The notes under the pieces are model-generated. The model searched no databases, was not told the origin of the DNA, and saw only the letters and a program-made list of their open reading frames with translations. Shown one piece after another: positions 1 to 64,000 of a stretch of 64,000 nucleotides of DNA. The stretch is from Ornithobacterium rhinotracheale (GTDB taxonomy: Bacteria > Bacteroidota > Bacteroidia > Flavobacteriales > Weeksellaceae): the NCBI RefSeq assembly GCF_022832975.1, contig NZ_CP094846.1, positions 1,089,501 through 1,153,500 on the forward strand. The letters are read 5' to 3'. Each line of letters opens with the position of its first letter. Within the stretch, counting starts at the first letter, position 1. A program made the translations under genes and the position numbers.

Positions 1-2426
1 TGTTATCATTTGTTTCATATTTAATGAATTGGAAATCAGATCAAAGTCAAGTAGGGATATGGAAAGACACGAATATAGAAGTCAATAATTTATTGGGCAA
101 AATGGGCGCATGGCTAGGTGAAACATTTATCTACGAAAGGTTGGGTTTTGCAGCTTTATTTATTCCCATTTGGTTGATTATATTAGGGCTAATTATTGTT
201 TTTAAAATTAAAAAAATTAAATTTTTACGCTTAACACTAAATTTCTTGTTTTTCTGTGTTTGGTTGCCGCCTTTTCTAAATTTAATTTTTGTAAACGACA
301 ATATCTGGGGCGGAAGAATGGGGCTTGAAATTGCAGATTATTTAAAAAATATTGTAGGGATTATAGGTTTTGTATTAATCTTGTTTTTTTCATTTTTATT
401 TTATGCCATTGTAGAATGGAAAGTGACCCCAGATAAGGTGAGGGGCGCAATGCCAAAAATGCCAGAACGAAAAGCAAATAATGTATTGGAAGAAGAGGAT
501 ACTAAAGAAATTGAATCAGAACAAGTAGAGCAGAAAGAGGAAGAAAGTGTGAGAAATAATTTTACAGAAAAAATTCCTACTCAAAATACTTTTAAAAGTG
601 AAAAGGAAGAGGTGGGGTTTGTAATTAAGCAAAAACCTAAAGAAACACCAAAGCCAGTGGCTCCAGTAGCGCCATCGTTCGAAGTGGAACAGCCTCAAGA
701 ACCTACGATAGAAGAGCCGGCCGATGAGTTTGAACCAGAAATCAAGGAAATTATTATTGAGGATGATGAAGATGAATTTGAATTATCGACATCTCCTAGC
801 GGTGCAACTACATCAATGCCAGCTGCTCCCGTGTCTGATGTGAAAATGCAAGTGGAAAATGCGCCAGAAGAAGAGGAGCTTGAGCCTGAAGAAATTGGTC
901 AAAATTTGGTGCAACAGTATGGGGAATACGATCAGCGTTTGGATTTGTCTAATTATAAATATCCTACCATTGATTTGCTTATTGATTATAATCAAGGTAA
1001 AAAACGCTCAATCGATCAAAGTGAGCTAGAAGCCAACAAAGACCGAATTGTTGAAACTTTAAGCAATTATAAAATTAATATTGCATCGATTAAAGCTACA
1101 GTAGGCCCTACCGTAACTTTGTATGAAATCGTGCCGGAAGCGGGTGTAAGAATTTCTAAAATTAAAAATTTAGAAGATGATATAGCGTTAAGTTTGAGTG
1201 CTTTAGGGATTAGAATTATTGCACCGATTCCAGGGCGAGGAACCATTGGTATCGAAGTGCCAAATAACAATCCTACCATGGTGGCTATGCGCTCTGTGAT
1301 TGCATCGCAAAAATTCCAAACAGCAGAAATGGAATTGCCTATAGCCTTTGGTAAAACGATTTCAAACGAAACTTTTGTCGCTGATTTGGCTAAAATGCCA
1401 CACTTGTTGATGGCAGGGGCAACGGGACAAGGTAAATCTGTGGGAATCAACGCAATTATTACTTCACTTTTATATAAAAAACACCCTTCAGAATTGAAAT
1501 TTGTGATGGTGGATCCTAAAAAAGTGGAATTAGCCCTTTATAATAAAATAGAAAGACATTTCTTGGCTAAACTTCCAGGTAGTGAGGAAGCAATTATTAC
1601 TGATAATCAAAAAGTAATTAATACCTTGAACTCGCTTTGTATCGAGATGGATGACCGCTACGATTTGCTCAAAAATGCAGGCGTAAGAAACATCAAAGAA
1701 TACAACGCTAAATTCAAGAAAAGAAGATTGAATCCAAATGATGGACATCGCTATTTGCCTTACATCGTTCTTGTGGTAGATGAATTTGCCGATTTGATTA
1801 TGACTGCTGGAAAAGAAATCGAAGCGCCAATCGCTCGTTTGGCTCAGTTGGCTCGTGCGGTGGGTATCCACTTGATTATCGCCACTCAGCGTCCGTCTGT
1901 GAATGTAATTACAGGGATGATTAAAGCCAACTTCCCATCTCGTGCAGCGTTTAGAGTAACTTCAAAAATCGATTCTAGAACTATTTTAGACAGCGGTGGA
2001 GCCGATCAATTGATTGGGAAAGGAGATATGCTCTACACGCAAGGCAATGATTTGGTGCGATTGCAGTGTGCTTTCGTAGATACGCCAGAAGTGGAGAGCA
2101 TCGCTGAATTTATCGGTGGGCAAAAAGGGTATCCAGATGCTTTCTTGTTGCCAGAATATGAGGGAGAAACAAGCGATTCAAGTTTGGATTTAGACCCTAG
2201 CGAACGTGATGCACTGTTCGAAGATGCAGCGCGTATTGTGGTAAACTCTCAGCAAGGTTCGGCCTCTATGTTGCAGCGTAAACTTAAAATTGGCTACAAC
2301 AGAGCAGGGCGCATCATCGATCAGTTAGAGGCAAATAATATTGTGGGACCTTTTGAGGGAAGTAAAGCCAGAGAGGTCCTAATTGCAGATGAATATACTT
2401 TGGAACAATTATTGAAAAATGAATGA
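1..2426 (+). CDS. ftsK: DNA translocase FtsK/SpoIIIE (5' end outside window)
   Basis: ATP-driven double-stranded DNA pump that clears and aligns chromosome termini at the division septum. The reading frame is open to the first base of the window and the residues before the first ATG (position 24) look like the usual membrane segment, so the gene starts upstream and one or more N-terminal helices are missing. Visible in order: two or three hydrophobic segments, an acidic/proline-rich linker, the FtsK beta and alpha motor domains with Walker A GATGQGKSVG and a Walker-B-like VLVVDEFADL, and a C-terminal winged-helix gamma domain (RKLKIGYNRAGRIIDQLE) that in the family reads KOPS-type sites. lolA-like, lptF/G-like and ribB genes follow closely on the same strand. 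Confidence 0.96.
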   Translation, partial: LSFVSYLMNWKSDQSQVGIWKDTNIEVNNLLGKMGAWLGETFIYERLGFAALFIPIWLIILGLIIVFKIKKIKFLRLTLNFLFFCVWLPPFLNLIFVNDNIWGGRMGLEIADYLKNIVGIIGFVLILFFSFLFYAIVEWKVTPDKVRGAMPKMPERKANNVLEEEDTKEIESEQVEQKEEESVRNNFTEKIPTQNTFKSEKEEVGFVIKQKPKETPKPVAPVAPSFEVEQPQEPTIEEPADEFEPEIKEIIIEDDEDEFELSTSPSGATTSMPAAPVSDVKMQVENAPEEEELEPEEIGQNLVQQYGEYDQRLDLSNYKYPTIDLLIDYNQGKKRSIDQSELEANKDRIVETLSNYKINIASIKATVGPTVTLYEIVPEAGVRISKIKNLEDDIALSLSALGIRIIAPIPGRGTIGIEVPNNNPTMVAMRSVIASQKFQTAEMELPIAFGKTISNETFVADLAKMPHLLMAGATGQGKSVGINAIITSLLYKKHPSELKFVMVDPKKVELALYNKIERHFLAKLPGSEEAIITDNQKVINTLNSLCIEMDDRYDLLKNAGVRNIKEYNAKFKKRRLNPNDGHRYLPYIVLVVDEFADLIMTAGKEIEAPIARLAQLARAVGIHLIIATQRPSVNVITGMIKANFPSRAAFRVTSKIDSRTILDSGGADQLIGKGDMLYTQGNDLVRLQCAFVDTPEVESIAEFIGGQKGYPDAFLLPEYEGETSDSSLDLDPSERDALFEDAARIVVNSQQGSASMLQRKLKIGYNRAGRIIDQLEANNIVGPFEGSKAREVLIADEYTLEQLLKNE

Positions 2427-2457
2427 TTGATCATATTAGAAAAAAATTAATTAAGAA

Positions 2458-3081
2458 ATGAAAAAGTTATTTTATACATCATGTTTAGCCTTATTTAGTG
2501 TTGCTACATTTGCTCAAAATGCAAAACAAATTTTAGATAATGTAAGTAATCACTACAAAAATCAAAAAAGTGTATATATCAAATTTAAGAGTGAACTAGA
2601 AAATAGTGGTTCAAATACCAAAGACTCTTATACTGGAGAGGTGTATGTGAAAGGTGATAAGTACAACCTTACGGTTCCTAAAATGGATATTCGCCAAATT
2701 TATGATGGTAAAAAACTTTATACCATCTCTAGCGAAAACCAAGAAGTAACGGTGAGCAAACCAGAGAAGGGGAGCGATGAGCTTTTTACCCCAACTCGTG
2801 TTTTTGACATTTACAAAGATGGCTATACTTTAAGTTTGGATAAAAAACAAGGAAATGTTCAATACATAAAATTGGTTCCGACTAAAAAATCTGAGCTTAA
2901 ATATATCATCGTAGGAGTAGATACCAAGAAAAATCAATTGGTGAGCCTGTCTCAAACCAATCATAAAAATACCACAACCACATTTACTGTTCAGAAACAG
3001 GTAGACGATATCATTATTCCAAGTGCTCTTTTAAATTTTAGTAAAAAATTCTATAAAGATTACTACATTTCAGAGATTTAA
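2458..3081 (+). CDS. lolA: LolA-like outer-membrane lipoprotein carrier
   Basis: A 207-residue protein with a cleavable signal peptide (MKKLFYTSCLALFSVATFAQ) followed by an all-beta LolA/LolB-type fold. The family carries lipoproteins across the periplasm from the LolCDE ABC complex to the outer membrane. The motif QIYDGKKLYTIS matches the conserved 'dG..lW.y' strand of LolA proteins. It lies 31 bp after ftsK and 6 bp before an LptF/G permease, an order I recognise from flavobacteria, and is probably cotranscribed with both. Assignment is by fold-type sequence pattern; there is no catalytic motif to check. Confidence 0.88.
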   Translation: MKKLFYTSCLALFSVATFAQNAKQILDNVSNHYKNQKSVYIKFKSELENSGSNTKDSYTGEVYVKGDKYNLTVPKMDIRQIYDGKKLYTISSENQEVTVSKPEKGSDELFTPTRVFDIYKDGYTLSLDKKQGNVQYIKLVPTKKSELKYIIVGVDTKKNQLVSLSQTNHKNTTTTFTVQKQVDDIIIPSALLNFSKKFYKDYYISEI

Positions 3082-3087
3082 AATTAT

Positions 3088-4554
3088 ATGATTAAAAAGC
3101 TAGACTGGTACGGAATCCGCACTTTTTTTGGACCATTTATATTTATATTCAGCGTGCTGTTTTTTATATTCATGGTTCAATTTGCTTGGCAAGAGATGGA
3201 TATGTTTGCGGGCAAAGGCTTAGATATAGGCACAATATTTAAACTACTTTTTTATTTAGGGCTCACCGTAATTCAGTTTGTATTACCACTCACGGTGTTG
3301 CTTTCAGCCATTATGACTTATGGAGGCTTTGGTGAGCGATATGAGCTTGCCGCAATGAAGTCTTCCGGCATGTCGCTCGTGCGCATCATGCTTCCAGTCT
3401 TTCTATTAGTCTGTGGAATATCAGTCGGGTTGTTTTTCTTTTCAGATACAGCTGTTCCGCAATCTCAGCGCAAGGCTAGAAATATGCTTTTGAACATAGC
3501 TAAAACCAAGCCTGCAATAAATTTTGATCCCGGCGTATTCATCAATGCGGTACCGGGATTTAGTATGAAAATTAGCGAAAGATCGGGCAAAAATGGAGAA
3601 AGACTTAAAAATGTGTTTATTCACCGAGACGCTTCGGCATACGAAAATCAGCAAACAATTATTGCTAAAAAAGGAATTTTTGAGCCAGCCGAAGATAAAA
3701 GATTTTTGAAATTAGCATTATTTAATGGGTATTATTACGAAGACGAAATTCAGAATAAAAATCGTTTACAACTAGAAAGACAGCCGTATCAGCAAATCAA
3801 GTTTGATACGCTAGTACATTATTTCGATATTTCAGAAATTGTAGAAAAAGCCATTGAAGAAGAAAATGTTACCGATCACTACCGCTTTTTGAACACAAAA
3901 GAATTAATCAAAAGAGTAGATACACTTAAAATTCAAAATAAGGCATATTATAATGAATTAGCCGAGACGCAGTTTCAGTCGCTCACCTATGCACCGATAA
4001 GTGAAAATTTGGATTCTGTGTACCAAGCGCAAAAGAAAGCCTTGCCGTTTGACATTAATAAATTAAATGATGCCGATCGCCAGCAAGTGATGATGCGAGC
4101 TGATGAGAATATTACCGCCGATTTAAACAGCTATTCCGTGATTAAGGATGAAATCAGCGGGCGAGATGAATTCATTGCACGACATGTTTTGATCTTGGTC
4201 AGAAACTTTTCCAATTCGCTTATGTGCGTGATTTTCTTTTTGATTGGAGCACCACTCGGAGCCATCATCAGAAAAGGAGGAGTGGGAATGCCTGTAGTGG
4301 TTGCTATCATCATCTTTATTTTGTTTTATTTAATCTACATGTATAGTGAAAATTTAGCCAAAAATGGTGTTTTAAACCCTTATTGGGCGGCATGGCTCCC
4401 TGTGATTACCTTTACACCGCTCGGAATATTTTTCACTTATAAAGCCATGACGGATTCAAACTTATTTGACATCAACGCATATTTGGAGCCAATTTTAAGG
4501 CTAAAAAATAAACATTTTAAATCAAAAAATACAGAACACGCAAGATACCAATAA
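3088..4554 (+). CDS. lptG: LptF/LptG (YjgP/YjgQ) family permease
   Basis: A 488-residue inner-membrane subunit of the LPS-export ABC transporter. N-terminal helices (MIKKLDWYGIRTFFGPFIFI...) carry the diagnostic GFGERYELAAMKSSGMS coupling segment near residues 91-107, which contacts LptB. A large periplasmic beta-jellyroll region follows, then three C-terminal membrane helices from about residue 375. Bacteroidota usually have two LptF/G paralogues and I cannot tell from sequence alone which this is; the symbol lptG is by lolA-lptG synteny. It starts 6 bp after the lolA-like gene and ends 6 bp before ribB, so translation is closely linked. Confidence 0.9.
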   Translation: MIKKLDWYGIRTFFGPFIFIFSVLFFIFMVQFAWQEMDMFAGKGLDIGTIFKLLFYLGLTVIQFVLPLTVLLSAIMTYGGFGERYELAAMKSSGMSLVRIMLPVFLLVCGISVGLFFFSDTAVPQSQRKARNMLLNIAKTKPAINFDPGVFINAVPGFSMKISERSGKNGERLKNVFIHRDASAYENQQTIIAKKGIFEPAEDKRFLKLALFNGYYYEDEIQNKNRLQLERQPYQQIKFDTLVHYFDISEIVEKAIEEENVTDHYRFLNTKELIKRVDTLKIQNKAYYNELAETQFQSLTYAPISENLDSVYQAQKKALPFDINKLNDADRQQVMMRADENITADLNSYSVIKDEISGRDEFIARHVLILVRNFSNSLMCVIFFLIGAPLGAIIRKGGVGMPVVVAIIIFILFYLIYMYSENLAKNGVLNPYWAAWLPVITFTPLGIFFTYKAMTDSNLFDINAYLEPILRLKNKHFKSKNTEHARYQ

Positions 4555-4560
4555 TAAATT

Positions 4561-5688
4561 ATGGAAGAACAAGCCATTCGCCTTAATCGCATAGAAGAAG
4601 TTTTAGAAGATTTAAAACAAGGGAAAGTAATCATTGTGGTAGATGATGAAGATCGTGAGAATGAAGGAGATTTCATTGCTGCTGCCGAAAAAGTTACTCC
4701 CGAGATGATTAATTTTATGACACAGTACGGGCGTGGGCTTTTGTGCGCTCCACTGGAAGAAGACCGATGCGAGAAATTGGGCTTAAACATGATGGTAACA
4801 CACAATACCGTTTTGCACCACACACCTTTTACGGTTTCGGTAGATTTGCTAGGAAAAGGTTGTACTACAGGTATTTCTACGCATGATAGATCTAAAACCA
4901 TTCAAGCCCTTGTAGACGAAGAAACTCGTCCGCAAGATTTGGGTAGACCAGGGCATATTTTCCCATTGAGAGCTAAAAAAGGCGGGGTTTTACGCAGAGC
5001 AGGACATACCGAGGCAGCAGTAGATTTAGCTAGATTAGCAGGCTTGAAACCCGCAGGAATCCTCATAGAAATCCTAAATGAGGACGGAACCATGGCACGA
5101 TTGCCACAGCTGATGAAAGTGGCTGAGAAATTTGATTTAAAAATCGTTTCGATTCAAGATTTAATAGCTTATAGATTAAGACATGAATCATTGATTCAAA
5201 AAATTGATTCGGTGAAGTTTCAAACGCATTATGGTGAGTTTGATTTAATTGCATATAAACAAACAACAAATAATCAAATCCATTTTGCTTTGACTAAAGG
5301 TGAGTGGAGCGAAGATGAGTCTGTGCCAGTACGCGTGAAATCAACCAACGATTATTTTGATCTATTCACCGCTTTGCACAAAGGAGAGCAGCCGTTGCTT
5401 GAGAAAATCACTCAAATTATCAATCAAGAGGGAAAAGGCGTTTTGGTATTCATTAATAATGCCATTGATTCAGATTTGGTACAAGCCAAGTTTAATCATT
5501 ACAAAGCCTATTTAGAAGGAACGCAAGAAAATCCATTGAAAGCGCCAGACACCAAAGATTATGGCATTGGTGCTCAAATTTTAAAAGATTTAGGCGTGCA
5601 TAAAATGAAATTAATCACCCGAAATCCAGATAGTAAAAAAGCCATAGGTGGTTATGATTTAGAAATCACAGAGTTTGTTAATTTGTAG
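4561..5688 (+). CDS. ribB: 3,4-dihydroxy-2-butanone-4-phosphate synthase with degenerate GTP cyclohydrolase II domain
   Basis: Riboflavin pathway enzyme converting ribulose-5-phosphate to the four-carbon riboflavin precursor and formate. Residues 1-205 form a full DHBP synthase with the acidic loop DDEDRENEGDF, the GKGCTTGIS segment and RRAGHTEAAVDLARLAG. Residues 210-375 resemble GTP cyclohydrolase II in length and C-terminal pattern (YGIGAQILKDLG, then a RNPDSKKAIGGYDLEI segment), but the zinc-binding cysteines (GSxRCDCGEQL in active enzymes) are replaced by FTALHKGEQPLL, and RQEGRGIG reads NQEGKGVL. I infer that only the DHBP synthase half is active, so the call is RibB rather than bifunctional RibBA. 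It closes the ftsK-lolA-lptG cluster. Confidence 0.92.
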   Translation: MEEQAIRLNRIEEVLEDLKQGKVIIVVDDEDRENEGDFIAAAEKVTPEMINFMTQYGRGLLCAPLEEDRCEKLGLNMMVTHNTVLHHTPFTVSVDLLGKGCTTGISTHDRSKTIQALVDEETRPQDLGRPGHIFPLRAKKGGVLRRAGHTEAAVDLARLAGLKPAGILIEILNEDGTMARLPQLMKVAEKFDLKIVSIQDLIAYRLRHESLIQKIDSVKFQTHYGEFDLIAYKQTTNNQIHFALTKGEWSEDESVPVRVKSTNDYFDLFTALHKGEQPLLEKITQIINQEGKGVLVFINNAIDSDLVQAKFNHYKAYLEGTQENPLKAPDTKDYGIGAQILKDLGVHKMKLITRNPDSKKAIGGYDLEITEFVNL

Positions 5689-5717
5689 TAAAAATTAATG
5701 TATAAAGAAAAATTTAG

Positions 5718-5725
5718 TATACTTG
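5718..5725 (+). promoter_or_regulatory. Putative -7 promoter element for the barrel pseudogene
   Basis: TATACTTG followed by C, close to the Bacteroidota -7 consensus TAnnTTTG, 22 bp before the start codon at 5748. No TTG at the usual 17-23 bp upstream spacing is obvious, so this is tentative. Confidence 0.4.
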
Positions 5726-5747
5726 CATTTCGAAAAAATAAAAAAAG

Positions 5748-6410
5748 ATGAAAAAACTATTTTATGTAGCTCTAATGGGCTTAGGATTATCATCAGTATT
5801 TGCTCAGCAAGCTGATAGAAAAGTAGAGTATGGTTTAAAAGTTGGGTACACTAGTTCAAGATGGAATTTTGATATTCCTCAAAAAGTAAAAGATGGAGGA
5901 TTTAAGCTTAAAAACAATGGCGGTTATTCTTTTGGAGGTTTTGTTGAAATTCCAGTTTCAGAAAAATTTTCTTTTTAACCTGAGCTATTGTATTCAAAGA
6001 CAGGGACTAAGTCCGAAGTTGTTTATAAAGGCAAGGAATTAGCTCATAGTAAAATTGACGCTCATAATTTTGAAATGCCGTTGATGTTAAAATATTATTT
6101 TTACGAAGGAGCTAACATTCAATTAGGACCTCAGGTGAGTTATTTAAGTAAAGGATGGATTAATTCTGAGTGGAATACAGTTAATTATCAAAAAAAGAGA
6201 GATGAAAGCTATACATCTGTCATGAAAAAGGTTAATTTTGCAGCAGTTTTCGGCTTAGGGTATAAATTACCTATGGGGCTTTCTTTTGATGCTAGATATA
6301 ATTTAGGATTAACTAAAGTATTAAAAGATGACGCGTCAGTAAAAAAACAGGAAGGAACTACTGATTATAAGCCAAGAGTCTTCTCATTCAGCGTAGGATA
6401 TCAATTCTAA
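5748..6410 (+). pseudogene. PorT-type outer-membrane beta-barrel protein, broken by an in-frame stop
   Basis: A gene for a roughly 220-residue secreted beta-barrel with signal peptide MKKLFYVALMGLGLSSVFAQ, alternating amphipathic strands and a C-terminal aromatic strand (FSFSVGYQF). The frame is interrupted at 5976-5978 by TAA, and the same frame continues without any shift to 6410. Reading the stop as CAA restores the segment FSFQPELLYSKTG, which matches the 'f.lqpELlYs..G' strand common to this porin family, so a single C-to-T change explains the break. Either the gene is inactivated in this strain or the base is a sequencing error. Restart within the second half is unlikely to give an exported product because the signal peptide would be lost. 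Confidence 0.85.
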
Positions 6411-6434
6411 TTAAAAACGAAATTTTATATATTT

Positions 6435-6463
6435 AAGTGCTGCCATTCGGTAGCACTTTTTTT
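6435..6463 (+). terminator. Rho-independent terminator
   Basis: Stem AAGTGCTGCC / GGTAGCACTT with one G-T wobble, ATTC loop, then a run of T. It lies just downstream of the barrel pseudogene. Confidence 0.8.
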
Positions 6464-6476
6464 ATGAATCTATTTT

Positions 6477-6503
6477 TTGATTTATTTTTATTTAATATCT
6501 TCG
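6477..6503 (+). promoter_or_regulatory. Putative Bacteroidota promoter
   Basis: TTG at 6477-6479, 16 bp, then TATCTTCG at 6496-6503, resembling the TTTG/TAnnTTTG pair. It is placed 16 bp before the ATG of the small His/Cys protein at 6520 and would also drive the downstream TonB receptor. Confidence 0.5.
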
Positions 6504-6519
6504 TGTTCTTAATTTAACC

Positions 6520-6819
6520 ATGCAATCAAAGTTTAAAATAGATTTCAAAGCATCGTTCTTGCTCGTGGTATTGCTTTTCTCGCTCGGCGTAAAGGCTTTC
6601 CACACGCATGAGCATGATACTTTATTGCATGCCAAGCACATAGAAGACACTTGTACGGTTTGTCAGTTCACGATTGTGTACGGCGAGGAGCCAAGTGTTT
6701 TGCAGATTACACCACCTGTTTTTGAGGTGGAATCGCTTGATGCGCCTAACTTTTTTGTGGCTCCCTATGTGCCAGTTTTTTATTCAACACATTTCCGAAG
6801 AGGACCACCCACTGCATAG
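6520..6819 (+). CDS. Small exported His/Cys-rich protein upstream of TonB receptor
   Basis: A 99-residue protein of unrecognised family. Residues 11-26 form a hydrophobic export signal or single anchor (ASFLLVVLLFSLGVKAF). It is followed immediately by FHTHEHD, LLHAKH and CTVC, giving five His and two Cys within about 25 residues, the composition of a metal-binding site. The rest is proline- and valine-rich and ends RRGPPTA. It sits under its own probable promoter, 98 bp before the start of a TonB-dependent receptor that has a long His-rich loop. A shared role in zinc or other transition-metal capture is inferred from that pairing only. Confidence 0.75.
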   Translation: MQSKFKIDFKASFLLVVLLFSLGVKAFHTHEHDTLLHAKHIEDTCTVCQFTIVYGEEPSVLQITPPVFEVESLDAPNFFVAPYVPVFYSTHFRRGPPTA

Positions 6820-6917
6820 TTATTTTATAGCCAGAAAATTGCATTAAAAGTGTGAATTTTCGTGATTTTTCTCTGTTTAATTCTAAACGGACAATTTATT
6901 TATTATTAAAATTAACT

Positions 6918-9350
6918 ATGCAAATTAAATACATTTTCATCTTAGCCATGCTAGGGGGATATTCCTATGCGGCTACCAATCAAATTAATCCAAAAACTAA
7001 AAACGATACCATTATTAAACTTCGCAATGTCAATGCACAAGGCGTTACTAAACTTGATGCTGCCATAGAACTGAAAGCGAAGCTAGAAAAACAAGCCATA
7101 AAACAAACACAGAGTAGTACTTTGGGAGATCTGCTGAGCCATGTTTCGGGAGTGCAAGACACTTATTTTGGTCCGAATGTGGGAGTGCCAATGATTCGCA
7201 GTTTGAGCGGAAATCGTGTGCGACTTTTAAATAACGGAGTTGCTATGAACGACTTAACGGCAATTAGCCCCGAGTTTAATCTAAACTATAATCCTAATAA
7301 CATAGAAGAAGTTGAGGTAAACAAAGCATCAGCGTCGGTTTTATATGGAGGAAAAGCAATCGGTGGAGCGGTAAATATGATTACCCAAAACCAATACAAA
7401 CCTGTCGGCAAAGCCCTTAAAACTACCGTAGGCGTAGAGGGAGCAAGTAACTCAGGCACGAGGCAGCAAGTAGATTTCAGTGGAGATTTTAACCCTAAAT
7501 GGAGTTGGAATATTGGGGGCACTCACGCCAAAATTGAACGAATTCGTATCCCTGGAAATACAAAACCAGAGATTCTGTATGACTCAAAAGTGGTGGACAA
7601 CAATTCAGCGTTGCAGGCATTGGGGCAAATTTTTGTGGACAAAAAGATTGTTTTTAACACAACACTTTTTCCATACATTAATCAGTATGTATTGGATAAT
7701 TTAAACGACCCTAGTGCAGGTTTAACCGAGGAAGATAAATATACTTTTACAGAAACTTATTTTGATATGAGTACATTTACTCGAAAGCAAAACCCTAAAA
7801 ACCCTGATTACATTCCAGGGCAAGACCCAGTGAAAGATCTCAAAATCGAGAAAATTCTTGGAATTCATGATTATGTGCCTACCAAATATAGAGAAATCAC
7901 CAATAGCCATTCAGAGCAAATGGATTTCAACGCAGGAGTTAAATACATGGGGGAAACTTTGAATTTTGGACTAAATTTTAAACACGATTATGCCGATTAT
8001 GGTTTGCCATTGTATGCCAAAGAAGAACGCGCTATGCATTCGCACACGCACGATCACAACCATGGACACAGCCACTCGAACACGCCAAAAGAAGCCCCAT
8101 TCTTGCCTGTGAATATTAAGGGAATGACCGATAATTTGTCTTTGGAATTAGCGTTAAATAAAGATTTTGCCCTATTCAATCAATTAAAATTTAATGCTTT
8201 AGGGCAGTACACTAAAGACAATGAATATTTAGCCCAAAAAATTATGAATAGCTATAAAAACCAAAATTATAGCGGAAGGCTAGAATTAAAACAGAAGAAA
8301 TTTAATTATCTTTCTGGAGTAACGGGCGTGGATTGTAATCACAGAATCATGGATGGAAGCCACAAATTGCGTTATTTGCCAGACAATAAAAGCACCGAAT
8401 TTGGAATTTTTACGCTTCAGAAACTAAAATACAAATTTATTGATTTTCAGATTGGTTATCGCCACGATTGGGTGCACAGAAGTGCAACGGCCAATGATGA
8501 TTATCAAAGAGCTCGTGGAAAATCTGGCGGAAATTTAACGACAAGAGACTTTAATTTAAATCAATTTAATTCTAAAATTTTATTTAATCTAAAAAACAAA
8601 GCCTACTTGTTGGCTTCTTATGCACATTCAGAACGCGCACCAGAGGTAAACGAATTGTATGCCGGAAACACGCATTTTGCGCTCGGAATCGAAGAAAACG
8701 GCGAGGACATGCTTGATAAAGAATGGGTGAATGCCATAGAGCTTGGAGGAGGAATTTCACTAGCTGGGCTTAAGATTGAAGCCAGTTTATATAAAAATTT
8801 CTACAAAAATTACATATATATGGGGCACACAGGCGTTTCTCGCGTTCCAGGACTCATAGTTAAAGAATGGCGTGCGGCAGATACCAATATTTATGGAATG
8901 GAGCTAAACACCAGCTATACTCAAAATTTTGGAAAATTCGGGGAGTGGACTATCAATGGTTTTTATGATTTGGTGAAAAACGAAAATGTTTCAGATAGCA
9001 GTCAGCGGCAATTTACCGACGGAGACTATATGCCCAATATGCCACAAAGCCGCTGGGGTGCAGGGTTAAGTGCAAAAATCAATAAATTCAACGCAACAGT
9101 GAACATGCAGCATTATCTTCAACAACAATATTTAGGTAAAATGATTTTTGACGAGGAGCCAATGCCAGCATTTACTTTGCTAAATGCTCGTTTTTCTGTC
9201 GAACAAAATATCGGAAAAACACAATTAGAATATTATTTATTCGGTAAAAACTTGCTCAACCAAGAGGCAAGACCACAAAACACTTTGATGAAATATTTGG
9301 CACCACTACCAGGCATCAACATCGGTGTAGGCTTGGTAATCAAAATATAG
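6918..9350 (+). CDS. TonB-dependent receptor with His-rich loop, ZnuD-like
   Basis: An 810-residue outer-membrane receptor. I start it at the ATG at 6918 because a typical signal peptide (MQIKYIFILAMLGGYSYA) begins there; a longer GTG-started frame from 6852 would bury it. The plug domain includes TLGDLLSHVSGVQ, VPMIRSLSGNRVRLLNNG and ASASVLYGGKAIGGAVNMIT, followed by the 22-strand-type barrel with a C-terminal aromatic region. At about residues 373-390 an extracellular-loop stretch has seven alternating His (HSHTHDHNHGHSHS). Neisserial ZnuD zinc receptors carry comparable His-rich loops, so zinc is the likeliest substrate; heme or another metal is possible. The preceding small His/Cys gene supports a metal role. 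Confidence 0.9.
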   Translation: MQIKYIFILAMLGGYSYAATNQINPKTKNDTIIKLRNVNAQGVTKLDAAIELKAKLEKQAIKQTQSSTLGDLLSHVSGVQDTYFGPNVGVPMIRSLSGNRVRLLNNGVAMNDLTAISPEFNLNYNPNNIEEVEVNKASASVLYGGKAIGGAVNMITQNQYKPVGKALKTTVGVEGASNSGTRQQVDFSGDFNPKWSWNIGGTHAKIERIRIPGNTKPEILYDSKVVDNNSALQALGQIFVDKKIVFNTTLFPYINQYVLDNLNDPSAGLTEEDKYTFTETYFDMSTFTRKQNPKNPDYIPGQDPVKDLKIEKILGIHDYVPTKYREITNSHSEQMDFNAGVKYMGETLNFGLNFKHDYADYGLPLYAKEERAMHSHTHDHNHGHSHSNTPKEAPFLPVNIKGMTDNLSLELALNKDFALFNQLKFNALGQYTKDNEYLAQKIMNSYKNQNYSGRLELKQKKFNYLSGVTGVDCNHRIMDGSHKLRYLPDNKSTEFGIFTLQKLKYKFIDFQIGYRHDWVHRSATANDDYQRARGKSGGNLTTRDFNLNQFNSKILFNLKNKAYLLASYAHSERAPEVNELYAGNTHFALGIEENGEDMLDKEWVNAIELGGGISLAGLKIEASLYKNFYKNYIYMGHTGVSRVPGLIVKEWRAADTNIYGMELNTSYTQNFGKFGEWTINGFYDLVKNENVSDSSQRQFTDGDYMPNMPQSRWGAGLSAKINKFNATVNMQHYLQQQYLGKMIFDEEPMPAFTLLNARFSVEQNIGKTQLEYYLFGKNLLNQEARPQNTLMKYLAPLPGINIGVGLVIKI

Positions 9351-9370
9351 TAAATTTGATATTTTCAAGA

Positions 9371-9406
9371 AAAAATCCGTTTCATTTTTGAAACGGATTT
9401 TTTTTG
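9371..9406 (+). terminator. Rho-independent terminator after TonB receptor
   Basis: Perfect 13-bp stem AAAATCCGTTTCA / TGAAACGGATTTT around a TTTT loop, followed by a T tract. Confidence 0.88.
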
Positions 9407-9430
9407 TTTTAGTCTTTAGCTAAAAAAAAT

Positions 9431-9438
9431 TATCTTTG
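9431..9438 (+). promoter_or_regulatory. Putative -7 element of the ung promoter
   Basis: TATCTTTG, an exact TAnnTTTG match, 25 bp before the ung start. A TTG lies at 9404-9406, with slightly long spacing and inside the terminator T tract. Confidence 0.5.
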
Positions 9439-9463
9439 AAGAAATTAAAAAATGTATAAATAA

Positions 9464-10135
9464 ATGCCAGCTGTAAAAATTCAAGAAGATTGGGGAAAAA
9501 TGCTTGCCGAGGAGTTTGAAAAAGACTATTTTAAAGCTTTGATCAATTTTGTGAAATCGGAATATGCCACGCAGAAGGTATTTCCGCCGGGAAAGCAAAT
9601 TTTCTCAGCTTTTGATTTTACCCCACCGCAAGACACCAAGGTGGTGATTATAGGTCAAGACCCGTATCATGGTTTGGGGCAGGCAAATGGCTTGTGTTTT
9701 TCGGTGGCAGATAATATCCCGATGCCACCTAGCTTAATCAATATTTTTAAAGAAATAGAAGAAGATTTGGGTATACAGATGCCCGCCAACGGCAATCTGG
9801 AACGCTGGGCAAAGCAAGGTGTGTTTCTGCTCAATGCGACACTGAGCGTGCGTGCACACCAAGCGGGATCGCATCAAGGCAAGGGGTGGGAAACTTTTAC
9901 CGATGAGGTTATTAAAAAACTCTCGCAAGAGAAAGAAGAAATCGTGTTTATGCTCTGGGGAAGCTATGCCAAGAAAAAAGCGAACTTAATTGATAAAAGC
10001 AAAGGGCATTTAATCTTAACATCGGGGCATCCTTCGCCTTTGAGTGCCAATCGTGGGTATTGGTTTGGGAATAAGCATTTTTCTAGAGCCAATGAGTTTT
10101 TAGTCCAAAAAAACAAAAAACCGATTTCTTGGTAA
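9464..10135 (+). CDS. ung: Uracil-DNA glycosylase, family 1
   Basis: Removes uracil from DNA to start base-excision repair. The 223-residue length is normal for the family. Catalytic water-activating loop GQDPYHG carries Asp66, and the second motif GHPSPLSANRG is near residues 188-198. Segments GVFLLNATLSVR and ETFTDEVI are also typical of the Ung fold. It stands alone between a TonB receptor and a GH88 gene, with its own -7 element. Confidence 0.97.
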   Translation: MPAVKIQEDWGKMLAEEFEKDYFKALINFVKSEYATQKVFPPGKQIFSAFDFTPPQDTKVVIIGQDPYHGLGQANGLCFSVADNIPMPPSLINIFKEIEEDLGIQMPANGNLERWAKQGVFLLNATLSVRAHQAGSHQGKGWETFTDEVIKKLSQEKEEIVFMLWGSYAKKKANLIDKSKGHLILTSGHPSPLSANRGYWFGNKHFSRANEFLVQKNKKPISW

Positions 10136-10187
10136 GTGAGAAAAATCAGATAGGAAATTCAATATTTTTTGTATTTTTACGCACAAC

Positions 10188-10216
10188 AAAGAAATTGTAA
10201 TTTTTACAAATTCTTT
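10188..10216 (+). promoter_or_regulatory. Inverted repeat in the GH88 upstream region
   Basis: Arms AAAGAAATTGT and ACAAATTCTTT (one mismatch) around a 7-base AT loop, 33 bp before the GH88 start. There is no T run after it, so an operator or leader hairpin is likelier than a terminator. Confidence 0.45.
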
Positions 10217-10249
10217 GCTTTGATAGGATAAAAAAATTAAAAAATAGAA

Positions 10250-11464
10250 ATGATGAAAAAAACATTATTATTGCTAGGCTTGCCCTTGGTAATGCTTAGC
10301 TGTGGTCCTCAAAAAATGGCTGATGTTACAGCGCCAGGTGGTGTAGATAATCCGCCAGTGTTGGAAGTAGCCAAGGCACAATTGGGCTATCAAGTAAAAT
10401 TGATTGAAGAAAACGGAAGCTTTATTAATCCAAGAACTATTGAACACGGAAAGGTAAAATATGTTAAAAACCATGATTGGACAAGTGGTTTCTTCCCTGG
10501 GACTTTGTTCTATATGTATGATTTAACCAATGATGCTAAATGGAAAAATCTCGGCGTAAAATATACTGAAACTTTAGAAGATGTCAAAAACCTTAAATGG
10601 CACCACGACGTAGGTTTCATGATTAATTGTAGTTTTGGAAACGCTTTGCGCGTGACCAATAATCCTAAATACAAAGACATCATCATCACAGCGGCACAAT
10701 CTTTATCTACCCGCTTTAGACCTAAAGCTGGCGTAATCCAAAGTTGGGACGAAGATCGTGGTTGGCAAGGAAAACGCGGCTGGAATTGCCCTGTAATCAT
10801 CGATAATATGATGAATTTGGAATTACTTTTTAAAGCGTCTGAATTTTCTGGAGATCCAAAATACCGTGAAATCGCAATTTCTCACGCAGACCAAACTTTG
10901 AAAAATCACTTCAGAAAAGACTGGAGCTGCTACCATGTGGTGGATTATGACAAAGTAAATGGAGGAGTGCGTAGCAAAGAAACAGCACAAGGATACGCAA
11001 ATGAATCTTCTTGGGCGCGTGGACAAGCTTGGGCTATCTACGGATTTGCAACTTGTTATCGCTATACTAAGGATAAAAAATACTTAGACGCAGCAGCGAA
11101 TATTTATAATTTCTTGTTTACCAACCCACACATGCCTGCAGATTATGTGCCTTATTGGGATTTTGATGCACCAAATATTCCGAATGCACCAAGAGATGCC
11201 TCTGCCGCTGCAGTAATTGCGTCTGCATTGTATGAGCTTTCTTCATACGGATTGCCATACAAAGCAACTGCCGATAAAATCGTGGCTACGCTTTCAAGTC
11301 CTGCTTACAAAGCATTGGTGGGAACAAACGGAAACTTCTTGCTTATGCACTCAGTAGGTAGTATTCCGCATGATGCAGAAATCGATGTACCATTGAACTA
11401 TGCAGATTACTATTTCTTAGAAGCATTGGCTAGACAAAAAGGATTAGAAGATTATAAACATTAA
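10250..11464 (+). CDS. Glycoside hydrolase family 88 lipoprotein (unsaturated glucuronyl hydrolase)
   Basis: A 404-residue (alpha/alpha)6-barrel enzyme that in characterised members hydrolyses the unsaturated uronic acid left at the non-reducing end by polysaccharide lyases, through enol-ether hydration. The two Asp residues expected from the Bacillus UGL enzyme fall at HHDVGFMI (Asp120) and IIDNMMNLELL (Asp185). The C-terminal half has the conserved ARGQAWAIYG and PRDASAAAVIASALYEL segments. The N-terminus is a signal with lipobox VMLSC (Cys18), so it is periplasmic or surface-anchored. No polysaccharide lyase is encoded nearby; the substrate (glycosaminoglycan fragments in a host-associated species) is inference. 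Confidence 0.93.
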   Translation: MMKKTLLLLGLPLVMLSCGPQKMADVTAPGGVDNPPVLEVAKAQLGYQVKLIEENGSFINPRTIEHGKVKYVKNHDWTSGFFPGTLFYMYDLTNDAKWKNLGVKYTETLEDVKNLKWHHDVGFMINCSFGNALRVTNNPKYKDIIITAAQSLSTRFRPKAGVIQSWDEDRGWQGKRGWNCPVIIDNMMNLELLFKASEFSGDPKYREIAISHADQTLKNHFRKDWSCYHVVDYDKVNGGVRSKETAQGYANESSWARGQAWAIYGFATCYRYTKDKKYLDAAANIYNFLFTNPHMPADYVPYWDFDAPNIPNAPRDASAAAVIASALYELSSYGLPYKATADKIVATLSSPAYKALVGTNGNFLLMHSVGSIPHDAEIDVPLNYADYYFLEALARQKGLEDYKH

Positions 11465-11484
11465 TCATTGTTTTAATATTGAAA

Positions 11485-11518
11485 GAAAAACCGAGATTTT
11501 ATCTCGGTTTTTTTTGTT
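11485..11518. terminator. Bidirectional terminator between convergent genes
   Basis: Stem AAAACCGAGAT / ATCTCGGTTTT with T on the plus-strand side and A on the other. It separates the GH88 gene (plus) from the DUF4249 gene (minus). Confidence 0.82.
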
Positions 11519-11519
11519 T

Positions 11520-12383
11520 TTAGTTTTTAAAAGAAAATGGATTTGGTTTTAAATCTTTTACCTGAGTTACTCTCGTGTAGGCACCAAATATGCCTAGCCC
11601 ATTATGAATATTAGAAATCACAAAAACAGGCTCTGTAAAAGCTTCTAGATCTAAATCGGCATTGCCAATTTGTTGCATTACAGTACGCTTGTAGTTATAA
11701 AAGTTTTTGTCTACTAAAAGTAAATTAACGATAATACGGGAAAATCCCTCAAAGTCTCGGCTCACTTTTTCTGAGTGCACCACGATGTTTTTCCCCTCAC
11801 GATTCAAGTTGGTAAAAGGCTGCACTTTTAGCGATTCTTTTACCCCTCTTCCATAAGCTTTCACAGAGGCGAGATAGTAGTTTCTTTCGGAGCTGGCATG
11901 GTCTTTAAACTCAAAGCTCACTTCAAAATGTTTTTTGCCATCTATCATAGATGGAATCATTTTTATATTCTGAATTTCAGTGTTTAACTGTGGCGGTACG
12001 GTGCATTCTGCAGAGATTTCCCTATGATTAGGAATGTTAATTATGAGTTGATAGGTATTGTTTTCTTCAATTTTAAAGCTTTCATTTTCTCTTAGATAAA
12101 TCTGTTTATTTTTATCAAAAGCCAAGTTTGTGCTTTCTCCCGTTGTTTTATTTCGCAGAGTTGCTTGAGCGTTTCGGATGACATCTATTTCATTTTTGTT
12201 ATACTCAAGAATAGGGTGCGACCACTGTAAGCCAACGCCTGGAATGGCCCCTGGCGAAAGGTAGCTCATTACTACACATTTTTTTTCTGTGGCTTCCTTG
12301 GGCGGTGTTATCTCTTGGGTAAAGACATCTTCGCAGCTATTTAAAACTAAAAGAGAAAATAGGCTAAATATATATTTTTTCAT
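11520..12383 (-). CDS. DUF4249 lipoprotein partnering a TonB receptor
   Basis: A 287-residue protein with signal and lipobox LLVLNSC (Cys17). The pattern after the Cys (EDVFTQEITPP..., then VVMSYLSPG) followed by an Ig-like NTYQLIINIPNHREISAECTVP domain is that of DUF4249. Members of this family sit beside TonB-dependent receptors in Bacteroidota and are thought to serve as surface lipoprotein partners, roughly as SusD does for SusC. It starts 12 bp after the upstream receptor gene ends, so the two form one operon. The substrate is not evident. Confidence 0.87.
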   Translation of the reverse strand: MKKYIFSLFSLLVLNSCEDVFTQEITPPKEATEKKCVVMSYLSPGAIPGVGLQWSHPILEYNKNEIDVIRNAQATLRNKTTGESTNLAFDKNKQIYLRENESFKIEENNTYQLIINIPNHREISAECTVPPQLNTEIQNIKMIPSMIDGKKHFEVSFEFKDHASSERNYYLASVKAYGRGVKESLKVQPFTNLNREGKNIVVHSEKVSRDFEGFSRIIVNLLLVDKNFYNYKRTVMQQIGNADLDLEAFTEPVFVISNIHNGLGIFGAYTRVTQVKDLKPNPFSFKN

Positions 12384-12395
12384 TTTTTTTCTGAA

Positions 12396-14771
12396 TTAAA
12401 ATTTCAAACTATAACTAATGCTTGGAATAATTGGAAAAATCGAATATTGATTCAGTACGACTTTTCGTTGGCTTGAGCCGTCTGGATTCTCTATCTCCTT
12501 GTCGGCATATTGGTAGAAAAACGGATTCTTGCGAGAATAAGCGTTGTAAACTCCAATCTCCCAAATGCGTTTTCGCTTTCGTTTGGTGATTTTTTTAAAC
12601 TGAATGGCTAAATCTAAACGATGATAGGCACGCATTCTTAAATCATTTTTGCTCCCATAGGCATAAACATTTGCATACGGATTGTCGCTGTCTAGAGGAT
12701 CGATTAAATTAAAATAAGAGGATTTGGGCAAGCTCACGGCATTCCCCGTTCCATAGACCCAAGTTCCTGAAAGGCTGATGTTTTTGGTAATGTCATAAAA
12801 CCCTACTAGCGAAATATCGTGTCGCCTGTCGTAGCGGGCAAAATACTTTTTGCCTTTGTTATCTTCGTCAAATTGGTGTTGCACCCAAGCTAGCGTATAG
12901 CCCGCCCAGCCAGAAAACTTGCCGACTTTCTTCTGCACAAAAAATTCAAGTCCATATGCCCAGCCTTGCCCATGAATCACATTTTCCTCCCAAGAATACT
13001 CGCGGTTTGGGTGGCTTAAGTCTAAATTATTGAGCAAGAAGCTTGCTCCTGGTGCATAGCCCAAAAGGTCGTTCATTTTTTTGTAGTAGCCCTCGAGCGA
13101 AATGCCGATTTTTTGCTCGTTCCAGTCTTTGGAAATGCCCAGTGCAAACTGCTCTGCATGTTGTGGTTTTACTCGGTCGGTGGTAGTTACCCATAAATCC
13201 ATTGGCAGACTGATGCCCGCACTCGTGAGCAAATGTATGTATTGGTTCATGGTTGCATAAGATGCTTTGATAGATAAATCATCTGTTAAGGAATAGCGAA
13301 GCGAAACTCGTGGCTCTAGCGAGGTATAAGTCTTGTTTTTGTGCAAATAATTGCTCAATCGCAAGCCTGCGTTCATTTTAAATTTTTTGTAAAAGCTCCA
13401 CTCGTTTTCCATATAAACATTGGCTTCGGTGGTTTTGATTTTTTCCACCGTATTTTCATGATTAAAGAGCTGTTCGCTTTCATCTTTGATGCTTATTGCG
13501 CTTGGCTTAAAATTATGCAATACCGCATTGGCTCCCGCTCTGATTAAATATTGGGGCGAAATATTGAATTGCATATCATATTTTAAGCCCAAATCGGTAA
13601 TGCTTGATTGATATTTACTTTCGTAGAAATAATTAGATTTAAGCATTCCTTGTCCGTCATCAAATTTGTCTGAAGAATATACATTAAAATTGTAGTCGCT
13701 AAAGATCAAAGAGGTGTTAGAAAAGATTTTATCATTAAATAAATGATTCCAGCGTAAAGTTGCGGTGGCATTTCCCCAGAATAATTTGCCTTTGCTCTCG
13801 CCATAGTCGTCGCCCAAAACTGAACGGAAATAATCTTTGCCAAAATAACCACTCAAATATAATTTGTTACGCTGATTGAATTCATAATTGATTTTAGCAT
13901 TTAAATCATAAAAATAATACTTCATTTTTTCGTCTTCGTCCATGAGTGGCGTTAAGATAAAATCCACATAAGTTCTACGCGCGGAAATGATGAACGATGA
14001 TTTGTTTTTCACAAGTGGGCCTTCCAGTATTAAGCGAGAAGATAAAAGCCCCAAGCCTACCTCTCCGCCAAATTTTTCTTTATTTCCGTCCTTCATGCTT
14101 ACATCCAATACAGAAGAGAGCCTTCCGCCGTAGCAAGCAGGGAATCCGCCTTTGATTAAATTAATGTTTTTGATTGCGTCGCCATTAAAAATCGAGAAAA
14201 AACCAAATAGGTGAGAGGCATTGTACACAGGTGCATCGTCTAGAATCAATAAATTCTGATCGGGACCACCGCCACGCACATAGAGCCCGCTGCTGCCCTC
14301 GGCTCCAGATTGCACCCCAGGGGTGAGTTGCAGGGCTTTGAGCACATCTTTTTCGCCCAAAAGGCTTGGCAGGCGTTTGATTTGTGCTATGGGGATTTTC
14401 ACTTCGCTCATTTGTGCACTTTTGCTTTGCTTGATGGAGTTTTCTGCCGAAGCCACTACTTCCTTGAGCGTGATATGATTGCTGAGCGAAATGTTTAAAA
14501 TTTGGTTTTGGTTTAATTCTATATGGTCTTCAACCTCTTGGTAGCCCACAAGTGTGCAGATGATGTCGTAATCGCCCTTGGGCAGGGAGATGGAGTAGTA
14601 GCCATAATTGTTGCTCACCACCGATTGCTTGATTTGCGGCACATAAATCTCGGCACCTATCAAGAGTTCTTGGCTGCCTTCCTCGGTAACATAGCCGCTG
14701 AGCGTAAACTTCTCTTGCGCCAGAAGCGACAGCGAAATCAGCAAAAAATATAGAAAGATGTATTTTTTCAT
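12396..14771 (-). CDS. TonB-dependent receptor with N-terminal carboxypeptidase-like domain
   Basis: A 791-residue outer-membrane transporter. After the signal peptide (MKKYIFLYFLLISLSLLAQ) comes a CarboxypepD_reg-like beta-sandwich (FTLSGYVTEEGSQELLIGAEIY), a plug with LLGEKDVLKALQLTPGVQSG and LYVRGGGPDQNLLILDDAPVY, then the barrel ending FPIIPSISYSLKF. This plug signature is the one usually found with DUF4249 partners, and such a gene follows immediately. The ligand cannot be read from the sequence. A probable -7 element lies about 35 bp upstream. Confidence 0.92.
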   Translation of the reverse strand: MKKYIFLYFLLISLSLLAQEKFTLSGYVTEEGSQELLIGAEIYVPQIKQSVVSNNYGYYSISLPKGDYDIICTLVGYQEVEDHIELNQNQILNISLSNHITLKEVVASAENSIKQSKSAQMSEVKIPIAQIKRLPSLLGEKDVLKALQLTPGVQSGAEGSSGLYVRGGGPDQNLLILDDAPVYNASHLFGFFSIFNGDAIKNINLIKGGFPACYGGRLSSVLDVSMKDGNKEKFGGEVGLGLLSSRLILEGPLVKNKSSFIISARRTYVDFILTPLMDEDEKMKYYFYDLNAKINYEFNQRNKLYLSGYFGKDYFRSVLGDDYGESKGKLFWGNATATLRWNHLFNDKIFSNTSLIFSDYNFNVYSSDKFDDGQGMLKSNYFYESKYQSSITDLGLKYDMQFNISPQYLIRAGANAVLHNFKPSAISIKDESEQLFNHENTVEKIKTTEANVYMENEWSFYKKFKMNAGLRLSNYLHKNKTYTSLEPRVSLRYSLTDDLSIKASYATMNQYIHLLTSAGISLPMDLWVTTTDRVKPQHAEQFALGISKDWNEQKIGISLEGYYKKMNDLLGYAPGASFLLNNLDLSHPNREYSWEENVIHGQGWAYGLEFFVQKKVGKFSGWAGYTLAWVQHQFDEDNKGKKYFARYDRRHDISLVGFYDITKNISLSGTWVYGTGNAVSLPKSSYFNLIDPLDSDNPYANVYAYGSKNDLRMRAYHRLDLAIQFKKITKRKRKRIWEIGVYNAYSRKNPFFYQYADKEIENPDGSSQRKVVLNQYSIFPIIPSISYSLKF

Positions 14772-14805
14772 AAGAAGAGTTTAATGTTTTGTTGAAAAAC
14801 TCTCC

Positions 14806-14813
14806 CAAATATA
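14806..14813 (-). promoter_or_regulatory. Putative -7 element for the TonB/DUF4249 operon
   Basis: TATATTTG on the minus strand, 34 bp before the receptor start. The matching -33 region would overlap the adjacent terminator stem. Confidence 0.42.
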
Positions 14814-14824
14814 ATGAAAAAAAT

Positions 14825-14858
14825 AAGCGAAATATTAAAAAAATTTAATATTTCGCTT
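14825..14858 (-). terminator. Rho-independent terminator
   Basis: Perfect 15-bp AT-rich stem (AAGCGAAATATTAAA and its complement) with a 4-base loop. On the minus strand it is followed by a T-rich tract, ending the transcript of the gene whose stop codon is at 14904. Confidence 0.78.
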
Positions 14859-14903
14859 GGTGATTTTTGTTTTGTTTTTTATAAGCTTATATTTTTTGGA
14901 GAT

Positions 14904-15557
14904 TTAGCTCCTTACAAATTTGGCTAAACTCTCTAGTAGCTGGGGTTTATCTTCTAGTGCAATTTTGGCATAGCTGAAGAACTCGCGCACCCATTTATCA
15001 ATCTCTTGCAGAGCATTGTTTTTATTTTGGGTAGCTTGTTGGTTTTCGCCTTTTTCTTGTGTGTAGAGGGCATAAGCTTTTTGTGTTTCGGCGAGTGCTT
15101 TGAGTTGCTCATCAAGCTGATCTTCTTCTATTTTTACACGTTTAAGAGGTGTGCGCAGGTTTTCTTTATCTTTTAGAGTTTGGTAGAAAACGCTAATGTT
15201 ATCAAGCATAGAGGCGAGTGCATAAGGCACACGCCCTTTGAGGCGCAATACGGCAAGGGTTTCTGGCTGCTCTTTATAGATTAGGCGTGCTTTTTTGCGG
15301 TGGGTGCTATACACGGCAAGTAGGGCATCTATTTTCTTTTTAAACTCGGCATAGGCGATAGTTTCTTCTTGACCTTCGCGCTGGTTTTCTTGGTATAGGT
15401 TTAGTGCCTTGTCATAGAGTTGTTTTCCTTTTTTGATGGTCTCGGTGTTGTAGCCATATTCTGCCATGATTTGGGCAATTTGGCTCTCGGGTGTAAGGTT
15501 TTCAAATAGGATTCCGAAGTTTTGGAGCATTTGTTGCTCGCTGATGTATTTGCTCAT
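14904..15557 (-). CDS. Conserved Bacteroidota helical protein, function unknown
   Basis: A 217-residue cytoplasmic protein with no signal peptide and almost entirely helical, Lys/Glu/Gln-rich sequence. Its layout resembles a widespread but uncharacterised Bacteroidota family: a central ARLIYK...LRLKGRVP segment, a bundle ending with an FY pair, and a C-terminus IALEDKPQLLESLAKFVRS. In that family the ALEDKPQLLE tail is the most constant part. No enzymatic motif is seen. It is transcribed alone, with a strong terminator after it and an HNH-like gene ending 52 bp before its start. Confidence 0.75.
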   Translation of the reverse strand: MSKYISEQQMLQNFGILFENLTPESQIAQIMAEYGYNTETIKKGKQLYDKALNLYQENQREGQEETIAYAEFKKKIDALLAVYSTHRKKARLIYKEQPETLAVLRLKGRVPYALASMLDNISVFYQTLKDKENLRTPLKRVKIEEDQLDEQLKALAETQKAYALYTQEKGENQQATQNKNNALQEIDKWVREFFSYAKIALEDKPQLLESLAKFVRS

Positions 15558-15609
15558 GGTTTTTAAATTTTTAAGGTTTATGCAAATATAATTATGTTTT
15601 TTTAAATTT

Positions 15610-16593
15610 TTATAAGTAGTTTTTGTTTTTTACCTGGTAGGTTTCTATATCTGCCATGTGGGGGTGTTTGTTTTCTTGGTAGGTGCGTGTGTCTGCTTGG
15701 TGGTTTTCTGTATCTGCTCGGTTAGTGGGTGTATCTGCTTGGGTGGTTGTCCATAAATTTTTTAGATCACTAGAACCAGATAATTTGTCTTTATTGTTAT
15801 TGATGTAATCTAAACATACAAATTCTCCTTCTGGAAGAGGGAGAAATGCAGTTATAAACCTTTCTGTTTCTTCATATTTTATCTGAAAGTTAACAAATAG
15901 ACACTTTTTTACCTTAGAAATAAATAATATAATTACACTTCTTTCTTCTTTTAATTTATCCAAACTTTTATTTTTACTTACTTCTGCTGAAATAAAATTC
16001 TTGTCTTTGAAAAAAGTTATATCAGCCTCTTTTATAGCTTTTCTAATTTCATCATAGGGTCTAGATAAAATTAATCTATATCCAATTTTTTCAAAAGCTA
16101 TTAGGTAAGCTGCTTTTAATAAAGCTAACTTCCTAATCTCTTTATTTGAATGCTTTTTTTCCTTTTTGTAGAATTTTTTTGCATCACAAATATTTTTTTC
16201 TAAATCTTTAGGATTATTATTTTTTTCAGATGTTTTTAATTGTATCCTATTTCCTTCTATTCCTATTACGCTTGAAGTTATACCATTGACTGATTTTACA
16301 ATATCTCCCACTCTAATTGGAGAGAGTCCTTTTAGAACCTCTTTTAAAGCCCAATCAAATTTTCCACCACAATCATTATTACACTTCTTGCAAGTTAAAA
16401 TATTAGCCTTTCCACCAACTGATTTAGGAGGATTATCTTCTAAAGTTAGATTATCTAACTGTTTTAATGAGAATTTTTGTAAGCATATAGGACACAAGTA
16501 AGTTTCTCTATCGCAGTTGTAAAGTCCCATTTCTATTAATTTGTTTAGTTCAGATACATATCTATTGAAAATTCTCTCTTTTTTACTCATCAT
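15610..16593 (-). CDS. HNH-like zinc-finger protein with heptapeptide-repeat tail
   Basis: A 327-residue protein. Residues 30-85 show an HNH_5-like layout: CPIC, then LTLEDNPPKSVGGK, then LTCKKCNNDCGGKF. Two CxxC pairs would hold the structural zinc, but the first catalytic His expected in the 'E-H-v-p-s-l-G-G' position reads D-N, so nuclease activity is uncertain. The middle (about 130-280) is Lys-rich with no domain I recognise. The last 45 residues are seven-residue repeats (QADTPTN, RADTENH, QADTRTY, QENKHPH, MADIETY, QVKNKNY) encoded by a 21-bp DNA repeat. Codon use is more AT-rich than its neighbours, suggesting acquisition. A phage-defence or selfish nuclease role is possible but unsupported by context. 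Confidence 0.7.
   Translation of the reverse strand: MMSKKERIFNRYVSELNKLIEMGLYNCDRETYLCPICLQKFSLKQLDNLTLEDNPPKSVGGKANILTCKKCNNDCGGKFDWALKEVLKGLSPIRVGDIVKSVNGITSSVIGIEGNRIQLKTSEKNNNPKDLEKNICDAKKFYKKEKKHSNKEIRKLALLKAAYLIAFEKIGYRLILSRPYDEIRKAIKEADITFFKDKNFISAEVSKNKSLDKLKEERSVIILFISKVKKCLFVNFQIKYEETERFITAFLPLPEGEFVCLDYINNNKDKLSGSSDLKNLWTTTQADTPTNRADTENHQADTRTYQENKHPHMADIETYQVKNKNYL
15630..15755. repeat. 21-bp imperfect tandem repeat, about six units
   Basis: The pentamer TCTGC recurs at exactly 21-bp spacing (15650, 15692, 15713, 15734; the unit at 15671 has diverged), with TTGGTGG-like sequence between. It encodes the heptapeptide repeat tail of the HNH-like protein on the minus strand. The frame is preserved because the unit is a multiple of three. 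Confidence 0.85.
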
Positions 16594-16659
16594 ATTTGAT
16601 ATTTAAAGTTGAATTTCCACAAATATATTTAACATGTTTTCTAGATCCAAATACCTAAG

Positions 16660-16701
16660 AAATCAATCCTCTTTTCTTAAAGCTAAGGGAGGGGATTGAT
16701 T
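16660..16701. terminator. Hairpin between yaaA and the HNH-like gene
   Basis: Arms AATCAATCCTC and GGGGATTGATT around about 20 bases that pair partly with each other. It lies downstream of yaaA on the minus strand; there is no clear T run, so termination is probable rather than certain. Confidence 0.55.
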
Positions 16702-16739
16702 CGGTTTCTCCTTTTTTTTGAAATGTTTAGGGTTTTTAT

Positions 16740-17501
16740 CTACCTCACAAAAACCAATTCTCTTTCGCTAGAGAGGTTGTCGTCGTAGGCATAATTCATG
16801 CCTGTGAAGGCTTTTAAATCATCGAGATTTTGCACTTGGTTTTCGGCACAGAAACGAGCCATAGCTCCTCGCGCTTTTTTAAAATACACATTGATTTGCT
16901 TTAATTTTCCGTTTTTGTAATCTTTAAATTTCACATCAATCAAAGTGCCTTTTAGCTCATCGTGCAACAGGGATTTCATGTATTCTTTACTGCTTAAATC
17001 AAGCAAAATTTCGCCTTTTTTAGTGTTTTTATTTACAAAATCGGTGAGCCTTTTTTGCCAAAAATCGTACAATGTTTTTCCGTCTGGATTTTGGAGTTTG
17101 GTGCCCATTTCTAGGCGATAGGGCATCACCACATCGAGCGGACTTAAAATCCCGTACAGCCCAGAAAGGATATAGACATGCTCCTTGAGGTATTCCACCG
17201 CTTCGCCAGAAAGTGGCGTGTCGCGCAAGCCACGATATACTTCGCCATCAAACATCAATCCCGCTTGGTAGCCTTCCTTTTTTTTAGGTTTGGCAGTCCA
17301 GCGTTGATTGCGCTCGTAGTTCATTTGGGCAATATCGTCGGAAATGCTCATCAAATCGCTCAGCTGTTTTGGCGTTTTGGTTTTTAAAATCTCCATTAAT
17401 TGCTCCGCATCTTTCAAAAAACGGGGTTGAGTCTCTTTTCCCCATTGCTTTTCGATTTCGTCGGTATTGAGCCTTTTGGCGGGTGATAAAAATATTTTCA
17501 T
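16740..17501 (-). CDS. yaaA: Peroxide stress protein YaaA (DUF328)
   Basis: A 253-residue member of the YaaA family, which in E. coli limits hydrogen-peroxide damage by lowering unincorporated iron. Diagnostic segments are the N-terminal MKIFLSPAKRLN, then FDGEVYRGL, LSGLYGILSPLDVVMPYRLEMG and the C-terminal KARGAMARFC. Length is normal for the family. It is followed in transcription direction only by the hairpin before the HNH-like gene, and preceded 18 bp upstream by the amidinotransferase-fold gene, so the two may be cotranscribed. Confidence 0.95.
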   Translation of the reverse strand: MKIFLSPAKRLNTDEIEKQWGKETQPRFLKDAEQLMEILKTKTPKQLSDLMSISDDIAQMNYERNQRWTAKPKKKEGYQAGLMFDGEVYRGLRDTPLSGEAVEYLKEHVYILSGLYGILSPLDVVMPYRLEMGTKLQNPDGKTLYDFWQKRLTDFVNKNTKKGEILLDLSSKEYMKSLLHDELKGTLIDVKFKDYKNGKLKQINVYFKKARGAMARFCAENQVQNLDDLKAFTGMNYAYDDNLSSERELVFVR

Positions 17502-17519
17502 TTCAGTTGTTTTTTTAAT

Positions 17520-18434
17520 TTAATCTCTAATCAGCGGCATGGTCGAACAGCGCAATAATCCGCCCATTTTAGAAATTTCACGATACGGAATTTCTTCTAC
17601 CGTAATGCCCCATTCGTCGCGCATGTGTCGGTTTAGGCGTTTAAAATTTTGTTCAGAAACCACCACATCGGGAGCGATGGAGAAAATGTTTGGCGACATC
17701 CAGTACATTTCTTCGCGTGTAACTTCAAACACATTGTTGCGCCCAAATAAATCAATCAAAACATGATAATGGCGTGGGTTCAAAAATCCGTCTCGGTAGA
17801 TAATCGCCTTGTTTTCGCCCACGGGCTGAAAGCAACAATCCAGGTGCAAAATGCCCGTGTAAGGGTCTTGGTCGTTTTTCACCAATTCCATGTCGATTAC
17901 CCATTTGTTTGGAAATTTTTGTTTCAATAATTCCACCGCGGCGGCATTGGTGCGAGCGGTTTTAAATTTGGGATAATCAGGCTGTTTGTAGGTGCCCACA
18001 AAAAGAAAATCGTTCCACAAAATCACATCGCCACCTTCCACATGCACTTGGTCTGGCACTTGGATAATGTTTTCCTTTTTCACCGAATCAAAGATTAATT
18101 CATAAGCTTGGAGCTCATCTTTTCGGTCTTCGATTAAATTGGAAATCACTAATTTATCATCAATCACAAACCCCACATCTCGTGCAAAAACTTGGTTGGT
18201 ATCCTTTAAGTCATAAGGTCTAAATACCTGAACACCATATTTTTTAAGCACTTCGGCAAAGGCGTTCATCTCGTTTCGCATCGCTTCTTCTGTGGGGTAC
18301 ACCCCATTGATTACGCTTTCGCGAGATTTGGAATCGTAAGTTTCAGCTACATTGGGCGTTGCACCTGGGCTATTTGGTGTCCCAAGTACCACGGCTTTCA
18401 ATCTTCCAGTTTCGTTTTTTATATTTAAAATCAT
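17520..18434 (-). CDS. Arginine deiminase/DDAH-superfamily enzyme (amidinotransferase fold)
   Basis: A 304-residue guanidino-group-modifying enzyme. It shows the N-terminal LKAVVLGTP strand, VFARDVGFVID, the substrate-binding EGGD, a histidine in GILHLDCCF, and the nucleophilic cysteine near the end in LLRCSTMPL. The Asp/His/Cys arrangement fits hydrolases of arginine-like compounds (arginine, methylarginine or agmatine-type), but substrate specificity cannot be decided from sequence. It is distinct from the ctlX-like gene at 37.9-38.8 kb, which belongs to another branch. The next gene upstream, a DnaQ-like exonuclease, ends 4 bp before its start. Confidence 0.88.
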   Translation of the reverse strand: MILNIKNETGRLKAVVLGTPNSPGATPNVAETYDSKSRESVINGVYPTEEAMRNEMNAFAEVLKKYGVQVFRPYDLKDTNQVFARDVGFVIDDKLVISNLIEDRKDELQAYELIFDSVKKENIIQVPDQVHVEGGDVILWNDFLFVGTYKQPDYPKFKTARTNAAAVELLKQKFPNKWVIDMELVKNDQDPYTGILHLDCCFQPVGENKAIIYRDGFLNPRHYHVLIDLFGRNNVFEVTREEMYWMSPNIFSIAPDVVVSEQNFKRLNRHMRDEWGITVEEIPYREISKMGGLLRCSTMPLIRD

Positions 18435-18438
18435 ATAG

Positions 18439-19215
18439 TTAAAGCTTATTATTTAATTTTCTAAGTTTAATTTCGGTTAAAACTTTTTTGGTATAAAGCG
18501 GGAAATCAGCATTTTGAATCCAGCCAAAATAGCCCGCATCTTTTTCCAACACATCTTCCACGCGCTGGTCTTTGTATTTTCCGAATTTAAAGACTTCTTT
18601 ACCATCTTGGTCAAACCCTATAAAACCTGCAAAATCCGCATTTTTATAATGTTGCGAAAATTCACTTAGGAAATTAATGTCGTTTTCAAGGTCTTCGTAT
18701 TTAGCCACTTGCTCCACAAAAATTTCGTAAGTGGCATTGGTGTCTGCTGCTGCCGAGTGTGCGTTTTCCAAATCCTTGTTACAATAAAATTTATACGCTG
18801 CCGAGAGGTTTCTTGGTTCTTTTTTATGGAAAATCACCTGCACATCAATCGGGCGACATTTCTTTAAATCAATATCTTGACCCGCACGCAAAAGCTCTTC
18901 GGCAAGCAAAGGCACATCAAATCGGTTGGAGTTGAACCCCGCAATGTCGCTGTCTTTCAGTATTTCTACCACTTTGGGTGCCAATTCTTTAAAAGTAGGC
19001 TGGTCTTTCACATCCTCATCATTTATGCCGTGAATGGCAGTCGTTTCGGGCGGAATGGGTCTTTCAGGATTCACTAGCCAAGTGCGGCTTTCTTTTTCCC
19101 CGTTGGGATAAACCTTTAAAATTGAAATTTCTACGATTTTATCGTTGCCCACATTGGTTCCTGTGGTTTCTAAATCAAAAAAGCAGATAGGTTTATGTAA
19201 GTTTAATTTTCTCAT
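18439..19215 (-). CDS. DnaQ-like 3'-5' exonuclease (DEDDh)
   Basis: A 258-residue exonuclease. ExoI motif FFDLETTGT gives the first Asp and Glu, GFNSNRFDVPLL the ExoII Asp, and HSAAADTNAT the ExoIIIepsilon His and Asp, so all five DEDDh residues are present. The C-terminal segment from about 200 (FGKYKDQRVEDVLEKDAGYFGWI) resembles the small domain at the end of exonuclease-X-like proteins. It is probably a stand-alone repair or proofreading-type nuclease. Its start codon overlaps the stop of pssA by 4 bp, so the two are translationally coupled. Confidence 0.92.
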   Translation of the reverse strand: MRKLNLHKPICFFDLETTGTNVGNDKIVEISILKVYPNGEKESRTWLVNPERPIPPETTAIHGINDEDVKDQPTFKELAPKVVEILKDSDIAGFNSNRFDVPLLAEELLRAGQDIDLKKCRPIDVQVIFHKKEPRNLSAAYKFYCNKDLENAHSAAADTNATYEIFVEQVAKYEDLENDINFLSEFSQHYKNADFAGFIGFDQDGKEVFKFGKYKDQRVEDVLEKDAGYFGWIQNADFPLYTKKVLTEIKLRKLNNKL

Positions 19216-19898
19216 GATACAAAATAATTTTTAAATATGATTGAAAGTAAAATATAGACTAAAATAATTGGTGCCAAGGCGGCTTTGCCCATTATGATAA
19301 AAAGCAAAATAGCAATGACTGCCAAGGCAATGTGTGGCGTGAGTTTTTTAGCGTTTACGCCTTTAAATTTTAATGAAAATAGTGGCAAATTCGATACCAA
19401 AAGATAGCTTGAAATTAGGCTAAAAATAACCAACACCCAACTTTGCTGAAACCACGGATATTCCATGGCTAAATAATACATGCCGATGCATAAAATCGTG
19501 TTGGCAGGCGTTGCAAGCCCTTTAAAATAGTAGCTTTGCTCGGTATCGATATTGAATTTGGCTAAACGATATGCCGATGCCAAAACTATTGAGAAAATAA
19601 TGAAATTCTCATAAGGGAAAATATGATTTGATTCAGCCGTGTAAAACAATAAAAATCCAGGGAATACCCCAAAACTCACCATGTCTGCCAAGGAATCTAA
19701 TTGCAAGCCAATGGGCGATTGTGCATGGAACCAGCGAGCAGTGAGCCCGTCAAAAAAATCGGCGATCAAACTGTAAATTATACACAAAAAAGCGTATTCC
19801 AGCGGAAAAACACCTGTGACTAAAATAAATATCGCCAAACAGCCGCTGAACAAATTGCTCAGCGTGAGCGCATTGGGTATGTGTTTTGTAATTTGCAT
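19212..19898 (-). CDS. pssA: CDP-diacylglycerol--serine O-phosphatidyltransferase
   Basis: Integral membrane enzyme making phosphatidylserine, the precursor of phosphatidylethanolamine. The CDP-alcohol phosphotransferase motif D-x2-D-G-x2-A-R-x8-G-x3-D-x3-D is complete at about residues 47-72 (DFFDGLTAR, then GLQLDSLAD). Six to seven hydrophobic helices follow. The 228-residue length and the N-terminal HIPNALTLSNLFSGCLAIF fit bacterial type II PssA. The downstream exonuclease overlaps it by 4 bp. Confidence 0.94.
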   Translation of the reverse strand: MQITKHIPNALTLSNLFSGCLAIFILVTGVFPLEYAFLCIIYSLIADFFDGLTARWFHAQSPIGLQLDSLADMVSFGVFPGFLLFYTAESNHIFPYENFIIFSIVLASAYRLAKFNIDTEQSYYFKGLATPANTILCIGMYYLAMEYPWFQQSWVLVIFSLISSYLLVSNLPLFSLKFKGVNAKKLTPHIALAVIAILLFIIMGKAALAPIILVYILLSIIFKNYFVS

Positions 19899-19947
19899 AA
19901 ATGCGAAGTTAGTGATTTTTTAAATTATTCAGTGCATAAATACCATG

Positions 19948-22500
19948 TTATTGATAGGTGTCTCGCACTTGTCTGATTTTGATTGTTGGCGGATGATTTT
20001 CGTTTAATTCAGGCGAAGAAATTTCGATGGTTTTGGATTCGTTTGGCAATAAATCAAAGAAATTATTGCTAAACTGAACGCCCAAAATCGGAATCTCTAC
20101 AAATACATTTTTAGCCAATTTATTGGTTTTAAGTTTTAAATAATATTTTCCGTTTTTAAATTTAAGTTTTGTATGGATTTGATTTTTAGGTAAATTCAAC
20201 TCTTTTACGGGCAAGAAATAGAAATTATCTTGGGCTAAAGTTTTGCCTTTTTGGTCTTTTAAATTTAATACTAAAAAAGCATTTTTCATGGTTTTTTCTT
20301 CGGCAATATCCTTGAGGTTTAAGCTCGCAACTTTTTGAGCTTGGTTGGCTAAAACATCGGTCGGGAAATTCCATTTTTTGAGGATTTTTCCCGAGAAATC
20401 CATGAGTTTTACTTCCAAATTCGCTTTTGGAATACTTTTTAATTCATCAGAAAATATGTAAAAATCATATTTTTGAGTATCTGAGTTTTGGTAGGCATCT
20501 ACGGCGATCGGTGCAAAGGCTTCGCGTGCCTTGTAGTGCAGTGCTTTCCAGTTGTTGTAATAATCCACGCTAGACCACGATACCACCGGCCAGCTATCGT
20601 TGAGTTGCCAATACAGCGAGCCCATGCAATAAGGGCGATTTCTACGATGGGCGAGCATGCCCTTTTTCATGCCTTCGCCTTGGAGCACAAGCCCTAAGTA
20701 CACAAAATCTGAAAAGTTGTTGGGCATTCGGTAGTAGTGTTCCATGTACTCTTTTATGGCATCGTTGCCTGTACTGCTTTTTTGGTGCGCTTGCATTACT
20801 TTAGAATCCAGTGCAAAATCTTTTTCATCGGCAAAAGTACGAAGCGTTTTTTCTTCTGGAAAAGCTTGGAACCCAAATTCACTCATAAATCTTGGTACAT
20901 TTTTGTCTAAAATTTCAAATGGCTGACGACCGTACCAAACGCCCCAGTAGTGCGAATCTCCGTAAGCCCAAGTGGCAGGTCGCCCCCAGTTGGCAATGAG
21001 TGGCGAGCCGTGGATGTAAGGCGTTTCGGGCGCATATTTTTTGACTAAATCGGGGAGAAGCGTTTTGAAAATTTGGTCGTAGGAGTGAAAGAAATTTTGG
21101 TATGCATCGGCAGGGACACGCTTTTCAAATCCCCAATATTTAATGGATTCTTCCACCTCGTTGTTGCCACACCAGAGAGCTACGCAAGCATAGTTGCGCA
21201 GGCGTTTGATATTGCTGATGGCTTCTTCTTCCACATTGTCGAGAAATGCCGAATTGCTTGGGTAAGGCGTGCATGCAAACATAAAATCTTGCCAAATGAG
21301 AATGCCATAGCGATCGGCAAGTTCATAGAAATAATCGTTTTCGTAAATGCCGCCACCCCAAACTCTTAACATGTTCATATTGGCGGCGACTGTATTTTTA
21401 AACAATCGTTCGTAGTAAGCCGAGTCTTGCTGAGCTGTAAGCGTTTCGCCGGGAATGTAATTGGCTCCTTTGGCAAAAATCGGCTTGCCATTTATTTTAA
21501 AATAAAAACTTTCGCCCTTGGGGTCTTTTTCTCGTACGAGTTCAATTTTTCTAATGCCAATTTTGTGATTTTTAGAGCTAATAGTTTTATCGTTGTTTTT
21601 AATTTCGATAGAAAAATCATATAAATTTTGCTTTCCCCAGCCATTGGGTTGCCAGAGTTTGGGCTGGTTTAAATTTATGGGGAGTGAAAGAGAATTAGAG
21701 CCTTTTGCGATGTCAAAACTGCGTTGTATGCTACTTATTGTTTTTCCATTTTCTTGAATATTTAAAACGATATTGGCTTTAAAATCTTTGTCGGAGTTAA
21801 TTTGTAAATGATTTTGTATCACGGCTTTTTCCTCCGAAACTTCCTTTTGTTCCACAAAGTAATCAGTGATGTAGGCTTCGTTTAAAAATTGAAGATAAAC
21901 GGGACGCCAAATGCCCATTTGTACAATGCGGATTCCCCAATCCCACCCAAAATGATAGGGGGCTTTGCGGGAATAAACACTTACTTTTTCTGTGCGATGA
22001 TCGTTATCGGCAGGATATTCAAAGCCCGCTGCTAGTCGTTTAGTTTTGTTGTATTTGATAGGTGAATAAAATTTAATTTTGAGCGTATTTTTTCCTGCTC
22101 TTAGATACTTTTTGACAGAGATATCGTGTGGCACAAACATATTTTGGGCGTGCAGAATTTTATGTTCGTTCAGGGTAACATCGGCAAAGGTGTCAAGTCC
22201 CGTGAGTTGCAAAAGAATATTTGGGAATTTCAAGTCATCAGCCTGAATTTCAAAATCTTTTATAAAAATCCAATCTTTATCTTCCACCCATTGTATCTTT
22301 TCTTCGTTGGTGCCTTTGTAAGGTGGTGGTAAAATTTTATGCTGAATTAGAGAATGTTGCACCGAGGTAGGAATGTCGGTTTTATACCATTTTTGGGAAT
22401 TAATTTCAGAAAATTGCCAATCTTGATTGAGTGTAATGCGTTTCTGAGAAAAGCTTAGACTCATGATTAAAACATTTAGTAAAAAGAAAAATCTACGCAT
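19948..22500 (-). CDS. Glycoside hydrolase family 2 beta-mannosidase
   Basis: An 850-residue exported enzyme with signal peptide MRRFFFLLNVLIMSLSFSQ. The jellyroll and Ig-like domains are followed by a TIM barrel with the acid/base Glu in CGNNEVEES (about residue 445) and the nucleophile Glu in MSEFGFQAFP (about 540). The KAPYHFGWDWG segment and LRVWGGGIYE separate beta-mannosidases from GH2 beta-galactosidases. It would release terminal beta-1,4-mannose, for example from the core of host N-glycans or from mannans. It is divergent from the SusC gene at 22719 and fits the glycan-uptake and sialidase locus beside it. Confidence 0.94.
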   Translation of the reverse strand: MRRFFFLLNVLIMSLSFSQKRITLNQDWQFSEINSQKWYKTDIPTSVQHSLIQHKILPPPYKGTNEEKIQWVEDKDWIFIKDFEIQADDLKFPNILLQLTGLDTFADVTLNEHKILHAQNMFVPHDISVKKYLRAGKNTLKIKFYSPIKYNKTKRLAAGFEYPADNDHRTEKVSVYSRKAPYHFGWDWGIRIVQMGIWRPVYLQFLNEAYITDYFVEQKEVSEEKAVIQNHLQINSDKDFKANIVLNIQENGKTISSIQRSFDIAKGSNSLSLPINLNQPKLWQPNGWGKQNLYDFSIEIKNNDKTISSKNHKIGIRKIELVREKDPKGESFYFKINGKPIFAKGANYIPGETLTAQQDSAYYERLFKNTVAANMNMLRVWGGGIYENDYFYELADRYGILIWQDFMFACTPYPSNSAFLDNVEEEAISNIKRLRNYACVALWCGNNEVEESIKYWGFEKRVPADAYQNFFHSYDQIFKTLLPDLVKKYAPETPYIHGSPLIANWGRPATWAYGDSHYWGVWYGRQPFEILDKNVPRFMSEFGFQAFPEEKTLRTFADEKDFALDSKVMQAHQKSSTGNDAIKEYMEHYYRMPNNFSDFVYLGLVLQGEGMKKGMLAHRRNRPYCMGSLYWQLNDSWPVVSWSSVDYYNNWKALHYKAREAFAPIAVDAYQNSDTQKYDFYIFSDELKSIPKANLEVKLMDFSGKILKKWNFPTDVLANQAQKVASLNLKDIAEEKTMKNAFLVLNLKDQKGKTLAQDNFYFLPVKELNLPKNQIHTKLKFKNGKYYLKLKTNKLAKNVFVEIPILGVQFSNNFFDLLPNESKTIEISSPELNENHPPTIKIRQVRDTYQ

Positions 22501-22675
22501 AGGGGTATTTTTTATAAATGTATGAAAATCTATTGTGATTTCAATAATTTTATAATTTAGTGAGTTTTTTATTTTTGATGTCGTTTTTTGAATTTTTGTA
22601 AGATTGATTATTCAGGAGTAGTTTGTTGTTATTGTTAAACTATAGTTTTTTTTTTTATTATTATGTATTAATATA

Positions 22676-22683
22676 TAAATTTG
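22676..22683 (+). promoter_or_regulatory. Putative -7 element for the susC-susD operon
   Basis: TAAATTTG followed by C, 35 bp before the susC start, within a 218-bp divergent intergenic region that also carries an 11-12-base T tract at about 22646-22658. No clear -33 TTTG is seen at the usual spacing. No ECF sigma/anti-sigma pair or hybrid sensor gene is adjacent. Confidence 0.4.
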
Positions 22684-22718
22684 CGGTAGATAATTATTTT
22701 TATGAAAGCTATTGAATT

Positions 22719-25700
22719 ATGCGAAAAATTTTATTTTATTTATTTGTAGCATTGGTGTCAAGTGCTCAAATTTTCACAAAAGCACAGTCTGTTACAATTC
22801 AAGGAAATGTAGTGGATGAAAATAAGGAGCCAGTAGTGGGAGCTTTGATTCAGTCTTTGAAAGAAAAATCTTTAGAGGTTGAAACAGATGGAGAAGGGAA
22901 TTTTGAAATAACAGTTCCTAAGAATTCATTTATTGAAGTGTCTTTCCCTAATCTTGAGATTTTAAAATTAAAGGCTAAGCCTAAGATGAATATTGTTTTG
23001 CATCTTCAATCTCAAGAGTTGAAAGAGGTTGTTGTTACTGGTTACCAGAAGGTTAGGAAAGAGAGGATGACTGGGAGTGTTTCTACGCTTCAATCATCAG
23101 ACCTTAAAAAGATGAATATCAAGTCGATAGATAATGCCTTGGCTGGAAATTTATCGGGGGTATCTGTAACTACTTCGGGAAGGCCAGGTGCAGATGCTCA
23201 AATTCATGTAAGGGGTGTAAACTCTTTGATTGGGAATACTGATCCAATTTGGATCGTGGATGGAATGCCACTCCAAGGGGAGGTTCCTAATTTAAATTCG
23301 TTGGGAGGGAGTTTAGACCCATCTTTATTTCAATCAGGAATAGGGAATCTGTCGCCCGATGATATAGAAAGCATTACTGTATTGAAGGATGCGGCTGCAA
23401 GTGCAATTTATGGAGCTCGTGCTGCAAATGGGGTAATCGTAATTAAGACCAAGTCTGGGAAAGCTGGCAAGGCTAAGTATAATGTATCTGCAACTTTTGG
23501 TATAAATGAAAGGCCTAAAAGTAATTTAAATATGATGAATTCATTAGAAAAAATTCAATTTGAAAAAGAGGTTTATAACGATTTAGAGGTTTCAACATAT
23601 GGTAGAGTAACCTCTCTTTTGAGGGAGCTTTCCAGAGGGCTGATTTCTCAGCAAGCATTTGATGCAGAGTTGGATAGATTGGGAAGTATTAATACAGATT
23701 GGTTTAAAGAATTATATAGAAACAGTTATTCAATGCAGTTAAATGCAAATATGTCTGGTGGCACGGAAAAGACTCAATTTTATAATTCAGTGAACTATTT
23801 GAAAGAGAATGGTATAGAGTATAATAATGATTATAAAAGATTAAGATTGCGCTCAAGGATTGATCATAAAATTAATGATAAAATATCAATGCAATTAGAT
23901 TTGTCTGGTACCTATAGAAATAATGTTAGTACAGCTTCAGCTATAAATCCATTGACTTATGCCATCTATGCAAATCCGTATGAATTGCCAAATGAATATG
24001 ATTTAAGTTGGTCTATGACTCAAAGTAGAATAAGAAGTGGGTTGAGATGGTCTACACTAAATGTTAAAAATGAAATAGAAAGAAATCAATCAAATAGTAG
24101 ATATCTAGAGGGTGCCGTTAGAGCAAAGTTAGAGTGGAAACCAATAAAAGGACTGTCTATAGCTTCGCAAGGCATAGCAAGTGCAAGAAGTAATAATACT
24201 AATAGGATAGAGGGAGAAGGAACTTATACAAACTTTTTGAATAACTGGTACGATTTTGCGGTTTCGGAGATTCTGCCAGAGCAAGTAAAGGGCTCTCTAA
24301 ACGAAGGGACTTCTTATGGAAATAGTTATACGCTTAGAAACACCATTGAATATGGATTGAATATTAATCAAAAACATTATTTAGACTTATTTGCCGGACA
24401 AGAAATTTCACACTCTATTACCAATACATCGTTTAATTATTCTCCAATTTTTGATCAATTACATAGAATAATTGGGTTCCCAGCTTTGCCAGAGGGAATA
24501 GATGTGAGAACAATCCCATTTAGTAGCCTAGGGAATACAGGTAGATTTGAATCTAAATTAGTTTCTTTTTTCTTTAACGGAACCTATTCTTATATGGATA
24601 AGTATGTGTTAAGTGGCTCTGTGAGATACGATGGATCAGATGTTATTGGAAATGATAATCAATTTACACCACTATGGAATGTCTCAGGGAAATGGAATGT
24701 TTCTAAAGAGAATTTTTTTGAATCAGAGATTATAAATGATTTGTCTTTGAGAGCAGGTTTTGGCTATACTGGAAGTATAGATAAAAACGCATTTCCGTTT
24801 GTTTTGATGAAATTTGAAAATAGATATGATTATGATAATATAATTATTCCAACCTCGTTTGTGTATGCAAATCCCAATGTTAAATGGCAAACGAAAAAAG
24901 ATTTCAACATAGGGGTAGAATCATCTTGGTTAAATAGAAGATTAATTTTTGGACTGAATTACTATAATAATTTTGTATACGATTTATTGGATAGAAAAGC
25001 CCTGGCACTTTCTTCTGGGCGAGAGGACGTAGTTCAAAATGTTGCTAATTTGAGAAACAAAGGTTGGGAGTTTGATCTAGAGGCTAAAGTTATAAAAACA
25101 AGAGATTTATCGTGGATATTAAGAGGAAACCTTTCTCTAAACAAAAACATAGTTACAGAAACATTTTATGAAAATCTAGCATCTTTACCTATTATAAGCT
25201 CAGGTAGTGGTAATCGTAATTTTGTGAAAGATTATCCAGTTCAAGGATGGTTCGGTTATCGATTTGCTGGAGTAGATCCAGAGAATGGGCATACATTAGT
25301 TTATGATGGTAATGGAGATGTTTTTGATATGGATAGACTTAGTAATGTAACTTTAGGATTAAAGGCACCTACGCCTCAGTTTTTGGGAGATTTTGTTCCT
25401 CCAGTTGTAGGCGGATTTTCTACAAGTCTTAATTGGAGAGAGTGGTCTCTTAATATGAATTTTGAATTTAAAATGGGACATTACATTCGTTCGTTTGAAG
25501 GCTTTAGTTCAATTTCATCAAGAAATCGACATATTAGTGATAAATCAAGATGGAGAGCTCCAGGAGACAAAGCTTTGAAGCCAGAAATTTCATATAACAA
25601 TGTGGCTTATAGAGAATACATGTACGATTCTATGCTAGAAAAAGGAGATTATTTAAGAAATACATTTACATCATTTGGTTACAATTTGCCACAAAATTGG

Positions 25701-25856
25701 CTTAAAAATATGCAGATAGACAATGCTAGAATAAGCATCGGAGCCAACAATCTATTTACTATTACTAAATATAAAGGAATAGACCCAGCCCTCATGGGAA
25801 GTTTAGGGTACCCAAATACAAGAAGCTACAATTTAATGATTAATATAGGTTTTTAA
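22719..25856 (+). CDS. SusC/RagA-family TonB-linked outer-membrane transporter
   Basis: A 1045-residue glycan or peptide importer. The signal peptide (ending at FTKAQS) precedes a CarboxypepD_reg-like domain (VTIQGNVVDENKEPVVGALI), a TonB-box-like ELKEVVVTGYQ, and a plug with NALAGNLSGVSVTTSGRPGA, IHVRGVNSL, WIVDGMPLQGEV and VLKDAAASAIYGARAANGVI, which are the SusC hallmarks. The C-terminal barrel ends YPNTRSYNLMINIGF. A SusD gene follows 10 bp later and a third lipoprotein gene after that; sialidase and GH13 genes follow on the same strand. Confidence 0.96.
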   Translation: MRKILFYLFVALVSSAQIFTKAQSVTIQGNVVDENKEPVVGALIQSLKEKSLEVETDGEGNFEITVPKNSFIEVSFPNLEILKLKAKPKMNIVLHLQSQELKEVVVTGYQKVRKERMTGSVSTLQSSDLKKMNIKSIDNALAGNLSGVSVTTSGRPGADAQIHVRGVNSLIGNTDPIWIVDGMPLQGEVPNLNSLGGSLDPSLFQSGIGNLSPDDIESITVLKDAAASAIYGARAANGVIVIKTKSGKAGKAKYNVSATFGINERPKSNLNMMNSLEKIQFEKEVYNDLEVSTYGRVTSLLRELSRGLISQQAFDAELDRLGSINTDWFKELYRNSYSMQLNANMSGGTEKTQFYNSVNYLKENGIEYNNDYKRLRLRSRIDHKINDKISMQLDLSGTYRNNVSTASAINPLTYAIYANPYELPNEYDLSWSMTQSRIRSGLRWSTLNVKNEIERNQSNSRYLEGAVRAKLEWKPIKGLSIASQGIASARSNNTNRIEGEGTYTNFLNNWYDFAVSEILPEQVKGSLNEGTSYGNSYTLRNTIEYGLNINQKHYLDLFAGQEISHSITNTSFNYSPIFDQLHRIIGFPALPEGIDVRTIPFSSLGNTGRFESKLVSFFFNGTYSYMDKYVLSGSVRYDGSDVIGNDNQFTPLWNVSGKWNVSKENFFESEIINDLSLRAGFGYTGSIDKNAFPFVLMKFENRYDYDNIIIPTSFVYANPNVKWQTKKDFNIGVESSWLNRRLIFGLNYYNNFVYDLLDRKALALSSGREDVVQNVANLRNKGWEFDLEAKVIKTRDLSWILRGNLSLNKNIVTETFYENLASLPIISSGSGNRNFVKDYPVQGWFGYRFAGVDPENGHTLVYDGNGDVFDMDRLSNVTLGLKAPTPQFLGDFVPPVVGGFSTSLNWREWSLNMNFEFKMGHYIRSFEGFSSISSRNRHISDKSRWRAPGDKALKPEISYNNVAYREYMYDSMLEKGDYLRNTFTSFGYNLPQNWLKNMQIDNARISIGANNLFTITKYKGIDPALMGSLGYPNTRSYNLMINIGF

Positions 25857-25866
25857 TACTGTGAAA

Positions 25867-27306
25867 ATGAAAAAAATTATAATAGCAATATTGGCTTTAT
25901 TTACAATCTATTCTTGCCAAGATTACTTAAATGTAAAGCCAGAAAATGTAATGACAGTTAGTTCTTACCAAGATGTCAAGTCTCTTTTAGGAGGACACCT
26001 AAAGTCTTTTCAAGATGGCGATACGAGGCAAGCCTTGAGTAATGTCCCAATTTTCTTTAGCGACAATAAGGATTATTTAATTACGCACTTTTATAGCGAT
26101 GATTATGATCTTGAAAAATATTTGGATAATTACATGGGGAGAAACAATAGAGGGGATTTTCAAAAATCTCAAGATTGGAAACACCCAGATATTAATGAAC
26201 AAATATGGAAAACGGGATTTAAATCAATTGGATTCTACAATATGGTTTTGTTCGAGTTGGATAAAGTAAAGGCTTCTGAAGATGAAAGAAATATTATAAA
26301 AGGTGAAGTTAAGACATTAAGAGCTTGGAACTTCTTTAGATTACTCCAATTTTTTTCGCCTTACCACAATAATAGTCTTGGTCTACCATTGAATACAAAC
26401 CCAGACAAAGTTGGAGATTACGATAAATCAAGAAAATCACAGGTGGAAAATTACGACTTTATTATAAATGAACTAGAAGAAGTTTTAAATTATAAAACAA
26501 AACCTAAACAGGGATATAATATATTTTATGATAAGAAAATTGTCCACGCTCTTTTAGCCCAAGTGTATTTGTATAAAGGAGACTCGGGGGCAAAGGCAGC
26601 AACAGACTATGAGAAAGCAATTGCCCATGCTCAAAAAGCGATGGAAGGGCGTCTTAGCTTAGAAGAAATTTCAAGAAATCCGACGGAAAATGAAAGCTAT
26701 GGTATTAATAAAGAAAAGACATATTCTTTATTATCGTTTATGTACAACGATACAAATAGAATTTTTAATCTTGTAGGGATGCCAGCTTGGGGTATGTTTC
26801 AATATGCCTCAGATGAATTATTTAGCTTATTTGATGAAAACGATAAAAGAACTGATTTATATTTCAATAAGGATAAAGGTATTTTGAAGTTTGAGTCAGA
26901 GTTTCAATACTCGTATTGTAAGTGGGATTTCTTTACTGCGAGCGAAATGCAATTGATTATAGCTGAAAGTTATGCCCGAAAAGGTGATGAAGAGAATGCT
27001 AAAAGAGCATTAAAAGTCTTTACAGATTCAAGGTATAATAAATACCTTTCCAAAGAAAATTTATCAACATTGGATAAAATTTTGATTGAACGCAGAAAAG
27101 AATTTTGCTTTGATTACTGCATGAGATGGATTGATTTGACTCGATTGCAAAAAGGCTTTAAACATAAATCTGTAGGCAAGAAAAAAGACCAAAAAGAATT
27201 TTTTGAATTATCAAATGGGGATTTCAGATTTTGTATGCCAATTCCCAAATCAGGTGAGTTGCAAAATAATAAAATAGAACAAAACCCTGGCTGGGGTAAC
27301 TTTTAA
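25867..27306 (+). CDS. SusD/RagB-family surface lipoprotein
   Basis: A 479-residue surface-exposed substrate-binding lipoprotein that caps the SusC barrel. I start it at the ATG at 25867, not the GTG six bases upstream, because MKKIIIAILALFTIYSC is a normal lipoprotein signal with the lipidated Cys at residue 17. SusD features include the DYLNVKPENVMTVSSYQD opening, a TPR-like helical centre (GEVKTLRAWNFFRLLQFF, VHALLAQVYLYKGD), ERRKEFCFDYCMRWIDLTRL and the closing QNPGW. It is part of the susC operon. Confidence 0.94.
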   Translation: MKKIIIAILALFTIYSCQDYLNVKPENVMTVSSYQDVKSLLGGHLKSFQDGDTRQALSNVPIFFSDNKDYLITHFYSDDYDLEKYLDNYMGRNNRGDFQKSQDWKHPDINEQIWKTGFKSIGFYNMVLFELDKVKASEDERNIIKGEVKTLRAWNFFRLLQFFSPYHNNSLGLPLNTNPDKVGDYDKSRKSQVENYDFIINELEEVLNYKTKPKQGYNIFYDKKIVHALLAQVYLYKGDSGAKAATDYEKAIAHAQKAMEGRLSLEEISRNPTENESYGINKEKTYSLLSFMYNDTNRIFNLVGMPAWGMFQYASDELFSLFDENDKRTDLYFNKDKGILKFESEFQYSYCKWDFFTASEMQLIIAESYARKGDEENAKRALKVFTDSRYNKYLSKENLSTLDKILIERRKEFCFDYCMRWIDLTRLQKGFKHKSVGKKKDQKEFFELSNGDFRFCMPIPKSGELQNNKIEQNPGWGNF

Positions 27307-27318
27307 AATATAGTAAAA

Positions 27319-28521
27319 ATGAAATTTTTAAAATTTTTTGTACTGAGTATAATAGCATTGCTTATGCTCAATTCTTGTAACAAAGATGAAACTGACTATT
27401 CGATTGATTTTATTGGATTCGATAAAATAGTAAAAATCGAACTATCTCCTAATAGCCCTCAATTAATTGCAGATGGCGTGGCTGAGCTAAAATTTAAGGT
27501 AAAATGTTATTATTTGATTAAAGATACAGTACTTGTACCAATGCTAGCCGATAGAGTTCCCCTAGATAAAATTGAAATAAAATCATCTGACGGGCAAAAA
27601 ATAAAGTTGTCTGAGGCTTACACAACAAAAGCCAAAGCGGACTCCATAGCCTTTACCTGTACAGCGGGAGATAAAACATCAAATGAGGTTAAAGTAGCAT
27701 TGACAGAACCTGTAGTGAACAATGATGAAGAGATAGTTGTGCCAATTATTTTTCATGCACTATATACTGAGGAAACAAAAAATAATACCAAAAATTTAAA
27801 TAAAGATTTTCTTCAAGACATTGTGAATAAAACCAACAAAGTCTTTGCCAATGAAGTAAATAAATCTCCTAGCAGTTTCAACTCTGGAATTAAATTTAAG
27901 GTGCATAAATTAGAATTTGTAAAAGTAGATGCAGAAATAATGAGCAGTCAATATGATTTGTACAACTACATTTCAGATAATTTAATCGAAGAGCCTAAAA
28001 AATATTTAAATGTTTGGATACTAAATACTCAGATGTGGAAGTTAGGAGAAGATGCATGTGTTCCAGCATTCACATTCGGAGATCCATCAAAAATTAAAGG
28101 GCTTGATTTGGAGGTTGTTAAAAGTATAGATGAAATAAAAAAAATAAAACCAGAATATGTTGGCTTTGCTCTAACATATGGAGATATTTACCAGATGAAA
28201 GAGGGATATGGCAGTAAATCCTTCCCCTATAGCATAGGAAAGTATTACGGACTTTTACCCACGGGGCATTATAATGAGGAAAATCCTCCAATGGAAAACA
28301 ATGACTTAGATTATTGCCCAGACACCTACTCTTATGTTAGAAAAGAGATAACTTTGCAGAAAAAAACATTTCCTATAAATGGAAATAAAAATAAAATATA
28401 TTATTACGATTCGTTTAATATAATGGATGAAATATCATCCTCGAGAACGATAAGCAAAGACCAAATCTTTAGAATAAAACAGGTGATGAAAGACTGTCCA
28501 TTTAGGCAAATGAAATCGTAA
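27319..28521 (+). CDS. Lipoprotein resembling an M43 metalloprotease with its zinc site lost
   Basis: A 400-residue lipoprotein (lipobox LMLNSC). After an Ig-like N-terminal half (about 30-135), the sequence from VVPIIFHALY follows the pappalysin-like (M43) zinc-protease plan: a helical segment VNKTNKVFANEV, KYLNVWIL, a helix where HExGHxxGL should be, a DYCPDTYSY Cys-loop and a methionine-turn-like FNIMDE. At the active helix the sequence reads YSIGKYYGLLPTGHY instead of HEIGHYxGLxHTF: both zinc His and the catalytic Glu are replaced. I infer a catalytically dead family member acting as a binding protein. It starts 12 bp after susD, so it is very probably a subunit or ligand-binding partner of this SusCD system. 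The family assignment rests on motif order, not on a search. Confidence 0.72.
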   Translation: MKFLKFFVLSIIALLMLNSCNKDETDYSIDFIGFDKIVKIELSPNSPQLIADGVAELKFKVKCYYLIKDTVLVPMLADRVPLDKIEIKSSDGQKIKLSEAYTTKAKADSIAFTCTAGDKTSNEVKVALTEPVVNNDEEIVVPIIFHALYTEETKNNTKNLNKDFLQDIVNKTNKVFANEVNKSPSSFNSGIKFKVHKLEFVKVDAEIMSSQYDLYNYISDNLIEEPKKYLNVWILNTQMWKLGEDACVPAFTFGDPSKIKGLDLEVVKSIDEIKKIKPEYVGFALTYGDIYQMKEGYGSKSFPYSIGKYYGLLPTGHYNEENPPMENNDLDYCPDTYSYVRKEITLQKKTFPINGNKNKIYYYDSFNIMDEISSSRTISKDQIFRIKQVMKDCPFRQMKS

Positions 28522-28529
28522 ATAAAACT

Positions 28530-28562
28530 AAATTCCGTAAATTATTTTACGGAATTTTTTAT
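28530..28562 (+). terminator. Terminator of the susC-susD operon
   Basis: Perfect 12-bp stem AAATTCCGTAAA / TTTACGGAATTT around TTAT, followed by T. It separates the transporter operon from the sialidase gene. Confidence 0.85.
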
Positions 28563-28634
28563 TTAAATATGAAATTAAAACACGATTGATAATTATCATG
28601 ATTTAAAAAACTAATTTTTCAATTTAAAATTTCG

Positions 28635-28642
28635 TATCTTAG
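28635..28642 (+). promoter_or_regulatory. Putative -7 element of the sialidase promoter
   Basis: TATCTTAG, one base off TAnnTTTG, 28 bp before the nanH start and downstream of the operon terminator, so the sialidase probably has its own promoter. Confidence 0.4.
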
Positions 28643-28670
28643 TCCACCAAAATTTTAAACAAAATAATAC

Positions 28671-29741
28671 ATGAAAAAATTTATATTGCTTCTAGCCAGC
28701 ACGATGACCTTTGCACAAAATGCCAAACCAATGCCTACCATTTTATTTACCAATAAAGATAAAAAATTAAATGGAGGCTGCTACAGAATCCCTTCGCTCA
28801 TCACAGCACAAGACGGAACTTTGATTGCCGTAGCCGATCAGCGTTTGAATGGTTGTGGCGATTTGAAATATAACGACGACATCAACATCGTAGCACGCCG
28901 CAGTACCGATGGCGGCAAAACTTGGAGTGATATAGAAAGCATTGTAGATTTCCCGAAAGGAGAATCAGCATCAGATGCATCTATGGTTTTGAATAAAAAA
29001 ACAGGAGATATTATCTTGTTTTACAATTATATGGATTTGAAAAATGAAAAAGACATTTTTAAACAACATTATGTAATCAGCCACGACAATGGCAAAACTT
29101 GGAGCAAGTCCTACGATATTACAAGACAAATCGCTCCAGAAAATTCATACAAAGACTTTAAATTCATCACTTCGGGGCGTGCTACCCAAGCACCCGACGG
29201 AACGATTTACCAAACTTTGGTAGACCTTCAAAAGAAAGGAGTTTTTATATTTTATTCTAAAAACAATGGCGTTTCATGGAATTTATTAACAGGTTCGGTA
29301 CAGCCCGCAGATGAAACCAATATTGTCGCCTTGCCGAACGGAAATATTTTGCTAAATGCGCGTGTGGCAGGATTAGGAAGTCGAAAAATCTATGAATTTG
29401 CGCCAAATGGCAAATTGTTGAGAGACGAGGTGGTAAAAGCCTTGCCAGACCCTGCTTGTAACGGAGCCATTTTGGACTATCAAGTAGGAAAACAAAATTT
29501 ACTGTTTTTCTCAAATGCAAACGACAGCAAGAAACGTAAAAATATGACCATAAAATACAGCACAGACAATGGCAATACATGGAGCCAAGGAAAAGTGCTA
29601 AATCCAGGATTTTCAGCATATTCCTCTTTAGCTCAGTTGGATAATAATGATTTAGGAATTTTATACGAGATTAATGACTACGGCGACATCGCTTTTAGCT
29701 ATTTGCCGATAGATTGGGTTTTGTCTCAAGGTGTAAAATAA
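28671..29741 (+). CDS. nanH: Exo-alpha-sialidase (neuraminidase), GH33
   Basis: A 356-residue six-bladed propeller that cleaves terminal sialic acid from glycoproteins or glycolipids. The arginine-triad entry motif YRIPSL is followed by DQRLNGCGDL, and at least three good Asp boxes are present (RSTDGGKTW, SHDNGKTW, YSTDNGNTW) plus a weaker YSKNNGVSW. A short signal peptide ends near TFAQ. There is no separate carbohydrate-binding domain, so it is shorter than many Bacteroides sialidases. No sialic-acid catabolic genes (nanA, nanE) are in the window. Position after SusCD and opposite a beta-mannosidase supports host-glycan foraging. Confidence 0.95.
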   Translation: MKKFILLLASTMTFAQNAKPMPTILFTNKDKKLNGGCYRIPSLITAQDGTLIAVADQRLNGCGDLKYNDDINIVARRSTDGGKTWSDIESIVDFPKGESASDASMVLNKKTGDIILFYNYMDLKNEKDIFKQHYVISHDNGKTWSKSYDITRQIAPENSYKDFKFITSGRATQAPDGTIYQTLVDLQKKGVFIFYSKNNGVSWNLLTGSVQPADETNIVALPNGNILLNARVAGLGSRKIYEFAPNGKLLRDEVVKALPDPACNGAILDYQVGKQNLLFFSNANDSKKRKNMTIKYSTDNGNTWSQGKVLNPGFSAYSSLAQLDNNDLGILYEINDYGDIAFSYLPIDWVLSQGVK

Positions 29742-29759
29742 ACCAAAAATTTCCGCTTT

Positions 29760-29787
29760 TTGTTTTAAGTCAAAAAAATTATCTTTG
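29760..29787 (+). promoter_or_regulatory. Putative Bacteroidota promoter for the GH13 gene
   Basis: TTTTG ending at 29762, 17 bp, then TATCTTTG at 29780-29787 followed by C, a near-ideal TTTG/TAnnTTTG pair. The GH13 start codon lies 32 bp downstream, at 29819. Confidence 0.65.
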
Positions 29788-29818
29788 CATAGCTGAAAAA
29801 AATCCGAAAAATAAAAGA

Positions 29819-31243
29819 ATGAAATTTCATAAAACACTTGTTTTATTAACGAGTCTTGCGTGCATGGTGTCATGCCAAAAAAAAGAAAATAAAGTAGAAA
29901 CACCAACGATAAGTTTAGATTCTTTAAAAACCAATATGCCCGTGATGAATCCCACAATTGAGCCAGAAGATGAAGGAAGAGAACAACCCGAATGGGCTAA
30001 AAATGCAGTGATTTATGAAGTAAATGTTCGTCAGTTTTCTAAAGAAGGCACGCTAAAAGCCGTAACGCAACAGCTAAATCGTATCAAAGATTTAGGCGCC
30101 GATGTGGTATGGCTCATGCCAATTTATCCGATTGGTAAAAAAGGGCGAAAAGGCGAATTAGGAAGCTATTACGCCATCAGAGATTATAAAAAAATCAATC
30201 CCGCTTTTGGGAAAGAAGAAGATTTAAAAGTCTTGATAGACAGTGCACATGCTTTGGGCATGAAAGTTTTGCTCGATTGGGTGGCAAATCATACATCGCC
30301 AGACCATGTTTGGGCAAAAGCAAATAAAGATTTTTATGTGCTCGATAGTGCTGGCAAAAAACCGATAAAACCACTCGGCACCGATTGGGACGATGTGATT
30401 CAACTTAATTATGAAAATCCGCAAATGCAGGATTCTATGATAAGTGCCATGCAATATTGGGTGAAAAAGTTTGATATCGATGGCTACCGCTGCGATGTGG
30501 CGGAAATGGTGCCAATGAGCTTCTGGAACCGAGCTCGCACCGAGCTAGATAGCATAAAAAATGTATTTATGCTTGCCGAGGGCGAAAAGCCTGAGCTTTA
30601 CGAAGCCTTCAATGCAACTTATGCCTTTGCGTTTAAAGATACGATTTTAGACATTGCGCGTGGCAAAAAGGACTTCAACGCGGTGTATGAATACTTTAAA
30701 AATACAATTGAAAAATCTAAGCCAAATGATTTAAAAATGTATTTTACCAGCAATCATGACGAAAACTCGTGGAACTACACCGAGCAAGAAATGTTTGGCG
30801 AAAATTATAAGAATTTTACTATTTTGACTTACGCTATGGCGGGTATTCCGCTCATTTACAATGGGCAAGAAGCGGGATTAGACAAGCGATTGGATTTCTT
30901 TAAGAAAGATGTAATCCGCTGGGGAAATTACCGAAATTATGCATTTTTTCATCAGATTAATTCTTTGCATAATCAGAATCCTGTGATGTGGAACAATGGC
31001 AAACCTGCCAGTTTTGAAGTCATCAAAGCCGATGCCAATACATTCCAATTCATTCGTTCCAAAGACCGACAAGTCTTGGCGTTTTTGCAAAACTATTCGG
31101 ATAAGCCACAATTTGTAGCGAAATTAAGCCTTAACGGATTGAATACTAAAATCAATTTGCTCAATAATCAGCCCATTCCAGAAGACAATCGTGGAATTGA
31201 AATTCCGCCACATCAAACCATAATTATTGGTCAAGAAAATTAG
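29819..31243 (+). CDS. Alpha-amylase-family (GH13) lipoprotein
   Basis: A 474-residue glycosidase. I place the start at 29819 because MKFHKTLVLLTSLACMVSC is a lipoprotein signal and a promoter lies just upstream; the longer in-frame extension to 29714 would cross that promoter. TIM-barrel motifs are present: VANHTSPDH, the nucleophile Asp in DGYRCDVAEMVP, the acid/base Glu in MLAEGEKPEL, and SNHDENSW with the transition-state Asp. A C-terminal beta domain begins near residue 385. It probably cleaves alpha-glucans; exact specificity is not readable. It may belong to the neighbouring glycan locus or only adjoin it. Its stop codon overlaps the end of birA on the other strand. Confidence 0.92.
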   Translation: MKFHKTLVLLTSLACMVSCQKKENKVETPTISLDSLKTNMPVMNPTIEPEDEGREQPEWAKNAVIYEVNVRQFSKEGTLKAVTQQLNRIKDLGADVVWLMPIYPIGKKGRKGELGSYYAIRDYKKINPAFGKEEDLKVLIDSAHALGMKVLLDWVANHTSPDHVWAKANKDFYVLDSAGKKPIKPLGTDWDDVIQLNYENPQMQDSMISAMQYWVKKFDIDGYRCDVAEMVPMSFWNRARTELDSIKNVFMLAEGEKPELYEAFNATYAFAFKDTILDIARGKKDFNAVYEYFKNTIEKSKPNDLKMYFTSNHDENSWNYTEQEMFGENYKNFTILTYAMAGIPLIYNGQEAGLDKRLDFFKKDVIRWGNYRNYAFFHQINSLHNQNPVMWNNGKPASFEVIKADANTFQFIRSKDRQVLAFLQNYSDKPQFVAKLSLNGLNTKINLLNNQPIPEDNRGIEIPPHQTIIIGQEN

Positions 31244-31974
31244 TATAAAAGCGTAATTTCTTTGTGTGCGAATGCTTGAATTGGCTTGTTTTCAAGTTCA
31301 ATCAGAGCCTTGCCATCGGGAGTGATGCCGCGCAAAATACCATTTTGCAAAATACCATCGTATTCATAAGTGGCAACTTGGTCTTTCAAAAACAACGATT
31401 TTAAATAATAATCAGTGATTTCGTCGAATTTTTTATCTAAGATTAAATGATAATTTTGGCTAAAAACAGCCATGATTTGTTCGAGCAAATGCGCTAAATC
31501 TTCTTTAAAATTAGGATTAAAGCAAGCAAGCGAAGTAGCATTGAGCGCGCCAAAATCACGCTGAAAAACATTTAGCCCAATTCCAATTACCGAAAAATCA
31601 ATTTTGTCATGTTTTATTCGGTTTTCGATTAGGATTCCGCCTAGTTTTTTACGATTTAGGATTAAATCATTGGGCCATTTCACTTTTACGGGAAACTGCC
31701 AATCTGTCAAAAACTGGTGCAAGCAATTCGCCACCCAGCGATTGAGGTAGGCTTGGTCTTTTAAATCTAAATTTTTAAGCAAAAAACTAAAGGTTAAATT
31801 TTGATTATCAGTCGATAACCATTGGTTGCCTGCATAGCCTTTTCCTTGTGTTTGTGCATCGCACCACACCACAGTAAATGCGTCGGCTCCTTGTTCCGCC
31901 AATTGGTACAACTTTTGATTAGTTGAAGGCAGTGATTTATAACGAATAAATTTTACAGAATTCGGCTCTTTCAT
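31240..31974 (-). CDS. birA: Biotin--[acetyl-CoA-carboxylase] ligase
   Basis: A 244-residue biotin protein ligase lacking the N-terminal DNA-binding domain of E. coli BirA, so it is an enzyme but not a repressor. Motifs: STNQKL near the start, the ATP/biotin loop QTQGKGYAGNQW (the GRGRxGRxW position), VKWPNDL and KLGGILIE with the conserved lysine. A longer frame extends to 32058, but I start at the ATG at 31974 because a consensus -7 box sits immediately before it. Its 3' end overlaps the GH13 stop codon by 4 bp in convergent orientation. Confidence 0.93.
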   Translation of the reverse strand: MKEPNSVKFIRYKSLPSTNQKLYQLAEQGADAFTVVWCDAQTQGKGYAGNQWLSTDNQNLTFSFLLKNLDLKDQAYLNRWVANCLHQFLTDWQFPVKVKWPNDLILNRKKLGGILIENRIKHDKIDFSVIGIGLNVFQRDFGALNATSLACFNPNFKEDLAHLLEQIMAVFSQNYHLILDKKFDEITDYYLKSLFLKDQVATYEYDGILQNGILRGITPDGKALIELENKPIQAFAHKEITLLY

Positions 31975-31978
31975 AGTA

Positions 31979-31986
31979 CAAAGATA
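31979..31986 (-). promoter_or_regulatory. birA -7 promoter element, implying a leaderless mRNA
   Basis: TATCTTTG on the minus strand ends only 4 bases before the birA ATG. With the usual few bases between the -7 box and transcription start, the message would have little or no 5' leader. Confidence 0.5.
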
Positions 31987-31988
31987 GC

Positions 31989-32018
31989 TTGTATTTTGTA
32001 GGATTTGTTTTATTTTTG
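31989..32018 (+). promoter_or_regulatory. Promoter of rsfS-ftsH
   Basis: TTG at 31989-31991, 19 bp, then TATTTTTG at 32011-32018 followed by C. The rsfS ATG is at 32040. It is back-to-back with the birA promoter, so the two promoters share about 40 bp. Confidence 0.55.
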
Positions 32019-32039
32019 CAATTATATAAAAATATTTGA

Positions 32040-32414
32040 ATGTCAGAAAATTCATCAAAAAAACTCCTTGACTCTGTAGTTCTTGGAATCGAAGATTTAA
32101 AAGGAGAAGATATCACCGTATTAGATTTACGAGAAATAGAAAATGCTGTATGCGATTATTTTGTTGTGTGTACAGGAAATTCAAACACGCAAGTTTCATC
32201 GATAGCAAACTCTATTGAGCGAACTGTGCGTAAAGAAAACAAAGAGCGACCAATCAGTGTGGAAGGAAAAGACAATGCGATGTGGGTGTTGTTGGATTAC
32301 GCATCGGTTGTGGTGCATGTGTTCCAGCGAAATGTTCGTGAGTATTACGACATAGAAAGCATGTGGGGGGATGCTAAAACCATCAATGTTCAACCTGAAA
32401 AATCTGTGGAATAA
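32040..32414 (+). CDS. rsfS: Ribosomal silencing factor RsfS
   Basis: A 124-residue protein of the RsfS/Iojap family, which binds ribosomal protein uL14 and blocks subunit joining when nutrients are scarce. The conserved core is DYFVVCTGNSNTQVSSIA, then KDNAMWVLLDYASVVVHVF and REYYDIESMWGDA. It is the first gene of an operon with ftsH, whose ATG immediately follows its stop codon. Confidence 0.96.
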   Translation: MSENSSKKLLDSVVLGIEDLKGEDITVLDLREIENAVCDYFVVCTGNSNTQVSSIANSIERTVRKENKERPISVEGKDNAMWVLLDYASVVVHVFQRNVREYYDIESMWGDAKTINVQPEKSVE

Positions 32415-34463
32415 ATGCCAGAAATCAATAATAACAATAAAAATAAGCCTACTTTTAATTTAAATTGGCTTTACACTTCGCTTGCCATCTTTTTGATTGG
32501 GTGGTTTTTCTTTATGAATGACGCTTTTCAATCAAAATCTAAAAAAATTCAAGAAAATCAATTTTTTGAATATGTAGAAAAAGGCTATGTTAAGAAATAT
32601 GTATTCAACAAAGATAGTGATGTAGTAGATGTCTATCTCACCGATGCTGCTTTGGAAAATCCTGAGTTTAAAGGCTTAAAACAAGAGCCGAGCATCATGG
32701 GACAAAATCCAAATATGACCTTCAAAGTGCTTTCTAAAAACGAATTTGCACGCAGAATGGATCAATTACCAAAAGAATCAACCGAGAATCTCAAAAGTGA
32801 TATCGAAGAAGAAAGCGTTTGGATGAGCTTGTTGATTAATGTCGGCGTTTGGTTCTTATTACTTTTCGTCCTTTGGAGTTTTGTGTTCCGTCGTATGGGC
32901 GGCGGTGGAGGTCCTGGCGGACAAATCTTTAACATCGGTAAATCTCGTGCAAAATTGTACGACGAAAACGATAAAGTCCGTGTTTCATTCAAAGATGTTG
33001 CAGGTCTTGAAGGTGCCAAGGAAGAGGTAGAGGAAATCGTAGAATTTCTTAAAAATCCAGATAAATACACTCAATTAGGAGGTAAAATCCCGAAAGGAGC
33101 GCTGCTTGTAGGCCCACCGGGTACAGGTAAAACGCTTTTGGCTAAAGCCGTAGCAGGAGAGGCTAAGGTGCCATTCTTCTCGCTTTCAGGTTCCGATTTT
33201 GTGGAAATGTTTGTGGGAGTAGGTGCTTCGAGAGTAAGAGATTTATTCAAAAAGGCTAAAGAAAAATCACCTTCAATCATATTTATCGACGAGATAGATG
33301 CCATAGGTCGTGCGCGTGGCAAAAATGCCATGACTGGCGGAAACGATGAACGCGAAAATACTTTGAACCAATTGCTTACTGAAATGGACGGCTTTGGTAC
33401 AGATACTAATGTTATTGTGCTTGCTGCGACCAACCGCGCCGATATTTTGGACAAAGCCTTGATGCGTGCAGGTCGTTTCGACCGAAGAATTTATGTGGAT
33501 TTACCAGAAATTCATGAGCGTCAAGAAATTTTTAAAGTACATACACGAAATTTAAAAATCAAAGATGCACTTGATATTGAATTTTTAGCTAAACAAACGC
33601 CTGGATTCAGTGGGGCAGATATCGCCAACTTGTGTAACGAGGCTGCTTTGATTGCCGCAAGAAAAGGAAAATCAGCGATAGATAAACAAGATTTCTTGGA
33701 TGCGGTAGATAGAATTATCGGAGGTTTAGAGAAAAAAGGAAAAATCATTAAGCCACAAGAAAAACGCAGAATTGCATTCCACGAGGCTGGTCACGCCACA
33801 GTGAGCTGGTTGCTAGAACACGCTTCGCCATTGGTGAAAGTTACTATCGTTCCGCGTGGTCGTTCGTTGGGCGCTGCTTGGTATTTGCCAGAAGAAAGAC
33901 AAATCACCACGCCAAGCCAATTGAAGGATGAAATGTGTGCGCTTTTAGGTGGTCGTGCTGCTGAGCAAGTGATTTTTGGAGATTACTCAACAGGAGCGCA
34001 AAACGACTTGGAGCGAGCCTTTAAACAAGCCAATGCCATGGTTACGATTTATGGCTTGAGCGACAAAGTAGGGCACATTTCGTATTACGACAGTTCGGGG
34101 CAATCAGATTATAGCTTTAGCAAGCCGTATTCTGAAAAAACAGCCGAATTAATCGACAGCGAAATCAAAGGTTTAATCGATGAGCAATACAAGCGTTGTA
34201 TCGATTTGCTGACAGAAAACAAAGATAAATTGTCTCAATTAGCGGCGATTCTTATCGAGAAGGAAGTCATTTTCCGTGATGATTTGGAAAAAATCTTTGG
34301 AAAACGCGTTTTTGACGAAGAAAACGATTCGGTAGCAGATACTGTGAGCCAATCGCATAGAAAGCCAGAAGTGCAAGATTTACCTGAAAGCACAGAATTG
34401 CCTTTGCCAAACGATTTGCCAGAAAACAGCAACGACAATCCTTCGCCAGAGAATTTAGGCTAA
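32415..34463 (+). CDS. ftsH: ATP-dependent zinc metalloprotease FtsH
   Basis: A 682-residue membrane-anchored AAA+ protease for membrane and regulatory protein turnover. Two N-terminal membrane helices flank a periplasmic domain, followed by a glycine-rich linker, Walker A GPPGTGKT (about 233), Walker B IIFIDEIDAIG, the second region of homology (ATNRADILDKALMRAGRFDR) and the zinc site HEAGH (about 455). The third zinc ligand lies in the STGAQNDLERA region. The C-terminal tail is Pro/Asn/Glu-rich. rsfS lies directly upstream with no spacer; a strong terminator follows. Confidence 0.98.
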   Translation: MPEINNNNKNKPTFNLNWLYTSLAIFLIGWFFFMNDAFQSKSKKIQENQFFEYVEKGYVKKYVFNKDSDVVDVYLTDAALENPEFKGLKQEPSIMGQNPNMTFKVLSKNEFARRMDQLPKESTENLKSDIEEESVWMSLLINVGVWFLLLFVLWSFVFRRMGGGGGPGGQIFNIGKSRAKLYDENDKVRVSFKDVAGLEGAKEEVEEIVEFLKNPDKYTQLGGKIPKGALLVGPPGTGKTLLAKAVAGEAKVPFFSLSGSDFVEMFVGVGASRVRDLFKKAKEKSPSIIFIDEIDAIGRARGKNAMTGGNDERENTLNQLLTEMDGFGTDTNVIVLAATNRADILDKALMRAGRFDRRIYVDLPEIHERQEIFKVHTRNLKIKDALDIEFLAKQTPGFSGADIANLCNEAALIAARKGKSAIDKQDFLDAVDRIIGGLEKKGKIIKPQEKRRIAFHEAGHATVSWLLEHASPLVKVTIVPRGRSLGAAWYLPEERQITTPSQLKDEMCALLGGRAAEQVIFGDYSTGAQNDLERAFKQANAMVTIYGLSDKVGHISYYDSSGQSDYSFSKPYSEKTAELIDSEIKGLIDEQYKRCIDLLTENKDKLSQLAAILIEKEVIFRDDLEKIFGKRVFDEENDSVADTVSQSHRKPEVQDLPESTELPLPNDLPENSNDNPSPENLG

Positions 34464-34484
34464 AGATTGTTTACAATATTTAAA

Positions 34485-34527
34485 ACTCAGCGCGGGGTTC
34501 CTAAGAACCCCGCGCTGAGTTTTTTTG
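34485..34527 (+). terminator. Strong Rho-independent terminator after ftsH
   Basis: A perfect 16-bp GC-rich stem (ACTCAGCGCGGGGTTC and its complement) with loop CTAA, followed by seven T. It is the strongest terminator in the window. Confidence 0.95.
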
Positions 34528-34539
34528 TGCGAAAAAAAT

Positions 34540-34697
34540 GGAATTTGCTATATTTTTAAATCAATTGTCATTCTGAATTCATTTCAGAATCTCTTTGCGC
34601 AAGACCCTGAATCAAGTTCAGGGTGACACGCGTACGAGATACGGAATTTGCTATATTTTTAAATCTCAATTGTCATTCCGAACTCGATTCGGAATCT
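34540..34697. repeat. Paired intergenic repeat units containing palindromes
   Basis: The 346-bp gap between ftsH and cydB holds two direct repeats of about 53 bp (34540-34592 and 34643-34697). Both begin GGAATTTGCTATATTTTTAA and end in an ATTGTCATTC..GAATCT palindromic part (ATTCTGAA..TTCAGAAT in the first, ATTCCGAA..TTCGGAAT in the second). Between them a third hairpin, CCCTGAATCAAGTTCAGGG, lies at 34605-34623. TCATTCtGAA...TTCaGAATCT-type units recur between genes in many Bacteroidota, so this looks like a REP-like element, copied at least twice here. No coding frame is visible. Confidence 0.8.
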
Positions 34698-34753
34698 GAA
34701 AAAAAACACTTAAAATCTAGATTTTTATGAATTAAGAATAAAAACCTTTAGCC

Positions 34754-34785
34754 CAAAAAAATACCCAGCGCAATGGCTGAGTATT
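34754..34785 (-). terminator. Terminator of the cydB transcription unit
   Basis: On the minus strand, stem AATACTCAGC / GCTGGGTATT (one mismatch) with a 6-base loop, followed by a T run. It lies just beyond the cydB stop codon. Confidence 0.75.
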
Positions 34786-34809
34786 CTTGATTTTTTAATT
34801 AAAAAAGAC

Positions 34810-35847
34810 TTAATAGCTATGCTCGTCTAATTCAACTTTCCCCGAGAATGTTTTGTATACAAACAAAGTATAGCCTAATACAAGCGGACCGCCTATTGCG
34901 ACGATGAGCATCATGATTTTAAGAGATTTAGTCGAGGCTGCCGCATTATAAATGGTAATGCTATTGGCAAGGTCGTTGGTGTTTCTCAAAAGCTCAGGAT
35001 AGAGTTCTACCGCCACAAGCATCATCATAAAACTCAATGTCAGAGATGAGAAAAGAAAGGCTCCTTGGAAGTTCTTTTTGTGTGCTAAACGCGGTACATT
35101 GGCAATACTCAAAAATCCTAAAATTGGGAAGATAAAGTAGTAGGGTTCTGCCATTAAATCATCGTATAAATGTGGAATAAAAATGAGTGCATAAGCAGTT
35201 GTAATGGTGAAAATAATCACAAAAAGGACTACGGCTCTTTTTAAAATATTTTCTAATTGTAGGAACAATTGTCCGTGTGTTTTGATAAGTAAATATATCG
35301 CTCCATGCATTACAAAAAGTGCCAAAATACTCAATCCACAAAGGATAGAAAATGGATTTAGGAATTGGAAAAAAGCAGTTCCTACATACTCTAATTCGTG
35401 ATTGAGCGGTAGCCCCTGCAAGATGTTTCCAAGCACCACGCCGAGCAAAAATGCCAAAAGATTAGAAGAAACGAAATAGGAAATATCCCAAGTTCTTTTC
35501 CACCAGCGCATGTTTTCTTTTCCACGAAATTCAATGGAAACGGCACGGAAAATTAAACAAACCAAAAACAGCATAAACGGAATATACATCGCCGAAAAGA
35601 GTGTAGCATAAAACAACGGAAAGCCTGCAAACAACGCACCCCCACCGATGACAAGCCAAACCTCGTTACCATCCCACACAGGGCCAATGGCGTTGAGCGC
35701 GATACGGCGGTGATCTTCTTTCTTAAAAAATAAGTGCAAAGCGCCCGCGCCAAAATCGAAGCCGTCTAAAATGGCATAACCCGAGAATAATGCGCCTACT
35801 ACTAAAAACCACCAAGTGGGATAATCGATTCCTAAAAATGTTTCCAT
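34810..35847 (-). CDS. cydB: Cytochrome bd oxidase subunit II
   Basis: A 345-residue polytopic membrane protein. The opening LVVGALFSGYAILDGFDFGAGAL and GPVWDGNEVWLVIGGGALFAGFP are the signature of CydB, which pairs with CydA in the high-affinity, low-oxygen quinol oxidase. About eight hydrophobic helices are visible. The expected partner cydA, normally directly upstream, is absent; instead a phosphotransferase gene ends 16 bp before its start. A cydA copy must lie outside this window if the complex is functional. Confidence 0.95.
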   Translation of the reverse strand: METFLGIDYPTWWFLVVGALFSGYAILDGFDFGAGALHLFFKKEDHRRIALNAIGPVWDGNEVWLVIGGGALFAGFPLFYATLFSAMYIPFMLFLVCLIFRAVSIEFRGKENMRWWKRTWDISYFVSSNLLAFLLGVVLGNILQGLPLNHELEYVGTAFFQFLNPFSILCGLSILALFVMHGAIYLLIKTHGQLFLQLENILKRAVVLFVIIFTITTAYALIFIPHLYDDLMAEPYYFIFPILGFLSIANVPRLAHKKNFQGAFLFSSLTLSFMMMLVAVELYPELLRNTNDLANSITIYNAAASTKSLKIMMLIVAIGGPLVLGYTLFVYKTFSGKVELDEHSY

Positions 35848-35863
35848 AGGTTTTGCTAAAATT

Positions 35864-37795
35864 TTATTTGGTTAAATTTCTATCTATAATTCTTTCGTTG
35901 TAATCTTGAAACCATTTTTTTACCCATTCTTCCGCCTTTTGGTGCTGTGGTAAATTGCGTTCCGAGATTAAATTTTGCGCCAAATCGGCGTCGTTTCGTT
36001 TATAAATCCCAATGACATCTTTGCCATCGAAGATGTAAATATAATCATTAATGATGAATTGATTATTCACGCCCGTAGAATTCACGATAATATTAGGCTC
36101 ATCGCTATTTTCTTGCACCAAACTGCGTCCCCAGCTGCGGAAAGGCTTGTTGTAGCCAATCAAATCGGTGAGCGTAGGGTAGATGTCGATTTGTTGCGCA
36201 GGTGTAGTCACTTCACCATGAAGATTGTAATTTTCATTTGGGCTAAAGAACAAAATCGGAATCGCAAAACGATTCATCGTTTTTTGATATTCAGGATAGT
36301 AGACTTGGTTTGTGTGATCCGCCACAATCACAAAAATCGTGTTGTGATACCAAGGCATCTTTTCTGCCGTTTTGAAAAATTGTTTCAATGCAAAATCTGA
36401 ATATTCAATCGGCTCGTGAATTGGAATTTTACCTTTTTTGAATTTTCCGTTGTATTTCTCAGGAATTTTAAACGGGTGATGAGACGAAACACTGAACAAA
36501 GTAGCCATAAAAGGCGATTGTTTTCGGTTGAGTATTTCTGCAAAATATTGGAAAAATGGCTCGTCCCAGATACCCCAAATTCCGTCGTAATCATCATCAT
36601 TGTTGTATTCCGTTTTGCCATAATAATGATTAAATCCTAAAATATTCCCAAAGCCTAAAAAGCCCATGGAACCATTGGGAGCCCCATGGAAAAATGAAGT
36701 GTCGTAGCCCATATCGTTGCACACAGACACGATAGATTGTATTTTTTGATTGGCATACGGCGACGAGGTAAACGCATCTTTGAGCGAAGGAATGCCGCAT
36801 AAAACCGAAGACATTCCATGAATGGATTGTCGGCCATTGGCATAGGCTTCAGTGAAAATTAAACTTTTGCCCGCCAAAGAATCCAAAAATGGCGTATAGG
36901 AAACAAAATCTGGAATTTGAGTATTTTTATTGAAAGCTCCGCTGTATTCTTTCCCAAAACTTTCCATGATAAAAATTACGATATTCGGTTTTTCGGGCGT
37001 TTCGCGAGGATAATATTTTATGGTCTTAATATCTCGCTCGGCTTCGGCGGTAGGATACCAATTTTCTTTTTTAAAGCCATTGCTACGAATTGTACGAATC
37101 AGCGAAAAAGGGCTGTTCAGGACTAAATTCGCATTCACGGGCTTTTTGGTGTGGCGTCCCGCATCTACCATGTTGATGGGGCGTGTGCTATGCTGAAAAT
37201 CACCACGGATTCCGCCCACGACCAAAACCGTAATTACGACAATTTGCAACACCGAAATTCCGAAATATTTCCATAATTGCTCGGGCTTGTAGATGCGAAT
37301 TTTTACTTTCTTATACAAGAAAATCCAAAGGATCATCAGCCCAATGTAACAAATCGGTATCGACGGTTGCGATTTGATTGCTTCCCAAAAAACGCGTGTC
37401 AAATTGGTTTCGTGTCCCACGACATCAAACACGGCAGAAGTAAGCCTGCTTTGGCTAAATTTAAAATAAACAAAATCACCAAAATTCAGCACATAAGCAA
37501 TGCCATTGGTTATGAAATACCACCACATCAAAAAGGTTTGAAATCCTTTTTTAGTATTAATGTACAGCGGCAAAATACTCAGCAAAATAAAAACCGAGTT
37601 GATGTATAAAATCGCAGTGGTGTCAAAAGCTGTTCCGTAATAGCAAAGCCTAAACAAATCTTGCGTGGAGTCTACCGAAAGCAAATCGGCGTTGTAATAA
37701 TAGAAAAGCAAACGCGCAATTTGGTAAAACACAAATACCAAAAGCAAGCGATAAGCAAGTACTTTAAGTTCGCCAAGGCGCGACCAATTTTTCAT
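35864..37795 (-). CDS. LtaS-type alkaline-phosphatase-fold membrane phosphotransferase
   Basis: A 643-residue protein. About five N-terminal membrane helices (1-225) are followed by an extracytoplasmic sulfatase-fold domain. Metal and nucleophile sites appear in VIFIMESFGKEY (metal-binding Glu), YANGRQSIHGMSSVLCGIPS (candidate Ser/Thr nucleophile region), SFFHGAPNGSMGFLGF and VVADHTNQVYYPE. The family includes lipoteichoic-acid synthases and phosphoglycerol or phosphoethanolamine transferases. Gram-negative Bacteroidota lack LTA, so transfer of a phospho-group to an envelope glycan or lipid is likelier. The acceptor is unknown. Confidence 0.88.
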   Translation of the reverse strand: MKNWSRLGELKVLAYRLLLVFVFYQIARLLFYYYNADLLSVDSTQDLFRLCYYGTAFDTTAILYINSVFILLSILPLYINTKKGFQTFLMWWYFITNGIAYVLNFGDFVYFKFSQSRLTSAVFDVVGHETNLTRVFWEAIKSQPSIPICYIGLMILWIFLYKKVKIRIYKPEQLWKYFGISVLQIVVITVLVVGGIRGDFQHSTRPINMVDAGRHTKKPVNANLVLNSPFSLIRTIRSNGFKKENWYPTAEAERDIKTIKYYPRETPEKPNIVIFIMESFGKEYSGAFNKNTQIPDFVSYTPFLDSLAGKSLIFTEAYANGRQSIHGMSSVLCGIPSLKDAFTSSPYANQKIQSIVSVCNDMGYDTSFFHGAPNGSMGFLGFGNILGFNHYYGKTEYNNDDDYDGIWGIWDEPFFQYFAEILNRKQSPFMATLFSVSSHHPFKIPEKYNGKFKKGKIPIHEPIEYSDFALKQFFKTAEKMPWYHNTIFVIVADHTNQVYYPEYQKTMNRFAIPILFFSPNENYNLHGEVTTPAQQIDIYPTLTDLIGYNKPFRSWGRSLVQENSDEPNIIVNSTGVNNQFIINDYIYIFDGKDVIGIYKRNDADLAQNLISERNLPQHQKAEEWVKKWFQDYNERIIDRNLTK

Positions 37796-37853
37796 TTCTT
37801 AAAATTTAAAAATGCTGAAAATCAACATTTTGATGTATTTTTTTTAGTCTAAA

Positions 37854-38795
37854 TTATTCAGCTTTAGGTAAATAAATTTCAGCCATCATACAGCGAGCAC
37901 TTCCGCCTCCTAATTTTTCAATTGTAGGAATCGCAACGCTGATGATTGGGTTGTATTTTTCAATCGCTTGAATTTGTTCAGGTTTAAGTGATTGGTACGC
38001 CGTTTCAGACATTACCAAATACGGCTGGTCGTCTTTGCCCAAAACTTGCAGCATATTTCCAGCGAATTGGTGCATTTGTTCATCACTGATTTTGATGATT
38101 TCTTTGCCCGTTTCTTTCAAAGTTTCGACCACATTTTTCTTTTCTTTCTTATCGTCGATGCTGTCTAGGCAAATGATGGCATATTTATCTGCCAAGCACA
38201 TCATCACATTGGTGTGGTAAATCGGCATACGCTCGCCATCCACCGTTTGGTTGGCTGTAAAACTAATCGGCGTAAATTCAAAATCTTCGCAAAATTCGAT
38301 GAATAAACCTTCATCTGTGCGAGGAGAAAGTGCGGCATAAGCATAGCGATTTTCGCGATCGAGAATCATACTTCCTGTGCCTTCCAAGAAAATGTCTTCT
38401 TGCTCTGCGGCAGAGAAATCGGTTACGGCATCAATGGCGAACCCTTTTTCTTCCAAAAAGTCCAAAATCTCATCTCTACGCTCAGGTCTGCGGTTTTCGG
38501 CAAACATTGGGAAAAGCGCAATTTGAGCATTTTCGTGCATGCTAATCCAGTTGTTTGGGAAAATTGAATCTGGCGTGTGTGGCTCTTTGGTGTCTTGAAT
38601 GGTAAAAACATTGATCCCGTGGCTGCGCAATTTTTCAACCATGGCATTGAATTCGCTCAAGGCCAAAGTTTGGATTTTTTCGCTGCTACGACTTGGTTTT
38701 TGTTGGAAATAATTGTTTTCAGCCGTTTCGGCATTGTAGTAGAACGCAATGGGTTCTATCATTAATATACTATTGGTAATTTGTTTATTTTTCAT
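37854..38795 (-). CDS. ctlX: CtlX-like citrulline-related hydrolase (amidinotransferase superfamily)
   Basis: A 313-residue guanidino-modifying-enzyme-fold protein. The opening SILMIEPIAFYYNAETAENN, then TPDSIFPNNWISMHENAQIALFPMF, the FLEGTGSMILDR substrate site, YHTNVMMCL with the catalytic His, and GGGSARCMMAE with the nucleophilic Cys match the family named CtlX (citrulline utilisation hydrolase). Function is inferred from that family. dprA ends 20 bp before its start codon, so dprA and ctlX are probably cotranscribed. Confidence 0.87.
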   Translation of the reverse strand: MKNKQITNSILMIEPIAFYYNAETAENNYFQQKPSRSSEKIQTLALSEFNAMVEKLRSHGINVFTIQDTKEPHTPDSIFPNNWISMHENAQIALFPMFAENRRPERRDEILDFLEEKGFAIDAVTDFSAAEQEDIFLEGTGSMILDRENRYAYAALSPRTDEGLFIEFCEDFEFTPISFTANQTVDGERMPIYHTNVMMCLADKYAIICLDSIDDKKEKKNVVETLKETGKEIIKISDEQMHQFAGNMLQVLGKDDQPYLVMSETAYQSLKPEQIQAIEKYNPIISVAIPTIEKLGGGSARCMMAEIYLPKAE

Positions 38796-38815
38796 AGGGC
38801 GAATGTACTACTTTT

Positions 38816-39922
38816 TTAGGAGATTAATTCATAATTTTTACCCGATAATGGTCGCACCAAACCTTTCATTTCTAAATTTAATAAATCAGCCATCAACGAA
38901 AAACCAGGTTTTTTCATATTCAGAGCAATTTCGTCAATATGTAATTGATTGTTTTTGCGTAAGATAGCGACGATTTTTTCTTCTTCGGGCGAAAGGTTGA
39001 TAAACAATTCACGCTGAATGGGTTTTTGCTTTTTCTGAGGTGTTAAGTTCAAATAGTTTAAAACATCTTTGGCTTCGGTGAGCAAAAATGCTTTGTGTGA
39101 TTTAATTAAATGATGACACCCCTTGGAATAAGTGTCGTCTACGCGTCCTGGCACGGCAAAAACATCGCGATTGTAATTATTGGCGTGCGTGGCTGTGCTC
39201 ATAGCGCCACCTTTTATGGCCGATTCCACAATGATTGTAGCATCTGAAAGTCCTGCGATGATTCGGTTTCGGCTCAAGAAAAATTCTCTTTGCGGACGAT
39301 GGAAAGAAGAAAAACTCGAAATCAAACCGCCCTTTTTAAGCATTTTTATGGCGGTAGCTTCGTTGGCTCGTGGATAAATCTCGTGCACCGAATGCGCCAA
39401 AACGCCCAAAGTAGGCAAATTATTTTCAAGCGCAGCACGGTGTGCCGCAGCATCCACGCCGAGCGCCAATCCACTTACGATAACGACGGGCTGATTGGCC
39501 AAATCTGCTACAAATTTTTGGATAAATTCTTCGCCACGGGGTGTCATGTTTCGTGTGCCTACAATCCCGATGAATTTTTTGTCTTTCCAGTCCATTTCGC
39601 CACGATGAAAAATAAAACATGGCGCATCGCTGCATTGCTTTAATAAATAAGGATAATCGTCGGAATAAAAACTCAGAATTTTGACATTTTTTTTGGCGCA
39701 AAATTCAATTTCTTTTTCTGCTCGCTCCAAGAGTTCTGTGTTCCCAATGCCTTCTATTTTCTTGGGCGAAAGGTTTTGAATACTTAATTTTTCTTTGGTT
39801 GAAAGTTCCCAGACACTTTTTGCAGACCCAAAATGGGCGATGAGTTGCTTTGCCGTCTCGGCGCCAATGCCTGAAACATAATTTAATGCTAAAAGAAACT
39901 TTAAATCATTGTCTTGATACAT
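38816..39922 (-). CDS. dprA: DNA-processing protein DprA
   Basis: A 368-residue single-stranded-DNA-binding protein that protects incoming DNA and loads RecA during natural transformation. It has an N-terminal helix-hairpin-helix region (NYVSGIGAETAKQLIAHFG), the Rossmann-like core with GIVGTRNMTPRGEE, SGLALGVDAAAHRAAL, FLSRNRIIAGLSDATIIVE and AVPGRVDDTYSKGCHHLI, and a C-terminal winged-helix DML1-like domain from about 305. All parts of the usual DprA are present. Confidence 0.96.
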   Translation of the reverse strand: MYQDNDLKFLLALNYVSGIGAETAKQLIAHFGSAKSVWELSTKEKLSIQNLSPKKIEGIGNTELLERAEKEIEFCAKKNVKILSFYSDDYPYLLKQCSDAPCFIFHRGEMDWKDKKFIGIVGTRNMTPRGEEFIQKFVADLANQPVVIVSGLALGVDAAAHRAALENNLPTLGVLAHSVHEIYPRANEATAIKMLKKGGLISSFSSFHRPQREFFLSRNRIIAGLSDATIIVESAIKGGAMSTATHANNYNRDVFAVPGRVDDTYSKGCHHLIKSHKAFLLTEAKDVLNYLNLTPQKKQKPIQRELFINLSPEEEKIVAILRKNNQLHIDEIALNMKKPGFSLMADLLNLEMKGLVRPLSGKNYELIS

Positions 39923-39958
39923 AAATAGTTAATAAAATTGTTGAAATCTCTTTAAAAC

Positions 39959-39994
39959 TTTTGCCTAAAAGTAAGATTTTATTTTTTAATTTTG
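39959..39994 (+). promoter_or_regulatory. Promoter of the HU/SPOR gene
   Basis: TTTTG at 39959-39963, 23 bp, then TAATTTTG at 39987-39994 followed by C. The ATG at 40000 begins only 5 bases after the -7 box, so the transcript is predicted to be leaderless or nearly so. Confidence 0.55.
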
Positions 39995-39999
39995 CTACT

Positions 40000-40959
40000 A
40001 TGAATATGAAAAAAACTATAGTTGCATTATTATACCAGTACGATTGTGTCATCGTTCCAGGACTTGGTGGATTCATAGCTAAAAACACCGAATCTGAATT
40101 TAATCCTATAGATTATACTTTTTTTCCACCGAGAAAAAAAATCGGTTTTAATAGTGATTTAGTACACACCGATGGGCTTTTGGCCAACGCTATTGCCAAA
40201 GAATATGGCATGGATTATAAAAATGCAGTTTTGGCGATAGATAAAGAAGTGGCACTTTGGAAAGAAGCTTTGAACCAAGGCGAAAATATCCAAATTGAAG
40301 GGTTAGGTATTTTAAATAAACAAAACCAAAACTTAAACTTTCAGCCCGAAAAAAACATCAATTTTGCATTAGACACTTACGGGCTTGAGCCTGTAAAAGC
40401 TAATTATATTTTAAGAGAAAAATCTGAAAAACAAACTGAAACACCGACTAAAACGGCAAGTGCATGGGGCTCTTATGCGGCTGCTATCGCTTTAGCCATT
40501 GGGGTAGGAGTGACCAGTTTTTTTGCCAATCATACTTTAGTGCAGCCACAATTAAGTAGTATTTTACCATTTACTTTGAACGCAGAAGTAGCTGAAAGAC
40601 AGAATGTAGCAGATTTTATTCTTGAGCCACAAACACAACAAGCACCAAAAGCTGAAGTAAACGAAACGACAGCTGTTGCCGAAACTCCCGTTTCTGTAGC
40701 ACCTGCTGAAGTGAATGAAGAATCTCCTGAAATGCCTGTAAAAACTTATCAAGTAATTGGTGGTTCTTACAAAAAATACAGCGAAGCCATGGTAGAAGTA
40801 GCAAACATGAAGAAAAAAGGCTACAATCAAGCAGTAATCGTAGGGAAAGTAGGTTCTTATTTCATGGTAGCATACGATACTTTTGACAGCGAAGAAGAAG
40901 CCTTAGCCTTGAAAAGAAGCCTTGAGGCTAAAAAAGTAGATGTATTTTTAAGAAAATAG
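40000..40959 (+). CDS. HU-CCDC81-like plus SPOR domain protein
   Basis: A 319-residue protein of a type common in Bacteroidota. Residues 1-75 (KKTIVALLYQYDCVIVPGLGGFIA ... GLLANAIAKEYGMDYKNA) form an HU-like bacterial domain, continued by GENIQIEGLGILNKQ. A hydrophobic helix at about 162-180 (WGSYAAAIALAIGVGVTSFFA) anchors it in the inner membrane. The C-terminal SPOR domain (TYQVIGGSYKKYSEAMVEV to the end) is a peptidoglycan-binding fold that in the family recognises denuded septal glycan. A link between DNA/cytoplasm and the division site is plausible but inferred. I start at 40000, not at the ATG at 39961, because the promoter lies between them. Confidence 0.88.
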   Translation: MNMKKTIVALLYQYDCVIVPGLGGFIAKNTESEFNPIDYTFFPPRKKIGFNSDLVHTDGLLANAIAKEYGMDYKNAVLAIDKEVALWKEALNQGENIQIEGLGILNKQNQNLNFQPEKNINFALDTYGLEPVKANYILREKSEKQTETPTKTASAWGSYAAAIALAIGVGVTSFFANHTLVQPQLSSILPFTLNAEVAERQNVADFILEPQTQQAPKAEVNETTAVAETPVSVAPAEVNEESPEMPVKTYQVIGGSYKKYSEAMVEVANMKKKGYNQAVIVGKVGSYFMVAYDTFDSEEEALALKRSLEAKKVDVFLRK

Positions 40960-40983
40960 ATTAAAAACGATATTTTTTAACAC

Positions 40984-41013
40984 AAAGCAGGAATTTTTTC
41001 CTGCTTTTTTTGT
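40984..41013 (+). terminator. Rho-independent terminator after the HU/SPOR gene
   Basis: Perfect 10-bp stem AAAGCAGGAA / TTCCTGCTTT with a TTTT loop and following T run. Confidence 0.88.
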
Positions 41014-41037
41014 TTATATTTATTAAAAATAAAACCT

Positions 41038-41766
41038 ATGTTCATCGCGATAGTATATTCCATTTTATTTGTGATTTTCGGACTGTATATCAATGAAAAA
41101 AGAGTGCAGTTTCTATTCTTGTGCCGTGGGTTCAACGATTACAGTAATGATAAATTTAATGTATCAGGTTTTTCTTCTTATTTGAAGAAGTTAAATATTT
41201 TCCTTGGCATATCTATGCCATTGCTATTTTTTGCGTTTTATCATTGGTACGAAGTTGTTTATGCATATTTAAGCCTACTTATTTATCCTATCTTTGTGTA
41301 TATCTTTTTAATGATAAAACAACCCAGCTTTTATTATGTGAAGCCCAAAAAGTATGAAAAAGAAAATTGGATTTATGCCCCTTATATTGGAATATTTAGT
41401 ATTGTAGGTGTATTTATATTATTGTATGTGGGGACGAGAAATTCCGAATTGGAAGTGGAAAACGACAAAATCAAAATCACGGGGATTTACGAAACAGAAT
41501 TAAACACAAATGAAATTCAATCAGTTTCTTTGGTTTATCAATTGCCCAAAATCGTAGAGCGTACCAATGGTTTTGCGTTTCAGGGCGTTTTGAAAGGTTA
41601 CTTTAAAACTGAAAATGGCGAGCGCGTGAAGTTATTCATCAACGAAGAAGATAAGCCGCCATTTATTTTAATTATAACTAAAAACGGGCAAAAAATATAT
41701 TTTTCGTCCGGCGATAAAAGCAATTTCGAATTGTATAAAGAATTGAAAGAAAAGCTAAATCTTTAA
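41038..41766 (+). CDS. Membrane protein with DUF3784-like N-terminus and PH-like C-terminus
   Basis: A 242-residue protein. Four hydrophobic helices (about residues 1-18, 52-68, 74-92 and 119-138) surround a short loop VQFLFLCRGFNDYSNDKF of the kind seen in DUF3784 proteins. A soluble beta-rich C-terminal half (ELEVENDKIKITGIYETEL...) resembles a bacterial PH domain. Function unknown. Directly after its stop codon comes a frame encoding the end of a polymorphic toxin. A terminator upstream isolates it from the HU/SPOR gene. Confidence 0.7.
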   Translation: MFIAIVYSILFVIFGLYINEKRVQFLFLCRGFNDYSNDKFNVSGFSSYLKKLNIFLGISMPLLFFAFYHWYEVVYAYLSLLIYPIFVYIFLMIKQPSFYYVKPKKYEKENWIYAPYIGIFSIVGVFILLYVGTRNSELEVENDKIKITGIYETELNTNEIQSVSLVYQLPKIVERTNGFAFQGVLKGYFKTENGERVKLFINEEDKPPFILIITKNGQKIYFSSGDKSNFELYKELKEKLNL

Positions 41767-41788
41767 AATTTATTACGAATTCAAATCT

Positions 41789-42211
41789 GTGATAGATATA
41801 CCTCCTGGTAAGTTTGCAGAGCAATTTATAAAAGACCTTAGCCGTAGAGATGTCAACAGCCTAGACCAAATTAAATGGATATTTAATGGAGCAAAAAAAC
41901 CGATAGGAAAAGATGGAAAAGTCTTTAAAGAAACAATGGAAAAAGCAATTGATAATCTTCCGATTACAGATGATTTAACAAGGAAAAAATTAGGAATTGA
42001 ATTTAATCAATTAACCCAAATACTAGATGATAAAAACAAAATGTATGAATTTACTAATGTTATAGCCTCTTGGGCGAGAGAAAAAGGCTATAATGGAATT
42101 ATTGCACCAGGAGCGAGAGGAGCTAAAGATTATCAAAATGTAATCTTGTTTAATCAAAATTATATAGATAATATCTTGACAAATAAAACACGAATAAAAA
42201 TTAATAAATAG
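41789..42211 (+). CDS. C-terminal fragment of a polymorphic toxin
   Basis: About 140 residues from a GTG; the same frame stays open upstream to 41759 without any ATG, reading ...KIYYEFKS before the GTG. The sequence looks like the toxin end of a larger protein: YEFKS could be the ExK part of a restriction-endonuclease-type fold, followed by FAEQFIKDLSRRDVNSLDQIKWIFNG. The second half (FTNVIASWAREKGYNGIIAPGARGAKDY..NVILF) resembles RES/ART-type toxin C-termini. No export signal, Rhs repeats or T9SS delivery domain precedes it. It is either an orphan toxin module left by recombination or a pseudogene. The next gene, 3 bp away, has the layout of a cognate immunity gene. Confidence 0.6.
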   Translation: MIDIPPGKFAEQFIKDLSRRDVNSLDQIKWIFNGAKKPIGKDGKVFKETMEKAIDNLPITDDLTRKKLGIEFNQLTQILDDKNKMYEFTNVIASWAREKGYNGIIAPGARGAKDYQNVILFNQNYIDNILTNKTRIKINK

Positions 42212-42214
42212 AAT

Positions 42215-42745
42215 ATGTTATCATACTTAACGAGATTAGAGCTTGATAGAGAGGTGGTTAAAAAACAACTAATAATAAATTTATTTAATAAAGAAAGTGA
42301 TTTAACTTTAAAAGAATATTTATCTAATTCTTTTAAAGAAATGCCCCCTTATAACAAAGAAGTTTGGCTAAGAGTTATTAACAAATTAATAGAGCCTTCA
42401 TTTGATGAGAGAAGATATGATGAGATGGTGTATGTTTTTGGATATTTATCAAAAGATGATCACGATTTTGAAAAACAATATAAATTTTATGATGAATTGA
42501 AAAATGAGAAAAGACTAGATGAGGAAAGCAAAAAATTTATAGGCTTTATGGCTGGAGTAGGTTTTTTCAAGCAATACGAAATGAATTTAGAAGAATGGTT
42601 TAATTCTTACTATTGGACAAGACCAGATTTACAAGGTAATGTAAATTATAAAATGAAATATACTATCAATGACATTTTAAATTTATCACATGGTCTTAAT
42701 TATTTCAAAACAATTTTGCCTCAATTAAATTATTGGAGAAGATAA
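42215..42745 (+). CDS. Candidate immunity protein for the adjacent toxin fragment
   Basis: A 176-residue cytoplasmic, highly charged, helix-rich protein starting MLSYLTRLELDREVVKKQ. I do not recognise a named family. Immunity is inferred from position (3 bp after the toxin-like frame, same strand), from size, and from the absence of a signal peptide or catalytic motif. It is the last gene before the integrase region of the mobile element, and its base composition is more AT-rich than the upstream chromosomal genes. Confidence 0.6.
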   Translation: MLSYLTRLELDREVVKKQLIINLFNKESDLTLKEYLSNSFKEMPPYNKEVWLRVINKLIEPSFDERRYDEMVYVFGYLSKDDHDFEKQYKFYDELKNEKRLDEESKKFIGFMAGVGFFKQYEMNLEEWFNSYYWTRPDLQGNVNYKMKYTINDILNLSHGLNYFKTILPQLNYWRR

Positions 42746-43069
42746 TAGGTCATGTATCGGCCTTGTGGGTTTTATTGTAAGATTATGAATGTTAGATATT
42801 TTTTTAATTTAAACAATTAACCAAAAAGCAAAAATAGGTAAAAAAATGTAACTAACTATGAAACAGTGAATTAATTATTTGTTTACCTTTAACTTGCCGA
42901 CAGAGAATCACTGAAATTAGCCTTAAAAAGACAAAGTTGAGTTACTTATCAGTTACTTGATAAGCATTCAAAGTTTTTTACCAAAGAGGCTATATTTCAG
43001 TGCTTTGCATGATATTTCATCTTTCATTGTTACTCAATAGAAATTAATTTAGTAACCCCAAATTATAGA
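42746..43069. other. Element end: candidate integrase-binding (att/arm) region
   Basis: A 324-bp gap with no convincing gene. The pentamer GTTAC occurs five times on one strand or the other (42848-42852 minus, 42941-42945 and 42952-42956 plus, 43029-43033 plus, 43052-43056 minus). The two central copies form an 11-bp tandem GTTACTTATCA / GTTACTTGATA, with TTATCA and TGATAA in inverted relation. Such clustered short repeats next to a tyrosine-recombinase gene are typical of arm-type sites at one end of an integrated element. The core att site cannot be fixed because the other end is outside the window. Confidence 0.5.
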
Positions 43070-44332
43070 ATGATGAAAAAAACGCAAAGAACAACCTTCA
43101 CGGTATTATTTTACCTAAAAAGAAAAAGCCCCAAAGCTGATGGCACACTTCCCATCATGGCAAGAATTACCATTAACGGAAAAAACGAACCCTTTTCCAC
43201 GAAGTTAGGCTTATCCCCTTCGCTGGATTTACAGAATAGTAAGGTCTGTGGAAAAACCCATGAAGCTAAACAGATTAATAAGAAATTAAAAGCCATTGAA
43301 AACGATATTCAGAACATTTACAGCGAAATGCTCAAATATGAGGGCTATGTAACAGCCAAGAAAGTAAAAGACCGATATTTAGGCAGAGAGCATTCAGACA
43401 ATACTTTGCTCAAATGTTTCCAAGGCTTACTCAAAGATTTTGCCCTTAAAGTAGATAAAAAATTAAGAGCACGGGCAAGTTATAATACGCATAAATCTGC
43501 GTATGCAAATCTGGCGTCTTTTCTCAAAGAAAAACTTTACAGAGAGGATATAGACTTGATAGAATTGGATAGAACCTTTATCGATGATTATGATTCGTAT
43601 CTTAGGATCGAAAAAGGCTTAGATCACAATAGTATTTACGGTAATATGGGGCCGCTTTTGCGAACTATTAAAAGAGCCATCAATGAAGATTTACTTTTGA
43701 TAGACCCTTTTCGTCATTATAAAAACACTCTAAAGTCTAAGGACAGGGGATATTTATTGAAAGCGGAAATAGAAAAAATCATAAACTATAGAGCGTCTCA
43801 AGACTTCACAAAAAAGGAAAGAGACAAATTAGAATTAATAAGAGATTTATTTTTATTTAGTTGTTTTACAGGCTTTGCCTATATAGACATCAAGCAATTG
43901 AATCAAAGCCACAAGCAACATTTTTTTGATGGGAATCAATGGCTGGTCAAACGCCGACAAAAGTCAAAGATAGCGTGTAATGTTCGATTATTAGAAATAC
44001 CCAAGATGATTTTAAAGAAGTATGAAGGCTTAGACAAAAATGGGGCTTTACTTCCTGTTCCAAGTAATGGAGTTTGTAATAAATACATCAAACTAATGAT
44101 GGATGAATGTGGAATTTTTCGAGAGAAGCCGATTACTTTTCACTGGGCAAGACATAGTTTTGCCACCTTAATGCTTACGGAGGATATTCCGATAGAAAGT
44201 ATCAGTAAAATGCTAGGACATAAACATATTCATACCACGGAGATTTATGCCAAAATTACCAGTGCAAAAATCAGTAAGGACATGGAAATAGCCGCTCAAA
44301 AACTCCAGAATCTGTCCGTTCACTATCATTAG
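43070..44332 (+). CDS. int: Tyrosine recombinase (element integrase)
   Basis: A 420-residue site-specific recombinase. An N-terminal arm-binding domain (TFTVLFYLKRKSPKADGTLPIMARITINGK) is followed by a SAM-like core-binding domain (about 115-215) and the catalytic domain. Catalytic residues seen: HWARHSF (His and Arg, about 357-360), LGHKH (His, about 384) and the nucleophile Tyr in TEIYAKI (about 393). The position of the first catalytic Arg reads TGFAYIDI with Ala, a substitution also typical of the CTnDOT-type recombinases of Bacteroidota. The gene faces into the element. Confidence 0.95.
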   Translation: MMKKTQRTTFTVLFYLKRKSPKADGTLPIMARITINGKNEPFSTKLGLSPSLDLQNSKVCGKTHEAKQINKKLKAIENDIQNIYSEMLKYEGYVTAKKVKDRYLGREHSDNTLLKCFQGLLKDFALKVDKKLRARASYNTHKSAYANLASFLKEKLYREDIDLIELDRTFIDDYDSYLRIEKGLDHNSIYGNMGPLLRTIKRAINEDLLLIDPFRHYKNTLKSKDRGYLLKAEIEKIINYRASQDFTKKERDKLELIRDLFLFSCFTGFAYIDIKQLNQSHKQHFFDGNQWLVKRRQKSKIACNVRLLEIPKMILKKYEGLDKNGALLPVPSNGVCNKYIKLMMDECGIFREKPITFHWARHSFATLMLTEDIPIESISKMLGHKHIHTTEIYAKITSAKISKDMEIAAQKLQNLSVHYH

Positions 44333-45009
44333 GCTCCGCTTTTTTTTAATTCTTGTAGCCCATTGGCTATGATTTTTCTGAGAAAAAACCCTACCCAAAA
44401 CGCTACTAAGAATTTTATACTTACTCAAACTACCGCTACAAAACATTCCTTTTCTTCCTGTTTTGTAGCGGTAATTTTATTTAGAAGTAAACCATTATCT
44501 AATGGTAAAAATATTCGTTAATCGATACAGAGCTTAGAGTTTCGATGGGCTCCATTTACCTAATGCTTGTCTTTTGTATTAGGATTTCTATTTCCACCTT
44601 TTTTTCGCAGGTATAAAATGGTCGAAATGCGGTTTTTCGTAGTCGAAGGGCAAAAGTACTTCCGTGTTCTAAACGCCTTTACAAGGTCAAGCCCTGGGGT
44701 TTTCAAAAAAATCTCCACACCCTTTGGGGTTGTATTTTTCTGAAAAACCTTGTGGAGGCTAAACACTACTTTTTATAAGCCCTCGAAACGAAACCAGCAT
44801 ATTCCGGCTCTTTAGACGAATAAAAAAAAGGTCAATATGAAGCATACAAAACAGGATTTATTAGTAATGGATTTAAAACGAAACCGCTCTTCCTCTCATT
44901 ACCGAATAATAAAAAATTTCAACACAGCCTCGTAAGAGAGCAAAGCGTGGGCAGGCTATGAGAGAATGGGTATTTAAATAAGCATTATCAATTTTAAAAA
45001 TTAGACAAG
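44333..45009. other. 677-bp leader region between integrase and SSB operon
   Basis: No convincing gene. It contains a 14-bp inverted repeat near its start (listed separately), a pyrimidine/purine-rich stretch at 44690-44765 with weakly pairing CTCCACA/TGTGGAG, and a possible 32-codon reading frame at 44837-44935 (begins MKHTKQDLLVMDLKRN) that I do not trust. At 44925-44965 the segment AGCCTCGTAAGAGAG...GGCAGGCT could fold with AGCCT/AGGCT. A promoter for the following operon and perhaps oriT-like or regulatory RNA structure would be expected here. Confidence 0.4.
44431..44473. terminator. 14-bp perfect inverted repeat after the integrase gene
   Basis: TACCGCTACAAAAC and GTTTTGTAGCGGTA around a 15-base pyrimidine-rich loop, 99 bp after the int stop, followed by ATTTTATTT. 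It could end the integrase transcript, or be a protein-binding or nicking site; the long loop is unusual for a terminator. Confidence 0.55.
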
Positions 45010-45402
45010 ATGAACATCACAGGACGACTAACACGAGATGCGGAGGTGAAAGCACTTCCTAACGACAGAAAGGTGGTAAACTTTTCAATTGCCGTAAACG
45101 ACCACTATCGTAACAAGCAGGGCGAAGACATACAGCAAACCGCTTTTTTCGATTGTGCATATTGGTTGGGTACTAATGTAGCCAAGATTTTAACCAAAGG
45201 GGCTTTAGTGGAACTCACTGGGCGAGTAAGTGCGAGGGCGTGGCTAGGCAAGGACGGCGCCCCCAAAGCAGGGCTTAATTTTCATACCTCAAAAATTAAG
45301 TTACACGCAAGTGGACAAAGACAGAACACGGAAACAACCAACGGAAAGGGAGTGATAACACCACAACCGATTGAGGAAACCGAAGATGATTTACCATTTT
45401 AA
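45010..45402 (+). CDS. ssb: Single-stranded DNA-binding protein (element-encoded)
   Basis: A 130-residue OB-fold SSB. It begins MNITGRLTRDAEVKALPNDRKVVNFSIAVND, has the core AFFDCAYWLGTNVAKILTKGALVELTGRVSARAW, and ends in the acidic interaction tip EETEDDLPF. It is slightly shorter than chromosomal SSBs, as is usual for element-borne copies, which coat transferred single strands. First gene of a rightward accessory operon. Confidence 0.95.
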   Translation: MNITGRLTRDAEVKALPNDRKVVNFSIAVNDHYRNKQGEDIQQTAFFDCAYWLGTNVAKILTKGALVELTGRVSARAWLGKDGAPKAGLNFHTSKIKLHASGQRQNTETTNGKGVITPQPIEETEDDLPF

Positions 45403-45451
45403 TTAACAGAGTAACAAAAAACAATTTATGAACATTTAAAATTTTAGAACA

Positions 45452-46525
45452 ATGGCACATAACATTAATTACAACAGCAGAACGGGAAAGTATAGTTTTT
45501 TCAGCGTAAAGGAAAAGGCTTGGCACGGATTGGGACAAATCGTAAGCGAACACCCAACAAGTGCAGATGCGATAAGACACGCAGGATTAGACTTTGAAGT
45601 CAGCAAAGAGCCTTTATACACTAAGGGTAAGGGTTTGAAAACCACCGAACAGGGGATAGAGTTTTACGACAGTGAAATCGAAGTGCCGAACGCCTTTGCC
45701 ACGATGCGAGAGGATACTAATGAGGTTTTGGGCGTAGTGGGTAAAGATTATCAAGTCGTACAAAACCACGAGGCATTTGCCTTTTTTGATGAAATTGTAG
45801 GAGGAGGCGATGGAATATTGTACGAAACCGCAGGAGCATTAGGCAAAGGTGAACGCATATTTATCACAGCCAAATTACCCGATTATATCCGAGTGGGGAA
45901 CGGCGATGATGTAACGGAAAAGTATATTTTCTTAACCACAAGTCACGACGGAAGCGGAAGTATCACAGCCGCCTTTACGCCTATACGAATAGTTTGCCAA
46001 AATACGCTGAACGCCGCTTTTAAAAATATGAATAATGTGGTTCGTATTCGCCATACCTCAGGAGCAAGACAGCGGTTAGCCAACGCACACAAAGTTATGG
46101 GATTAGCCAACAAATTAAGTAACCGATTAGAGGGAACCTTTAACGAGTGGGCAAAAATCCGAGTAAACGACCGAGAAGTACGAAAGTTAATAGAATTGGC
46201 TTTGTGTCCGAATAAGGAAACATTAGAACACTTGAAAAAAGGTAACACCGATGAACTATCAACCGTGTTTAAAAATACCGTAGATGATGCTTTTATGTAT
46301 GCAATGGTCAGCGATAGCCAACAAATGGAAACCACGAAAGGAACTTTGTTCGGTGCATACAACGCCGTTACTGGGTACTATCAAAATGTATGTAATTACA
46401 AGGACGATGAAAGCAAATTGAAATCCTTAGTTATGGGCGGAACTGCACAAAGCAGAGGACAAAAAGCCTTTGACCTTTGTAATGTTTTCGCAGAACACGG
46501 AGAAGATATGTTTTGCTATAACTAA
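45452..46525 (+). CDS. DUF932 phage/plasmid-like protein
   Basis: A 357-residue DUF932 protein, a family widespread in conjugative elements and phages with no proven role. Characteristic segments are WHGLGQIVSEHPTSADAIRHAGLDFEV, VVGKDYQVVQNHEAFAFFDEIV, GERIFITAKLP, ITAAFTPIRIVCQNTLNAA and GTLFGAYNAVTGYYQN. It is followed by an intergenic hairpin and other accessory genes of the element. Confidence 0.93.
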   Translation: MAHNINYNSRTGKYSFFSVKEKAWHGLGQIVSEHPTSADAIRHAGLDFEVSKEPLYTKGKGLKTTEQGIEFYDSEIEVPNAFATMREDTNEVLGVVGKDYQVVQNHEAFAFFDEIVGGGDGILYETAGALGKGERIFITAKLPDYIRVGNGDDVTEKYIFLTTSHDGSGSITAAFTPIRIVCQNTLNAAFKNMNNVVRIRHTSGARQRLANAHKVMGLANKLSNRLEGTFNEWAKIRVNDREVRKLIELALCPNKETLEHLKKGNTDELSTVFKNTVDDAFMYAMVSDSQQMETTKGTLFGAYNAVTGYYQNVCNYKDDESKLKSLVMGGTAQSRGQKAFDLCNVFAEHGEDMFCYN

Positions 46526-46556
46526 CAAAGGATAACGAAAAATCAAATATTAACCC

Positions 46557-46586
46557 AAAGGCGGTTATATCATAGTAACCGCCTTT
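46557..46586 (+). terminator. Hairpin after the DUF932 gene
   Basis: Perfect 11-bp stem AAAGGCGGTTA / TAACCGCCTTT with an 8-base loop, but only three T after it. It may reduce read-through rather than fully terminate. Confidence 0.6.
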
Positions 46587-46601
46587 ATAAACCATAAGAC
46601 A

Positions 46602-47075
46602 ATGGCAAATTGGTGCAACAATAATTTAGTTTTTGAGGGAACAGAAAAGCAAATCCGAGAGATAGATACCCTCTTTCAACAGATGATAGACAAGGAACAG
46701 CAAGAGGAGTGCGGACAACTACCAAATTTTATCAAAGACGGAAATACTTACTTTTTTAGTATAGACCAACAAAGCGAGGGCGTATATAGATACGAAACCA
46801 AATGGAAACCCAACATTGATGAAGTTTGTCAGATAGCCGAAAAGTTAGGTATAACAGATTATGTACACGAGTATGAAGAGTTAGGGAACTTAATATACGG
46901 AAAAGCAATTTATAAAGAGGGTACTCTCATAGAGTATAATTTAGAGGATGAAGATTTTGAGCAGTATCAATGGAATGAAGATGATGATACTTACACTTTT
47001 GCAGATGAAATATATCAAAGCGAATGGGAAATCTTAGACCTTCTTTTAGAAGACAGAATAAACAACACAAAATAG
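46602..47075 (+). CDS. DUF1281 (ferredoxin-like Api92) domain protein
   Basis: A 157-residue acidic protein starting MANWCNNNLVFEGTEKQIREI, the opening of the DUF1281/Api92-like family found in mobile elements and phages. TKWKPNIDEVCQIAEKLG matches the 'W.pp...l..ls..fP' segment. Function unknown. It lies 7 bp before the next gene in a continuous accessory operon. Confidence 0.85.
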   Translation: MANWCNNNLVFEGTEKQIREIDTLFQQMIDKEQQEECGQLPNFIKDGNTYFFSIDQQSEGVYRYETKWKPNIDEVCQIAEKLGITDYVHEYEELGNLIYGKAIYKEGTLIEYNLEDEDFEQYQWNEDDDTYTFADEIYQSEWEILDLLLEDRINNTK

Positions 47076-47082
47076 AGTAGCA

Positions 47083-47736
47083 ATGGAAAAAATTACGATA
47101 TCAATCTATAAATATGAAGAATTAGAAACAGAGGTACAAGAAAAAGTATTAGACAAGTACAGATACAAAGAAGTTAATAATTTTTGGTGGTGGCAAGATA
47201 CTTATTTTGATTTTATGAAGATATGCTCAAAATTGGAAATAGATATAAATCCGTTTGAAATCTTTTTTAGTGGATTTTATGGTCAAGGCGACGGAAGTAG
47301 TTTTGCGTGTAATATACTTGATATAAGAAAGTTTATACAAGCCGTTAGAGAAGAAAAATGGAAAGATTATGCCCCTAATCAAGCATTTGATTTTGATAGA
47401 TTGGATATGGATAAAAGAGTGCTTGAACTTATTAAAAACGGATATATAGACATTTATTTTAAGACCTATAATAAACACCGATACCACTATATGCACTTTG
47501 ATTGGGAATACACTTTTAGAGATAATAACAAGGAATACCCACATATTGAACATCAAATTGAGAAATTATTAAAATGGACAGAGAGTATTTTAAATGATTT
47601 AAACCAATATCTATACGAGGAACTACAAGAAGAATACGAAAGGCTAACCGCTGATGAATATATCATACAAATGTTTGCGGAAGAAGATTACCAATTCACA
47701 GACAAAGGATATTCAATAGCTAAAGTAATCAATTAA
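47083..47736 (+). CDS. Mobile-element protein with FSGFYGQGDGSSF motif, function unknown
   Basis: A 217-residue acidic, aromatic-rich protein. The N-terminal IYKYEELETEVQEKVLDKYR and the central FFSGFYGQGDGSSFACNI are shared with a phage/element family of unknown role (usual pattern 'FSGFw.QGDGASF'). No catalytic motif is obvious. It is part of the accessory operon between the DUF1281-like gene and PRTRC E, with 12 bp to the next gene. Confidence 0.78.
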   Translation: MEKITISIYKYEELETEVQEKVLDKYRYKEVNNFWWWQDTYFDFMKICSKLEIDINPFEIFFSGFYGQGDGSSFACNILDIRKFIQAVREEKWKDYAPNQAFDFDRLDMDKRVLELIKNGYIDIYFKTYNKHRYHYMHFDWEYTFRDNNKEYPHIEHQIEKLLKWTESILNDLNQYLYEELQEEYERLTADEYIIQMFAEEDYQFTDKGYSIAKVIN

Positions 47737-47748
47737 ATTTTAAGAACA

Positions 47749-48267
47749 ATGAACACAAATTTTTTTAAACAAATAGCAGAATTAGAGATTGAGGGAACAC
47801 TCAATTTGGCAGTTAAAAAAGAAAATAACACCCTTGTTGTTTCTCTTTTGGTGAATAATGATGCGTGTGGGGATAAGGCGAAGAACCTTATCCCACCGCT
47901 AACAATCAAAGGAACAGCCGAAGAGTTAGACGAGCAATTTTTTGCAACCATAGTGCAACCGATTGAAAGTACATCAAAACTTATGGTTGATATGGAAGGC
48001 TATTTAAAGGCACAAGAAATCGCTAAACGCCAATCACAAATGGAAAAGGAAAAAGCAGACAGGGAAAAGAAAGAGAAAGAAAAACGAGCCAAGAAATACA
48101 AAGAACTAATGGATAAGGTAGAAGAATTAGCCAAAGAAGGTAAACCCCAAGAAGCGTGGATGAAATTGCCCAGTGTAGAAGAATATCCCGAACAGGCTGA
48201 AAAGATTAGAAAGCGAAGAAAGGAACTTTCAGCATTGTTTCAGCCGAATTTATTTGAAATAGATTAA
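47749..48267 (+). CDS. PRTRC system protein E
   Basis: A 172-residue protein. The N-terminal domain (FKQIAELEIEGTLNLAVKKENNTLVVSLLVNNDACGDKAKNLIPPLTIKGTAEELDEQFF) is that of PRTRC protein E, followed by a charged coiled coil (about 85-125) and a C-terminal KPQEAWMKLPSVEE. PRTRC cassettes carry ParB-related and ThiF-related genes on plasmids and integrated elements; their biochemical role is unknown. The next gene is PRTRC C, as expected. The ThiF-, ParB-, A- and B-type members are not in this window. Confidence 0.88.
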   Translation: MNTNFFKQIAELEIEGTLNLAVKKENNTLVVSLLVNNDACGDKAKNLIPPLTIKGTAEELDEQFFATIVQPIESTSKLMVDMEGYLKAQEIAKRQSQMEKEKADREKKEKEKRAKKYKELMDKVEELAKEGKPQEAWMKLPSVEEYPEQAEKIRKRRKELSALFQPNLFEID

Positions 48268-48284
48268 ACTTAAAAACAGAGATT

Positions 48285-48503
48285 ATGTTATTAGCAACAG
48301 AACTACAAAGAGTATTTAAACTCAAAGATAACGGACAAGAAATTGAACTAGCAGACCCTAATCCACAATGGAGTGTTGAGAGTGTATTAAATTTTTACAG
48401 CAATCAATATCCGATACTTACCACCTCGAAAGTGTCTGCCCCTCAAATTGTAGAAGATAGCGTGGTTTATAGATTTGAGAGCGTAATGGGAACAAAAGGC
48501 TAA
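48285..48503 (+). CDS. PRTRC system protein C
   Basis: A 72-residue protein matching the short PRTRC C family from end to end: LATELQRVFKLKDNGQEIELADPNPQWSVESVLNFYSNQYPILTTSKV, closing with VYRFESVMGTKG. Known only as a member of the ParB/ThiF-related PRTRC cassette. 17 bp after PRTRC E. Confidence 0.88.
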   Translation: MLLATELQRVFKLKDNGQEIELADPNPQWSVESVLNFYSNQYPILTTSKVSAPQIVEDSVVYRFESVMGTKG

Positions 48504-48513
48504 ACATTAAGTT

Positions 48514-48738
48514 ATGGAAACAAAAAACAGAGCAGAAATCCACCAAAACGGACAATGGATATTAAAAGGAGATATAACAGCGATTAGGGTAATTTTTAAA
48601 AACCTTATAGGCGAGAATTTTCAAGGCAAAGCCTATGATGATTATATCGAGTATATAGCCTTAAATCAAGGCTTTAAAAAAGGAGAAATCCAACTTTACA
48701 TAGACAAGAAATTTATTAAAAAAGGAACAATCAAATAA
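48514..48738 (+). CDS. Small element protein, function unknown
   Basis: A 74-residue basic protein, 10 bp after PRTRC C. It shows no motif I recognise; METKNRAEIHQNGQWILKGD and a Lys-rich C-terminus (DKKFIKKGTIK) are all that stands out. The close spacing in the operon supports it being expressed. Confidence 0.6.
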   Translation: METKNRAEIHQNGQWILKGDITAIRVIFKNLIGENFQGKAYDDYIEYIALNQGFKKGEIQLYIDKKFIKKGTIK

Positions 48739-48751
48739 AACAAAATGAATT

Positions 48752-48934
48752 ATGCAAAACAAACATATCATCAAGGGAAATTTACACCTACCCAAGAACA
48801 CACAACGCAACGAACAATTGTGCCAACAACTGGCGGAGTTTTTGGAATGGGTACACCGAGCCAAAGACCAAAACGAGGTACAGAAAGACAAGCAAAAAAG
48901 CGTCCCCAAAGAGCAAGTACCAATGCTATTCTAA
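48752..48934 (+). CDS. Small element protein (60 residues), function unknown
   Basis: A charged 60-residue protein containing a good amphipathic helix, NEQLCQQLAEFLEWVHRAKD. An overlapping longer frame (48745-49077) has low-complexity composition and I take this one as the real gene. It ends the accessory operon before the hairpin and the insertion sequence. Confidence 0.5.
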   Translation: MQNKHIIKGNLHLPKNTQRNEQLCQQLAEFLEWVHRAKDQNEVQKDKQKSVPKEQVPMLF

Positions 48935-48969
48935 GGAATGTTTTTTTACCTAAATATATAGAAATTAAT

Positions 48970-48995
48970 GAAAGGGAGTTTTATAATTCCCTTTC
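48970..48995. terminator. Hairpin at the end of the accessory operon
   Basis: GAAAGGGA and TCCCTTTC around a 10-base AT loop, about 60 bp upstream of the IS left end. No T run follows. Confidence 0.5.
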
Positions 48996-49028
48996 TAAAC
49001 TTACTCATTATTACAAATTTACCCCCAC

Positions 49029-49040
49029 AAAAAGTGAACA
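49029..49040. repeat. Left copy of a 12-bp direct repeat flanking the cargo
   Basis: AAAAAGTGAACA, identical to 57733-57744. Both copies follow a C-rich tetra/pentamer. The pair encloses the insertion sequence and the surface-protein module. Confidence 0.5.
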
Positions 49041-49105
49041 TTACCCCTATCCAAAGAATTGTACGTCGTCAAACTAAAGTTTACTGAGGCTAATATAGTA
49101 AACAA

Positions 49106-50080
49106 TTAAATAAGTCCAAAACAATAATTTAATTTTCTTTGATTTAAAGTATTTATTTTCACTTGTTTTCTTAGTTTTAAGATTTGGTCTTGTCTACCTA
49201 GGTATACATCTTCAGGGGTTAAATTATTTAAAGCTTCGTGATATCTTTGCGAGTTGTAATATTGCACAAATTTATCAATAGCCCTTTCGAGTTGCTCGGG
49301 AGCATAATAATGGTGTAATTTGACTACATTTTTCATGGAACGATGATACCGCTCGATTTTCCCTTGTGTTTGCGGATGCAATGGTTTTCCATGTATGTGT
49401 CTAATTCCATAAGTGTTCATTAAGTAATCTTTGAGCTCCTTAGCAATATAACAAGGTCCATTGTCGGAGAGCAACACTGGCGGTTGCCTTCTATTTTTTA
49501 TTTTGGCTTTACTGATGGCGTTATCAATGGTTCTTTTGACGTCTTGTGCAGTCATACTAGGACATAGTTCCCAATGAACGATATATCGGCTGTAGTCATC
49601 AATGACGGTGGATAAATAATACCATCCCCAACCGATAATTTTGAAATAAGTAAAATCCGTTTGCCACATTTGATGCACGAAATTGGTTTTGGAATGAAAC
49701 TGATCTGCTGCCGCCAAGAACCTATGCGGTGTATCGGCCAATAATCCCTGTTTTTTCAAAATGCGATAAACGGATGATTCTGATATGAAAACGCCTTGTT
49801 CATCAATGAACCTTGTGGCAATGAGCCTTGGTGTTTCCTGGGGATATTGCAAGGCAATCTCAACGACCATTTGTTTGATTCTATCGGGAATGCTATTCCA
49901 TTGTTGCTTTTGATTACGTTTCGCTTTAAGGCCATCAATACCATTTTGGCTGTAGGCGTGATACCAATTATAAAAGGTTCTTTTGTGAATGCCTAATTGC
50001 TTTAAAGTCCTATTAACGCCTAATTCAGAGTTTTTTACCACCTCTATAATCTCTGCTTTTTCTTCTGCCGTTAGTCTCAT
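49106..50080 (-). CDS. IS3-family transposase OrfB (DDE integrase core)
   Basis: A 324-residue transposase. The N-terminal helix-turn-helix (NRTLKQLGIHKRTFYNWYHAY) is followed by the rve integrase core with catalytic Asp in MWQTDFTYFK, Asp in LLSDNGPCY and Glu in QTQGKIERYHRS, so the DDE triad is intact. The end NLTPEDVYLG is typical of the family. It starts 20 bp after OrfA rather than overlapping it, so an independent start rather than the usual -1 frameshift fusion is suggested. The gene looks functional. Confidence 0.93.
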   Translation of the reverse strand: MRLTAEEKAEIIEVVKNSELGVNRTLKQLGIHKRTFYNWYHAYSQNGIDGLKAKRNQKQQWNSIPDRIKQMVVEIALQYPQETPRLIATRFIDEQGVFISESSVYRILKKQGLLADTPHRFLAAADQFHSKTNFVHQMWQTDFTYFKIIGWGWYYLSTVIDDYSRYIVHWELCPSMTAQDVKRTIDNAISKAKIKNRRQPPVLLSDNGPCYIAKELKDYLMNTYGIRHIHGKPLHPQTQGKIERYHRSMKNVVKLHHYYAPEQLERAIDKFVQYYNSQRYHEALNNLTPEDVYLGRQDQILKLRKQVKINTLNQRKLNYCFGLI

Positions 50081-50100
50081 ATATTTTTTAAATTGAGGGG

Positions 50101-50451
50101 TTAATCCAACAGATTTAAGCTTTTTTTTACAATGTCATAACGAATAACCAAATCGGCCAAAGACTCCTTCAATACGGTATTTTCTCTGCGTAAATCTTTG
50201 ACTTGCTCACTGGTAGCTTCTCTTGTTTCGTTACCCGAAAGACGTTTCTTTCCTGCTTCAATGAACTCTTTACTCCATTTGTAATAAGTAGCTTCGCTGA
50301 TGCCATATTTTCTGCACAGCTCTGCTACACTGAGCTCTGCACGTAAGCCTTCCATGACGATTAAAATCTTTTGTTCTGCATTGTACACTTGGCGTGTATT
50401 ACGGCGAACTTCTTTAATAAGCTTTTCGCTTTTTGTTTGTTTTTTTACCAT
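50101..50451 (-). CDS. IS3-family transposase OrfA (helix-turn-helix)
   Basis: A 116-residue DNA-binding subunit. YNAEQKILIVMEGLRAELSVAELCRKYGISEATYYKWSKEF is the IS3-type HTH, followed by a leucine-zipper-like coiled coil (about 80-112) used for dimerisation in this family. It is directly upstream of OrfB in the same insertion sequence. Confidence 0.92.
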   Translation of the reverse strand: MVKKQTKSEKLIKEVRRNTRQVYNAEQKILIVMEGLRAELSVAELCRKYGISEATYYKWSKEFIEAGKKRLSGNETREATSEQVKDLRRENTVLKESLADLVIRYDIVKKSLNLLD

Positions 50452-50543
50452 GTTCTAAGTGGTTTTTGTAAAGTTAGTTTTTTCTTTTTTTAACTATACT
50501 ATTTTTAACCTAAACTGGTAAACTTTTTGCTGACGATTTACAA

Positions 50544-51314
50544 TTCAGAGGAATACAAAAAGGAGAAGAATTGGTGCGTATTACTCCACAGGCAATTACA
50601 CAAAACACCTATCAGGATACGATAGCATTAGAAAGTTTAAACAGTAAAGTTTATTATTACATAACGGCAACAGATAGAAGGAAAAATCAATCTAAACCTT
50701 CGGTTATTTTAGAATTAGAAAAGCCAGATAAAGTAAAACCACAAGCCCCTGTTTTTACGGGTTATAAATTAGAAGAGAATGGCTCCATTACACTCAATTG
50801 GTTGAAGAGTTATAGTGAAGATGCCGCTTTGTATAGGCTTTATCGTAAAGAAAAATGGCAACCGGACACGAATTGGAAAATGATCTATGAGACAAAGAAA
50901 AAAGAGCCAAATTACAGCTATACAGATAAGGAGGTGGAAACCAATAAGAAATATGTGTATTATTTGCAAACCATTGATAAAAGCAACTTAAAATCAGACA
51001 AATCACAGCAGATAACTTTGGAAAGCAATCATTTTAAGCCAGAATCTGTATTGGGAAGCCTCACGGGTACACAAAACAGAGAAAAAAGACAAATAGAACT
51101 AATGTGGAAAGTAAACAGTAATAATATCGTAGAAATTGTAGTCTACCGAAAAAAAGGAGAAGAAACTCCAACATTATGGGGAGCGCTTGAAGGAGGTCAA
51201 AACTTTTTAGAAGACCCCTCGGTTCAAACAGGGAATACGTATACTTATTTACTAAAACCTATGCTAAAAAGTAATCAAGTAGCAAAAACTGAAAAAATAA
51301 CTGTTGAATATTAA
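50544..51314 (+). pseudogene. 5'-truncated fibronectin type III protein
   Basis: About 256 C-terminal residues of an FN3 protein. The frame is open back into the IS right inverted repeat, and the first residues (FRGIQKGEELVRITPQ) fall in mid-strand of an FN3 domain, so the 5' part was lost at the IS junction. Two further FN3-like domains follow: PQAPVFTGYKLEENGSITLNWLKS...ALYRLYRKEKW and RQIELMWKVNSNNIVEIVVYRKKG. It ends 11 bp before the SprB-repeat gene and was presumably the first gene of that operon. Translation could restart at the GTG at 50571, but no signal peptide would be present. Confidence 0.8.
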
Positions 51315-51325
51315 AGCATATTAGA

Positions 51326-54300
51326 ATGAAAAAGATTTTACTTTTATTTATATTTTTATTACTAAATTTTTTTACTTTGAATGCCCAATCATATAATTTA
51401 AGGATATATAATTATGATTTAGATACTTGGACAAAAAGGGGTAGGTGCGGTACTAACGAAGTGAAAATAAATATCATATTTGAAGGAGGAGAACACATGA
51501 ATATATATTATGATGGATCTCCTAGAAAAAAGAAAGTAAAAGAGTTATTAAATTCAACTTTTAATAAGAAGATATCAAAAATAGAATTTTATGCTTTTAT
51601 ACATGGACACGCTCGACTGGATATTGGGAGTAGTTGTAATGGAAAATCTTCAAAAGTTGATATTATAGAAAGTATTCCTTATAGTGGTTGTGAACCCAAT
51701 GGTATTATTAGAGGGCATAATGATAGAGGTAGTGCTGAAATCTCAGCAAGTTTTAATTACCAAGTTAATCCTATAATCAATATTAGTTCTGTGGATCCTA
51801 GATATAGTTCAATAGGATATAACGACACAAAAGAAATATCGGTAACTTCTGATTCTAAAGGTTTTAGTTCGGAGACTTATAATTGGGAATATCAAGTCGT
51901 TAATTCTAAATTAGGTGAAACACTTTCCGATAGTAATTGGAATAGTATGCCTTCAAATTTAAATTTTTCTGAAAAAATTGTTTTTACACCATCAAGTTTC
52001 TTACATATAAACTCTATAGGAAAAAGAATATATTTTAGGATTAAAGCTTGTAATAAACCGAGTAATTATATATGGTTTGATCTTTTAACTTCTGCACCCC
52101 ATATCACTTCACACCTTCCTAATGAGACTAAATGTTTTAATACAAGAGACGGGGAATTAACACTTCATTTTGATAGAAAACTTGACAAAGGAGAGACCTT
52201 ATCTTTAAGTTTAAAGAACAAATTGACAGAAACTGTGGTTGTTAATAAAGACATTACCTCTTATTTACATTCAGGTACCTCCTATACACTTGAGAATTTA
52301 CCACCTGGAGAATACAGCTTAAATGTACATGGCACTTATAATGGAAATTCCACTTATACAGACGGAGAAAAGCACAGCATTGATTTTGAAATTGAAAAAG
52401 CAACACCCGTAAGCTTTCAATTATCATCCAAAACAGATGTCTATTGTTTTAATGGAAACGATGGTGTAATTAATATAGAGGCAAAAGGAGGCACAGGAAA
52501 ATATCAGTATTTAATAACAAAAGACGGAAAAAATTATTTAGACTGGACCGATTTTAATAATGCTAATAAAACTTCTATAAACGCTTTGTCAAAAGGAATT
52601 TACAAAATAAAAGTACGAGATACATATGAGTGTGTAGCCAAGGAGCCCAATGATTCGAGTCTAGAAAAAGAAATTGAAATTACAATCAGTCAGCCAAACG
52701 ATCCGATTCGTTTAATTGATAAAGAAATAGAAATTGTACAGCCTACGGGGTATGGATTAAGCAATGGCTATATCTCTGTCATGGTACAAGGAGGCACACC
52801 AAAGTCAGACGGAAGTTATCATTATGAATGGAGAAAAGATAGCCCTACGGGGACGCTCATCACAACTGGAATAACAACCAGAGTATCAAATGATTCTTAT
52901 ACCATAAAAATCAGTAATCTCACCGCCGGCAAATATTATCTCACTGTAAAAGATAAAAATTATAATGCCGCGACGGCTAAGCTAGGAAATTGTGGAATAG
53001 TATCGAAAGAATTTGAAGTAACTCAACCCGATCCATTGAAGGCAGAAATAGAAATATTACAAGATATTTCTTGTAATATTTCCAATGAATATCCTTTTAA
53101 GTTAGATTTAAATCAGAATGGAATTCCTGACAATGCAGAAGACGGAAAAATAGAGGCAAAAGTAACAGGCGGAGTAGGAACCTATAGCTATCAATGGCAG
53201 AAATTGGATAATGGTATTTTCATAGATATTTCTGGAGCTACGGCACCTGTTTTAAAAAACATTAAAGCAGGCACCTATAAAATATTAGTAATAGATAAGA
53301 ATAAGAACAAAGTCGAAGAAAAAATAGTAACGACTTATCCACCTAAGTTTGAACTATCAATGTTTGCCAATTCCATTTCATGTAATAATGAAAGTAGCGG
53401 CAGAGTTTCGGTAAAAGCAACGGGCGGAACAGGGGCTTATTCTTATGAATGGAATACAATGGATGCCACTTCCGAGGTTACAGGGCTTAGAGCTGGAAAT
53501 TATTTTGTACTTGTAACAGACGCTAAAAACTGTAAGATAAAGGGCGCTGCAGAAGTCACACAGCCAGATCAAATTGTGATTACGGACGAAGAAGTTCGTA
53601 ATCCGATATGTCATAATGCTTCTAATGGATCTATTAAAATAAAAATTTCAGGAGGGACAAAACCCTATAAAATCAGCTGGTCTAATGGTGTAACGACAGA
53701 AGAAAACTCAAATTTATCCGCAGGAAACTATGTACTAACAGTTACAGATGCCAAGGGGTGTCAAGAAATAAAAGAATATAAATTAACAAATCCAGAACCA
53801 TTAAGAGTCCATATTGGGGAAGATGTAACATTGTGTGCAGGAGACACTCAAAGATACGACGCAACGATAGATGATAAAGGAGCAAGTTATTTATGGAGAA
53901 ATGAAAAAGGAGAGATAATAAGCAAATTACCAACAATAGAATTATCCGATGCAGGAGTTTACACTGTTACGGTTACGGATTCCAAGGGATGTATAGGGAC
54001 AGATCGTGTTGTTATAAAAAAATCTAATGAGATATTAGAGCCTAAATTTATGCTTACGACTCATGCTTATACCGAATCCACCGTTGTATTAGTAAATACA
54101 TCACCCAAGATGCCAGAAACTGTTGAGTGGCTTATTCCAGATAATTCTGCTGTAAGTGTAATAGAAAAGAATGAAGAATATTTAGAGCTTAAGTTTTCAA
54201 ATACAGGTTCATACAGAATAGGGTTAAAAGGAATGCAAGGGCAATGTAAAAAAACTTTCTACAAAGAGGTTGTCGTAGAAGAAAACTTGTCTGGAGTAGA

Positions 54301-54574
54301 TTTATCTTCAGATAAAATTTCTAATATCACAGAATTTAATGTAGCCCCAAATCCTAATGATGGAAACTTTAAAGTAATTGTAAAATTAGAGAAAGAAAAT
54401 ACCATTAATCTGCGAATTATAAATATGCTCACTCAACAAGCATATCCTGTAATCACCAAGCCAAAATCAACCTATTTTTTAGTGCCTTACCATGTAACGC
54501 TGTCTACGGGGGTATATTTTGTTATTTTAGAAACAGGTAATGAATCAATGGTGAAGAAAATGATAATTAAATAA
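51326..54574 (+). CDS. T9SS-secreted surface protein with SprB-like repeats
   Basis: A 1082-residue secreted protein. After signal peptide MKKILLLFIFLLLNFFTLNAQ comes an N-terminal region of unknown fold (about 22-360). SprB-like repeats follow at about 372-460, 683-755 and 760-830; the clearest is ICHNASNGSIKIKISGGTKP, then WSNG and LSAGNYVLTVTDAKGC. An Ig-like LCAGDTQRY...AGVYTVTVTD domain and a C-terminal type A T9SS sorting domain (FNVAPNPNDGNFKV from about 1005 to GVYFVILETGNESMVKKMIIK) complete it. It should be exported by the Sec and type IX systems and displayed on the surface, plausibly as an adhesin. Together with the next two genes it forms a tight operon. Confidence 0.88.
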   Translation: MKKILLLFIFLLLNFFTLNAQSYNLRIYNYDLDTWTKRGRCGTNEVKINIIFEGGEHMNIYYDGSPRKKKVKELLNSTFNKKISKIEFYAFIHGHARLDIGSSCNGKSSKVDIIESIPYSGCEPNGIIRGHNDRGSAEISASFNYQVNPIINISSVDPRYSSIGYNDTKEISVTSDSKGFSSETYNWEYQVVNSKLGETLSDSNWNSMPSNLNFSEKIVFTPSSFLHINSIGKRIYFRIKACNKPSNYIWFDLLTSAPHITSHLPNETKCFNTRDGELTLHFDRKLDKGETLSLSLKNKLTETVVVNKDITSYLHSGTSYTLENLPPGEYSLNVHGTYNGNSTYTDGEKHSIDFEIEKATPVSFQLSSKTDVYCFNGNDGVINIEAKGGTGKYQYLITKDGKNYLDWTDFNNANKTSINALSKGIYKIKVRDTYECVAKEPNDSSLEKEIEITISQPNDPIRLIDKEIEIVQPTGYGLSNGYISVMVQGGTPKSDGSYHYEWRKDSPTGTLITTGITTRVSNDSYTIKISNLTAGKYYLTVKDKNYNAATAKLGNCGIVSKEFEVTQPDPLKAEIEILQDISCNISNEYPFKLDLNQNGIPDNAEDGKIEAKVTGGVGTYSYQWQKLDNGIFIDISGATAPVLKNIKAGTYKILVIDKNKNKVEEKIVTTYPPKFELSMFANSISCNNESSGRVSVKATGGTGAYSYEWNTMDATSEVTGLRAGNYFVLVTDAKNCKIKGAAEVTQPDQIVITDEEVRNPICHNASNGSIKIKISGGTKPYKISWSNGVTTEENSNLSAGNYVLTVTDAKGCQEIKEYKLTNPEPLRVHIGEDVTLCAGDTQRYDATIDDKGASYLWRNEKGEIISKLPTIELSDAGVYTVTVTDSKGCIGTDRVVIKKSNEILEPKFMLTTHAYTESTVVLVNTSPKMPETVEWLIPDNSAVSVIEKNEEYLELKFSNTGSYRIGLKGMQGQCKKTFYKEVVVEENLSGVDLSSDKISNITEFNVAPNPNDGNFKVIVKLEKENTINLRIINMLTQQAYPVITKPKSTYFLVPYHVTLSTGVYFVILETGNESMVKKMIIK

Positions 54575-54578
54575 AGAT

Positions 54579-55943
54579 ATGGAAAAGATAATAAATCGAA
54601 ATAATTGGATATCAACACTCATTACATTGATGACATTTATAGTTGTCAGTTCTTGTGCTAGAGAGGATAGTATTCCAGTAACAGCAGATTTTGATATAAA
54701 AGTTGTCAACGAAGATTATTCAGTACCTGTGAGAGTCGAAATAAAAAATAAATCAAAGGGAGCGGATACTTATCAATGGACGTTCGAAGGAGCTGTAACG
54801 TCTCATTCCAGCCAAGCAACCCCTAAGCCTGTAATTTATACAAAAGCAGGGATTTACAAAATTATATTAAAAGCATCCAATAAAGATGGTAATGAAGATA
54901 GAAAAGAGCTAGAAATCAAAATAGATGCCGCTATGAAAGTTGATTTTGATTGGATGATGCAAGGTAGTGATATTTCTCCAGTGACTTTACAGATGCAAAA
55001 TAAATCATTAGGAGCGACTAATTATCATTGGGAGTTTGAAGAAGGGCTCCCGGCACGGTCTAATCAACAAAATCCAAAAGTCGTTTTTAACAAAGCAGGA
55101 GAGCATAGTATTAAATTAACCATCACCAATGGAAGAGAAAGCTATACTATGCAAAAAAGCATTATTGTAAAACCTGAAATGATTGCTGATTTTGATTGGT
55201 CTGTGGATTATATCGACAATGATTATCAGGCACCTGTAGTATTACATTTAAAGAACAAATCAACACATGCTTTTTCCTATAAATGGATAGTTGAAGGAGC
55301 ATCACCATCAATATCTGAAGAAGAGAACCCAGACATTCATTTTGCCAATACAGGCAATTACACAATTATCTTGCAAGCAATAAATGATAAAGCGACTAAA
55401 GAGATAAGAAAACAAATCACCATACACCCTGATGTCAATTTACTTTCATTTAGTAATATTAAATTAGGTATCAATACAGCCCATAATACCATTGGTTGTT
55501 TCTTTTCCTCCAATTTAGGAAAAGTAATCAAAGAGAATGAAGTATCAGAAATATCTACAGATAAAATAGATTTTGGCTTTTTTGGCTTAAACACCTCTTT
55601 TACTTATAATCAATTTCTATCACCAGATGAAGTACAAACCACGTCGTTTAATAAGATACCTAACGCCATTCACACAAAAATAATTAATTCACAAGAGTTG
55701 GTGAAAATACAATTAAGCCCAACATTATTTGAATCGATTAAAACAGGAAAAGGTTTTAGTAGTATAAATATTACAGAAACAAATACAGGAAAAACGCCTT
55801 TTGACAGTACAAAGAAACCACGAGTAGTTTTATTTCAAACAAACGATGGAAGAAAAGGAGCAATACTAGTCAAAGATTATATTTCATCAGGAAGAGATTC
55901 ATATATCTTAGTAGATATTAAAGTTCAAAAACACGCCCAATAA
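54579..55943 (+). CDS. Lipoprotein with three PKD domains
   Basis: A 454-residue lipoprotein (FIVVSSCARED, Cys26). Three PKD-type Ig domains follow, each opening ADFD or VDFD and containing Y-x-W-x-(F/V)-E (YQWTFEGA, YHWEFEEG, YKWIVEGA), then N-P and a G-x-Y/H strand, at about 32-110, 115-200 and 205-290. The last 150 residues have no domain I recognise. It starts 4 bp after the T9SS protein gene and ends 2 bp before the barrel gene. An extracellular or periplasmic bridging role between the surface protein and the barrel is inferred. Confidence 0.85.
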   Translation: MEKIINRNNWISTLITLMTFIVVSSCAREDSIPVTADFDIKVVNEDYSVPVRVEIKNKSKGADTYQWTFEGAVTSHSSQATPKPVIYTKAGIYKIILKASNKDGNEDRKELEIKIDAAMKVDFDWMMQGSDISPVTLQMQNKSLGATNYHWEFEEGLPARSNQQNPKVVFNKAGEHSIKLTITNGRESYTMQKSIIVKPEMIADFDWSVDYIDNDYQAPVVLHLKNKSTHAFSYKWIVEGASPSISEEENPDIHFANTGNYTIILQAINDKATKEIRKQITIHPDVNLLSFSNIKLGINTAHNTIGCFFSSNLGKVIKENEVSEISTDKIDFGFFGLNTSFTYNQFLSPDEVQTTSFNKIPNAIHTKIINSQELVKIQLSPTLFESIKTGKGFSSINITETNTGKTPFDSTKKPRVVLFQTNDGRKGAILVKDYISSGRDSYILVDIKVQKHAQ

Positions 55944-55945
55944 TT

Positions 55946-57703
55946 ATGAGGAAAAAATTAATTAAGTATTTTTTGATTTCATTTTCAATGATATTAGAAA
56001 TAGCGATATGTAATGCACAAGAAGTTAATTTAGAAGGTTTAGGAAAAAGGGTCAAAGAAACCTTAGAGAAAAATCCATTCAAGCTTAGTGGAGGGATTTC
56101 TGCAAACTCAGTTTTTTACAAATCAAATGTTTATAGTGAGCGAGCTCCTTTTACTTATTTTTTGAATGGGAACTTAAATTTGGGAGTATATAACTGGTCT
56201 ATGCCTATTTCATATAGTTTTACAAATCAAGGAGGGCAATTAGGATACGAAGTTCCCTTTAAATTTAACAGATTAAGTATAGCCCCTAGGTATAAATGGG
56301 TAAAGGCTTATATTGGCGATGCTTCCATGAGTTTTTCTCCCTATACATACAATGGGCTTTTATTTACGGGCGGGGGACTTGAACTTACTCCCAATATCCC
56401 TTTAAAAGTAGCTGTGATGGCAGGTAGATTGAACAAAGCCGTTGAAGACGATGAAAATTCTAATACGATTCCTGCTTATAAAAGAATGGGCTATGGGGCC
56501 AATGTTAAATGGGAAAAAGAAAAATATAAACTAGGAGTTATAGGTTTTTATGCGAAAGATGAAGTTAAATCTTTACAGCTTCAACCTGACACTAAAGGAG
56601 TCTTTCCTCAAGAAAACCTTGTATTGTCATTTACTGGAAAAATAAAAATGCAAAAAAATTTAGAGTTGTATGGGGAATATGCAAATAGTGCTTTGATTAA
56701 TGATTTAAGGAATAATAACAAAGGCGGAGATAAGAAAGGAATAGCTTCTTTGTTTTTGCCAGCAAATACTAGTCTAGAATCTTATTCTGCTTATAATGGG
56801 GGCGTTAATTTAAATCTAAAAAAAGGAACTATTGGGATTAAGTATGAGAAAATAGATCCGGGATATAAAACATTGGGAGCGTATTATTTCAACAATGATC
56901 TTGAAAACATAACGCTTAATACTTCCTTTCTAATGTTTAAAGATAAAATTTCTCTAGCTACTAGTTTAGGGCGCCAACGAGACAATTTGGAAAATAAAAA
57001 GATTAAACAAACGAACCGTTGGGTAGGAGCCGCTAATCTTAATGTTCAAGCTTCAGATAAACTTTCAGTTACTGCGAGTTATTCAAACTTTACGATGTTT
57101 ACAAATCATCAATTAAATCAGTTTAATATAATTAATAAAAATCCTTTACTCTTACAACAGCCTAAAGATTCTATTGAATATAAACAAATAGCCCAAAACA
57201 CAAACATAAATATTAATTATATAATTTCCAGTACAAAAGAAAAGACTCAAAACATAAATATTAATTATTCGCTAAATGATATGGTCAATAAAGAAAATAA
57301 TGTTGTGAGAAAAGGCGGATTGTCAAGATTTCATAATGCAAATATTAATTACAGTTTAGGCTTTCCTAACAAAAAATTAAATATGGCAGGAGCTTTAAAT
57401 TTCACACACACTTATACTATGTCACAAACAACAATAATATGGGGGCCTGGGGTTACAATAAATAAATCTTTTCTAAAAGAAGATAAACTTAGAACCAACA
57501 TGGGATTGTCTTACAATCAATCGAAAAACAAGAAAACAAATGCTAAGGTTTTAAATTTTTCTTTAGGGGCTAGCTACGCTCCTTGGAAGAAACATAATTT
57601 TAATCTTAATTATATACAAATGCTTAGAAAAACTGATCAGAAAGAGATTAATCCGAATTTAAATGAAATAACATGTACTTTTGGCTATAATTTTAATTTT
57701 TAA
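55946..57703 (+). CDS. Outer-membrane beta-barrel protein of the surface module
   Basis: A 585-residue protein with signal peptide MRKKLIKYFLISFSMILEIAICNAQ, then regularly alternating hydrophobic/polar strands with Tyr and Asn turns (NLNLGVYNWSMPISYSFTNQGG, YNGLLFTGGGLEL, GYGANVKWEKEKYKLGVIGFYA) and an aromatic C-terminal strand (CTFGYNFNF). There is no plug domain, so it is not a TonB receptor; nor is it a clear PorP/SprF homologue. It probably serves as the outer-membrane anchor or channel for the two preceding products. No named family recognised. Confidence 0.8.
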   Translation: MRKKLIKYFLISFSMILEIAICNAQEVNLEGLGKRVKETLEKNPFKLSGGISANSVFYKSNVYSERAPFTYFLNGNLNLGVYNWSMPISYSFTNQGGQLGYEVPFKFNRLSIAPRYKWVKAYIGDASMSFSPYTYNGLLFTGGGLELTPNIPLKVAVMAGRLNKAVEDDENSNTIPAYKRMGYGANVKWEKEKYKLGVIGFYAKDEVKSLQLQPDTKGVFPQENLVLSFTGKIKMQKNLELYGEYANSALINDLRNNNKGGDKKGIASLFLPANTSLESYSAYNGGVNLNLKKGTIGIKYEKIDPGYKTLGAYYFNNDLENITLNTSFLMFKDKISLATSLGRQRDNLENKKIKQTNRWVGAANLNVQASDKLSVTASYSNFTMFTNHQLNQFNIINKNPLLLQQPKDSIEYKQIAQNTNININYIISSTKEKTQNININYSLNDMVNKENNVVRKGGLSRFHNANINYSLGFPNKKLNMAGALNFTHTYTMSQTTIIWGPGVTINKSFLKEDKLRTNMGLSYNQSKNKKTNAKVLNFSLGASYAPWKKHNFNLNYIQMLRKTDQKEINPNLNEITCTFGYNFNF

Positions 57704-57732
57704 TTAAATTTGGCAGTTTCCGACACCGTCCC

Positions 57733-57744
57733 AAAAAGTGAACA
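57733..57744. repeat. Right copy of a 12-bp direct repeat flanking the cargo
   Basis: AAAAAGTGAACA, identical to 49029-49040, in the 60-bp convergent gap between the barrel gene and the methylase-helicase. Confidence 0.5.
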
Positions 57745-57763
57745 AACTAATAAAGTTATTCTC

Positions 57764-60700
57764 TTACATTTTAAACTTTTTGCTCGAGGTATTTATTTTA
57801 CTTTGGGGCGGTTTAATAGCTTTATCACTAACCTTTGATACCACTTGCTCATCATCTAGAGAATCTACCTTTGTATTATTTTCATTTATCGACAAATGAA
57901 TTTTCCTTTCAATGGAAGCTAGTTCATTTTTAAGTTCTGCGAGTTCCCTTTCTTTATTCCATTTACCATTCACCACTTGTTGTAAGATAGGTAAATCCTC
58001 ATTGATTTCTTTGAGTTCCTTTTCACTTTTTTGAATGAGATTAGGTATTTTTTCCAAGGCTTTGATAAAGCTCATAGAGGCTAAGTTGGGATCTTGCGCT
58101 ATTTTTCCATTATTATGTGTATAGCGTATACCGCCTTCTCCTTTTACAAAGAAACGATTTTGGCGGATGTCCACCCCTTCTTTTGTTGTGATTTCAGTTT
58201 TGACCAAAACCTGAAAACCATACAGATTTCCAATCTCTTGATAATCTCCGCCAGTTCGAGCCTTTTTAGCGTAAATATTCAATCTTTCCCCCAATTGTTC
58301 TAAGCTAGATTCTTGCGAGAGCTCCTCTAGTTGCAAAGCATTAACAAAATCGCCATTGGGCAGTTTCTTGGCTCTTGCATTGAGATTATCCCAATCGGCA
58401 TGTAAACGCATCAATCGATTTTCAAGAGCCTCTTTATCTTCTGCAAGCATTTCTAGTTTAAATCGAGAAGAAGATTTATTTCGTAGAAAAGCTTGTCGTT
58501 CACTTTCCAAAGCGGTTATTTTCTTTTCTATTTTTGCTTTTTCTAAGAGGTCTGTATTTCCTGAAAGGATAGCCACATATTCTGAAAAATTTATTCCTGA
58601 TTGTTCGTCCATACTGCCCTCATCAATGGTTCGCTTACCGAGTTTATTGGATTTTAGCTGGTCTATAAATAATTGTTTGTTAAACAATAAATTAAATTTA
58701 TACGAATCCAATGTTCTTTCTACGGCATAGATGAGAACATCTACTTTATTGCCCGCAAAATATTTAGCCACTTCATTCCCTTTTCGGATAGCCCGACCAT
58801 CTCTTTGTTGTAAGTCGCTCGGTCGCCAAGGCGTATCCAGATGATGAACGGCAACTGCTCTTTTTTGAGCATTGACACCTGTTCCCAGCATATCGGTAGA
58901 ACCAAATAGCACACGGATTTTCCCCTCATTGGTATCTGCAATGAGCTTTTTTCGTAATTTATCGTTTTTGGCTTCTTGAATAAAACGAATTTCTTCTGGT
59001 GGAACGCCATAATCTTCTACCAATTTTCGCTTGATTTCAGAATAAGGATTCCACTCATTAGGCTTATAAGTCCCTAAATCTGAAAACACAAACTGTGTTC
59101 CCTTTTGAGCCTTGTATTTTTCGTAATACTCATAGATTTTTTTGGCACAATGGGAGGTTTTATTATCAGGGTGGTCATCATATTTACTATCAACCAATCG
59201 CATGTCTAATGACATCTTTCGTGCATAATCTGTTGCAATTAGCATTTTAGCTTTTTCCTCTCGTTGAGACAGGGGCTCTCTTCCTAGTAATGAAGCATCT
59301 CCATTTTGAGCAAATTTCATTAATTTTTCAATAAAAACTTCTTGCTCGGGGGTAGGTGGAATATGGTATAAAACCTCATTCTTTTCTGGACGATCAATAC
59401 CGATATCTTTTGCCGTTCGATAGTCCGTTATCTCCGAATAAAATTGTGCTAATTCAGGCACTTTGATAAAATAGCGGAATCTTTCTTTTTGTACAATATT
59501 ATTCGCCACTGAAAATTCGTAATCAGTAGTTTTACGAGCATAGATAGCTGCCCAAGCATCAAAACAAGTAATACCTTGTTTCTCTAGTGCTTTGGGACGT
59601 AGATATTTGAATAGTAAATAAAGTTCCGTTAAGGAGTTAGAGATGGTAGTACCCGAGAGAAAGGTAGCTCCTAAGTCTTTACCAGACCTTTTTTGAATGG
59701 TGCGAATGGCAAACAATAAATTTATTGCCTTTTGGCTACCTTGCATATTTCCAAGCCCTGCTACGCGATCATGTCGTGTATTGAACATCAGGTTTTTAAA
59801 CTTATGGCTCTCATCAACCAACAAATGATCAATTCCCATCATTTGAAAATCGACAATGTCATCAGTTCGATTATTAATATCATGTTCTAAAGCTTTCAGC
59901 TTAACCTCTAGATTTTCCTTTCTTTTGATAATGCCTTTGAGCATTCCTCTAGAAATTTCTTCTCCTTGTTGTTTCAAAGCCCATAGATTTTCTTCCACAT
60001 CGTCTAATTCTTGCTGAAGAATTTCTTTTTGTATTTCGTAAGATTGAGGAATCATTTTAAATTGGTCATGCGTTAAAATCACACAATCCCAATCATTATT
60101 TTTAATATCACCAAAAATACGCAAACGCTTATCGGGTTTGAAGTCATCCTTTCCTGGGTATAATATTTTAGCAAAAGGATAGGCTTTTCTATAGGTTTCG
60201 GCAATTTCGTGAACATTGGCTTTTAATCCGATAATCATGGGTTTGTGAGCCAATCCCAAGCGTTTCATTTCTTGTGCAGCACAACACATAATCAAGGTTT
60301 TTCCCGCGCCCACTTCATGGTCACAAATAGCCCCACCATTGAGTTTAATCATCCAAATAGCATCTTTTTGACTACTATATAAATCCTCAATGCCTAATCC
60401 TTTACGATCTAAACCAGGAAAATCTTGATGAGAGCCATCATAATTGGGGCGAACAAAACAATTGAACATACGGTTGTATTTATCTGCTAAGCGTTCTTTA
60501 AAAGCGGGACTTTGTTCCAATAACCAATTAGAAAAAGCGGAACGAATTTCATCAATTTTATGATTAGCCATTTGAATAGCCTCCATATCCGCTACTTTAA
60601 CTTCTTTATTATTAACTTGTATCTTTTTAGTAATATTAGGCGTAGTATTGATGAGGGCATATTTGAGTAATGCAATCCCATCATAAGTTCTACTTTCAGA

Positions 60701-63169
60701 TTTTATAGCATATTGGTCGTAGATACGGCTGTTTTTTCTAGCACACTGAACATCGAAATTATCCATTGTTTTGGAATAAGACACTTGTACCTCTGTATCA
60801 AATAAATGAGAGGCGAAATGACTGTAGATTTCCATAGGAATCCACCGTTCTCCTAGGTTGAAATCCAACTCTTCAAACGCAATGGGTTCAGGGCTTACCT
60901 TTTTTAGGGCTTCTAGAGCCGCTATCGCCTCTTGATGCTCGGGAAGTCTTTCCAAATATTTTTCGACAGCCTCTATTTTTTCTACAATATTTCCAGCGAG
61001 CCAAGTTTCTCCTGTTTCATATTGCATGGCCATAGGATTGTAATAGAGTGTTTCTTTGAGTTCTTTCTTAAGGGTCTCCGTATTTTGTCCAGCAAGTTCA
61101 CTCATATAAGGCAAATTCACTTTACCATGTACATTTAACGAATGGATCAGGGCTTCTTTGGGGGTAATATTTTCTACGGAGGTAGTAGAAAAGCTAACAG
61201 GTTTTTCAAAAATATCAGCTTTGCGGTAAACTCCATTGACTTTTCGCTCTAAATAAGGGATTTCGTTGCCAGCACCATCTGTTTGGATCAATCCTATGTT
61301 ATCTTTACTATTCAAAGCGCCATAATTTCTTATAAATTCATTGTACAAAGTGTTGAGTTTTGTTCTTTCGTCTGGATAGGGCTTTCTATCCTTGGCTTCT
61401 TTGTTGTATAAATCAAAATAACTATCTCGAAGAGCCATATAATCTATGGCTTTTTTTCGCTGCAGAACCCCTACATCTAATGGGACAAAAGTGGCGGTTC
61501 CCTCCTCTTTGCTTACATTTCTTAAATATCCTGGTTGTTCATTTTGAATCACTAAGGCATCTTCTCTATAATGGCTTAAAATATCGCCTTCAAATGGTGT
61601 AGGTTCAAAGCTAATAGGAGTTATAGATACACTTTCTGTATCCTTGGTTGAGTTGTTATCACTGGGGTAAGAAAAAGAAAAAAGATCCTTTGGAAAAGCC
61701 TTATATGCGGTATTTGTTGTTTGCTTTTTCTTACTAGAACGCCTGATATTTTTTGAAGGTTTAGGTACTGTTGGAGGCTCTTCAAAAAGTGTATCAAATA
61801 GGCTTAATTGTATCCCAACATTATTTTCGATTCTGGCGATTGAAAGATTATTTTCGGGAGTGGAATGTGTTTTTTTCGTATTTGCACCAATAGACTCTTT
61901 TGTTTTTGTTGCTGATAGTTCAGGCGTTATAGAAGTTGAAATGGTATTAATTTGGGATTTTTCGTTTTTTTCGAGTATTGTAGTTGGTTGATTTGAAAAA
62001 GAATCCGCAAGATATAAAGGCATTCGTTGTTTATAATTACCAAAATCAAGGTTTAATTTCTCTTCGAGGTCACGGGCTATTCCAGATACGCCATTTTCGT
62101 GTATATAAATCCTTGATGGTTTTCCGTATAAGTCAGTATCTAATTGTGATGTTGTATGAATAATCTGTTGTGGATTGTTTTCAAATAAAGCGTTGATTGT
62201 ATAGCCTTCAATATGTTCTATCGTATCGCAGAAGAGTAAATCTTCGGTTGAGAGTGTTTGTTTTTGCGAGTCTTTTTGCAGAATGATTAAATCGCTCCCT
62301 ACTTCTGTTCCAGCATAATCCGTAAACAGGTTGTTAGGGAGCCGTACCGCCGAAACCAAGTGAGCCTGTTTGATTATTGCCTCTCTAATCGGTCGGTTTT
62401 TGGGACTGTTGAGTACCCCTTGAGAGGTGATATAGGCTAATAATCCGCCTTCTTTAAGGGTGTCCATTCCCTTTAAAAAAAAGTAATTATGGATATTTTG
62501 CGATGCTTGTTGCTTTGCCGAATCCTTACTCCTTGAAAAAGACAAATCAAATACAGATATATCTCCAAACGGTATATTACTGCTTATTACATCAAAGGAA
62601 TTATTTTGTCGTTCTTCTATATTTTCAAATCCCTTAATTTTTATTTGGGTGGAAGGATATAAATGTTTAAGTACTTTCCCCGTTAGTAAATCTTTTTCAA
62701 AAGCCGTTACAGATACATTTTGACTTGATTTAAAATGTTCTACAAAATTCCCTGAGCCTGCTGAGGGGTCTAACACTTGTTGGTATTGAAAATTTTGTTC
62801 ATTAAGTACCGTTGAAAGAGCTTGTATGACTTCTGGTGGGGTATAAAATGAAGTAAGCACTGAGCTTTTAAGACCATCGATCATCCTTTTATAAGCTGAA
62901 AAATCAGAAGCATTGACACGAATAAGCTCATACAACTTCTGAGTGGCTTCAAAATAAGGCTCATCGGACTTTGACCAAAAACGACGATCTTCCTCTTCGT
63001 TTGCTGGATTGAGTATAAATTTTAATCCTCCAAAACCTGAATATTTTCGGAGGATTTCTTTTTCTTCGTTTGTGCCCAGTCGCTTTTCTTGGTCTAATTG
63101 AAAAGCAACTTGTAAGGCTTGAATGTTTTGTTCTAAATGTAGTTTCTTATTGAACGCCATTTTCTTCAA
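57764..63169 (-). CDS. Giant N6-adenine methylase/SNF2-like helicase fusion
   Basis: A 1801-residue cytoplasmic protein of a kind recurrent in Bacteroidota conjugative elements. The N-terminal methylase has [12 protein letters not shown] (about 107-118), SAM motif [11 protein letters not shown] (about 132-142) and catalytic motif SNIPFGD (about 192-198, for the usual NPPF). A long linker with Ser/Thr/Pro-rich segments spans about 390-500. The helicase half has Walker A HEVGAGKT (about 948), the DESHKF box (about 1117), [12 protein letters not shown], and motif [15 protein letters not shown] (about 1455), followed by a coiled-coil tail. Phage P1 DarB shares this methylase-helicase architecture and acts against restriction, so an antirestriction or DNA-processing role is a reasonable inference. 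The start may be the ATG at 63169 or at 63160; either overlaps DUF1896. Confidence 0.87.
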
Positions 63170-63584
63170 TCCATATTTGAATTTGTCCTGTTAGTTCAGT
63201 GTAAAGAGCATCATACGCTTGGGAGCCCTCAAAATCTTGATGTAAATTGTAATGCTCAAATACTTCAACGCAATAGGGGAACATTTTAAGTGCAAAGGCA
63301 CGGGCTTCATCGGCAGGGATTTCTCGGTCAAACTCATTGCTGACAACGCTATACACCATATCAAAAGGGGAAAAGTACAAACCTTCAAATAAGACTTCAT
63401 TTGCGATTCTACGACATTCCAGTACATCATTTCCCGCTTCAAACGCATTTTGATATGCCTGTGCAGCTAAATCCCCCCTTGCTTTGATAAACTCCTCATC
63501 AGATGCCAGATTAGGAAAACTCGTGTTTAATAGTTCTCTTAGTCGTAATTCGTAATACGAAATTTCTTTTTCTTGTGTTGCCAT
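63147..63584 (-). CDS. DUF1896 protein
   Basis: A 145-residue acidic protein. I start it at 63584 ([18 protein letters not shown]) because this is where family similarity begins; a longer in-frame extension to 63692 lacks conserved sequence. The core [38 protein letters not shown] and the end [20 protein letters not shown] are the DUF1896 signature, a family restricted to Bacteroidota conjugative elements and adjacent to the methylase-helicase. Its 3' end overlaps the helicase start by 14-23 bp, indicating translational coupling. Function unknown. Confidence 0.88.
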
Positions 63585-63733
63585 AATTTTTATATTTATC
63601 AAATTTTTATTCATTTGCATTAATACCCACTTTTTGAGTATTAACGCAAACATTTCAAATAATAAGTTTAGATGTTTATCCATTAACGGCACTTTTCGCC
63701 GTTAAACACTTGTTACTTAAACTATTTTTTAGA

Positions 63734-64000
63734 TTACTTTCGTTTTCGTCTTCCTTTTTTATTTTTAGAGCGAGGCGGAAACTCAAATGAGGTAGAACCG
63801 TCTTCTTGAAGAACCAAATAAGCATCAAAACTTTTTCCCGCCTTACTTTTTAATCCTTTTAAAAGCGTTGTTTTTCCATTTTCCAGCAAAGCCATTATCG
63901 CTTCATCATTTACCTGTTTTCCGCAAACATTTCTGAAAAATAACCACTGACAATCATCTTCCATACATTTAGCAACTTTCTCATATAGGCGAACGCTTTG
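63734..64000 (-). CDS. topB: DNA topoisomerase III, C-terminal end (gene continues beyond window)
   Basis: The last 88 residues of a minus-strand gene whose frame is open to the final base of the window. CMEDDCQWLFFRNVCGKQVNDEAIMALLENGKTTLLKGLKSKAGKSFDAYLVL...SFEFPP is the C-terminal repeat of type IA topoisomerases carried by Bacteroidota conjugative transposons; the preceding Cys residues suggest a zinc-finger tail. TopB in these elements relaxes or decatenates DNA around transfer. The catalytic core is outside the window, so the assignment rests on the tail only. DUF1896 starts 149 bp downstream. Confidence 0.75.
   Translation of the reverse strand, partial: QSVRLYEKVAKCMEDDCQWLFFRNVCGKQVNDEAIMALLENGKTTLLKGLKSKAGKSFDAYLVLQEDGSTSFEFPPRSKNKKGRRKRK

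Follow-up and report, generated by a model that had tools for sequence, protein, structure and literature searches.

In the analysed DNA of Ornithobacterium rhinotracheale (64,000 nucleotides, called the window here) a susC/susD pair is followed on the same strand by a third gene, which encodes the protein P0001, and these three genes lie between a GH2 and a sialidase gene. The features of the locus, including those within the third gene, are:

19948-22500, opposite direction (-): GH2 beta-mannosidase-like gene
22719-25856, +: susC, leading gene of the operon, open reading frame (ORF) for a SusC/RagA-type TonB-dependent outer-membrane transporter
25861-27306, +: susD, ORF with GTG start, for a SusD/RagB-type surface lipoprotein
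27319-28521, +: P0001 gene, ORF of 400 aa with ATG start, for a pseudo-pappalysin lipoprotein, dead by sequence
27376-27393, +: lipobox cysteine C20 and CNKDET, fitting the surface-export consensus C-X-K-(D/E)2-X
27379-27723, +: residues 21-135, beta-rich N-terminal region (low-confidence strands in the model)
27724-28518, +: residues 136-400, metzincin-like domain (VIA-align Z 17.2 to ulilysin)
28228-28260, +: YSIGKYYGLLP, residues 304-314, in the place of HExxHxxGxxH (alignment A2)
28417-28428, +: NIMD Met-turn, residues 367-370, kept (Met in 55/56 relatives)
28530-28557, seen on both strands: terminator-like hairpin with a 12-pair stem and a T-rich tail
28671-29741, +: sialidase gene beyond the hairpin (Pfam BNR_2, E 6e-21; solved sialidases matched)

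SusC matches the NCBIfam model TIGR04056 above its cut-off (E 3.1e-196) as well as solved homologues of the RagA and SusC kind, and SusD is matched by the Pfam families SusD-like_3 (E 7.5e-14) and SusD_RagB (E 3.9e-8). The nearest solved relatives of the two proteins do not decide between a peptide and a glycan substrate. The two genes are spaced by 4 bp, and the P0001 frame begins 12 bp past the susD stop (27306). The ORF coordinates thus confirm the initial annotation, made from the DNA alone, which had named the gene the third member of the operon, and we infer that the three genes are transcribed together. The terminator announced behind it corresponds to the hairpin at 28530-28557. A scan of the window found five such sites against 4.9 expected in shuffled sequences, so the support for this hairpin comes from its stem, the longest of the five, and from its place.

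The same arrangement is found in two other genomes of the genus (G298 and G299), in which the P0001 gene also lies directly 3' of susD and the GH2, susC, susD, third and sialidase genes (19948-29741) are co-located. The GH2 gene aligns to its copy in G299 (L056) with a single one-base gap, which may reflect a frameshift or a misread base in that copy. Searches of a further genus genome, G300, with P0001, SusD and the GH2 protein came up empty under the limits applied, the GH2 search being uninformative when taken alone. Therefore, the stretch from the GH2 to the sialidase gene may be variable within the genus. Outside the genus the nearest SusD proteins have 29 to 31% identity and come from nine genomes of one other genus (246 searched, E 1e-20). 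The same-strand ORFs behind these nine matches are all of at most 128 aa (considering up to three nearest ORFs above 60 aa per locus), so these loci do not reveal where the third gene came from.

The surface-export signal of Capnocytophaga canimorsus was reportedly studied by Lauber et al. In P0001 a hydrophobic signal precedes C20, and the mature protein would begin with CNKDET, in agreement with the lipoprotein assignment of the initial annotation. Because CNKDET fits C-X-K-(D/E)2-X, described as the optimal export signal of C. canimorsus (PMC5080379), surface exposure of P0001 is a well-founded prediction.

An erased zinc site in a predicted pappalysin fold

Active relatives of P0001 were collected from genome contigs with search patterns that did not contain the zinc motif, and 80 loci (the best 80 of 329) were kept by their similarity to active members. 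All 80 carry the full motif. The genome searches gave 66 ORF entries, a few of which repeat one gene (L023/L054, L072/L073). The motif is complete in 64 of them; in L066 a Tyr replaces the third His, and L071 is an N-terminal fragment. Selection by start, length and redundancy reduced the 80 loci to 61 proteins, and 56 of these entered alignment A2 after L096, L104, L109, L121 and L151 had been left out for doubtful starts or origin.

In mirolysin, the zinc is bound by three histidines, with Glu225 as general base and Tyr286 as tyrosine switch, and the extended zinc motif reads HEXXHXXGXXH (PMC6949598). All sequence elements named in the initial annotation are found in P0001, namely VVPIIFHALY, KYLNVWIL, the Cys loop DYCPDT, FNIMDE and the helix YSIGKYYGLL. 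This helix does align to the zinc site: the residues aligned with Y304, S305, K308 and P314 are H, E, H and H, respectively, in 56/56 relatives, so that all three histidine ligands and the catalytic glutamate are absent from P0001, where H-E-H-H has become Y-S-K-P. The column of the tyrosine switch, Tyr in 56/56 relatives, is a gap in P0001 (NIMD-E). The initial annotation had claimed the absence of both histidines of the helix and of the glutamate; with the third histidine (H to P) and the tyrosine switch also gone, the loss is larger than that. Altogether, 28 columns are invariant in the relatives, half of which P0001 keeps (14), while the 14 lost ones include nine positions beyond the four catalytic residues and the Met-turn tyrosine. 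Among the kept elements are the DYCxDT loop, G307, G311, Q382, R385 and NIMD. Judged from the residues lost, P0001 is catalytically dead, a pseudoenzyme.

It could be argued that P0001 is still an enzyme, using another metal site or another chemistry in the same cleft, as a histidine, a tyrosine and an aspartate remain near the helix (H317, Y318, D331) and the gene is under strong purifying selection (see below). However, three histidines, the catalytic glutamate and the tyrosine switch have been lost together, and HExxH does not occur anywhere in P0001. We consider this explanation very improbable.

Residues 8-394 of P0001 match the NCBIfam model TIGR03952 (metzin_BF0631), described there as a zinc-dependent metalloproteinase lipoprotein. 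The E-value is 8.9e-15, but the score of 54.5 bits is far below the cut-off of 208.1; the G298 allele, at 47.9 bits, is below it as well. TIGR03952 proteins are sparse, with scores over the cut-off in 1/395 genomes of the order, 2/395 of the class and 11/151 of one family. The Pfam scan at E 0.01 assigned P0001 to no family, and in the same scan the 56 alignment relatives match M43 (PF05572). Also in a PF05572 search of four genus genomes at E 1 the place of P0001 is not among the matches. In G300 there is an over-cut-off Peptidase_M43 match at C8:47157-47477 (L167), within an open frame of 598 aa. In a tree of 54 rows the stem of the dead pair has 5.25 changes per column, with warnings for long branches and composition. 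Because P0001 is below the TIGR03952 cut-off and without a Pfam M43 match, and the tree cannot place the dead pair, we have filed it in neither TIGR03952 nor M43. Thus, the profile search suggested with the initial annotation returned a full-length TIGR03952 match, but at a score below the cut-off and without the M43 match in Pfam, and membership in M43 failed this test.

The fold was predicted with AlphaFold2 on the 57-row alignment of P0001 and the 56 active metzincins (mean pLDDT 70, pTM 0.64). By block, the mean pLDDT is 85 to 95 between residues 141 and 210 and 88 at 301-310; among the weaker parts are 241-250 (51), 351-360 (47) and much of the N-terminal region (about 50). With residues 135-400 of the model, VIA-align places ulilysin on top (2cki, Z 17.2, 3.2 A over 224 residues), followed by mirolysin (16.4), PAPP-A (14.7) and PAPP-A2 (13.9), the other metzincins scoring 11.3 and below. 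Foldseek on the first model also has promirolysin and ulilysin on top, with moderate TM-scores, which for ulilysin are 0.40 by query length and 0.58 by target length. A model computed without an alignment was dropped for fold claims; at a pLDDT of 32 it is uninformative, and its secondary structure agrees in part with that of the alignment-based model. The fold claim is therefore founded on sequence homology together with the alignment-based model, and P0001 is predicted to have a pappalysin-type metzincin fold, as the initial annotation had proposed from the order of the motifs. A chance resemblance to metzincins is unlikely given the TIGR03952 E-value and the ulilysin Z-score, and a fold of another kind, which would have contradicted the annotation, is not what the model predicts.

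At the place of P0001 residues 21-135, 47 of the 57 alignment rows have a BACON domain, and in P0001 neither BACON nor any other Pfam family matches there. A glycan might be bound by this N-terminal part or by some new surface of P0001, as in the surface glycan-binding proteins (SGBPs), with the dead protease domain as a mere scaffold. Such a role would suit the BACON domains of the relatives and the beta-mannosidase-like GH2 and sialidase genes that flank the operon, and SGBPs are encoded together with SusCD in known polysaccharide utilization loci (PMC7618045 and PMC11992087). However, a carbohydrate-binding domain is not recognisable in P0001 (no Pfam family matched), and the N-terminal region is modelled at low confidence, so that we regard this explanation as rather doubtful.

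Conservation of the dead gene and apparent exchange of its neighbours

Of 320 family genomes searched with P0001 at E 0.001, 20 match, but only the three within the genus do so over essentially the full length: the genome of the window itself, G298 (95% identity) and G299 (99%). The remaining 17 matches are weak and cover parts of residues 131-246. Closer relatives outside the genus were not found in 395 genomes of the class (E 1e-4; own genome only), nor did plasmids at E 0.01, or genome contigs queried with P0001 alone, return any match. P0001 thus looks like a genus-restricted pseudo-pappalysin. The initial annotation had proposed to check whether homologues in related strains keep HExxH; the G298 and G299 proteins do not, and carry the dead helix instead.

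The window and G298 alleles of the P0001 gene are separated by 74 changes, 55 of them synonymous and 19 nonsynonymous (dS 0.278, dN 0.020, dN/dS 0.072). The nonsynonymous share of 26% (19/74) compares with a neutral expectation of 80% (p = 6e-24). The neighbouring genes measured in the same pair have dN/dS values of 0.035 to 0.152, with zero nonsynonymous changes in susD. The window and G299 genes differ by one synonymous and three nonsynonymous changes, too few for judging their ratio of 0.74, and the selection result therefore rests on the one pair of window and G298 alleles. Both alleles carry YSIGKYYGLL, so that by parsimony the site was dead before they split. By these substitution counts P0001 is a maintained pseudoenzyme under purifying selection. 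Because its site is dead and selection preserves the gene, P0001 probably now serves as a binding subunit and no longer as a cutting enzyme.

The genome of the window also encodes one paralogue over the TIGR03952 cut-off, the sole one found there (L054:10967-12288, at about 1976966-1978287 of G000:C1), in which the motif HELGHYLGLRH is intact. The likely start with its signal peptide is in a different frame from the rest of the protein, and the following gene shows up as two ORFs, perhaps the parts of a single split gene. In the relatives it is represented by a C-terminal match of 26 residues in G299 and by none in G298 and G300 (E 1e-5). Decay thus seems to affect the active form, while the dead P0001 is conserved. 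Such a paralogue indicates that genes of this kind do decay in this genome, and one might suspect that P0001, too, is a pseudogene in decay or stems from a sequencing error. However, three genus genomes carry it with an uninterrupted frame and only 19 of 74 changes are nonsynonymous, which leaves next to no probability for this explanation. In the same locus, at L054:14579-19479 (-), an apparent further SusC/SusD pair was picked out by eye, followed by a gene resembling M28-type peptidases, suggesting a peptide-linked use of SusCD in this organism.

SusC and SusD (22719-27306) are near-identical across three genus members, with dS values of 0.004 to 0.026 between pairs. For the window and G298 dS is 0.011 in SusC and 0.015 in SusD, compared with 0.14 in the GH2, 0.11 in the sialidase, 0.43 in the amylase and 0.52 in the birA gene of the flanks (the names amylase, birA and rsfS were assigned by eye). 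Because the pair is near-identical inside more diverged flanks, it has apparently been exchanged between species recently. P0001 is common to the window and G299 (dS 0.004) and divergent in G298, while for amylase, birA and rsfS the closer pair is that of G298 and G299. Such discordance favours tracts of exchange with an end within or adjacent to the third gene. A tight co-evolution of P0001 with SusCD is not supported, given that the pair is near-identical between species while P0001 has two alleles.

Two alleles (dS about 0.27) beside a near-invariant SusCD would fit a surface antigen or a difference in ligands, and P0001 might accordingly be imagined as a decoy or adhesin for a host or competitor protein such as a protease inhibitor or a metzincin substrate, its adjacency to susD being incidental to transport. 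ADAM22 is catalytically inactive, and the ADAM22-LGI1 complex, in which a metzincin-fold domain takes part in binding, is among the fold matches. However, the difference between the alleles is mostly synonymous (dN/dS 0.07), without a sign of diversifying selection, and the position in the operon favours transport. A decoy or adhesin of this type is therefore unlikely.

Families with an intact HExxH had been said in the initial annotation to stand beside SusCD transporters. Models of SusC and SusD, built from the window proteins and their matches and thus prone to miss divergent SusC/SusD, were matched in 9 of the 80 metzincin loci, and a nearby pair on the same strand is present in three (L077, L090, L108). 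The statement holds to the extent of these three loci, but in none of them is the metzincin the third gene: it is fourth in L090 and L108 and precedes SusC in L077. Active TIGR03952 proteins are thus not typically the third susCD gene in the loci sampled, and the window shows a particular arrangement. A recurrent context distinct from SusCD is seen in L097, L103 and L146, where active TIGR03952 genes come in a row after two others, one for a protein of some 520-540 aa and one of some 400 aa; the 520-540-aa proteins start alike, and the only one scanned, that of L097, matches DUF6029.

A proposed capture role and its known counterparts

SusCD importers are modular, many of their accessory lipoproteins are uncharacterised, and the third-gene position behind susCD is often taken by surface substrate-binding lipoproteins (SGBPs). 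We favour, as somewhat probable, that P0001 is a non-cutting capture lipoprotein encoded in one operon with SusCD, its zinc site having been erased. Tethered by its lipid at the cell surface, it would sit on or beside SusCD in the outer membrane, possibly in complex with it, capture the substrate, for which the old protease cleft is the first candidate site, and pass it uncut to SusD and SusC. Concerning the ligand, the evidence points in two directions. A metzincin cleft in the model suggests a peptide or glycopeptide, and the glycosidase genes nearby point no less to a glycan or glycoprotein than to a peptide. In addition, the nine extra invariant positions lost mean that the cleft may have been remodelled beyond peptide binding. 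The more specific idea, that a metzincin was turned into a dedicated subunit for (glyco)peptide capture in which the old cleft docks the substrate, a pseudoprotease counterpart of the SGBPs, is accordingly put forward as a tentative one.

Among the known systems, the SGBPs of the levan and dextran utilisomes resemble P0001 as surface lipoproteins accessory to SusCD, and in the levan SGBP two domains, the N-terminal and the central one, have Ig-like folds. They differ in that no protease-derived domain is described in the part of the source available, which also names one uncharacterised SusCD accessory lipoprotein (PMC7618045). In Bacteroides thetaiotaomicron, BT4244-BT4247 encode an active metallopeptidase and an SGBP together with SusCD, and BT4244-M60L with BT4245 and BT4246-47 comes close to the present locus in having a metallopeptidase surface lipoprotein with SusCD beside glycosidases. 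However, BT4244 belongs to another family, being an active M60-like glycopeptidase, and carries a CBM32 domain, and the SGBP is a separate protein, BT4245 (PMC11992087). A dead peptidase as a SusCD subunit did not appear in the open-licence PMC literature surveyed by title and start of abstract, which covers the field in part.

The closest counterparts by sequence are the TIGR03952 proteins, with which P0001 shares the full-length profile match, the lipoprotein nature and the motif order VPIIFH, YLNVWI, DYCxDT and NIMD. In contrast to them it scores 54.5 instead of 208.1 bits, has neither HExxH nor a recognisable BACON domain, was found in one genus only and is encoded by the third susCD gene. 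Pappalysins constitute M43B. With ulilysin, mirolysin and PAPP-A, P0001 has the predicted fold and the Met-turn NxMD in common, but the zinc ligands, the general base and the tyrosine switch have been lost and the Pfam M43 match is absent. If the capture role is true, a disarmed protease has been kept behind susD, and peptidase folds could be recruited as binding subunits in addition to the carbohydrate-binding folds. The dead and the active forms of one fold would then offer a natural contrast for probing what such subunits bind.
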